Program-made: the position numbers and the translations under genes | Notes under the pieces: model-generated | The model's database searches: none | What the model was told of the DNA's origin: nothing | Seen by the model: only the letters and a program-made list of their open reading frames with translations | Shown here: positions 1 through 33,750 of the stretch, piece by piece | Layout of the letters: every line of letters starts with the position of its first letter | How positions within the stretch are numbered: the stretch's first letter is position 1 | Source of the DNA: Planctomycetaceae bacterium | GTDB taxonomy: Bacteria > Planctomycetota > Planctomycetia > Planctomycetales > Planctomycetaceae | Reading direction: 5' to 3' | DNA length: 33,750 bases | Assembly (NCBI GenBank): GCA_020426485.1 | Contig: JAGQPY010000010.1 | Location: 1-33,750 of the forward strand

Positions 1-135
1 CCCGATCCGGCGCTGGACGGAATGACTCACCTGACAGACACGCGGCGGATTTTCGGAGGCCCAGGTGGCACAAAACAGGACTCGCCACAAACCCGAGGCC
101 GGCAGTCGCGTAGACGGCGAATTTGCTCTGGCCAT
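1..135 (-). CDS. Possible 5' end of a further minus-strand gene (partial, frame uncertain)
   Basis: Two overlapping minus-strand frames stay open from an ATG to the left edge: one starts at 135 (reads MARANSPSTRLPASG...), the other at 145 (reads MNSDGQSKFAVYATAG...). Neither has a strong Shine-Dalgarno sequence, although an AGG lies about 10 nt before the ATG at 145. A next cluster gene would be expected here because the whole left part is transcribed leftwards. Only about 45 codons are visible, too few to name a family. A plus-strand frame is also open from base 1 to a TAA at 166-168, and its lower half becomes very arginine-rich, as wrong frames in this DNA tend to. Treat this as a place-holder for a truncated gene, not a firm call. 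Confidence 0.25.
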   Translation of the reverse strand, partial: MARANSPSTRLPASGLWRVLFCATWASENPPRVCQVSHSVQRRIG

Positions 136-342
136 CAGAGTTCATCGATTGCTGACCTGCTGTCGTAAAGTGGGTAATCCGGATGTCTTGAGAATGCCGC
201 GACACCGTGAGTTTAAGCAAGCGCGCGGCGAAAGAACAGTCGCAAAACGACGGAGCGCGGAATCGAATCCGAACGGCGGTGCTCCACTGCCCGCGACTGA
301 TTCTGCGGGGATTTTCGCCCGGTTTTCGAACAGCCAATCAGC
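136..342. other. Spacer downstream of the methyltransferase gene; no supported gene
   Basis: This stretch separates the stop of the methyltransferase gene (343) from the possible next minus-strand start near 145. Short open frames on the plus strand here are arginine-rich and lack a ribosome-binding site or recognisable motif. I see no strong terminator hairpin. Confidence 0.4.
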
Positions 343-1290
343 TCAAGCGGCTTTACGTGACGTCTCGACAGTCTTCCGTTCAGTCAGGCGGAACGGAACT
401 GTCGCCGGAGTTTCCGGCTTGCGATAGATCAGGAATTCCTTGGGCACCAGCGACAGCTTTCCCTTTGAAAGGCGATACAGTGCGGCGGTGGCCTGAAAGT
501 AGCCACTCTTGCACAGCCGCGACATCCGACCGCCAATGGATGGCATCGCTTCGGGAAAACAGGTGTCGTAGTGGAATCCACATTGCTGTGCGAGCTGTGT
601 CAGCGTCTTTCGACTGTAGTAGAAGTAGTTGACACCGGCGTTCAGGCGGGCTTCCACGCCGTGCAGAATTCGACACAGCAATCCGGTGCTGGTCAGCAGC
701 CGAAAATTCAGCCCGCCGATTTCAATGGCCAGTAAACCACCAGGTTTCAGCAGCCGGTACATCTCCCGAAGATCGTCCGCCGGTCGCCGATGACAGACGA
801 ACGAATCCAGTGACGTGATGACGTCGAAAGACTCGTCGACAAAGCTCTGGTCTTCCAGGAAGCCTTCGTGCACCGTTAAACCAAACCTGTCTCGCGCGAA
901 TCGAGCGGAAACACGCGACGGTTCCACGCCTTCGGCCTTCCAGGCAGCGTCGTTCTGAAACTGTTGAATAAACAGGCCCGAAGCTGCTCCAACGTCCAGC
1001 AATCGGCCACCTTCAGGCATCAGCTGACGGATCACGTCCGCTTCGCGCGTCAGGCTTTCCTGTCTCCATTCGACGTAATGCAGTTGAGTCAGTTCCTGAT
1101 CGGTGATGTGTTCCGTACGGAAGAATTCTCGTGTGGTGTCTTCCGGAGGTCCTTCTCCAACAAACAGCAGCCCACACCCTGCGCATTGAACAATCAGGTA
1201 ACTGTTGCTGGTCAGGAACGGACGACGCTGCGCCGGACCGCAGCACGGACAGAAAACTTCGATTCGGTTCATCTCTTGGTGAACAGTCAT
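343..1290 (-). CDS. Class I SAM-dependent methyltransferase with N-terminal zinc-ribbon-like Cys pairs
   Basis: The 315-residue product starts with two cysteine pairs, C14-x2-C17 and C36-x2-C39, the zinc-binding head common in methyltransferases of surface-polysaccharide clusters. A Rossmann methyltransferase domain follows. Motif I is LLDVGAASG (97-105), the acidic loop after strand beta2 is GVEPS (121-125), and the FDVITSLDSF segment (about 155-164) corresponds to the motif IV region. 'RLLKPGGLLAIEIGG' is the usual post-catalytic strand. Length is normal for the Methyltransf_11/23 type. It begins 14 nt after the stop of the flippase gene, so it is almost certainly co-transcribed with it. 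A second ATG seven codons in would still keep both Cys pairs. The likely role is methylation of a sugar or glycan intermediate; the acceptor cannot be told from sequence. Confidence 0.85.
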   Translation of the reverse strand: MTVHQEMNRIEVFCPCCGPAQRRPFLTSNSYLIVQCAGCGLLFVGEGPPEDTTREFFRTEHITDQELTQLHYVEWRQESLTREADVIRQLMPEGGRLLDVGAASGLFIQQFQNDAAWKAEGVEPSRVSARFARDRFGLTVHEGFLEDQSFVDESFDVITSLDSFVCHRRPADDLREMYRLLKPGGLLAIEIGGLNFRLLTSTGLLCRILHGVEARLNAGVNYFYYSRKTLTQLAQQCGFHYDTCFPEAMPSIGGRMSRLCKSGYFQATAALYRLSKGKLSLVPKEFLIYRKPETPATVPFRLTERKTVETSRKAA

Positions 1291-1304
1291 GGATCACAGG
1301 TGCT

Positions 1305-2609
1305 TCAGAACGGGAAGTGCAGGACAAGAAACGACAGGATGGCCGTGGTTCCGGCAATGACTCCCAGTGGAATTCCACCGTGATGATTCTGCTTCCACAG
1401 AAATCCGATGCGGAAACACATGATGGTCAGCTCACCCAGACTCCAGCCAATCGCGACTCGAACAGGCCACGCATAACTTTCGGCAAGAAACGCGAACGCA
1501 AAAAACGCTGCGTATCCGGGAAGCACGGCCATGAAGTCGTACCAGTCCAGACCGAAAGCGTTCAGCGTGAACTTCATCCCCATGTTGATACAGACCAGAT
1601 ACAAGCCCGGCATCAGCATCACGACGATTTTGCCGACGTGGATCAGATCACCGGAGAACAGACGTTCGGACAGCGGCACGGACAGCAGAATTCCGCCCAG
1701 ACAGATCGGCAGCAGAATCAATGTCACCAGATGAATTTTTCGGCTGACGACCGACCGAATGGCCGACAGGTCCTGGCTTTCGATGGCTCGAACCAGCCGT
1801 GGAAACGACGACAGAATGATGCTGGTCGAAACAAAACCCGCGGCTCCCACCAATCGAAACGCGGTGCCAAACACCGAAACGTCTTCCGGAGTTCCGAACG
1901 AATTGAGCAGCAGAATTCCCACGCGCGTGTACAGCGTCGTCAGAAACAGCGACGCGCCGATCGGAAAAACTTCCGAGATGGTGGCCGTCACATGCCGGAT
2001 GTGTACCGGAGCCTGAGCATCAAAACGAAACACGGGGCGGATAATCTGCATGCGTCCTTCCGCCACCATTCGACCGACGTTGCACGCCAGCCAGATCAAC
2101 AACATCGTCTGCAGATTGGTTCCCACATATGCCGCCACAAAAAGTGCCACGGCCTGAACAAGGCGGTAAACCAGAACCAGCGCTGCTTCCACATCAAGTC
2201 GGTCCTGACTGCGCAGGAACCAAAGGAATGGGTCGGTGGCCGGTTGAGTTGCCGCGACGGCCGTCAGAATGACCAGAGTCGTCACGGCCGGCAGATTCAG
2301 AGGCAGAACGCTCAGCACCAGCAGCGTCATCAGTGTGTAAAACAGCTTGGCAGCCAGACACTGCCGAAACGTGTGGTTGATGTCAGTACCGCCTGAAAAA
2401 CGGCGCGTGGCCCACATCTTTGTTCCGAAGTCGGATGCGATTTCCGCGATTCCAATCAATGCGGAGGCAGTCAGATAGGCGGCGTAAGTGGATGTGTTCA
2501 GGAAACGGGACAGCGCCAGCAACAGCACCAGCTGCAGCACGGAGTTGACACTGTTGCCACCCATGTTGCTGACGATATTCGTGACAAACTGACTGCGAAA
2601 TCGAAACAC
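1305..2609 (-). CDS. Polysaccharide flippase (Wzx/MATE-like multi-pass membrane protein)
   Basis: The product is strongly hydrophobic, with about 12 predicted membrane segments and the N-terminal pattern of Wzx-type lipid-linked oligosaccharide flippases (FRFRSQFVTNIVSNMGG, then a first long helix). Further family-like features are the 'SRFL...AYLTASALIGIAEIASDFG' segment and the repeated 'FGTAFRLVGAAGFV' type. I chose a GTG start at 2607-2609, preceded by GGAAAG at 3-8 nt, giving 434 residues. The frame is open back to an ATG at 2762, but that start would overlap the upstream ligase gene by 41 bp and add about 51 residues of Cys/Arg-rich sequence that does not look like a flippase N-terminus. 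It sits between a ligase/polymerase-like gene and a methyltransferase gene, fitting export of repeat units across the inner membrane. Confidence 0.82.
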   Translation of the reverse strand: MFRFRSQFVTNIVSNMGGNSVNSVLQLVLLLALSRFLNTSTYAAYLTASALIGIAEIASDFGTKMWATRRFSGGTDINHTFRQCLAAKLFYTLMTLLVLSVLPLNLPAVTTLVILTAVAATQPATDPFLWFLRSQDRLDVEAALVLVYRLVQAVALFVAAYVGTNLQTMLLIWLACNVGRMVAEGRMQIIRPVFRFDAQAPVHIRHVTATISEVFPIGASLFLTTLYTRVGILLLNSFGTPEDVSVFGTAFRLVGAAGFVSTSIILSSFPRLVRAIESQDLSAIRSVVSRKIHLVTLILLPICLGGILLSVPLSERLFSGDLIHVGKIVVMLMPGLYLVCINMGMKFTLNAFGLDWYDFMAVLPGYAAFFAFAFLAESYAWPVRVAIGWSLGELTIMCFRIGFLWKQNHHGGIPLGVIAGTTAILSFLVLHFPF

Positions 2610-2721
2610 AGATCTTTCCGAATCGGGAAGAATGTCGGCTGAAAATACGTGTTGAATGATGAGTAACGAAATGAGCAGTTCTGATTTCGCCGCAACGCGA
2701 AGTCGACATCCGCATCGCGCG

Positions 2722-4188
2722 TCAGGTGAGGTGTTCCGACAGAGTTTCTTCTTCGGAATCAACGTCGCTCAGACCAATAAACGCCGACCCGAAAGCCATC
2801 CAGTACAGGCACGACATCGGATGGTTATTGACCAGATACTGCGTGTTCGCCAGATCTCGGGCAATGAACAGCAGAAACAGACACGTGGAAATGGCTCTCA
2901 GTTTTTTCGGCCCCGACAGGCTGCGTTTGAGCAACAGCCAGCCGACCGTGGAATAGAACAGCAGTCCCGGCAGTCCGTAGGAACCGCCCATCGACATAAT
3001 CCAGTTGTGAGGATCCGACGCCATGGAGCCGGTGTAAAACTGAAAGAACACCGGCCAGTGGCTGACTCCGAAACCGAGCATCCAGTCAGACAGTTTCAGG
3101 TTGGAGAGAGTCGCCTGCCAGTAAAGTCCGCGTGTTCCAAGTGACTGGATGGATTCCAGATTACGCAGCCGCATCGACATCAGAATGTCATCGAACGGGA
3201 TGTCGATCAGCAGCAGAAACGGCAGACAGCAGACACCCAGTACGATGACTCGCTGTGGTGAACGCGTCCAGATCAACGCTCCACCGGCCAGCAGGTAGAA
3301 CGCAAACATGGACCGAGCCGCACCCAGCCCCGCAACCAGCAGTCCTACTGAAAGGAAGGAGACAATAAACGCACCGGAAATGATTCGCGACCGACAGGCG
3401 CGCAGATAGAGAATCATGTAGAAGGCCGGCAGAATGGCCAGCGTGTTGGGAGACAGAAACGGCCCCGTCAGACGAGCAACACCGCGTTCCCCGCCTTCCA
3501 GAAGTTCCATGCGCGTGGCGATGGCATGCAGACCGGCCGGCGATGCTCCGAACTGCGGGCCAAGCTTCACCTGCAGCAGAGTGACCACCAGAATGTGAGC
3601 CAAAGCAAGAACACAGATGACTCGCAGTCGAGGCGACGACCAGGGATCGGCCACGATGGCTCGATGGCACACCAGTCCGGCCAGCATCATGAAGGCCGTC
3701 AGGCCACCCACGATCCAGAACGGACGATCATCCAGTTGCTGATGAAGTCCCCAGCGCTGGTGAAAATATGAGCTGATCGTTCCGAATACGGCCAGGCAGA
3801 ATCCGGTGGCCGCAATACGACGAAATGTTCGGTCTTCCGCCGTTTCCGCAATGGAGCCGCCACGAGTAATCAGGCTGGTGATGATCATCATGGCCGCAAT
3901 GCCGACGACGCAGCCGTAAATCGATGGGTCGGCCTGTCCGGGAGCATCGTGGACGGACAGCACCAGCAGCATCAGATAGGGTCGCCAGCTCGGCAGAATC
4001 ACGGAAAGACCCAGAGACACCAGCACTCCGTCGTACGATGTCCAGTGTCCGATGTCCGTGAAAGCGAAGTACACAAAGCTCAGCAACAGCGCTCGCAGCA
4101 TCTCCACCTGTTCCTGCGAACGCATGTGGACCGCAGCAAGCGATCGGTCAAATGAGGAAACATGGCTGGCTGTAGAGTACATGGACAA
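2722..4188 (-). CDS. O-antigen ligase / polymerase-like membrane protein (Wzy/WaaL type)
   Basis: This 488-residue protein has about ten to twelve hydrophobic segments and a large central loop. Just before a transmembrane helix lies 'ERGVARLTGPFLSPNTLA', the (R)xTGxFxxPN signature of the O-antigen ligase family, which transfers or polymerises undecaprenyl-linked glycans on the periplasmic side. A second soluble loop around 'SNLKLSDWMLGFGVSHWP' and a late 'DPHNWIMSMGGSYGLPGLL' resemble the conserved C-terminal family region, where a His (here the H of DPHN) is important. About 54 nt separate it from the upstream sulfotransferase gene, and the flippase gene follows. From sequence alone, ligase and polymerase cannot be told apart. 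The family call is fairly secure. Confidence 0.8.
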   Translation of the reverse strand: MSMYSTASHVSSFDRSLAAVHMRSQEQVEMLRALLLSFVYFAFTDIGHWTSYDGVLVSLGLSVILPSWRPYLMLLVLSVHDAPGQADPSIYGCVVGIAAMMIITSLITRGGSIAETAEDRTFRRIAATGFCLAVFGTISSYFHQRWGLHQQLDDRPFWIVGGLTAFMMLAGLVCHRAIVADPWSSPRLRVICVLALAHILVVTLLQVKLGPQFGASPAGLHAIATRMELLEGGERGVARLTGPFLSPNTLAILPAFYMILYLRACRSRIISGAFIVSFLSVGLLVAGLGAARSMFAFYLLAGGALIWTRSPQRVIVLGVCCLPFLLLIDIPFDDILMSMRLRNLESIQSLGTRGLYWQATLSNLKLSDWMLGFGVSHWPVFFQFYTGSMASDPHNWIMSMGGSYGLPGLLFYSTVGWLLLKRSLSGPKKLRAISTCLFLLFIARDLANTQYLVNNHPMSCLYWMAFGSAFIGLSDVDSEEETLSEHLT

Positions 4189-4242
4189 GACTCGGAATCT
4201 TTTGCGTTGATGACTTCTTCTGTGTGAATTGCTTCTGTGTGA

Positions 4243-5142
4243 TCAGGCAGCGGACAGTGAACGGGATTGTTGCCACGACACCGGCATGTCAATGATCCGG
4301 TTCAGCTGTTCGTAATCCTGCTGAATGCGAAGCAGCTGGTCTTCGGGAAGCACGTCCTGTGGAGTCAGCGGCGGGCGGCCTTCGTCGACCATCAGCAGAT
4401 CAAGCGTTTTTTCACGAAGTCGAGTGTTCCGATAAACCCACTCCATCGCCAGCCGAGTTGGCGCGAAGGCGTTGGCCGATGTCGAGATGCCTCGAATGAC
4501 GCGGTACAGCACGACCGATCGATAGTCTTTTGTTCGATTGATTTTCTCAGTCAGGTTCTCGGGCACAAAGCTGCTGTCCGCTCCGACGAAGAAGTACATG
4601 CGCCGCACCAGAGTTTCCGGATCGTCCGCGACATCGTCGAAGAAGAAGATACCCAGCTGTTCTCGCGGAAAGGCGTCCAGATAAGGAGTCAGTCCCTGAA
4701 AGTAGCAGCTGCGGCGCACATACTTGTCGTCACGCAGCGCCAGAGTTCGCAGATCGTCAGCCGAAACATCGGCCACGCCGCCGTAAACATTCTGAGCATC
4801 ATGCATCAGGTGAGAGAGTGCTCGATCGAAGGGATCTCGCAGCATGACCAGCAGCCGCAGATCCGGATTCAGACAAGCCATCCGATCAGCCGCGGCGGGA
4901 CAATCCATGTACAGCGGGCTGATTTCTCCCTGAAGACATCCGTGAGTTCCGGTGAAGTGTTTCTGATACCAGTCCAGTCCTCGTTCGAAGTGCTGGTTGA
5001 AAAAATTCAGTTCCTTGGGCTGACTCATCTCGATATATGGGTGAGCTTCCAACTGACTCCACGCCCACGTCGTCGCGCTTTTTTCGGCTCCGATCCCGAC
5101 AAAGTCGGGAGCCCACTGAGAAGAAAAGGTGGTCTGATTCAT
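4243..5142 (-). CDS. PAPS-dependent sulfotransferase (Sulfotransfer_1/3 type)
   Basis: The 299-residue soluble protein carries both PAPS-contacting motifs. The 5'-phosphosulfate loop is G16-IGAEKSATT (K21, T24, T25) and the 3'-phosphate segment is LRDPFDRALSH (101-111, with R102 and S110). 'PKELNFF' (42-48) and 'GEISPLYM' (72-79) are typical of carbohydrate/heparan-type sulfotransferases. Length is normal for the family. It lies inside a surface-glycan cluster, between a FemAB-like gene and the O-antigen ligase-like gene, so the likely acceptor is a sugar hydroxyl or amine of the exported polysaccharide. That substrate is inference from context. Confidence 0.88.
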   Translation of the reverse strand: MNQTTFSSQWAPDFVGIGAEKSATTWAWSQLEAHPYIEMSQPKELNFFNQHFERGLDWYQKHFTGTHGCLQGEISPLYMDCPAAADRMACLNPDLRLLVMLRDPFDRALSHLMHDAQNVYGGVADVSADDLRTLALRDDKYVRRSCYFQGLTPYLDAFPREQLGIFFFDDVADDPETLVRRMYFFVGADSSFVPENLTEKINRTKDYRSVVLYRVIRGISTSANAFAPTRLAMEWVYRNTRLREKTLDLLMVDEGRPPLTPQDVLPEDQLLRIQQDYEQLNRIIDMPVSWQQSRSLSAA

Positions 5143-5222
5143 GTTGAAAGGTCCAAAGCTCCTAAGCTGAAATCTGTCGCCGGTGACCCGTTGTTCGGTG
5201 AAGGTCAGTTACAAAGGAATGC

Positions 5223-6224
5223 TCAGTTGACTTTGCTGCCGGTTCTGACGGCTTCGGATTCCGAAGCGTCGATCATCCTTGTGGTCGTCAGCAATCGTTC
5301 CTGCAGGACCGTTCCGTTGGGTTGGCTCGCATACCACGACAGCAACCCGGAAACTCGCCCGATCCGTTCATGCGTGGCCCATGGCTTGAGTGCGCGTGAC
5401 ATTATGGAGGCCATCGATCCGGGCAGCATGCGACTCCACGGGCGTTTGAATTCGATTCGTTGTCCCATGGGCTGCTTCTGAAAGCCAAGACCGAGCTTGA
5501 AGTGGTCCAGAGGTTCCATGCCCGCCAGCAGCGACTGCAGTCCGATTGAAACCTCGGTGACCGTCGGATCTTCGAACCGATTCCGCAGAAAGGTGAACAG
5601 CATGGCGTTGTTGGGATAGTGCTTCAGCCTTGAGGCATCCGAACGAACGATGCAGATGTTCTCGACCGAACCAATTCGAAACGAAATCAGATACGACGCC
5701 AGTTGCCCCTCATGTCGAGCTCCCCAGGCTGTCGCGGCCGGACACCTGGCCGCTGCGGCGTAGTAAGACTGCCAGTATGTTTCAAAGTTCGCCGGAATTT
5801 TGCGTCCCTGGCGCTGCAGAGTATTGCGATTCAGTTCCAGTCCTTCGGCGTGGAAGGTGCTCAGATCGACGGGACCGCATGCGCACTGTTCAAGTCCGCG
5901 TCGAGTCTGATTTCTGGACTTGCTGGTCTGTGATGACAGGTCATAGTTCCGGTCACTGATCACCAGCCGATAGCTGTCGACTCCCAGTTCCGGTCGACAA
6001 CCATAGCGAGCAATCAGACCGTCTGATTGCAGCACGTCATTGATGTTCAGCGAAGCCGGATCCAGTTGCAGCTCGAAGGGAAACGGCGTGTAGACGCGAG
6101 GAGCGACGTCGAACCAGTACGTCTGGCCTACCTGCCGAACCGTGTGTCCGATGTGTTGCAGAAATTCCGCGTAATATTGCGGCGTCATGGCCTGAGATCC
6201 CGTGCAGACAATCATCCAGCGCAA
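5223..6224 (-). CDS. FemAB/GNAT-fold acyltransferase-like protein of the glycan cluster
   Basis: The 333-residue product has no signal peptide. Its middle region reads 'SKSRNQTRRGLEQC' (101-114) followed by an acidic/hydrophobic stretch, then 'ATAWGARHEGQLASYLISFRIG' (about 164-185) and 'HYPNNAMLFTFLRNRF' (202-217). This arrangement (a basic substrate-side segment, a beta-rich core, then a helix with N/A/L residues) is like GNAT-fold proteins annotated as FemAB-like or 'GNAT family' in exopolysaccharide loci. I do not see a clean canonical acetyl-CoA loop, so the cofactor may be aminoacyl-tRNA, acyl-CoA or none. It is the most upstream gene of the leftward cluster. A second ATG at 6188 is an alternative start. 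The catalytic role is unproven. Confidence 0.6.
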   Translation of the reverse strand: MRWMIVCTGSQAMTPQYYAEFLQHIGHTVRQVGQTYWFDVAPRVYTPFPFELQLDPASLNINDVLQSDGLIARYGCRPELGVDSYRLVISDRNYDLSSQTSKSRNQTRRGLEQCACGPVDLSTFHAEGLELNRNTLQRQGRKIPANFETYWQSYYAAAARCPAATAWGARHEGQLASYLISFRIGSVENICIVRSDASRLKHYPNNAMLFTFLRNRFEDPTVTEVSIGLQSLLAGMEPLDHFKLGLGFQKQPMGQRIEFKRPWSRMLPGSMASIMSRALKPWATHERIGRVSGLLSWYASQPNGTVLQERLLTTTRMIDASESEAVRTGSKVN

Positions 6225-6845
6225 AGAAAGACGCCGTCAATGTGCCACAAAGCTCGCAGACAGACCATATGAATGCAGGTCTCCTCGCACAGTCCGGCAA
6301 TCCTGATGCGACAGATTGCCTTCTGCTCGACCGCGAACCCGCAGAAACTGCCATCACCTTCCCCGAAATGGCCAACCTTTCCGATGAGCACCGGTGGCAT
6401 TGGCTGTTCTGTCAACCAGCGGTTTCGATCACGAAGGGACCGGAGTTCATGGGGCGAGTGACTTTGATCAGCCGCGTTTGAAGAGCGACCGCGAATGGCA
6501 TGATTTCCTGATCGTACTCACGCACACGGTGCGGTTTTTCGAATCTGAAAACGGCCAACCGGTACTTAACGCCCCGTCCTTATGAGATGCGTCAGAACGC
6601 TCTTCCGAAGGCGGTTCCCGGAGGCAACCCGTTCAGTGCATTCCTTTCGCGGTTCGGCTGTTTGAATCGTTGCGGCAACGGTGCCGGGGCTGCTTTCGAG
6701 TTTTACGCAGCGTTCGCACCTGGAAAGTGCTGGTCGCAGGCGATACTCTGCGGCGGTTGCAGGAGTGTCTTTCGTGACCAAAGTCGACCGACGAAAGTCT
6801 CTGCCATGCGGTGCAGGATTGATTGACGAACTGAGAGCTGTGGTC
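6225..6845. other. 620-bp divergent intergenic region with a short palindrome
   Basis: This gap lies between the divergent starts of the leftward glycan cluster and the rightward TIM-barrel gene, so it should hold promoters for both. I could not place convincing -35/-10 pairs. A 13-bp palindrome, CGTTGC-g-GCAACG, is at 6668-6680 and could be an operator. A 79-codon plus-strand frame (6242-6481) and a 63-codon one (6394-6585) have no ribosome-binding site and no recognisable motif. Their amino-acid make-up is not absurd, so a decayed gene remnant is possible, but I do not call one. Confidence 0.45.
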
Positions 6846-7697
6846 ATGAGTCTGTTTTCTCGCGAAGAAATCTTAAAGCGGCTGAACGAAAAGATTCAGT
6901 CAGGGCAGCCGATCATTGGTGGTGGAGCGGGGACCGGCATCAGCGCGAAACTGGAAGAAGCCGGCGGCATCGATTTGATTGTGATTTATAATTCGGGGCG
7001 GTTCCGCATGGGTGGCCGAGGATCACTGGCGGGACTGATGCCCTACGGAGACGCCAACGCCATCGTGATGGACATGGCTCGGGAAGTTCTGCCCGTTGTG
7101 GAACATACTCCGGTGCTGGCGGGTGTCTGCGGAACGGATCCGTTTCGAGTGATGAAGCTGTTTCTGAAAGAAGTCCAGGCAGCCGGTTTTTCAGGCGTCC
7201 AGAATTTTCCCACCGTGGGTTTGATTGACGGAGTCTTCCGCGCTAACCTGGAAGAAACGGGGATGAGCTACGGGCTGGAAGTGGACATGATTCGCCAGTC
7301 GGCGGAGCTGGGACTTCTGACGACGCCGTACTGTTTCAACGTCGACGACGCCGTCGCAATGACCAGAGCCGGCGCGGACATCCTGATTCCTCACATGGGA
7401 CTGACCACCAAAGGTTCGATTGGTGCTCACACAGCACTCACACTGGATCAGTGTGTTCAGCGCATTCAGGAAATGCATGACGCGGCAAAGAAGGTTCGGT
7501 CAGATGTGATCGTGTTGTGCCACGGCGGTCCGATCGCTGAACCCGAAGACGCTCAATACATCCTGGACCATACCGAAGGTATCGCCGGCTTCTACGGTGC
7601 CAGCAGTATGGAGCGTCTGCCGGTGGAACCGGCCATCACGAACCGTATCCGTGAATTCGGGCAGTTGCAGTTTCGACCTTCGCGAGCGGGATCATGA
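6846..7697 (+). CDS. PEP-hydrolase-like TIM-barrel protein (PF09370 type)
   Basis: The product from the ATG at 6846 is 283 residues, normal for this family. The frame is open further upstream, but the extra 55 codons are Arg/Cys-rich and unlike the family. Diagnostic segments are '[22 protein letters not shown]' (22-43), '[25 protein letters not shown]' (48-71), 'VCGTDPF' (94-100), '[13 protein letters not shown]' and the late 'VLCHGGPI ... [12 protein letters not shown]' strand. Families with this fold are called phosphoenolpyruvate hydrolase-like or TIM-barrel signal-transduction proteins; their real reaction is poorly established. In other bacteria and plants it is often linked to a Tm-1-like UPF0261 domain, which I do not see here. 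Its stop overlaps the start of the following redoxin-like gene by 4 bp (ATGA), so the two are probably translationally coupled. Confidence 0.85.
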
Positions 7698-8296
7698 TGG
7701 CCGACAAGCGAATCTGGATTCTGCCGATCGCAGCCGTGGTGATCTTCGGCTTATGTGTCTGGAGAATCAGTCACCCGCGAGAATCCGGTTACCGTTCCGA
7801 TGTTGTTCCGCAGCTGCGTCGCCCTGCGCCTTCGTTTCAGCTGTACGATCAGAATTCGACTCTGGTCAACCTGGAATCGTTTCTGCACCGCCATGTGATC
7901 GTGCTGATCTTCTTTGACGGGCAGGCAGGGCCGGATGCCGATCCCTGTCTGACTCAGTTTCGAAACTTCCACGCCGCTTTGAAGAAGGAAGGAATCATCG
8001 TCCTCGGAATTTCCACAGCGCTGCCTCAACAGATCCGGAACAGTGCCAGTGCCGTGTATCCGTTTCCACTGCTGTCCGATGCAGCGGCTTCCGACCGTCA
8101 ATCCGTCCATCGGGTGTGGAATCGAATCATTGAACCACCAACGCTGGATCAACCGGCGGGAACGAAACCAGGGATCTTTGTGATTGACCGAACAGGACTG
8201 GTGAGCTGGGACGAAAATGGCCCCGTTCCCGAAGTCAATCCCGATCAAGTGCTGTCTCAAATTCTGTCGCGATCGCAGCAAGGGCTTCGCCCTTGA
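7694..8296 (+). CDS. Membrane-anchored thioredoxin-fold (AhpC/TSA, redoxin-like) protein
   Basis: The 200-residue product begins with a short basic stretch and a hydrophobic segment (about 7-23), predicting an N-terminal anchor with the rest outside the cytoplasm. The ectodomain reads as a peroxiredoxin/redoxin fold: '[30 protein letters not shown]' (45-74), then '[12 protein letters not shown]' (about 97-108), a 'YPFPLLSD' strand and '[17 protein letters not shown]' near the end. The only cysteine outside the membrane segment is C85 in '[12 protein letters not shown]', which lines up roughly with the peroxidatic Cys of AhpC (C-x-T-x). The conserved Thr three residues before it is not kept, so peroxidase activity is doubtful and a one-Cys or non-catalytic role is possible. 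It is coupled by a 4-bp ATGA overlap to the TIM-barrel gene. A second ATG directly follows the first. Confidence 0.72.
8280..8294. repeat. Perfect hairpin at the 3' end of the redoxin-like gene
   Basis: AAGGGC-TTC-GCCCTT forms a 6-bp stem with a 3-nt loop and overlaps the last codons of the redoxin-like gene (stop at 8294-8296). There is no T-run after it, so it resembles a dispersed REP-like or 3'-end-stabilising hairpin more than a classical terminator. Confidence 0.55.
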
Positions 8297-8470
8297 CCCG
8301 CAGGCGTGGATTGCGGGTTGAAGTGGAGTGTTCCAAGCGCCGGGACGCTCCCGTTGGTCGCTGCGGTCAGGAAGCATTTTCCTGAACATGACGGACAGCA
8401 ACGCGGGTCGGGCCGGGCAGGAGTTCATGTCCGCATCGTTCGTGCAGGCGTAACAAAAAGGTTTGAACAA

Positions 8471-9433
8471 ATGTCTCTTCGCAAGCTGGGAACGTCTGAG
8501 ATTTATGTGTCCTCCGTATCGATGGGCTGCTGGCCCATTGCTGGTATCACCACGCTGCATGCAACGCGCGACGAAAGTCTGAAGACTCTTCGAGCGGCCC
8601 TGAAGTGCGGAATCAATTTTCTGGATACCGCTTATGCGTATGGTGTCGACGGCGAAAGTGAACAGATGATCGGCGAAGTCATCGCCGACTGCCGTTCATC
8701 CGTTGTCGTGGCCACCAAGGGAGGCATTCATCGAGTCGGCCGGGGACAGGATTACGATGGGCGCCCGGAGACTCTGCGACGTGAATGCGAGGAGTCTCTG
8801 CAACGCCTGCAGACCGACTATGTCGATCTGTACTACCTGCACGCTCCGGATCCGAAGACGCCCATCGCCGAATCAGCGGGGGCCATTCGAGATCTGATTC
8901 AGGAAGGCAAAGTCCGAGCAGCAGGGGCGTCGAATCTGAACGTCCAACAGCTGAAGGAGTTTCATGAGGTCTGTCCGCTGACCGCCGTGCAGCCTCACTT
9001 CAATATGCTGCAGCAGGAAATCGAACAGAACGTGGCTCCCTGGTGCCGCGAACATCAGATTTCCCTGTGCGTTTACTGGCCGTTGATGAAGGGACTGCTG
9101 GCCGGACGTCTTCCGCGAGATCACGTGTTTGAGCCGGGTGATGGTCGAGCCAAGTATCCCATGTTTCAGGGACTGGAGTGGCAAAAGAACCAGGACTTCC
9201 TGGATGACCTTCGACAGATCGCCGCCGAAGAGCAGTTAACAGTGTCTCAACTGGTCATTGCCTGGACGGTGTCTCGCCCCGGCATCACGTCGGCATTGTG
9301 CGGCGCCAAGCGAGACTGGCAGATTCAGGAAACAGCGGCTGCAATGAACGTGGTTCTTTCTCCACATGCCCTGTCACAGATCGATGCCGCACTGGAACGC
9401 CGTGGCCCCGCAGTTTCCCGAGCTGCCGTCTAA
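8471..9433 (+). CDS. Aldo/keto reductase
   Basis: The protein from the ATG at 8471 is 320 residues, typical of bacterial aldo/keto reductases. The upstream in-frame extension of 55 codons is rejected because it is Arg/Gly-rich and the family N-terminus 'MSLRKLGTSEIYVSSVSMGCWPI' begins exactly here. The catalytic tetrad is visible: D52 and Y57 in 'FLDTAYAYG', K83 in 'VVVATKGG', H124 in 'LYYLHAPD'. Cofactor-binding features include 'GASNLNVQQL' and the late 'CGAKRDWQIQE', both usual for NADPH-dependent members. The substrate cannot be deduced. It stands 174 nt after the redoxin-like gene and is bracketed by intergenic hairpins (8280-8294 and 9490-9513), which suggests a separate transcript. Confidence 0.9.
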   Translation: MSLRKLGTSEIYVSSVSMGCWPIAGITTLHATRDESLKTLRAALKCGINFLDTAYAYGVDGESEQMIGEVIADCRSSVVVATKGGIHRVGRGQDYDGRPETLRRECEESLQRLQTDYVDLYYLHAPDPKTPIAESAGAIRDLIQEGKVRAAGASNLNVQQLKEFHEVCPLTAVQPHFNMLQQEIEQNVAPWCREHQISLCVYWPLMKGLLAGRLPRDHVFEPGDGRAKYPMFQGLEWQKNQDFLDDLRQIAAEEQLTVSQLVIAWTVSRPGITSALCGAKRDWQIQETAAAMNVVLSPHALSQIDAALERRGPAVSRAAV

Positions 9434-9489
9434 ACGAATTTGCTCTACGATGTACCCGCGTCGAACGATTTTCCGCAGGTAATGGGTTT

Positions 9490-9513
9490 AATCCCGCGAG
9501 GCAGCGCGGGATT
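9490..9513. terminator. Strong inverted repeat after the aldo/keto reductase gene
   Basis: AATCCCGCG and CGCGGGATT are perfect 9-bp arms around a 6-nt loop (aggcag). This GC-rich hairpin lies in the gap between two same-strand genes. The 3' side reads GCTCTTT rather than a pure T-run, so it could be a terminator or a dispersed intergenic repeat. Confidence 0.55.
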
Positions 9514-9576
9514 GCTCTTTCGAAAACTGCTTTAACGAAATCGTTCCACTCGTAATCAACCTTTCACACGTCCGCA

Positions 9577-10500
9577 ATGAGGACTCCGATTGTGGAATCA
9601 ACTCAACCTCTGGCCTGGCTGAACGGTCAGTATCTGCCGTTCAGTGAAATGAAACTGCCCGTGTGGGATCTGGGTGTCGTGGCCGGTGCCAGTCTGACCG
9701 AAATGGCTCGCACCTATCGTCATCAGCCATTTCGTCTGACAGACCACATTGAACGACTGCAGACATCATGCGACGCACTGAAATTCGATTCCGGGCTGTC
9801 AGACGGCCAGTTGCAGCAGATTGCCGAGCACCTCGTCCAACACAACACGGCTCTGATTTCTGATTCCGATGACCTGGGGATCGTGTTGTTCGTCACCGCC
9901 GGCGCGAATCCTACCTATTTAGGTGGTGGCGAGTTGCCGGGACCCTCCGTCGGTGTCCATACATTTCGTCTGCCGTTTGAGATCTGGAAGACTGCCGCCA
10001 CGGAAGGAGTTCGCCTGCGAATTCCTTCCGTTCGACAGCCTTCAGACTGCCGGTTTCCGCTTCACCTGAAATCCCGTAATCGTCTGCACTGGCTGTTGGC
10101 TGATCGGCAGGCGAATGAGCAGGAACCGGGCAGTCGGGCTCTCCTGCTGGACATGGATGGGCGACTGACAGAAACAAGTACTTCGTGCTTCTGGGCCGTG
10201 ATTGGCGGGGCCCTGAAAACACCCGCTCACAATGTTCTGAACAGCATGAGTGCCCGACTCGTTCAGGAAGCGGCAGAACACCTGGGACTTCAAGTGGAAA
10301 AAACAGACCTGCGTCCATCGGATCTGGCTGACTGTTCCGAAGCCTTTCTATCTTCGACTCCGTCCGGTCTGTTGCCCGTAAGATCAGTGGAGGGACGCGA
10401 GATGCCCACCGGAACCGCGTTTCCCGTTTTGAATCAGATCCTCGCTGCGTGGAAAAAAATCACGGGAACCAACCCGCTGGCACAGATACTCCACGACTGA
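9577..10500 (+). CDS. Class IV PLP aminotransferase (BCAT / aminodeoxychorismate lyase-like)
   Basis: The 307-residue protein has the fold type IV pattern. 'LAWLNGQYLPFSEMKLPVWDLGVVAGASLTEMARTY' (12-47) is the N-terminal strand and substrate loop, and 'RLTDHIERLQTSCDAL' (53-68) is the usual helix. The PLP lysine is K165 in 'LKSRNRL', and E199 in 'GRLTETSTSCFW' is the glutamate that contacts the PLP ring nitrogen. 'LLPVRSVEGREM' near the C-terminus is also typical. The family includes branched-chain aminotransferase, D-amino-acid transaminase and 4-amino-4-deoxychorismate lyase (PabC). I cannot separate these by eye, and no pab or ilv partner is nearby. Confidence 0.85.
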   Translation: MRTPIVESTQPLAWLNGQYLPFSEMKLPVWDLGVVAGASLTEMARTYRHQPFRLTDHIERLQTSCDALKFDSGLSDGQLQQIAEHLVQHNTALISDSDDLGIVLFVTAGANPTYLGGGELPGPSVGVHTFRLPFEIWKTAATEGVRLRIPSVRQPSDCRFPLHLKSRNRLHWLLADRQANEQEPGSRALLLDMDGRLTETSTSCFWAVIGGALKTPAHNVLNSMSARLVQEAAEHLGLQVEKTDLRPSDLADCSEAFLSSTPSGLLPVRSVEGREMPTGTAFPVLNQILAAWKKITGTNPLAQILHD

Positions 10501-10870
10501 CATTCTTTCAGACAGGAAGGTAAAAAGTCGCTCACTCACGAACGGCTCGTCTGCGCCGACAGACTTGCGGAAGACAGACCGAACAGCTGCAGCATTGCTC
10601 AGTAATCACTGTGGCCACGGTGAGACCACAGGTCTGACGTCTATTCTGTGGTGTCCGTGTTCCCGACCAAAAATATGGGGCAAAAGGGAAGCCTAAGCAG
10701 ACCACTACCAGTTGGCAAAGAACTGAAGTGAGGATGTTTGGGAAAACCAACCCGGTGCTTCCGGATGAGCGTTTCGGAATCGACCACTCATGAAAGCCGA
10801 ACAGCCGACCATCCGAAGACATCGTGTTTCGGCGTCACCAGGTCGTTCTGCAGGTGAAAAAGAGTGCTGC

Positions 10871-10910
10871 TGATCACATTCTTACAGAGTGACGTTGATC
10901 ACTGTGACGT
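10871..10910. promoter_or_regulatory. Clustered short direct repeats, possible operator
   Basis: TGATCAC occurs at 10871-10877 and 10896-10902. GTGACGT occurs at 10889-10895 and 10904-10910, 15 bp apart. The second GTGACGT is followed by CA, giving the palindrome TGACGTCA. Such spacing could suit a dimeric regulator, but chance is not excluded and no matching regulator is identified. Confidence 0.3.
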
Positions 10911-11189
10911 CAGATGTCTGATCGTGCAGGTGAGTGTGTCGAAATGCGTCAGAAGACTCGGCGGTCCCTTTTCGCAAGTCCAGCGGGCGGGAAGTTCCCA
11001 CGGGCCCGTTTTTTGCAAAAATTCTTGCCAAAAATATCGAGAACTCTAGACGAATTGCCCGTGTCAAGCGTATCAATATGGCATGCGGCAAATTCTGCAG
11101 AAGTTTGGGATGAATTTTGCATTTTCTCTTCGTCCCGGGAGAGAATCCCCATTCAACAAGGAAGATGACGTTGAGAGGCAATTTTTGAG

Positions 11190-11207
11190 AAGGGGTCTGA
11201 CCCTTTT
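11190..11207 (+). repeat. Hairpin AAGGGG-TCTGA-CCCTTT upstream of csrA
   Basis: A 6-bp stem (one G-U pair) can form around TCTGA, with T and A able to add a seventh pair, followed by a short T-run. It sits 54 nt before the csrA start. It could act as a weak terminator, an attenuator or a dispersed palindromic repeat. Confidence 0.45.
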
Positions 11208-11219
11208 CAGATCGCCTTC

Positions 11220-11261
11220 AGGAAGACTTATTTCTGCAACAGGAGCAAAGGAGGTGCAGGA
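11220..11261 (+). promoter_or_regulatory. csrA leader with strong Shine-Dalgarno and four AGGA motifs
   Basis: AAAGGAGGTG at 11247-11256 is a near-perfect Shine-Dalgarno site and fixes the csrA start at 11261. AGGA occurs four times in 42 nt (11220, 11241, 11249 and 11258, the last overlapping the ATG). CsrA binds A(N)GGA in leaders of target mRNAs, so this layout predicts autogenous translational repression, as known for csrA in Escherichia coli. Binding here is inference. Confidence 0.6.
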
Positions 11262-11494
11262 TGCTGATCTTGAGCAGAAAGCTGGGAGAGTCTATTCAAA
11301 TCAGTGACAACATTTCAGTCACGGTCACTGAGGTCAAAGGCGGGCGGGTTCGTCTTTCCATTCAGGCACCCAGGGATGTGCGGGTGCTGCGACAGGAAGT
11401 CTTGGACCGTCTTGCTGAGTTCTCGCAGATCGAAGAGGATCTGCCATCGAACTGTGCAGATAAGCAGACTGTTGCCGACCCGGTCTGTCACTGA
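11261..11494 (+). CDS. csrA: Carbon storage regulator CsrA
   Basis: The 77-residue protein starts MLILSRKLGESI, the invariant CsrA N-terminus. L4 and R6 of the RNA-binding face are present, and the second RNA-contact strand 'APRDVRVLRQEV' keeps V40, V42 and R44. Position 43 is Leu instead of His and position 45 is Gln instead of Glu. The core (about 1-58) is the normal length; the extra C-terminal tail to residue 77 is polar and probably flexible. CsrA is a dimeric RNA-binding protein that blocks or stabilises mRNAs at GGA sites. No flagellar gene or fliW antagonist, its common neighbours elsewhere, lies in this window. Confidence 0.95.
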   Translation: MLILSRKLGESIQISDNISVTVTEVKGGRVRLSIQAPRDVRVLRQEVLDRLAEFSQIEEDLPSNCADKQTVADPVCH

Positions 11495-11698
11495 CGTTTC
11501 GCTTTCTACGCGGACGGATGTGAAACGCATTGCCGTTTAAGTTCCGGCGCGCCTTCATCGCTGTGTTCCATCGGCAGTGATCGCGCGCGGGAACTTTTTT
11601 CGTTGCCTGAATGTTCTCCGATGGTGGTGGCGTTCGGACTCAGTCAGGATCCACTTCTTCGCCTCACGTTCGGCACTCGATCCGGGAAGCAGCGGACG

Positions 11699-13108
11699 TT
11701 ATCGGCCGCCGTTTGCGGCAGCAAAGCACTCCGACGATTCGTCGGATGGAGCGTCCGGTTCATCTTCGCCAAAGGACGGCAGCATCGGCCGTTCGAATGA
11801 ACCGGCCATGGGGCGGACGGCAATGGTGCGACTGAACAAACTTCGCAGATGTGTTCCGGTCGAAGTAACGACATCTCTGCCACCGGGGATCAGGAGCAAC
11901 GACAGACTGCGAGCCAGGGCTGAAGCAACAAAAACAGCCAGATAGGCTTCGCGACCGCTTCCGTAGTATTTCAGCACAGCAGCTCCGATCAGCGTGCCCA
12001 CCACCATGGCAGAAGAGTTTCCAAGGTTATACAGCGTCAGGATATGGACGCGATGATGGCGGGGTATCTGTCGAAAGAACTGCAGCAACATGGCCAGTTC
12101 GTAACATCCCCACACAAGGCCGCTGATCAACTGAACTCCAGCCAGAAACCAGAACTCCTGAGACACCGCCCAGAAGCTGCTGATGGGGATGATTCCCAGG
12201 CCGCCGATCCACATCAGCCGGCCGACTCCCGTTCGATTGGCGATTCGACCCGCCCAAGGCAGCGACAGCATCTTTCCGAGGTATCCGATGGAAAGCAGCA
12301 GCATGTATTCCATCCAGGAATGGTGCAGTGTCTGCCGCATAAACGGCGTGAAATACGGGCCGGCAATAAATACGCCGGTCTGCACGGTCATCAGATACAG
12401 AACGAATCGTCCGGCCGCTCCCGGTCGCGTGACTCGGGTGAACGTATTTCTCACAAAGCCTCGATCGACGTCCGGTTGAGAACCACGCGTTGTGATTTCA
12501 CCGGTACCCTCACTTTGACGATACAGCATGGCGGCCGACAGGAATCGGGCTGATGAACCAATGGCAAACAGCACCGCGAAAATGCTCAACGCCGCCGACG
12601 TGCCTTCGAACGTCCGCAGCAGAATGCCGCCGCTGAAGAGTCCGATCAGGACGCCGATGTGACTCAGACGGCTGCGACGCGAAAAAAAGCCGGCTCGAAG
12701 ATGAGACGGAACCAATTCTTCAACCCACGTATTCCATGCCGGGCCGGTGGACAGACCGGCCGCCCAGTAAGTGGTGGCGGGAATAAAGAATGCCCAGGTC
12801 GGCACGGCTGGTGTGAAAACCATTCCCGCCAGAATCATCAGACTGGCTGCCTGGCCGGATGACATCAACACCACAAAACGTCGATACGAGCCGAACCAGC
12901 GAATCGCCGCCGGAGCCAATAACTGCAGCAGACTTCCCGCCAGCAGAGGAATCGTGGCAATCAACGCGGCGGCAAATTCGCCTCGACCAGCCGCCAGCAG
13001 GAATGCCGGAAGATAGGTTTCCCCGATTCCCACCATGATGCTGAACGCGAAGCCGTCTGCGGTCATCGCCGTCAGATTTCTTCGCAGTGTGACTGTACCG
13101 GCACTCAT
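11699..13108 (-). CDS. MFS transporter
   Basis: From the ATG at 13108 the product is 469 residues with about 12 hydrophobic segments in two halves. 'RRNLTAMTADGFAFSIMVGIGETYLPAFLLAAG' is the start of the first half. A basic loop, 'SHLRAGFFSRRSRL', and a long central loop near 'EGTGEITTRGSQPDVDRG' separate the halves, and 'GRIANRTGVGRLMWIG' carries an RxG-type loop. The open frame continues upstream to 13369, but those 87 residues are Ser/Arg-rich and lack membrane character, so the downstream start is preferred even though no good ribosome-binding site is visible. The C-terminal tail (about 35 residues, Pro/Ser/Asp-rich) is cytoplasmic. The substrate is unknown. Confidence 0.82.
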   Translation of the reverse strand: MSAGTVTLRRNLTAMTADGFAFSIMVGIGETYLPAFLLAAGRGEFAAALIATIPLLAGSLLQLLAPAAIRWFGSYRRFVVLMSSGQAASLMILAGMVFTPAVPTWAFFIPATTYWAAGLSTGPAWNTWVEELVPSHLRAGFFSRRSRLSHIGVLIGLFSGGILLRTFEGTSAALSIFAVLFAIGSSARFLSAAMLYRQSEGTGEITTRGSQPDVDRGFVRNTFTRVTRPGAAGRFVLYLMTVQTGVFIAGPYFTPFMRQTLHHSWMEYMLLLSIGYLGKMLSLPWAGRIANRTGVGRLMWIGGLGIIPISSFWAVSQEFWFLAGVQLISGLVWGCYELAMLLQFFRQIPRHHRVHILTLYNLGNSSAMVVGTLIGAAVLKYYGSGREAYLAVFVASALARSLSLLLIPGGRDVVTSTGTHLRSLFSRTIAVRPMAGSFERPMLPSFGEDEPDAPSDESSECFAAANGGR

Positions 13109-13662
13109 AGCGGACGACGACAATTCAGGAACGTTGTACTGTGCCCGCTTCAGACAGGCGATCAAAGGGTATGCCGAGGGGCTGACGACGAGGCAGGTGC
13201 GTGGAAATCCGTTCCGAACCACAGTTTGCGGTCTCATTCGCGACAGTTCGGCGGCCACGGAGTTTGCCGAAATCTCAGCAACCAGTACAGACGAAAACGA
13301 AATTCCCTCTGTCCGACTGCGAGTTTCCGCGCGAAGTATCAGCGCATGGAGACATGGCTTCGACGGCATTGTTCGGCAGAAGCCGAAATTTCCAAATCCG
13401 GGACGTCGAATCTGATGTGAGATTCCGCGACTCAGTCACCGACCCTCTTCCTGAACGGAAGCAGCCTCCCACATCCCGGTCGAACGACCACGCGTTTAAC
13501 ACCTGCTTCGTTTGAGAAAGGCTCACCAACGTGCGCCCCGCGGAGATCTTTTTAACGCTGCGGAGACATTTTGGGTCAACACATTTGGACCCTGACGCTC
13601 GGGGTCGAGCATCTCTTCGACTGAAAACCAGTCAAAGAGACGATCGGCCTGGCAAAACCGGT
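13109..13662. other. 554-bp gap between the MFS and DNA methyltransferase genes
   Basis: Both flanking genes are on the minus strand, so this region should carry the MFS promoter and the methylase terminator. Short plus-strand frames here are not supported by motifs or ribosome-binding sites. Two modest hairpins lie near the methylase end: GGGTC with GACCC around a 10-nt loop (13574-13593), and GACTG-AAAAC-CAGTC (13619-13633). They could act as terminators, but neither has a convincing T-run. Confidence 0.4.
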
Positions 13663-14844
13663 TTAGTCCGCTGATGTGAAGTTCAGTCGCTTTTGAGCGT
13701 TATTCGTTCGGCATCCCATTTCGATGGCCCGTCGCACGCATTCCTGGGGCTCCAGAGGAATGCCGGCCTGCTGGCAGGCTTTCTGAAATTCGACCTTTGC
13801 ATCCGTATCGGTCTCCAGATCGGCCGCGGCGCCTGCGCCGCATTTTTCGAATGCGAAGCGGATGCCCGCATCAATCGCCGATGCAATGGATTGACGAACC
13901 TCTTTGACAGAAGAAGGCTTCGCAACGGTGGATCGGGCAGTCGTTTTCTTCAGGTTCTTTTTCCACGTTGCGGGAGCCGACATGGTCGGTTCCGGTGCGC
14001 CGGTGAGTGGTTGACCGATCTCCGTATTCTTTAGTCGTTCGGTCCCGGCCTGTACGTAATCGGTGGAGAGTTCAAATCCCAGAAATCTCCGATCAAGTTT
14101 CTTGGCGACCACCAGCGTCGATGCGCTGCCGGAGAACGGGTCCATTACGATCTCGCCGACCTCTGAGCATGTTCGGATGATGCGACCGAGCAGCTGTTCG
14201 GGCATCTGACATCCGTGAAACCCGGCTCGCTCCTTAAACGTCCCGGCAACGCGTGGGAAATACCAGTCGCTTTCCTCGGGCTGAAAACACTGGTCGAGAT
14301 CCTGAGGTCGCAGGGAAAACGTTTGAGGAACCTCGGGCGGAATCACCCAGGTGTCATCCGGAAGCCGGCCGTTCGCGTTCTGGCGAGAATCGTTGTACAC
14401 AAGCATCCGAGCCGACGGAACGCGGTTCTCCAGATCGTCCGCGCGAAAGGTGAACCGTTTGGGGTCTTTGACAAAATGAAACAGGTGCGTGTGTGACCGA
14501 GTGAATTTGTTCTTACAGTTGACTCCGAACGTGTAGTACCAGATCACCCAACTGCGGCAGTGAAAGCCAACTCTCTGAGCTTCCAGCTTGAGTTCGGCGG
14601 CGAAGTCATCGCCGATCGCCAGCCAGAATGTGCCATCAGGCTTCAGGGCACTCCACACGGCCGTGATCCATTCGCCTGACCACCGCAGGTAGTCTTCCGC
14701 CGCCATGCGGTCGTCGTACACATCATATTTGTAGCCGATATTGAACGGTGGATCGGCGAAGACCAGATCGACACTGCCCTGCGGCAATCGATTCATGCCG
14801 TCGATACAGTCGACATTGTGAATGGTTTCCAGAAGATCGTTCAT
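13663..14844 (-). CDS. Beta-class (N6-A/N4-C) DNA methyltransferase with C-terminal extension
   Basis: The 393-residue protein has catalytic motif IV as DPPF (31-34, in '[14 protein letters not shown]') near the N-terminus and the SAM-binding motif I 'DPFSGSAST' (235-243) near the end of the core. That order (catalytic motif, target-recognition region, SAM site) defines the beta class, to which CcrM and HinfI-type enzymes belong. The target-recognition segment spans roughly 80-230. A normal core ends near residue 275. About 118 more residues follow: a Lys/Thr-rich linker (294-312) and a helical part with four Cys. No restriction endonuclease or specificity subunit is beside it, so it is an orphan methylase as far as this window shows. 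Its recognition sequence cannot be predicted. Confidence 0.9.
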
Positions 14845-15208
14845 ATCTCACGACCTGGTCAGTCAGCAGAGCTGATAGCTTCTTCAAAGGACCGGGGTTT
14901 TGATGCGGGACAGCGGAGTCCGTTCATCAGCCAATGGCCACTGTCACTTCTGTCAAAAACACGCTCCATGAATTCCGCAACCGCCGCCGGGGAACTTTAG
15001 CAGTCCGGAGTCGGACTCAAAATCGAGCCACGCCTGGAAATGGCAGAAGCAGCAAACATCCGTCAGGACGGTGGATAAAGAAAACGTCGCGGTCCGTCGA
15101 ATGTGTCACGGCAGAAAGCCGCTATGATGCCGCTCGGCAGTGTTCCCGCATCATACGGAAGACTGCGTCACGATTTGCAACCGAGATTCCCGGCCACAAA
15201 GATTCAGC
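14845..15208. other. 364-bp divergent region between methylase and flavin oxidoreductase genes
   Basis: The two genes diverge, so both promoters should be here. I see an AGTCC/GGACT inverted repeat with a 6-nt spacer (15002-15017) and no convincing small gene. The in-frame extension of the oxidoreductase to 15140 is not supported by a ribosome-binding site. Confidence 0.4.
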
Positions 15209-16642
15209 ATGTCCTTTCCAAGAATATCTTCCTTCAAGACCGTTGACGATTTTCGAACTCGCCTGCAGGACCTGCAACTGAACCTGCCCGTGGCCGATGA
15301 AGTCGCGGTGGGCGATGGTGCCCTCCTGGCCGGCTCGCTGGTCAGTCGGGCAGGACTGATCGGCAACCGCTTCTGCATTCTGCCGATGGAAGGCTGGGAC
15401 GGGACTGCGGACGGCCATCCGTCGGAACTGACTCGACGGCGCTGGAAGAATTTCGGTCTGAGCGGCGCCAAACTGATCTGGGGCGGCGAAGCAGTCGCTG
15501 TCCGCCACGATGGGCGAGCCAACCCCAATCAGTTGATGATCTGTGAGCGGACGCTGGCCGACATCGAAGGTCTTCGCGTGCTGCTGCAGGACACCCACCG
15601 GGAACACTTCAGCAAGACGGATGACCTGTGCGTGGGACTTCAGCTGACCCATTCCGGTCGTTACGCTCGCCCGAATGAAAAGATCAAACCGGAACCAAGA
15701 ACCGCCTATCGTCATCCGATTCTGGATCGTCGAGTCGGCGTGAACGATGACCGCACACTGTTGACGGATGATGACCTGAAACAGCTGATTGACGATTTCG
15801 TAAACGCCTGCGTGCTTGCTCAAAAGGCAGGGTATACATGGGTTGATGTGAAGCATTGTCACGGATATCTGGGGCACGAAATGCTGTCCGGATTCGATCG
15901 CCCGGGACAGTTCGGCGGCAGTTTCGAAAATCGGACTCGATTCCTGCGCGAGATTGCGGCGGGCATTCGCAGCGAAGCTCCCGGCCTTGAAATCGGAGTG
16001 CGCGTGAGCGTGTTTGATTTCGTGCCGTTCGTCGCCAGCAAAGAAGACCGTATTGGCGAACCGGAAGTGAAGGGCGTCTACACCTGCGCGTTCGGGGGCG
16101 ATGGTTCCGGAATGGGCATCGATCTGAACGAACCACTTCGATTCATGGCACTGCTGGAAGAACTTGGCATCGACCTCGTTTGTACCACCTGCGGAAGTCC
16201 GTACTACAACCCCCATATCCAGCGCCCGGCGATCTTTCCGCCGTCCGATGGTTATCAGCCGCCGGAAGATCCATTGGTGGGCGTTCATCGTCAGATCAGC
16301 GTGACAGCGGAGCTGAAGAGGCAATATCCCGGCCTGATTGTCGTGGGCAGCGGTTATTCGTATCTGCAGGAATGGCTGCCGAATGTCGCTCAGGCCGTTG
16401 TCGAACAGGGAGGCGTGGATTCCGTAGGGCTGGGTCGCATGGTGCTGTCGTATCCGGAACTTCCCGCCGATGTGCTCGCCGGTCGGACGATGGCCAGAAA
16501 GAAGATCTGCCGCACGTTCAGCGACTGCACCACGGCACCTCGAAACGGTATCGTTTCCGGATGCTACCCGCTGGACCCGTTCTACAAAGCCATGCCCGAA
16601 CGTGAGCAATTACTGGCAGCCAAAGCCGCTCATTCTTCATAG
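15209..16642 (+). CDS. Old Yellow Enzyme-type NADH:flavin oxidoreductase
   Basis: From the ATG at 15209 the product is 477 residues, longer than the usual 350-400 residue OYE. The FMN-barrel start '[15 protein letters not shown]' (51-65), '[10 protein letters not shown]' (89-98) and '[11 protein letters not shown]' are typical. '[17 protein letters not shown]' corresponds to the substrate-binding His/His-or-Asn strand, and '[15 protein letters not shown]' to the FMN-phosphate strand. Near the C-terminus 'CRTFSDC' and 'GCYPLD' give three cysteines in C-x5-C-x11-C. They recall the [4Fe-4S] site of 2,4-dienoyl-CoA reductase-like members but do not match its four-Cys spacing, so a cluster is unproven. 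There is no FAD/NAD Rossmann domain after the barrel. The likely role is reduction of an unknown enone-type substrate. Confidence 0.87.
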
Positions 16643-16652
16643 CGGCGTCTCG

Positions 16653-16764
16653 CAGGTGCAACGGCATTTGTTGGAATTGATTTGCTGGTTCGTCCTCTTC
16701 TGCAGCGAATTCTGCAGGACATCGCGATTTCTGTCTGCGACCTGCACCTGTCATACAGGTTTTT
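16653..16764 (+). terminator. Terminator-like hairpin with a competing long-range pairing
   Basis: ACCTGT-CAT-ACAGGT (16746-16760), ending in a run of T, is a compact intrinsic terminator-like hairpin after the oxidoreductase gene. CAGGTGCA at 16653-16660 is perfectly complementary to TGCACCTG at 16743-16750, which includes the 5' arm of that hairpin, so the two pairings exclude each other. This could be an attenuator-like switch or coincidence. Confidence 0.5.
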
Positions 16765-16893
16765 CTGTCTGGCCAGGCTGGGGAATTCAGTGAGTTCGCT
16801 GTGATATGTCCATCCAACGATGAACTAATCCGCGAGTTCCGAGGTCTGTATCGGTTGCGCCGTTGATTGAAGAGGTTTCGGAAGGCGATACCG

Positions 16894-18849
16894 ATGACGA
16901 GGCAGTTGTTTCGTTTTCCGATTTCAATGCGTGGCAGGACTATGAAATTCTTCTCATCATCGAGGCGGCATCGAAGTCAGGGCTCCAAGGGACACTCCGC
17001 TGCGGTTCAGACTGAAGCCGTGGAACAGCGACTGGTGCTGACCCCCGCGATCCTGACCCCCACCGGAACGGTCACGACTGCGACTCCGGAAATCACCTGG
17101 ACGGCTGAGCCGAGTGCAGAAAGCTACGATGTCTGGATCAGCAGCATTGATGCCTTCGAAACTGTTCGCGTGGAACGTGGCGTTGCGGATAACACTTATA
17201 CTCCGGATGCCGATCTGCCGCTGGGCCGCCTTCGCATCTGGGTGCGAGCCAACTTCTCCGATGGTTCGTCCACTCCGTGGTCGACTCCAGCGGAAACCAT
17301 CATTCAGGCACCTCCTGTTGTAACGGGACCGGTCGGTGTCGGCGCGCGACATGTCACACCGGATAACACGCCCGTGATTACCTGGGATTCTCCGGATCTG
17401 GCCTATCGTTTTCAAATCTGGCTGACGGATGTCACAGCGGGAACGGCAACCCAGTACACCGTCGACAACCTGACACCGCTGCTCGATGACACCGGCGCCG
17501 AGGTACTGGATGGCGATGGCAACGTGATTCCGGAAGAAGTTCGCAGCTTTGAAATTCCGAATACGCTGAATGTCGGCCGGTATCGAGTCTGGGTTCGATC
17601 GATTGATCAGACCGGGCGTTTGTCCGACTGGAGCGGTGCATATTCTTTCGATGTCGGAACGCCGCCGGAAAATCTGTCTCCGGCCGCACCGACTTTCCAG
17701 ACTGCTCCACTGCTGAAGTGGGATGCGGTTCCCGGTGCGACGGATTACGAAGTTTATGTGGCGTCGCAGCCGTATGGTGTGCCGGTGACGTCCGGCAGCT
17801 TTACTCAGTTGTATCGCGAGACCGTCAGCACAAATTCCTTTCAGATTCCCAAGGCACTGAATGCCGGCGGTTATGTGTTCTGGGTGCGTGCCATCAATAT
17901 CACGACGGGAAAGTCCACAGTCTACGGCGCGTGGAGCGAACCAGCTCAGTTCAGCACCATCATTGCCCCGGAGATCATCGGACCGGTCGCGGAATCCGGC
18001 GTTGTCACGGCAGCTCAGCCCACAGTCGAATGGACGGCGATCGACGGTGCCGCTCGCTATGACATTTACGTCCATCGATTCAACACACCGTCTCCCTATC
18101 TGCAGGTTCAAAGCAGCACGGACAGCTACACGTTTACAGAACGACTGCCTGCCGGCACCTACTACATTTACGTGCGAGCCATCGACACGCGCGGCAACTT
18201 TTCGCCCTGGAGCAACGCTTACGAAATCGTTGCCACCGGCGGCGCGCCCGTGGTGCTGACCCCTGTAGCAAATTCAACTCAGACATTCCCCGAATATTCG
18301 TGGACGCCCGTCGAAGGGGCCGCGTCCTATGAGCTTTGGGTGTCGTATGTCGGCGTTGACTTCACCTACATCAATGTCAGCGGAATCACGGACACGACGT
18401 ACACCTCAGGCCCCGTCGATCCGGGAACTTATCGAGTCTGGGTGCGAGCAATTCTGTCCGATGGTACCAGCGGCCCATGGTCCAGCGCGATTGATTTCTT
18501 CGCCGTTGCTGCCAGCGAGCAACAGCAGATTGACACACCATCGCTGCTGGCGAGTGTTGAAGTCAATCTGCTGTCGGAGGAGCGAACCTCCGCTTCGGCA
18601 GCGGAACGGACGACTGTCGAACCTCCCGAAATCCCGGAACAGGCAGCGTTGGGTGAGTCGTCTGTGGCGGAGCATCACCAGCAGGCCGACGACGATGGCC
18701 TCGCCCCGGCTTCTGTTGACGTGCTGACGCCTCAGAATGCTGGTGATTTGCTGCTCAACCCAACTCTGCCGACTCACCAGCTGGCCATACTTGCTGAAGA
18801 CTGCCTGACCAAAGAATGGTGGCAGGAAGAGACATCCGTTGAAGGATGA
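16894..18849 (+). CDS. Exported protein with five FN3-like repeats and planctomycete N-terminal motif
   Basis: The protein is 651 residues from the ATG at 16894, chosen because GGAAGG lies 8 nt upstream. A TTG at 16867 and an ATG at 16942 are alternatives. The N-terminus is Arg-rich and ends in 'EAVEQRLVLTP', matching the ExR-(hydrophobic) motif found at the start of many large planctomycete exported proteins; its sorting role is not established. Five beta-sandwich repeats of about 80-115 residues follow. Each has 'P-x-(I/L/V)-x-W-x-x-(x)-G-A-x-x-Y-(D/E)-(V/I/L)-(W/Y)-V' early and 'G-x-Y-x-(V/I)-W/Y-V-R-A' late. Repeat 2 has an insert with 'LDGDGNV', a possible calcium loop. The C-terminal 100 residues are acidic and without repeats. 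A surface or adhesive role is likely by analogy. Confidence 0.82.
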   Translation: MTRQLFRFPISMRGRTMKFFSSSRRHRSQGSKGHSAAVQTEAVEQRLVLTPAILTPTGTVTTATPEITWTAEPSAESYDVWISSIDAFETVRVERGVADNTYTPDADLPLGRLRIWVRANFSDGSSTPWSTPAETIIQAPPVVTGPVGVGARHVTPDNTPVITWDSPDLAYRFQIWLTDVTAGTATQYTVDNLTPLLDDTGAEVLDGDGNVIPEEVRSFEIPNTLNVGRYRVWVRSIDQTGRLSDWSGAYSFDVGTPPENLSPAAPTFQTAPLLKWDAVPGATDYEVYVASQPYGVPVTSGSFTQLYRETVSTNSFQIPKALNAGGYVFWVRAINITTGKSTVYGAWSEPAQFSTIIAPEIIGPVAESGVVTAAQPTVEWTAIDGAARYDIYVHRFNTPSPYLQVQSSTDSYTFTERLPAGTYYIYVRAIDTRGNFSPWSNAYEIVATGGAPVVLTPVANSTQTFPEYSWTPVEGAASYELWVSYVGVDFTYINVSGITDTTYTSGPVDPGTYRVWVRAILSDGTSGPWSSAIDFFAVAASEQQQIDTPSLLASVEVNLLSEERTSASAAERTTVEPPEIPEQAALGESSVAEHHQQADDDGLAPASVDVLTPQNAGDLLLNPTLPTHQLAILAEDCLTKEWWQEETSVEG

Positions 18850-18928
18850 CGCAGGTTGACTTTCGGGGCCTGGGCATTGATTGAAAGATGTCCAGGCCAT
18901 CGCGAGTCGCCGAGGTTGTGAGAGTTTG

Positions 18929-18953
18929 GGCTCCTGAAGTCTGACGACTTCAG
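18929..18953. repeat. Perfect hairpin between convergent genes; part of a dispersed repeat
   Basis: CTGAAGTC-TGAC-GACTTCAG (18934-18953) is a perfect 8-bp stem between the convergent FN3-repeat and sulfatase genes, well placed for a bidirectional terminator. The left half with its flank (18929-18948) matches 31781-31800 at 18 of 20 bases, so it also belongs to a dispersed repeat. Confidence 0.55.
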
Positions 18954-18973
18954 CTACCAGTCAATGGCCACCA

Positions 18974-20458
18974 CTACTTCGTCCGCTTCCGCTTGATGGC
19001 ACTGCGGTCAATCTGTGACCGCAGGTGATCATATTCCGGATTCACACAGTAGTCACCCCATTCGTACAGAACCTGAATCAGGCCTTCGTCAGATTCGGGC
19101 TGCTGTCCTTTGTCGCCGGTCTGTGTGATCCATGTCTGCAGCAGCTCGCGATGGCGTTCCAGCTGATCTGCCAATGCCGGATCGTCTGCAAGATTGTGGA
19201 TCTCATGCGGATCATTCCGCAGATCGTACAGCTCTTCGGCCGGTTTTCTGTCGCTGAAGAAGATCTGCTGAACGTCGTTCATTTGGCCGTGTTCCATCAT
19301 CTCACGCAAACGAATCGTGACCGGCCACGGGTCCTTGTAACTAGGCTGCATGTAGGGACGATCCGTCAGGTAGTTCCGCAGATATTTGAACTGCGGAGTC
19401 ACGATTGCTCGGATATGTTCAATCGTAAAGTCGCAGCGGTCTCGTGCAGCCACGATGTATTCCCGCGGTGAGTAGTCCTGCGCCAGAAAGTTTCGACCTT
19501 CCATATATTCCGGAAGGTCGGCTCCAGCGTAGGCCAGACACATTGGTGCCAGATCAATGCCGGAAATCAGATCGTCACGCACGGTTCCGGCTTCAATCTT
19601 TGGGCCGGAAATGATCAGCGGCATCTGAATGCCGCCTTCGTACAGAAACTGCTTGTGGCGATGCAGCTTGTAGCCGTGGTCCGAGAACAGCACAATCAGC
19701 GTGTTGTCATACAGCCCGTCCCGACGCAGCGCGGCGATGATGTCTCCCACCTGTTCGTCGGTCTTCACCAGGCAGTCATAGTGATGAGCGATTTCCTGAC
19801 GGACCTCCGGTATGTCCGGGTAATAAGGCGGCACGGGGACTCGGGACGGGACCATTTTCTCGGGAGCCGCCTTCCCCAGCTTTCCGCCTCCCAGCTGCAC
19901 CTGCCCGAAGAACGGCTGACCCGGTTTTCGTCGCTTCCAGCAGTCGCCGGCCACGACGGATTCCGGCCCCCAGCCTTTGTGCTTCGGGACGTAGTCATAC
20001 AGATCGGCTTCGTCGAAAACGAAGTTATAATCCTGCTTTCCGCCCTCATTGAACGTGTAGTATCCGTGAGCACGAAACAGTTCGGGCAGAGTACGGACGC
20101 CGTCCGGCAGGTGAATCATTCCCACGCCGTCATGTTTGGTGCCTTTGGCAATATTGCGAGAACTGCGATGCTGATGGTTGCCAAAGGTGGTCTGCATCAC
20201 GCCCAGCATGATGGCCGAACGAGTTGCGGAACAGACACCGGCTGGTGTATAGAAGCGAGTGAATCGTGTTCCCGACCGAGCGAGTGCGTCGATGTTGGGC
20301 GTCTCAATCAGAGTTTCGCCATAGCATGAGAACCAGCCGCTTACGTCCTCCAGGTAGATCCACAGGATATTGGGCCGGTCAGCAGCCACCACGTCGCTGG
20401 TACCGTTGGACAACAGGGCAACAACAAGAACAGCGATCCACAAGACGGTTTGTTTCAT
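18974..20458 (-). CDS. Secreted Cys-type sulfatase (alkaline phosphatase superfamily)
   Basis: From the ATG at 20458 the protein is 494 residues with a Sec signal peptide (about 1-26, ending near DVVAA). I prefer this start to one six codons upstream because the signal peptide begins cleanly. The active-site Cys is C76 in 'AGVCSATRSAIMLG'. The motif is C-S-A-T-R, with Ala where C-x-P-x-R is usual; such variants exist in planctomycete sulfatases and can still be converted to formylglycine. Metal-site residues include E37-D38 ('YLEDVSG', first Asp replaced by Glu, common in this subgroup) and 'LFSDHGYKLHRHKQFLYEGG'. It probably removes sulfate from an external glycan. No formylglycine-generating enzyme gene is visible in the window. 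Confidence 0.92.
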   Translation of the reverse strand: MKQTVLWIAVLVVALLSNGTSDVVAADRPNILWIYLEDVSGWFSCYGETLIETPNIDALARSGTRFTRFYTPAGVCSATRSAIMLGVMQTTFGNHQHRSSRNIAKGTKHDGVGMIHLPDGVRTLPELFRAHGYYTFNEGGKQDYNFVFDEADLYDYVPKHKGWGPESVVAGDCWKRRKPGQPFFGQVQLGGGKLGKAAPEKMVPSRVPVPPYYPDIPEVRQEIAHHYDCLVKTDEQVGDIIAALRRDGLYDNTLIVLFSDHGYKLHRHKQFLYEGGIQMPLIISGPKIEAGTVRDDLISGIDLAPMCLAYAGADLPEYMEGRNFLAQDYSPREYIVAARDRCDFTIEHIRAIVTPQFKYLRNYLTDRPYMQPSYKDPWPVTIRLREMMEHGQMNDVQQIFFSDRKPAEELYDLRNDPHEIHNLADDPALADQLERHRELLQTWITQTGDKGQQPESDEGLIQVLYEWGDYCVNPEYDHLRSQIDRSAIKRKRTK

Positions 20459-20587
20459 GAGTTGATCCGCATACAAAATCTTAAACAGAAGCGGCAGGCA
20501 CGTTCCAAATCGTAATGACCAATGTCGCCTCTTGCCACACCCCGGATTTCAGGCTGATCTGTAACCCCAGCAGTCAGGGAAAAGAAA

Positions 20588-21928
20588 ATGTTTCGACAAC
20601 TGTATTCTATGGCGATGGTGCTCGGCCTGCTGACGTGTTGGCAGTGCCGCGCCGACGACTACTGCGTGGTCGTGAAAGATGCCGTGCTGGAAGATGCTCC
20701 GTGGAAGGCGGTGGCGGATGCATTGCTGGATAAACACGATGGCTCACTGGTCACCTACCGGACTTCACCCGATGAAGCGCTGAAACAGTTGCAGCTTATG
20801 CAGCCGCGACACACCTGTTTTGTGGCTCCCCATACAGATGTCAGTCGAGAATTCGTGGCTGCGGTTCATCAGCTGACTCGCCAACTGGACGACGATCCTT
20901 ACACAGACACCTTCTGGGGAATTCTGACCGGCTTCGATGCCGCAAACGCTCTGGCGATTGCACAGTACAGTGAACCGCTGATCGTTCGCAAGGTGGCTGC
21001 GGGCACTGAGATTGCTCTGGATATGTGCGAACAGGGCCTGTGGTATGACGAACTGGTGAAGAACAAGCTTGTCCGCAAGGAGAAGGGCGGTCCGGTACAG
21101 CAGCTTGTCGGACCGGACGACACCACTGTGGCTTTGGTGAATTCGCTGAATGACTATCAGCCCGATTTGTTTGTCACGTCCGGTCATGCCACGGAACGCG
21201 ACTGGCAAATTGGATTTCGTTATCGCAACGGTTTTTTCAAATCAAAGCAGGGGCAGATGTTTGGAGAAGACACGTCGAAAAAACGCTTTGAAATCGAATC
21301 CCCCAATGTCAAAGTTTACCTGCCGATCGGCAATTGCCTGATGGGGCACATCGATGGCCCGGACGCGATGGCTCTGGCATGGATGAATGATGCCGGAGTC
21401 AGACAGATGATCGGCTACACGGTGCCCACGTGGTTTGGCTACGGTGGCTGGGGCGTGCTGGATTATTTTATCGAACAACCGGGCCGCTACACGCTGACGG
21501 AAGCCTTCTTCGCCAATCATCAGGCGCTGCTGCACGCTTTGGAAACCAATGCGGGCAATCGGCGAGGACTGGAATTTGACCGCGACGTGGTGGCGTTCTA
21601 TGGAGATCCCAAATGGGAGGCTCGCATGGCTCCGGCCGAATGTGCCTACGACCAGATGCTCACGGAAGACAACGGCACCTACACCTTCCGAATCACTCCC
21701 AACCGCGGCAAAGAATCCTTCAAACCCATCAACACCAATGGATCTCAACGCGGCCACCGCCCCATCGTCCACTGGCTGCCGCACCGATTAACCAACGTCA
21801 ACGTGACCACTGGAAACGAACTGAATCCCATGATCGCCGACGACTTCCTGCTGATCCCGAATCCTCAGGAATGCGATCCGGGCAAGGAATACAAAGTTGT
21901 GTTTCAGGCCAAACGGAGTGCGAAGTAG
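20588..21928 (+). CDS. Secreted protein with possible C25/caspase-like His-Cys dyad
   Basis: The 446-residue product has an N-terminal signal peptide (about 1-22) and a good ribosome-binding site (GGGAAAAGA). Two motifs recall the gingipain (peptidase C25, clan CD) fold: 'DLFVTSGHATERDW' (193-206, H200) and 'VYLPIGNCLMGHID' (243-256, C250). 'DDDPYTDTFWGILTGFDAANALAIA' (101-125) resembles the short strand-helix unit that precedes the catalytic part of C25 proteins. After C250, 'AMALAWMNDAGVRQMIGYTVPTWFGYGG' fits the following helix/strand. I infer a caspase-like protease fold; activity and substrate are unknown. The C-terminal 110 residues may be a beta domain. It diverges from the sulfatase gene across 129 bp. 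Confidence 0.7.
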   Translation: MFRQLYSMAMVLGLLTCWQCRADDYCVVVKDAVLEDAPWKAVADALLDKHDGSLVTYRTSPDEALKQLQLMQPRHTCFVAPHTDVSREFVAAVHQLTRQLDDDPYTDTFWGILTGFDAANALAIAQYSEPLIVRKVAAGTEIALDMCEQGLWYDELVKNKLVRKEKGGPVQQLVGPDDTTVALVNSLNDYQPDLFVTSGHATERDWQIGFRYRNGFFKSKQGQMFGEDTSKKRFEIESPNVKVYLPIGNCLMGHIDGPDAMALAWMNDAGVRQMIGYTVPTWFGYGGWGVLDYFIEQPGRYTLTEAFFANHQALLHALETNAGNRRGLEFDRDVVAFYGDPKWEARMAPAECAYDQMLTEDNGTYTFRITPNRGKESFKPINTNGSQRGHRPIVHWLPHRLTNVNVTTGNELNPMIADDFLLIPNPQECDPGKEYKVVFQAKRSAK

Positions 21929-21939
21929 TTGAGTGAATC

Positions 21940-21959
21940 CCTTGTTTTCCGAAGCAAGG
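21940..21959. terminator. Weak hairpin between convergent genes
   Basis: CCTTG and CAAGG arms surround a 10-nt loop in the short gap between the C25-like gene and the convergent propeller gene. The stem is only 5 bp, so the terminator call is tentative. Confidence 0.3.
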
Positions 21960-21999
21960 CAGACGGAAGCGACCAACCTGCGGCATCACGCCACGGTCG

Positions 22000-23520
22000 T
22001 CACAGTTCGGTGGGGTTCGAATCCTTGTGAGTGCTGTCCAGCACAACATTGACGTCCCAGACGTGCAGTCGAAATGGCGAAAAGCTTGAACGTCTACCGA
22101 ACGGTGTCGAGAATCCGCGGGGAGGTTCACCGCGATCCGGTTTGTTCAGCAATAGTTGCATGGCCAGGTGATGACCATAGGGAGACCAACTGCAGTTCAT
22201 GACCTGCCCGGGGATCTCTGCGGAAACAAGTCGCGTTCTGTCATGAATACTCCATGCATTGATATGAGTGACTGAATGGCGATCCGGATCTGCGGTGTAC
22301 TGCCGGTCGACTGTCAACAGAAGTGAGCCTGTTGGATCAAACGACATGGCCTGAATATCAGCACGTGGCTTCGAAGCCTGCACGGAAAACTCGCTGAGCA
22401 CACTGCCGTCGTTCAGCGACCGGATCTGCAGTTCATCCGATGATGTCAGAACAGCAAATCGCGGTGGGTGGAGCAGGCCTTCCAGATTCAGTGAACCCGC
22501 ATCCATGGCCAGCAGGGATGGCGGTCGGCGAGATTTCTGTTGCCAGTAAACTTCGCCCTTCGCAACATTCAGGCACAGGATCAGGTACTCATCAGCAGAA
22601 CGATACGACGGATACTTAACCGACGGCATTGTGTTATCCTCCCGAGGCGCTTCTTTCATGCCGTCGAAGACTCGACCAAACGTGACCAGCAACGATTGGC
22701 AATCCGGTGTAAACGCCATGTCTTCGACTCGGCCTTCATGTGGTCGAATCTGCACCAGACGCTGAAAGCGCTTTGGGGCCGGACTCCTGTCATCCGGACG
22801 ATGCGGCCATTTCGGCGTCACAAATCCGTTTGGTCGATCGGGAAGCGGCTGGTCGGCAGCGGACCACAATTCAACGGTGCCATCCACCTTGCCGACAGCG
22901 AATAAGCAGCCACCCGGAGCCGCTACAACCTTTCGAACGTCGGTATTGCTGTACCGCATTCCGCTGTGATGTTTTGCCGATCTGGAACTTTGGTCCGGTT
23001 CCGCTACCGGCAGAATTTTTTCCTCGTCGATCGTCTGCAGCAACGTCTCGTTGGCAACATCCCAGAAACAGATCTGTGGGAACTCGCCCAGCGTCGCAAC
23101 AACCTTGCCGTCTCCGGACAGTGCTCCTTGAAAGAGGTTTTCCGAGTGCTGTCGTGAAGGAAACTGCCTCAGCAGTTGCCACTCTCGATCGTGGGCCATC
23201 ACAAAGATCTGTCTTCGAGTCGCAATCAATCGGTTTCGCTGCCCAAAGCTTAGTGAAGCCACCGACAGTTCATTGTTGTCGAGATTTCGAACGGAATGCC
23301 CCTGCATTTCCATTGTTGCATTTGGCCAGCGGCTGCCGTCAGGAACTGTGATCAAGGCCTCCGGCGAATCGTTGTATTCGGCTTCCAGAGCTTTCTGGCG
23401 TTCCGCTGCCTGCTGGTAGTCCGCGAACACCGGAATCAAGTGCCAGACAATGGCGCCAGACGATAGAAACAACCAAGCTGTCAGTAGCCACTGCATCGGA
23501 GTTCTTTGTTTTTTGAACAT
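22000..23520 (-). CDS. Membrane-anchored WD40/beta-propeller-like protein
   Basis: The 506-residue protein has one N-terminal hydrophobic segment (about 10-31), with the rest predicted outside the cytoplasm. The remainder shows degenerate propeller blades: 'GALSGDGKVVATLGEFPQICFWDVA', 'VVAAPGGCLFAVGKVDGTVELWSAA', 'DMAFTPDCQSLLVTFG', 'AMSFDPTGSLLLTVD...INAWSIHD' and 'MNCSWSPYGHHLAMQL...LHVWDVNV'. A short coiled-coil-like stretch (QQAAERQKALEAEY) follows the anchor. It lies 54 nt after the permease gene and so is probably the last gene of the GntR-ABC operon. A role as sensor, scaffold or substrate-binding partner of the ABC system is only inferred. Confidence 0.72.
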   Translation of the reverse strand: MFKKQRTPMQWLLTAWLFLSSGAIVWHLIPVFADYQQAAERQKALEAEYNDSPEALITVPDGSRWPNATMEMQGHSVRNLDNNELSVASLSFGQRNRLIATRRQIFVMAHDREWQLLRQFPSRQHSENLFQGALSGDGKVVATLGEFPQICFWDVANETLLQTIDEEKILPVAEPDQSSRSAKHHSGMRYSNTDVRKVVAAPGGCLFAVGKVDGTVELWSAADQPLPDRPNGFVTPKWPHRPDDRSPAPKRFQRLVQIRPHEGRVEDMAFTPDCQSLLVTFGRVFDGMKEAPREDNTMPSVKYPSYRSADEYLILCLNVAKGEVYWQQKSRRPPSLLAMDAGSLNLEGLLHPPRFAVLTSSDELQIRSLNDGSVLSEFSVQASKPRADIQAMSFDPTGSLLLTVDRQYTADPDRHSVTHINAWSIHDRTRLVSAEIPGQVMNCSWSPYGHHLAMQLLLNKPDRGEPPRGFSTPFGRRSSFSPFRLHVWDVNVVLDSTHKDSNPTEL

Positions 23521-23574
23521 GAGCCTGTTTCCGTTTTTGCCGTGCGTCGTTACCTCAATTGTTGGCCTGCTTCG

Positions 23575-25017
23575 TTACATCAAATCGATACGACACCAGC
23601 GTCTGTAGGCGAAGGCTGTCGCGACGAACCCCGTGGCAGCCATCGTACAGCAAACGGCTGCGATCGTTCCCGTGAGATTGAGTTTTTGAGTCGCCATCGT
23701 GGCCCATGCTCCCTGAGCAATCATCACCAGAAAAATCATCCCCGTCATCTTCCACAGCATCGAGCCCAGCGACGCCACCCAGGCACCACAACCAAAGATC
23801 AGCACCTGAGCGGAAAGCAGAAACAACGCTGCGGTCACCAGCACAGGAGATGCAATGAATTGCGGAAACCAGATCACCAGCAGGGCGAACTGCACGACCA
23901 GCCAGACTACCTGCTGAATGGCGGCCGTTCGCAGCACCGCCAGACCGTTTTCCAGGACCCAGTCACGGCGAGTCACCGGCAGCAGTGACTCGTAACCCAG
24001 ACGCGACCATCGCTGCACGTGAGGAAACCAGCTCATCCAGGTCAGCATCAGCGAAATCATCATCGGAAAGGCCAGCACTCCCGCAAAGGCATCGTCTGTC
24101 GTCGGCCGCTCAGACTGCATCATCAGTAAAGGGACAAGTTCCATCATCAGGGTCAGGAAGACGGTCATCGGGATTCCCTGCGGCCAGTCGATGGCCAGCT
24201 GCCACAACTGAATTCGTTCGCGGCGTCTGACGCCTGCACGTTGTGTCAACCGTTCCAGTTTGTGAACCGGACCAAGCAGCAGCCACTGAAATTGTCTGGT
24301 ATTCCAGCTTTCAGACTGCCACATGGCTCGACTGCGTCTTCGCGTTTCGGCTGCCTTCAGGTCCCAGGGATTCATGGGCATCACGGCGGCGTACAGAGGA
24401 TCTTCTTCGGTCAATCGGGACAACTGGTAGAACAGCTGAATCGATAGAGCGGCCGTCGCGGACAGCAGGCTGAATGTCAGTTCTATTCGCTGTCCTTCAA
24501 GAATCTGAAAGAGAGCCATTCTTAGTGGGCCCACAAACATCGTGGCGAACAGACACAGAAGAAATACGACATTGAACGGACCGGGTTGAGCCATCATTCC
24601 ATAGGTCACGTTCCAGACAAGAAGCTGCACCGTGACGCAGCCAAACATGGAACTGCCCGTGATCGCCGCAACGGTCATTCCCAGAACGACAGGAACGATG
24701 ATCAAAGCGGCCCCGACCGCCAGATGCGGCCATCGATAGCCCGGCACAAGCTGCGCTTCCGGAGTTGCCAGCTGCTGCTTGAGATGAGCGCCCAAAAACA
24801 TGGCTGGAAAGATCAACACCAGCGAGGCCATCGCTGCGTCGTCCGGCTTTCCTCCGTTCAGCAACATCGGCAGCAGGGGCATTCCATAAAGAAATCCGAA
24901 CCCCAGTGTTGTGAAGATCAACAACCGTCGTGTCAGATAAGTGTTGATCACCTGAAAGTAGACGCTGGGCGACCCCGTCAGTCGTTTGGCAAGAATCAAG
25001 TCAGGAGTGCCGGACAT
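23575..25017 (-). CDS. ABC transporter permease-like multi-pass membrane protein
   Basis: The 480-residue protein has about ten to twelve hydrophobic segments in two groups, separated by a basic soluble loop rich in Arg/Trp ('RRRSRAMWQSESWNTRQFQWLLLG'). I see no EAA loop or nucleotide-binding motif of its own. Position directly after the ATPase gene, with a GntR regulator in front, suggests it is the permease of a YtrA-type ABC-2 system, although it is larger than a typical single ABC-2 permease and could supply both halves in one chain. A GGGGG-caggtt-CCCCC hairpin (25057-25072) lies between the ATPase and this gene. The transported molecule is unknown. Confidence 0.7.
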   Translation of the reverse strand: MSGTPDLILAKRLTGSPSVYFQVINTYLTRRLLIFTTLGFGFLYGMPLLPMLLNGGKPDDAAMASLVLIFPAMFLGAHLKQQLATPEAQLVPGYRWPHLAVGAALIIVPVVLGMTVAAITGSSMFGCVTVQLLVWNVTYGMMAQPGPFNVVFLLCLFATMFVGPLRMALFQILEGQRIELTFSLLSATAALSIQLFYQLSRLTEEDPLYAAVMPMNPWDLKAAETRRRSRAMWQSESWNTRQFQWLLLGPVHKLERLTQRAGVRRRERIQLWQLAIDWPQGIPMTVFLTLMMELVPLLMMQSERPTTDDAFAGVLAFPMMISLMLTWMSWFPHVQRWSRLGYESLLPVTRRDWVLENGLAVLRTAAIQQVVWLVVQFALLVIWFPQFIASPVLVTAALFLLSAQVLIFGCGAWVASLGSMLWKMTGMIFLVMIAQGAWATMATQKLNLTGTIAAVCCTMAATGFVATAFAYRRWCRIDLM

Positions 25018-25056
25018 TTGTTCATCTCCGCTCAGCGGTGGTTCTGCAGATGGAAA

Positions 25057-25072
25057 GGGGGCAGGTTCCCCC
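25057..25072. repeat. G/C hairpin inside the ABC operon
   Basis: GGGGG and CCCCC arms with a 6-nt loop lie in the 170-nt gap between ATPase and permease genes. It may tune their relative expression by stabilising or pausing the transcript. It has no T-run. Confidence 0.4.
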
Positions 25073-25187
25073 GCTACTCACGGTTGCCAAAGCGAAAGGT
25101 CATGGATAACTGACGTCCGATTTCGTCCCGACGGGCAACTGAACAGCTTTCAATCCGGCTGCCGTCACCGGAGCCACGAGAAAGCGA

Positions 25188-26093
25188 TCATTGTTTGATG
25201 TCGACCAGCGGTGAGTGATGGAGTTCCAGGAAAATTTCTTCCAGGTTCAGATCTTCAACGTTGACCTCGGCCTGCCATTCCTGTCGCAGGCGTTGAGGCA
25301 ACGTTGTTTCGAAGTTTCGAACGCTCACCACTGCGCTGGTGCCGTTGCGGTCACAGTTCAGCAGCCCGGGAATCGCCTCCAGATCATCGGGAAGGCGACC
25401 AGGCACAGAAATTCGCAGGCGTTTGACGCTGTCCTTCAGTGAGCTCAGTTCATCGTCGTAGCTGATCTTTCCATCCTGCAGCAACGCCACCTGATCGGCC
25501 ACGCGTTCCAGGTCCGATGTGATGTGTGTCGAAAACAGGACCGTGCGATTTCCCGACATCGCGATTTCCAGCAGAGTGGCCAGAAAGCGTCGTCGAGCGT
25601 CCGGGTCCAGACTGGCGACGGGTTCGTCCAGAACCAGTAATTCCGGTTCATGCCCCAGAGCCATCACGATCGCCAGTTTCTGAGCCTGACCGGTGGACAG
25701 CGTGCCGACTCGATCTTCCACCGGCAGATTCCATTCGGATACCAGTCGAGCAATCAGCTGATCATTCCACCTTGGATAGAATGCTCGAATGTAGGCAATG
25801 ATCTGCCGAACCTTCATCCACGGATACAGACTGATTTCCTGCGGCACATATGCCAGCCTGGCTTTGGAGGCTGCCGACAGCTCCGTCGACGGTTCCCCAA
25901 ACACAGTGGAGATACCCTCCTGAGTTGTCTGCAGTCCCAAAGCGCACTTCAGCATCGTGGTCTTGCCGGACCCGTTGGTACCCAGCAGGCCCGTGACCGT
26001 GCCGGGGCGCAGTGAATAGGTCAGACCGTCCAGAACGGTCTTTTCACCGAATCGCTTGGTCACATTGTGCATCTGGATCACAGCATCAGTCAT
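25188..26093 (-). CDS. ABC transporter ATP-binding protein
   Basis: The 301-residue protein shows all ATPase motifs in order: Walker A G38-TNGSGKT (38-45), Q-loop 'YVPQE' (82-86), signature LSTGQ (132-136, a Thr variant of LSGGQ), Walker B LLVLDEP (152-158), D-loop 'SLDPD' and switch H190. About 110 extra residues after the core are normal for ABC-2 exporter ATPases. Its ATG lies within the last codons of the GntR gene (ATGACTGA, 8-bp overlap), so the two are translationally coupled, and the permease gene follows. It energises the associated permease; the cargo is not indicated. Confidence 0.92.
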   Translation of the reverse strand: MTDAVIQMHNVTKRFGEKTVLDGLTYSLRPGTVTGLLGTNGSGKTTMLKCALGLQTTQEGISTVFGEPSTELSAASKARLAYVPQEISLYPWMKVRQIIAYIRAFYPRWNDQLIARLVSEWNLPVEDRVGTLSTGQAQKLAIVMALGHEPELLVLDEPVASLDPDARRRFLATLLEIAMSGNRTVLFSTHITSDLERVADQVALLQDGKISYDDELSSLKDSVKRLRISVPGRLPDDLEAIPGLLNCDRNGTSAVVSVRNFETTLPQRLRQEWQAEVNVEDLNLEEIFLELHHSPLVDIKQ

Positions 26094-26484
26094 TTTTCAA
26101 ATCCTTCAGCAACGGAGACAACGCGGACAACACCTGTTCCTGAGTCAGTTCCAGCTGCCTGGCCTGAGCAGCCACCTGTTCCAGCAGCGGTTTCAATGAC
26201 TGCTGCTTTTGCCGAACGGTGGGCTGGTTCGAGACGCTGGAGGAAAGCTTCATCCCCTGGCCCCGCACTCGCTCCAGAACACCATCACGTTCCAGCAGCG
26301 AATAGGCCTTGGAAACTGTCATGGGATTGATCTGTAGCTCTTCCGCAATCTGTCGCACCGACGGAAGCAGATCGTCGGAACCGAATTTCCCGGCGGCCGC
26401 CAGTGTCTTCACCTGATCCATCAGCTGCCGATAAATCGGCACGCCGGAAGAAGGGTGAATCTGAAACAGCAGACGAGGACTCAT
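26086..26484 (-). CDS. YtrA-type GntR-family repressor
   Basis: The 132-residue protein is short, as in the YtrA subfamily, which has a winged-helix DNA-binding domain and only a small dimerisation tail. The domain is recognisable from 'GVPIYRQLMDQV' (14-25) through 'LLPSVRQIAEELQINPMTVSKAYSLLERDGVLERVRGQGM' (39-78), where 'PSVRQIAEELQINPMTVSKAY' is the helix-turn-helix. The tail (about 85-132) is a Gln/Leu-rich helix. It is the first gene of a leftward operon with an ABC ATPase (8-bp overlap), permease and propeller gene, the classical arrangement for this subfamily. The inverted repeat 78 nt upstream of its start overlaps a -10 element, so autorepression is expected. Confidence 0.9.
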   Translation of the reverse strand: MSPRLLFQIHPSSGVPIYRQLMDQVKTLAAAGKFGSDDLLPSVRQIAEELQINPMTVSKAYSLLERDGVLERVRGQGMKLSSSVSNQPTVRQKQQSLKPLLEQVAAQARQLELTQEQVLSALSPLLKDLKND

Positions 26485-26561
26485 GGTGGATCTGGTTCAA
26501 AAAGTGAGCGGCCACGGCCACGGCCACGTTAAGGCGCAGGGCCGGTTCGGTGGGCGAATTG

Positions 26562-26583
26562 GTGTATTACTAGAATAATACAC
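26562..26583. promoter_or_regulatory. Perfect 8+8 bp inverted repeat: predicted GntR operator
   Basis: GTGTATTA and TAATACAC flank a 6-bp spacer (CTAGAA). It lies 78 nt upstream of the GntR gene and covers the -10 box of the predicted promoter. Arm sequence and size fit the palindromes bound by YtrA-type GntR repressors, so binding by the adjacent gene product is the simplest reading. Confidence 0.65.
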
Positions 26584-26602
26584 ATGAGTCGGCGGGTCGC
26601 AA
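26575..26602 (-). promoter_or_regulatory. Predicted sigma70-type promoter of the GntR-ABC operon
   Basis: Read on the minus strand, TTGCGA (26602-26597) is 16 nt from TATTAT (26580-26575). These match the -35 and -10 consensus at 4/6 and 5/6. The -10 box lies in the inverted repeat. A further palindrome (GATTTTT-TG-AAAAATC, 26617-26632) is just upstream. No start site was mapped. Confidence 0.5.
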
Positions 26603-26891
26603 TGTTTTCCTGCAGAGATTTTTTGAAAAATCGCGCCCCGTCATATTCGGCTCAATCCGAATGCCCACTGCTTTCGGACGGCACCGGCCGAACGCGACTG
26701 CGCGATTTGTGCGAATTCTTCATGACCGGCAGCAGCATCAGGCTATGTTTTGCCAAAAGGCTGTCTTGATATGTGCGCTAGCCGCGGATGAAGACACCAG
26801 CAAAACCGGCGGCCAGCGTCTGGCCAATCACCTGAAAATCGAGTCTTCGGACAGCCGCCCAAGGGTTCTGTATCTGAATTGAGCGAGCAAG

Positions 26892-27545
26892 ATGGTTGCT
26901 GAGAACAGACACTTTCGATGCCACCAGTGCGGTGGCTCCGCGGTCCCGGTCAGTGGTCGTGAGTATCTGCAGTGCGAATACTGCCGAACGTTTGTCTTCA
27001 CCACGGATAATCCGCTGTCCGCCGACCGCATTACGTCTCGCAATGCTTCCTTCAACGTCAGCTGCCCGGCCTGTGATGGCATACTGCAACAAGGGCAAGT
27101 CGAAGAACATCCGGCTCTGTACTGCGGCACCTGTTATGGAGTGCTGCTGAAGAACGAGCACTTCGGTGAAATCATTCGTCAGCGTCGAGCCCGCAGAATC
27201 AACTGCGAAGCGGAAGCATGTCGGCCTCTGAATCCGCAGGACTACGATCGCTCCATCCGATGCCCGAACTGTGCCGGGCACATGGAAGCTCATCCATATT
27301 ATGGTCCGGGAAATGTGGTGATGGATTCCTGCCACAAGTGCCATCTGATCTGGCTGGATCATGGTGAGCTTCGTACTCTGGAGCGCGCTGAAGGGGGCCG
27401 CGAACCGGAATTGCTTCCCGTATTCATCAACTCAGACGGTGAGCCCACGTTCATTCCGCCGCCGGATCAGCCACGCCGCGCGGCGGATCCGATGTCCGAG
27501 CCGGAATCTCCCGTCGCCATGCTGGCTCGTGCGATCTTCGGCTGA
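26892..27545 (+). CDS. Protein with three zinc-ribbon modules (TFIIB-type-like)
   Basis: The 217-residue protein contains three CxxC...CxxC modules: C10/C13 with C28/C31, C58/C61 with C78/C81, and C124/C127 with C147/C150. The third, 'CPNCAGHMEAHPYYGPGNVVMDSCHKCHLIWLDHGEL', is the zf-TFIIB-like form ending in a characteristic W-L-D-x-G-E-L. Two extra cysteines, C105 and C110, lie between the second and third modules. The C-terminal 45 residues are Pro-rich and disordered-looking. It is probably cytoplasmic, with no signal peptide. The biochemical role is not known; a nucleic-acid or protein-binding scaffold is the usual suggestion for this family. Confidence 0.75.
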   Translation: MVAENRHFRCHQCGGSAVPVSGREYLQCEYCRTFVFTTDNPLSADRITSRNASFNVSCPACDGILQQGQVEEHPALYCGTCYGVLLKNEHFGEIIRQRRARRINCEAEACRPLNPQDYDRSIRCPNCAGHMEAHPYYGPGNVVMDSCHKCHLIWLDHGELRTLERAEGGREPELLPVFINSDGEPTFIPPPDQPRRAADPMSEPESPVAMLARAIFG

Positions 27546-27757
27546 AGATCCGAATCCACTGCAAATCTGCCCACAAAACAAGCCTTACGTTTGTCGAGAA
27601 ACTTTTCGATACTACGTGCCGGTTTTGATTGATTCAGAAGTCTGAAGCATCGCTGACCGCTGCAGCCGACCGGCGAGGTTGGCACAAACGCGGCGATGCG
27701 TCACCACGTGTCACATTCTGACGGGGCACGTGAATCCGCTGGAAACAGGTTTGTTGA

Positions 27758-29167
27758 ATGCCTCGCGATTTCACGACGGAAAGTCTTTCGCACGATCCGA
27801 TTCATGGTTACATCCCCTTCATTTCCCGAGTCGGCCTGCCTGCAGATGAAGCAGCCGAGCAGGATCTGATTGATCATCCGTGGGTTCAGCGGATGAGGCA
27901 CATCCATCAGCTGCAAACCGCCTGGTGGGTGTTTCCTTCCGCAGAACACATGCGGTTTCAGCATATTCTGGGAGTGATGCATCTGGGCAGTGTTGTCGTG
28001 GATGCCTGGTACGACTCTCTGGCGGCAGTCTGCCGCAACGCGCCGTCTCGGCCATATGTGGAAAGTCTGGTGCGAGTCGCCGGACTGCTGCATGACGTCG
28101 GTCACGGGCCCTTTGGCCACTTCTTTGATGATCACTATCTGGATCAGTACGGCCTGACTCACGAAGACATCGGCGCGCATATCATTCAGCATGAACTGGG
28201 AGACATCATTCGCCGGATTCGCCGAAACCCGTCCGGTCAGTTGCAGCCATTGGAAGAACTCGATCCGCAACAGGTTGCATGGCTGATCTGTCGTCCCAGT
28301 GGAAAGAAAGAAGACGAAGACGGCCATCCGGACTGGCTTCGCAAACTGCGATCTCTGTTCAGCGGCATCTACACCGTGGACAACATGGATTTCGTGCTGC
28401 GAGACGCTTACATGTCGGGCTATAACACCAAGGCCTTCGACATCTCGCGGCTGATTCACTACAGCTTCTTCACCGGCAGCGGCCTGACCATTCACTCGCG
28501 GGGGCTGCCGACGCTGATCAATTTTATTGAAACGCGAGCTAATCTCTTCCGCACCATTTATTTTCATCGCACGGTGCGAGGAATCGATATTGCTCTGGAA
28601 GACTACTTTGCGGAGACGATGAAGCGATTGTTTCCAGGAAATCCGCTGGAACATCTGCCGGCCTATCAGGGGCTGACGGAATCTTCGTTTCTGGTGGACG
28701 TCGTGCGCTGGGCGGACAGTGATGATCCTTCACTGCGAGAGCTCGGCAAACACTGGAAGGCCATCATCAATCGCGAAGAAATGTGGAGAATGGCTTCGGA
28801 ACGCACGATTCACTTTCACAGTGGCGAAGCCGAAAGCACAACGATTTTTTCCGAACCCGATCTGGTGGAACGCCGTGTTCGTGATTATCTGCCGCCGGGG
28901 CTGAAGGAGATCCCGCTCCGCATTGATGTGGCTCGACACTATCATCGCCCCAGTGCTCGCAAGCCGTCCGGCAAGCAGAACTACTGGTTCGATCCGGCTT
29001 GTGGAAAATCTTTCGAACTGGATGACGACGAACTTTTTCGCAGCCTGCCCACCAGCTTCATCATTTTCCGCATTTACAGCCGTGACCACGGCCATGATCG
29101 AGAAATCAGCGAAGCGCTGGCACGCGTCGCCGGAGGCAGTGGTGGTGACACAAAAACAAACATGTAA
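27758..29167 (+). CDS. HD-domain phosphohydrolase (SAMHD1/YwfO-like)
   Basis: The 469-residue protein starts 'MPRDFTTESLSHDPIHGYIPF', the usual N-terminal strand of this HD group. The metal site is R-F-Q-H69 ('RFQHILGVMHL'), H112-D113 ('LLHDVGHGPFGH') and D208 in 'TVDNMDFVLRDAYMSG'. H116 and H121 are nearby. This set (H...HD...D) and the length match HD hydrolases related to SAMHD1 and the bacterial YwfO type, which act on dNTPs or other nucleotides. The region after about 300 is family-typical for the longer members. It follows the zinc-ribbon gene by 212 bp, so joint transcription is possible but unproven. Confidence 0.88.
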   Translation: MPRDFTTESLSHDPIHGYIPFISRVGLPADEAAEQDLIDHPWVQRMRHIHQLQTAWWVFPSAEHMRFQHILGVMHLGSVVVDAWYDSLAAVCRNAPSRPYVESLVRVAGLLHDVGHGPFGHFFDDHYLDQYGLTHEDIGAHIIQHELGDIIRRIRRNPSGQLQPLEELDPQQVAWLICRPSGKKEDEDGHPDWLRKLRSLFSGIYTVDNMDFVLRDAYMSGYNTKAFDISRLIHYSFFTGSGLTIHSRGLPTLINFIETRANLFRTIYFHRTVRGIDIALEDYFAETMKRLFPGNPLEHLPAYQGLTESSFLVDVVRWADSDDPSLRELGKHWKAIINREEMWRMASERTIHFHSGEAESTTIFSEPDLVERRVRDYLPPGLKEIPLRIDVARHYHRPSARKPSGKQNYWFDPACGKSFELDDDELFRSLPTSFIIFRIYSRDHGHDREISEALARVAGGSGGDTKTNM

Positions 29168-29278
29168 TCCGTTCGGAATTCAACGACAACACTGTCGGCT
29201 GCGCCATTCATCGAGCAGACTTCGTTCCGCCCGGCACCCCGGGAACATCGCTCCTTCCGGACAACGGCCCTTCTTATC

Positions 29279-30619
29279 ATGACGACGGAGCAGCACCGCG
29301 ACAATGTCCAGCCATTGGAGCGCCGACCCGCCGGAAACGTCGCTGCCGGTTTGGCTGCGGCGATCATTGTTGCGACTCTGTTTCTCGCATGGATCTGCAT
29401 GCGCTTCGGACTAAACAATCCACCGTCGTCCACCGGAGATGAACCGTTCTACGATTCCATGGCATGGGAACTCAGTCGAGGCCATGGGTTTTCCGTCGAC
29501 TTCACCGATCCCGATTTTCGACGCCCCTATGATCGGGCGGCTCAACAGGATCCCGACCTGTATTCACTGACGCCATTTGACTTTGGGCCGATTGCTCATC
29601 GCCCACCTTTGTTCTCGCTGATCGGAGCTGTCGGAAATGTCGCCTTTGGTCGTCAGTTCTGGCTCCTGAGAACAATCAATGTCCTGTTGATGGCGGCGAC
29701 GGCAGGTATCCTGACGTGGTATCTGTTCAGATCAACTCACCCCCTCATCGCGCTGCTGATGCTGGTGATCTTTGTTCTGGATCAGAGAACCCGGTTGTAT
29801 GCTCGAGCCATCCTGACCGAATCCATGGCCTGTTTTCTGGCGACGCTGCTGACCATCAGTTTGATGCAGCTGCGGCGAAGCGGAAAGCAGCAGTGGCTGA
29901 TTGCCGCCGCTGTACTGACCGGACTCTCGGTACTGACACGATCGATCGTGGTCCTGTGGATTCCCGGTCTGATGCTGGTCGTGTTTCTGGTATTGAAGAC
30001 GCGTCCTGCAGAACAGACGCTCGGAGTTCCTCTGCGACGGGCATTCCTGCAGAGCATTCTTTTCGGCGGAATCGTGGCAGCACTGCTGGTGCCGTGGGGC
30101 ATTCGCAACGTTCTTTTGCTCCACACATTCGCCCCCATGGGAACTCAGGGCCTGATGGAAATGTCGGCCGGCTACAGCGACTTTGCATGGGACAGCCGCG
30201 GAGTATGGGTGAATCTGCAGTCCCAACACTTCTTTGATCACCTGGACACGCAGGGCCTGACGAGCGCGGAACGGGAGCTCCGAATCGGACGCGAAAGCAG
30301 TCGGCGGGCCTTCGAATGGATGCGACAGCATCCGGGTCGGGTTCTGCCACTGGCGCTGATGAAAATGGCGTCCGAATTTCGTCCCCGAAATCCCATAGAA
30401 GTCCTGACTTTAATCCTGATGCTCGTCGGACTGTTGCTGTGTCGCAACGAAGCTGACGGCCGACTGCTGATCGGACTGTTGGTCATCAACGCGCTGGCGA
30501 TCGGAGCCACCTGGTCCGTCGAAGGCCGTTTTCTTGTGCCTCAGCTGTTTGTGATTTACGCCGCTGGTGGCATTGGACTTCAACGGATCAAAGATCGCTG
30601 CTTCACACGTGCAACCTGA
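29279..30619 (+). CDS. GT-C fold glycosyltransferase (GT39/PMT_2-like) membrane protein
   Basis: The 446-residue protein has an N-terminal helix (about 20-42) followed by a first outside loop with the acidic pair D54-E55 ('SSTGDEPFYDSMAWELSRGHGF'), the position of the catalytic acid in PMT-like GT-C enzymes. 'HRPPLFSLIGA' and 'RTINVLLMAATAGILTWYLF' then begin a series of about ten membrane segments. 'ARAILTESMACFLATLLTISL' carries the typical E-S/T motif on a helix, and 'LTGLSVLTRSIVVLWIP' is another family hallmark. Such proteins transfer a sugar from a polyprenyl-phosphate donor to lipid, glycan or protein. It starts 111 nt after the HD-domain gene. The acceptor is unknown. Confidence 0.8.
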   Translation: MTTEQHRDNVQPLERRPAGNVAAGLAAAIIVATLFLAWICMRFGLNNPPSSTGDEPFYDSMAWELSRGHGFSVDFTDPDFRRPYDRAAQQDPDLYSLTPFDFGPIAHRPPLFSLIGAVGNVAFGRQFWLLRTINVLLMAATAGILTWYLFRSTHPLIALLMLVIFVLDQRTRLYARAILTESMACFLATLLTISLMQLRRSGKQQWLIAAAVLTGLSVLTRSIVVLWIPGLMLVVFLVLKTRPAEQTLGVPLRRAFLQSILFGGIVAALLVPWGIRNVLLLHTFAPMGTQGLMEMSAGYSDFAWDSRGVWVNLQSQHFFDHLDTQGLTSAERELRIGRESSRRAFEWMRQHPGRVLPLALMKMASEFRPRNPIEVLTLILMLVGLLLCRNEADGRLLIGLLVINALAIGATWSVEGRFLVPQLFVIYAAGGIGLQRIKDRCFTRAT

Positions 30620-30634
30620 ACCAGCGATGGGCTG

Positions 30635-31672
30635 CTATCGGCGAGCCGACCGCATGATGACAAGGCCGCTGAGGATCAGTCCGCCGCCGACAATCTGAGC
30701 GGTCGTGGCTGCTTCGCCGCGAGCAAGCCAGGCCGCGACCATGGCGATGACGGGAATCAGGTTTTGAATGATGGAAGCATGAGCGGCTCCGGCGTGACGC
30801 ACACCGAAGCTCCACATCGGCAGCGCCAGACCGGTCGAAAGCGTGCCGGAATACAGGATGATCAACCAGACTCGCATGGAGCTGAGGGACGGAATGCTGT
30901 CCGCATAATGACCGCCGGCAAACAGAATGTGGAACGGCAGAGCCATCACCGCGGCTGACGCGGAGAGTTGCATCGGAGAAATTTTCGTCAGCATGGGGCG
31001 GCTGTAAACGGTTCCTCCGGACCACGCCAGAGCGGCTCCCAGAACAAACAGATTTCCCAGAAGATGCTCCGGGCCTGTACTAACGTCACCCTTCTGCACG
31101 GCCACGACAATCGTGCCCGCCAGCGCAATCCACAGTCCAAACCATGCGATGCGGCGAAGTTTTTCCTGTAGAAAGACTCGGGCCAGTAAAGCGGTCCACA
31201 TGGGCACGGTCGCAATGATCAAAGCCATATTGCCCGACGTTGTTCGTGCAATTCCCAGCAGGAACAGCAGTTGATACAGAGCGGAAACGATCAGCGAATA
31301 GATCACCAGCTGTCGAAGACGAATTCCCGGCTGCGGTCGAATTCCCAGCCTGCGTTCTCGAAGTCCCAGCAGCGTCAGCACAATGGCCGAAATGGCCAGT
31401 CGAATGGCATTGAAGACAAACGGATTGGTCTGATCCACGCCTGTCTTCATGATGGGAATGTTGATGCCCCAGATCAGGGCGACTCCGACAAGAGACGCAT
31501 CCGGCAACAGAGGATGAACCGGCGTTTCCGTAACAGCAACTTCCGGTGGCTGATTCACTGCGGCGACAGGTGAGCGATACGTATTTGTGGAGTCGGAACC
31601 GGACTCAGATTCGATGGATGACAAGGAACGGCCTGTCTGATGGATCGGCAAAGCGGTGGGTGGGGTGGTCAT
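30635..31672 (-). CDS. EamA/DMT-family transporter
   Basis: The start is set at the ATG at 31672, giving 345 residues. An upstream ATG at 31744 would add 24 residues with no membrane character. After a polar N-terminal stretch of about 50 residues, ten hydrophobic helices form two EamA repeats: 'LPDASLVGVALIWGINIPIMKTGVD...FNAIRLAISAIVLTLLGL' in the first and 'LLGNLFVLGAALAWSGGTVYSRPMLTKISPMQL' in the second. The second ends in 'AHASIIQNLIPVIAMVAAWLARGE'. These are drug/metabolite exporters; cargo unknown. It converges on the GT-C gene with a 15-bp gap. Confidence 0.88.
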   Translation of the reverse strand: MTTPPTALPIHQTGRSLSSIESESGSDSTNTYRSPVAAVNQPPEVAVTETPVHPLLPDASLVGVALIWGINIPIMKTGVDQTNPFVFNAIRLAISAIVLTLLGLRERRLGIRPQPGIRLRQLVIYSLIVSALYQLLFLLGIARTTSGNMALIIATVPMWTALLARVFLQEKLRRIAWFGLWIALAGTIVVAVQKGDVSTGPEHLLGNLFVLGAALAWSGGTVYSRPMLTKISPMQLSASAAVMALPFHILFAGGHYADSIPSLSSMRVWLIILYSGTLSTGLALPMWSFGVRHAGAAHASIIQNLIPVIAMVAAWLARGEAATTAQIVGGGLILSGLVIMRSARR

Positions 31673-31780
31673 GCTGACAAGGACACCACAGAATTGCCAT
31701 TGGCGCGAACTCTTTTCCGATTTCGGAAGTCTGAACGGCCCCACTCATCCACCCGATCACATGCAGAGTTCCGGATGAAA

Positions 31781-31800
31781 GGCTCCCGAAGTCTGATGAC
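31781..31800. repeat. Second copy of a short dispersed repeat
   Basis: GGCTCCCGAAGTCTGATGAC matches 18929-18948 at 18 of 20 bases. This copy lacks the perfect inverted arm of the first and lies upstream of the EamA gene in a region with no gene. Confidence 0.4.
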
Positions 31801-31938
31801 GCCAGGTCGTCGCAAGGCCGCTGAATCGTTCACGTGAACGCCAGCTGACTCCGTTGCAGTCACCTCAGTCCACTTGTGTGCAGTCCGGTTTTTGACAAGA
31901 TACAACCGAACGATCCTTTTGGTCATGGAGAAATCCTC

Positions 31939-33249
31939 GTGAACCCGCGAACCATCGCCTGCCTTTTGTTTCTGTTGCCAACCACCTCTTCTGCCTTTGC
32001 CGACGACTGGCCTCAATGGATGGGTCCTCAGCGCGACAATGTTTGGCGGGAATCGGGAATTCTGGAAAGCTTCCCGGAAGGTGGCCCAAAGATACTGTGG
32101 CGGACGCCGATTGCGGGCGGCTATTCCGGACCGGCGGTTGCCGATGGTCGAGTGTTCATCACCGACTACACGTCGGGCGACAACGTGAAAGTTGACAATT
32201 TCGAACGCAAGGAATTCACCGGCACCGAGCGAGTCCTCTGCCTGGAGGAGGCCACTGGGAAAATTCAGTGGAAGCATGAGTATCCGGTGAAATACTCGAT
32301 TTCCTATCCGGCAGGTCCGCGATGTACTCCGGTCGTTGAAGACAATCGCGTTTATACTCTGGGAGCCGAAGGGAACCTGTTCTGCTTCGATGTCCTGACA
32401 GGAAAGATTGTCTGGCAGAAGCACCTTCCGGTGGAATATTCCGCGAAGACTCCACTGTGGGGCTATGCAGCTCATCCGCTGATTGATGGTAACAAACTGT
32501 TGACCCTGGCTGGCGGTGACGGCAGCCATATCGTTGCGCTGAACAAGATGACCGGACAGGAAATCTGGCGCAGCAGTACGTCACCGGAACAGGGATATTG
32601 TCCGCCCACCATCATTCAGCATGGTGGTGTGCGTCAGCTGATTCTGCTGCGACCGGACTTTGTGTCGTCCGTGAATCCTGAAACGGGCGAAGAATACTGG
32701 GCGATTCCGTACAAAGCGTCGAATGGTTCCATCATTATGTCGCCGGTTGTGTCCGGTAACTTCCTGTATGTGGCTGGCTTCAACAATCAAAGCCTGCTGA
32801 TCGAACTTGATTCGACAAAACCCGCCGCCAAAGAAGTCTGGCGCGGCAAAAGCAACATCATCTGTCCGGTTAACGTGCAGCCCTTTCTGGTGGGCGATGT
32901 CTTATACGGTTTTGACCAGAAAGGCGTGATGCGAGCGATCCGGTTGCCGGATGGTGAACGGCTGTGGGAAACATCCGATGTGATTGGCAAACGCCCGGCT
33001 GGTTCTGAAACAGCCTTCCTTGTTCAGCACGAAGATCACTTCTGGTTGTTCAACGAACTGGGTGAATTAATCATCGCAAAGCTCAGCCCCGAAGGGTACT
33101 CGGAAATCGATCGTGCGGCCGTGATCAAACCCAGCAACCTGGCCTTCGGACGTGACGTCGTGTGGAGCATGCCGGCCTTCGCCAATCGACATGCCTATGT
33201 TCGCAACGACAATGAAATCATCTGCGTCGATCTGGCGAAAGCCCCCTGA
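31939..33249 (+). CDS. BamB/PQQ-like beta-propeller protein with signal peptide
   Basis: I use the GTG at 31939 because GGAG lies 8 nt before it and the next residues form a clear Sec signal peptide ('MNPRTIACLLFLLPTTSSAFADDW'). An ATG 21 codons upstream would bury that signal. The 436-residue product opens with 'DDWPQWMGPQRDNVW', a hallmark of the planctomycete 'PQQ-like/outer-membrane-biogenesis BamB' family. It continues with propeller blades such as 'VLCLEEATGKIQWKHEYP', 'LFCFDVLTGKIVWQKHLP', 'IVALNKMTGQEIWRSST', 'VSSVNPETGEEYWAIPY' and 'MRAIRLPDGERLWETSD'. No Cys-heme or PQQ-dehydrogenase catalytic residues are evident, so an adaptor or scaffold role is as likely as an enzyme. It could act in the periplasm. 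Confidence 0.88.
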   Translation: MNPRTIACLLFLLPTTSSAFADDWPQWMGPQRDNVWRESGILESFPEGGPKILWRTPIAGGYSGPAVADGRVFITDYTSGDNVKVDNFERKEFTGTERVLCLEEATGKIQWKHEYPVKYSISYPAGPRCTPVVEDNRVYTLGAEGNLFCFDVLTGKIVWQKHLPVEYSAKTPLWGYAAHPLIDGNKLLTLAGGDGSHIVALNKMTGQEIWRSSTSPEQGYCPPTIIQHGGVRQLILLRPDFVSSVNPETGEEYWAIPYKASNGSIIMSPVVSGNFLYVAGFNNQSLLIELDSTKPAAKEVWRGKSNIICPVNVQPFLVGDVLYGFDQKGVMRAIRLPDGERLWETSDVIGKRPAGSETAFLVQHEDHFWLFNELGELIIAKLSPEGYSEIDRAAVIKPSNLAFGRDVVWSMPAFANRHAYVRNDNEIICVDLAKAP

Positions 33250-33271
33250 ACGCCATCGTTGTGACGATTCT

Positions 33272-33288
33272 GAAATCCGCTCGATTTC
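33272..33288. repeat. Small hairpin between the propeller gene and the last gene
   Basis: GAAATC-CGCTC-GATTTC is a perfect 6-bp stem in the 81-bp gap. It is AT-rich and lacks a T-run, so its function is uncertain. Confidence 0.3.
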
Positions 33289-33330
33289 GACAGCCACAAG
33301 ACCACTGAACGTCGCGTTGGAGACCTGATT

Positions 33331-33750
33331 TTGGACCAAATCATTGAAGCTCTGAATGATCTGATCACGGATCATTGGGTCAAGTTCGTCACCGCCGCCG
33401 GTTTCACGGCGGTCGGATGGCTGATCGCTCGCCGCCGAGCAGCGAACGAATGGAAGCAACGGGAGTTCTTTCACCGGATCAACCTGTCGCTGAACTCCAT
33501 CGTCGACGGAACTCTGCAGCTAAGAACGCTTTCCGAAAAATCCTGCAGCGAAGTGTTTTTAAACCAAACGGCCGTCCGACAGCTGACGGCGGCGGCTCAA
33601 AAGACCAAACCGGGATCTCCCATCATTCCCATTCCCAAAGAAGACTGCTGGTACTTTCTGAATGCCGTCCTGAATGAACTGTCCGAGCAATTTGCCGACG
33701 GACTGATTGCTCGCGAATCCGGTCGCCCCGTCAGCAGTGCTCGCTTTCTG
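33331..33750 (+). CDS. Membrane-anchored protein of unknown function, 3' end cut by the window edge
   Basis: A frame is open without stop from a TTG at 33331 to the end (140 codons). GGAG lies 8 nt before the TTG, and no ATG fits the start as well. The product begins 'MDQIIEALNDLITDHWVKFVTAAGFTAVGWLIARRRA', i.e. a short amphipathic start, one membrane helix (about 17-33) and an Arg-rich stop-transfer segment. A mostly helical cytoplasmic part follows, with 'FFHRINLSLNSIVDGTLQLRTL' and 'DCWYFLNAVLNELSEQFADG'. I do not recognise a family. It follows the BamB-like gene by 81 bp on the same strand. Confidence 0.75.
   Translation, partial: MDQIIEALNDLITDHWVKFVTAAGFTAVGWLIARRRAANEWKQREFFHRINLSLNSIVDGTLQLRTLSEKSCSEVFLNQTAVRQLTAAAQKTKPGSPIIPIPKEDCWYFLNAVLNELSEQFADGLIARESGRPVSSARFL

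Follow-up and report, generated by a model that had tools for sequence, protein, structure and literature searches.

What does the gene at 20588-21928 of this locus encode? The window, a 33,750-nucleotide stretch of a Planctomycetaceae bacterium contig, carries at that position a forward-strand frame that the original prediction took for a secreted protein related to family C25 and the caspases, transcribed divergently from a sulfatase gene. Our best explanation is that its product is a cysteine peptidase of clan CD that is exported, has gingipain-type architecture and belongs to a family sister to C25, and we assign this reading a probability of about 0.78. The fold, the homology to C25 and the conservation of a His/Cys dyad are supported by prediction and comparison; catalysis, export and target we infer.

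The frame begins with ATG, contains no internal stops and specifies 446 amino acids. All three motifs on which the original prediction was built were found in it, namely TDTFWGILTG (residues 106-115), TSGHATERDW (197-206) and IGNCLMGH (247-254). Residue 200 is His and residue 250 is Cys, matching the earlier numbering, and conservation of the motifs among 102 homologous rows excludes chance. By eye, the N-terminus (MFRQLYSMAMVLGLLTCWQCRA|DD) resembles a Sec signal peptide with a presumed cleavage site at the bar, and residues 1-20 form the low-pLDDT part of the AlphaFold2 (AF2) model. This hydrophobic N-terminus, together with a lipobox-like Cys in relatives, suggests that the product is exported. 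The features are as follows.

20588..21928, + strand: whole gene, candidate exported clan CD cysteine peptidase of 446 aa (ORF, homologues, AF2 model at pLDDT 93.4)
20588..20653, + strand: putative Sec signal peptide, residues 1-22 (sequence reading; pLDDT low at 1-20)
20651..20965, + strand: N-terminal subdomain, residues ~22-126, four strands plus helices, with DDDPYTDTFWGILTG and then a helix at its end (DSSP of the model; gingipain alignment starts at residue 21-22; D103, D107, T114 and G115 each 99/99)
20978..21637, + strand: caspase-like (C-terminal) subdomain, residues ~131-350 (covered by VIA-align 2 alignments with RgpB, Kgp, separase and CHAT; MALT1 for the caspase-like subdomain alone)
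21176..21205, + strand: TSGHATERDW, residues 197-206; His200, the candidate catalytic His, comes right after strand 194-197 (His 102/102; aligned with the His of C25 GHG)
21326..21349, + strand: IGNCLMGH, residues 247-254, with candidate nucleophile Cys250 just past strand 242-246 (Cys 101/101; aligned with the C25 catalytic Cys)
21602..21610, + strand: GDP, residues 339-341, an end-of-domain motif common to C25 (97/97, 96/97 and 97/97; aligned with C25 GDP)
21647..21925, + strand: C-terminal beta-rich domain, residues ~354-446, at the position of the gingipain IgSF domain (strands in the full model)
18974..20476, - strand: divergent sulfatase neighbour, context only (PF00884, E 1.3e-36)

Named databases gave the protein no family. 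Neither Pfam nor NCBIfam matched the query at E ≤ 10. Pfam C25 (PF01364) was absent from the matches of 48 family members at E ≤ 1, and Pfam C14 matched neither the query at E ≤ 10 nor any of the 48. We set aside as noise the weak Pfam matches among these members (DUF1654 in 9/48, best E 0.043; DUF4240 in 3/48, best E 0.0093; and others). With the query, a search of PDB sequences gave nothing better than E 1.3, all of it noise from D-Ala ligases; the 48-row family profile found nothing there at E ≤ 10, and a plasmid search for the family yielded no match. Among the papers listed on gingipains, C25, clan CD and caspase-like proteins or Planctomycetes, no title or abstract opening (including that of PMC6365825) names the family, which may nevertheless have an unlabelled MEROPS entry. 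It is a real, conserved and apparently uncatalogued clan CD family of gingipain type.

The family extends well past the window. A contig scan based on fixed peptide patterns recovered 71 loci, assigned by record names to Planctomycetota (42), Verrucomicrobiota (20), Kiritimatiellota (4) and Lentisphaerota (1), with 4 unplaced. The nearest homologues, 71-73% identical, occur in MAGs called Fuerstiella. Counting the window's own genome in each case, matches were present in 10/99 relatives' genomes and in 66/392 genomes of the phylum, the latter figure including, besides true family members, a distant group whose matches cover only about the first 125 residues. The window's genome (G000) holds a single copy (1 match). 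All five listed Kiritimatiellota and Lentisphaerota members (5/5) have a lipobox-like Cys near the N-terminus. One homologue with 64% identity (L066:5483-6451) comes from a Candidatus Nealsonbacteria bin, in which its contig is probably misplaced.

Conservation of His200 and Cys250 had been set beforehand as a test of the prediction, and both residues proved invariant. In the broad alignment, position 200 is His in 102/102 distinct homologous rows and position 250 is Cys in 101/101 rows that reach it, one fragment stopping earlier. The surrounding positions are nearly as constant (S198 102/102, G199 101/102, N249 100/101), as are D103, D107, T114 and G115 (99/99 each), E155 (99/100), Q273 (100/100) and GDP at 339-341 (97/97, 96/97, 97/97). 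Ala directly follows His200 in 98/102 rows (A201), and Gly does so in the other 4. The most distant rows are only ~30% identical to the window protein, one of the comparisons behind this figure using 48 of the homologues, and the conservation therefore reflects real constraint. The broad set comprises 102 rows, with 13 rows of a sister group held apart. Omitted from the first set are L009/L014, L085 and L010, and from the second L100, L108, L118, L125 and L127 (fragments or repeats of the window). An earlier count of up to 78 rows, made with L009, L014 and L085 left out, had a lone non-His residue (M), which we take to be L010, misaligned there; its own sequence reads ASHG. We considered E155 as a third catalytic residue and make no claim for it, as its C25 counterpart could not be fixed. 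Conservation marks E155, D178, Q273, W282 and W288 as candidate residues of the S1 pocket.

A caspase-like fold was the second test named in advance, and the model came out not only caspase-like but specifically gingipain-like by AF2, Foldseek and VIA-align 2. Predicted from 48 aligned rows, it had a mean pLDDT of 93.4 and a pTM of 0.92. The single Foldseek match in the PDB at E ≤ 0.001 was gingipain R (1cvr, E 6.9e-9, prob 1.00). VIA-align 2, run on the top 1000 Foldseek chains, ranked RgpB highest (4ief, Z 21.9, rmsd 3.2, 274 aligned, model residues 22-349; a second RgpB at Z 21.3), followed by Kgp (6i9a, Z 20.4, rmsd 3.7, 284 aligned; a second at Z 20.1), the RgpB and Kgp alignments each covering 274-285 residues. 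Next came separase (ctSPD, Z 13.7) and Craspase CHAT (Z 13.5), and then, more weakly, PorU (6za2, Z 9.4 over 203 residues) and clostripain-type C11 (Z 6-7). The paracaspase MALT1 reached Z 5-6 against Z 22 for gingipain, and unrelated rows lay at about Z 4, far under the Z 20-22 of the gingipains. Given matches to RgpB, Kgp, separase, CHAT, C11 and MALT1, the predicted fold of the query is that of the clan CD caspases and haemoglobinases. In a viral structure library, the only match to pass E ≤ 0.001 had a TM of 0.13 and a prob of 0.16, and we took it as meaningless.

The secondary structure of the model agrees with that given for gingipain in PMC4357240, and the candidate dyad is placed accordingly. 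The N-terminal subdomain has strands at 25-30, 53-57, 75-79 and 109-113. In the caspase-like subdomain, strand 194-197 precedes H200, small strands lie between 205 and 235, and strand 242-246 precedes C250. PMC4357240 puts the clan CD dyad where beta-3 and beta-4 end, which is the placement seen here, with His200 and Cys250 each following a beta strand. Further strands lie at 271-277 and 335-338, ahead of a beta-rich part at 354-443 modelled with high confidence. That domain is outside the VIA-aligned range, and folding the C-terminal 104 residues alone from the single sequence rather than the alignment gave pLDDT 55, a model that we discarded.

The relationship to C25 also emerged from profile comparison. 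A profile of the broad family set, for which the hhalign filter retained 85 of 102 rows, aligned with 37 planctomycete C25 domains at E 1.3e-7 and prob 94.1 over 335 columns. In this register the His of TSGHAT faces that of GHG in C25, GNC faces the catalytic Cys and YGDP faces GDP, the last invariant in 8 planctomycete C25 rows. Control comparisons gave E of at least 0.23 for five reversed profiles and at least 0.024 for 12 unrelated neighbour families, each of these E-values applying to one pair. A narrower comparison of 48 family rows with 8 C25 rows reached only prob 0.4 and E 0.14 over 53 columns, with the Cys still in register.

An unnamed sister group of 13 planctomycete rows (e.g., L131-L140 and L010) links the two, matching C25 at E 2.3e-15 and the family at E 3.9e-23. 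Its motifs are DDDPFVDF...ITG and GHG...AC, with His in 11/13 rows and Cys in 13/13. It resembles the family in its N-terminal subdomain motif and differs in its canonical HG and AC and its often larger open frames. Its member L010 had no Pfam match. Two members forming one starred tree pair, L129 and L130, retain the Cys site but carry Cys at the catalytic His position (TGCGD and GSCGD); their enzymatic activity may be altered or lost. The L136 ORF, 1526 aa from position 388, includes two sister-group N-terminal domains (profile matches at residues 100-209 and 568-676). In a quick tree of 48 family, 13 sister and 15 of the 37 C25 rows, the family, the sister group and C25 each fell on one side of a branch (SH-aLRT 99, 91 and 99, respectively). 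The branching order is tentative, as the alignment is very divergent and carries a long-branch warning. The best reading is that the family, together with the sister group, is sister to C25.

How far the C25 label can be stretched decides the strongest alternative, namely that the protein is an ordinary C25 peptidase, Arg- or Lys-specific like the gingipains, that has drifted beyond the reach of Pfam. The closest folds, those of RgpB and Kgp, and the remote homology to C25 speak for it. Against it, the family forms a group of its own (SH-aLRT 99), the sister group lying between it and the 15 C25 rows, and the prodomain is missing. Moreover, C25 proper is recognised in the same phylum: PF01364 scored over its cut-off in 131/246 phylum genomes, and C25 is also recognised in a genome (G034) that has this family as well. 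The window's own genome, 86% complete, had no PF01364 match. We consider simple drift doubtful. The label itself stands for fold likeness and remote profile homology and falls for membership of Pfam C25, as PF01364 was matched by neither the query nor the 48 members.

We turned to the neighbourhood for a link to function. The sulfatase (18974-20476, - strand) does diverge from the gene, as originally predicted, across a gap of ~110 bp and is a PF00884 member, but it is not a conserved partner. Sulfatases occupied 15/225 slots near the gene and 16/219 slots far from it, so no specific pair is indicated, and the neighbours listed for L015-L017, the nearest homologues, include no sulfatase. We rejected the sulfatase as a functional partner, its frequency far from the gene being equal to that nearby. 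Partners vary among loci and include DUF1501, PSCyt/PSD, DUF1552, sulfatases, a glycerophosphodiester phosphodiesterase and a MotA/TolQ/ExbB protein. Five PVC cluster families taken together were not significantly enriched (44/225 near versus 32/219 far, Fisher p 0.21), with far slots drawn from the same 17-kb loci serving as a weak control. According to PMC5615132, sulfatase and PSCyt genes are often neighbours in Verrucomicrobia, and what the PSCyt genes do is unknown. Genomic context thus provides no more than a loose link.

Some loci have recurrent neighbours of their own. At L043, L044 and L078, an ORF of one family follows the gene in the same orientation after 16-30 bp, with GDPD in the one member scanned. 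Likewise, four loci from gut Kiritimatiellae MAGs (L079, L081, L082 and L084) share an ORF family 61-94 bp downstream, with MotA/TolQ/ExbB in the one member scanned. Within the window, a 660-aa frame at 16867-18849 (+ strand) has repeated fibronectin-III/Ig-like domains (PF00041 and PF24421 over cut-off) and is probably a surface protein.

These neighbourhoods bear on a second alternative, in which the protein would be a transpeptidase, sortase-like or strictly limited processing enzyme that, like PorU, acts on the cell's own exported proteins and is not digestive. PorU is among the structural matches, the window's genome has a single copy, the lipobox-like N-termini (5/5) suggest cell-anchored action, and five loci (L033, L034, L036, L039 and L062) set the gene in tight same-strand runs with DUF1501, PSCyt or sulfatase genes. 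Set against this are the far better matches to RgpB and Kgp and the similar frequencies of neighbour classes near and far. We regard this reading as unlikely. The same low standing applies to its broader form, in which an uncatalogued clan CD family of Planctomycetota, Verrucomicrobiota, Kiritimatiellota and Lentisphaerota, lacking a zymogen prodomain and an Arg-binding helix, would supply a dedicated processing enzyme or transpeptidase for exported proteins, a PorU counterpart without a type IX system.

The original prediction had left protease and pseudoprotease side by side, and the evidence favours the former. A pseudoprotease or binding protein that kept the gingipain fold, with its pocket as receptor or scaffold and its dyad retained for structure, could account for Ala in place of the usual Gly after His (98/102 rows), the absence from the model of the alpha-1 region, which in gingipain contributes to the S1 pocket, and, through the Cys-for-His substitutions of L129 and L130, the hint that inactivation may occur nearby, yet an intact His and Cys over four PVC phyla down to ~30% identity would be rare for a dead active site and makes this explanation improbable. 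Judged by sequence, an active peptidase is probably well ahead of a pseudoenzyme because the His/Cys pair is invariant.

As an exported clan CD peptidase, the protein would consist of a signal peptide, an N-terminal subdomain, a caspase-like subdomain bearing His200 and Cys250, and a C-terminal beta domain. The proposed nucleophile is Cys250, where strand beta-4 ends, and the proposed general base/acid is His200, where beta-3 ends; the pair would cleave the peptide bond via a thioester intermediate outside the cytoplasm. With no N-terminal inhibitory prodomain, regulation would have to depend on location, calcium or access to the substrate. Its probable role would be the maturation or turnover of exported proteins, or the digestion of external protein.

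With these results the gingipain branch of clan CD gains a family that is apparently uncatalogued and is tied to C25 through an unnamed sister group, and a protein that Pfam and NCBIfam leave unnamed gains a testable candidate catalytic pair. According to PMC6752024, no other peptidase genes with a signal peptide were as abundant in estuarine sediment metagenomes as those of C25-type enzymes. Families missed by Pfam would therefore drop out of such counts.

Among known systems, separase and CHAT (Craspase/Csx29), which are intracellular components of large regulated assemblies, share the caspase-like domain and a preceding subdomain with Z up to 13.7, below the gingipains. PorU, a sortase that operates with the type IX secretion system, has a C25-like fold, but the match is much weaker. 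Unlike the gingipains, the family is not known to carry a type IX secretion tag. It reads GHA/GNC where gingipains read GHG/xC, and DDDPYTDTFWGILTG is its own motif. We take the catalytic His of RgpB to be His211, as Gly210 and Gly212 in PMC4357240 itself suggest, the number being printed there as His221. Where the family predominantly has Ala after His, gingipain has Gly212. RgpB has a 229-residue N-terminal inhibitory prodomain, described in PMC4357240, whereas the catalytic fold of the query model starts at residue ~22, right after the putative signal peptide. The prodomain may be a feature of RgpB rather than one that defines all C25. The same text describes gingipain H-alpha1 as carrying Asp163, the sole side chain that hydrogen-bonds P1 Arg. 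In the AF2 model there is no helix between residues 138 and 149 and no evident counterpart of H-alpha1/Asp163, and the Arg/Lys specificity envisaged in the original prediction is therefore without support here. What the family does share with RgpB and Kgp is the two-subdomain fold over residues 22-350 (Z 20-22), consecutive strands ending first at the His and then at the Cys, GDP at the end of the domain and a predicted beta-rich C-terminal domain.
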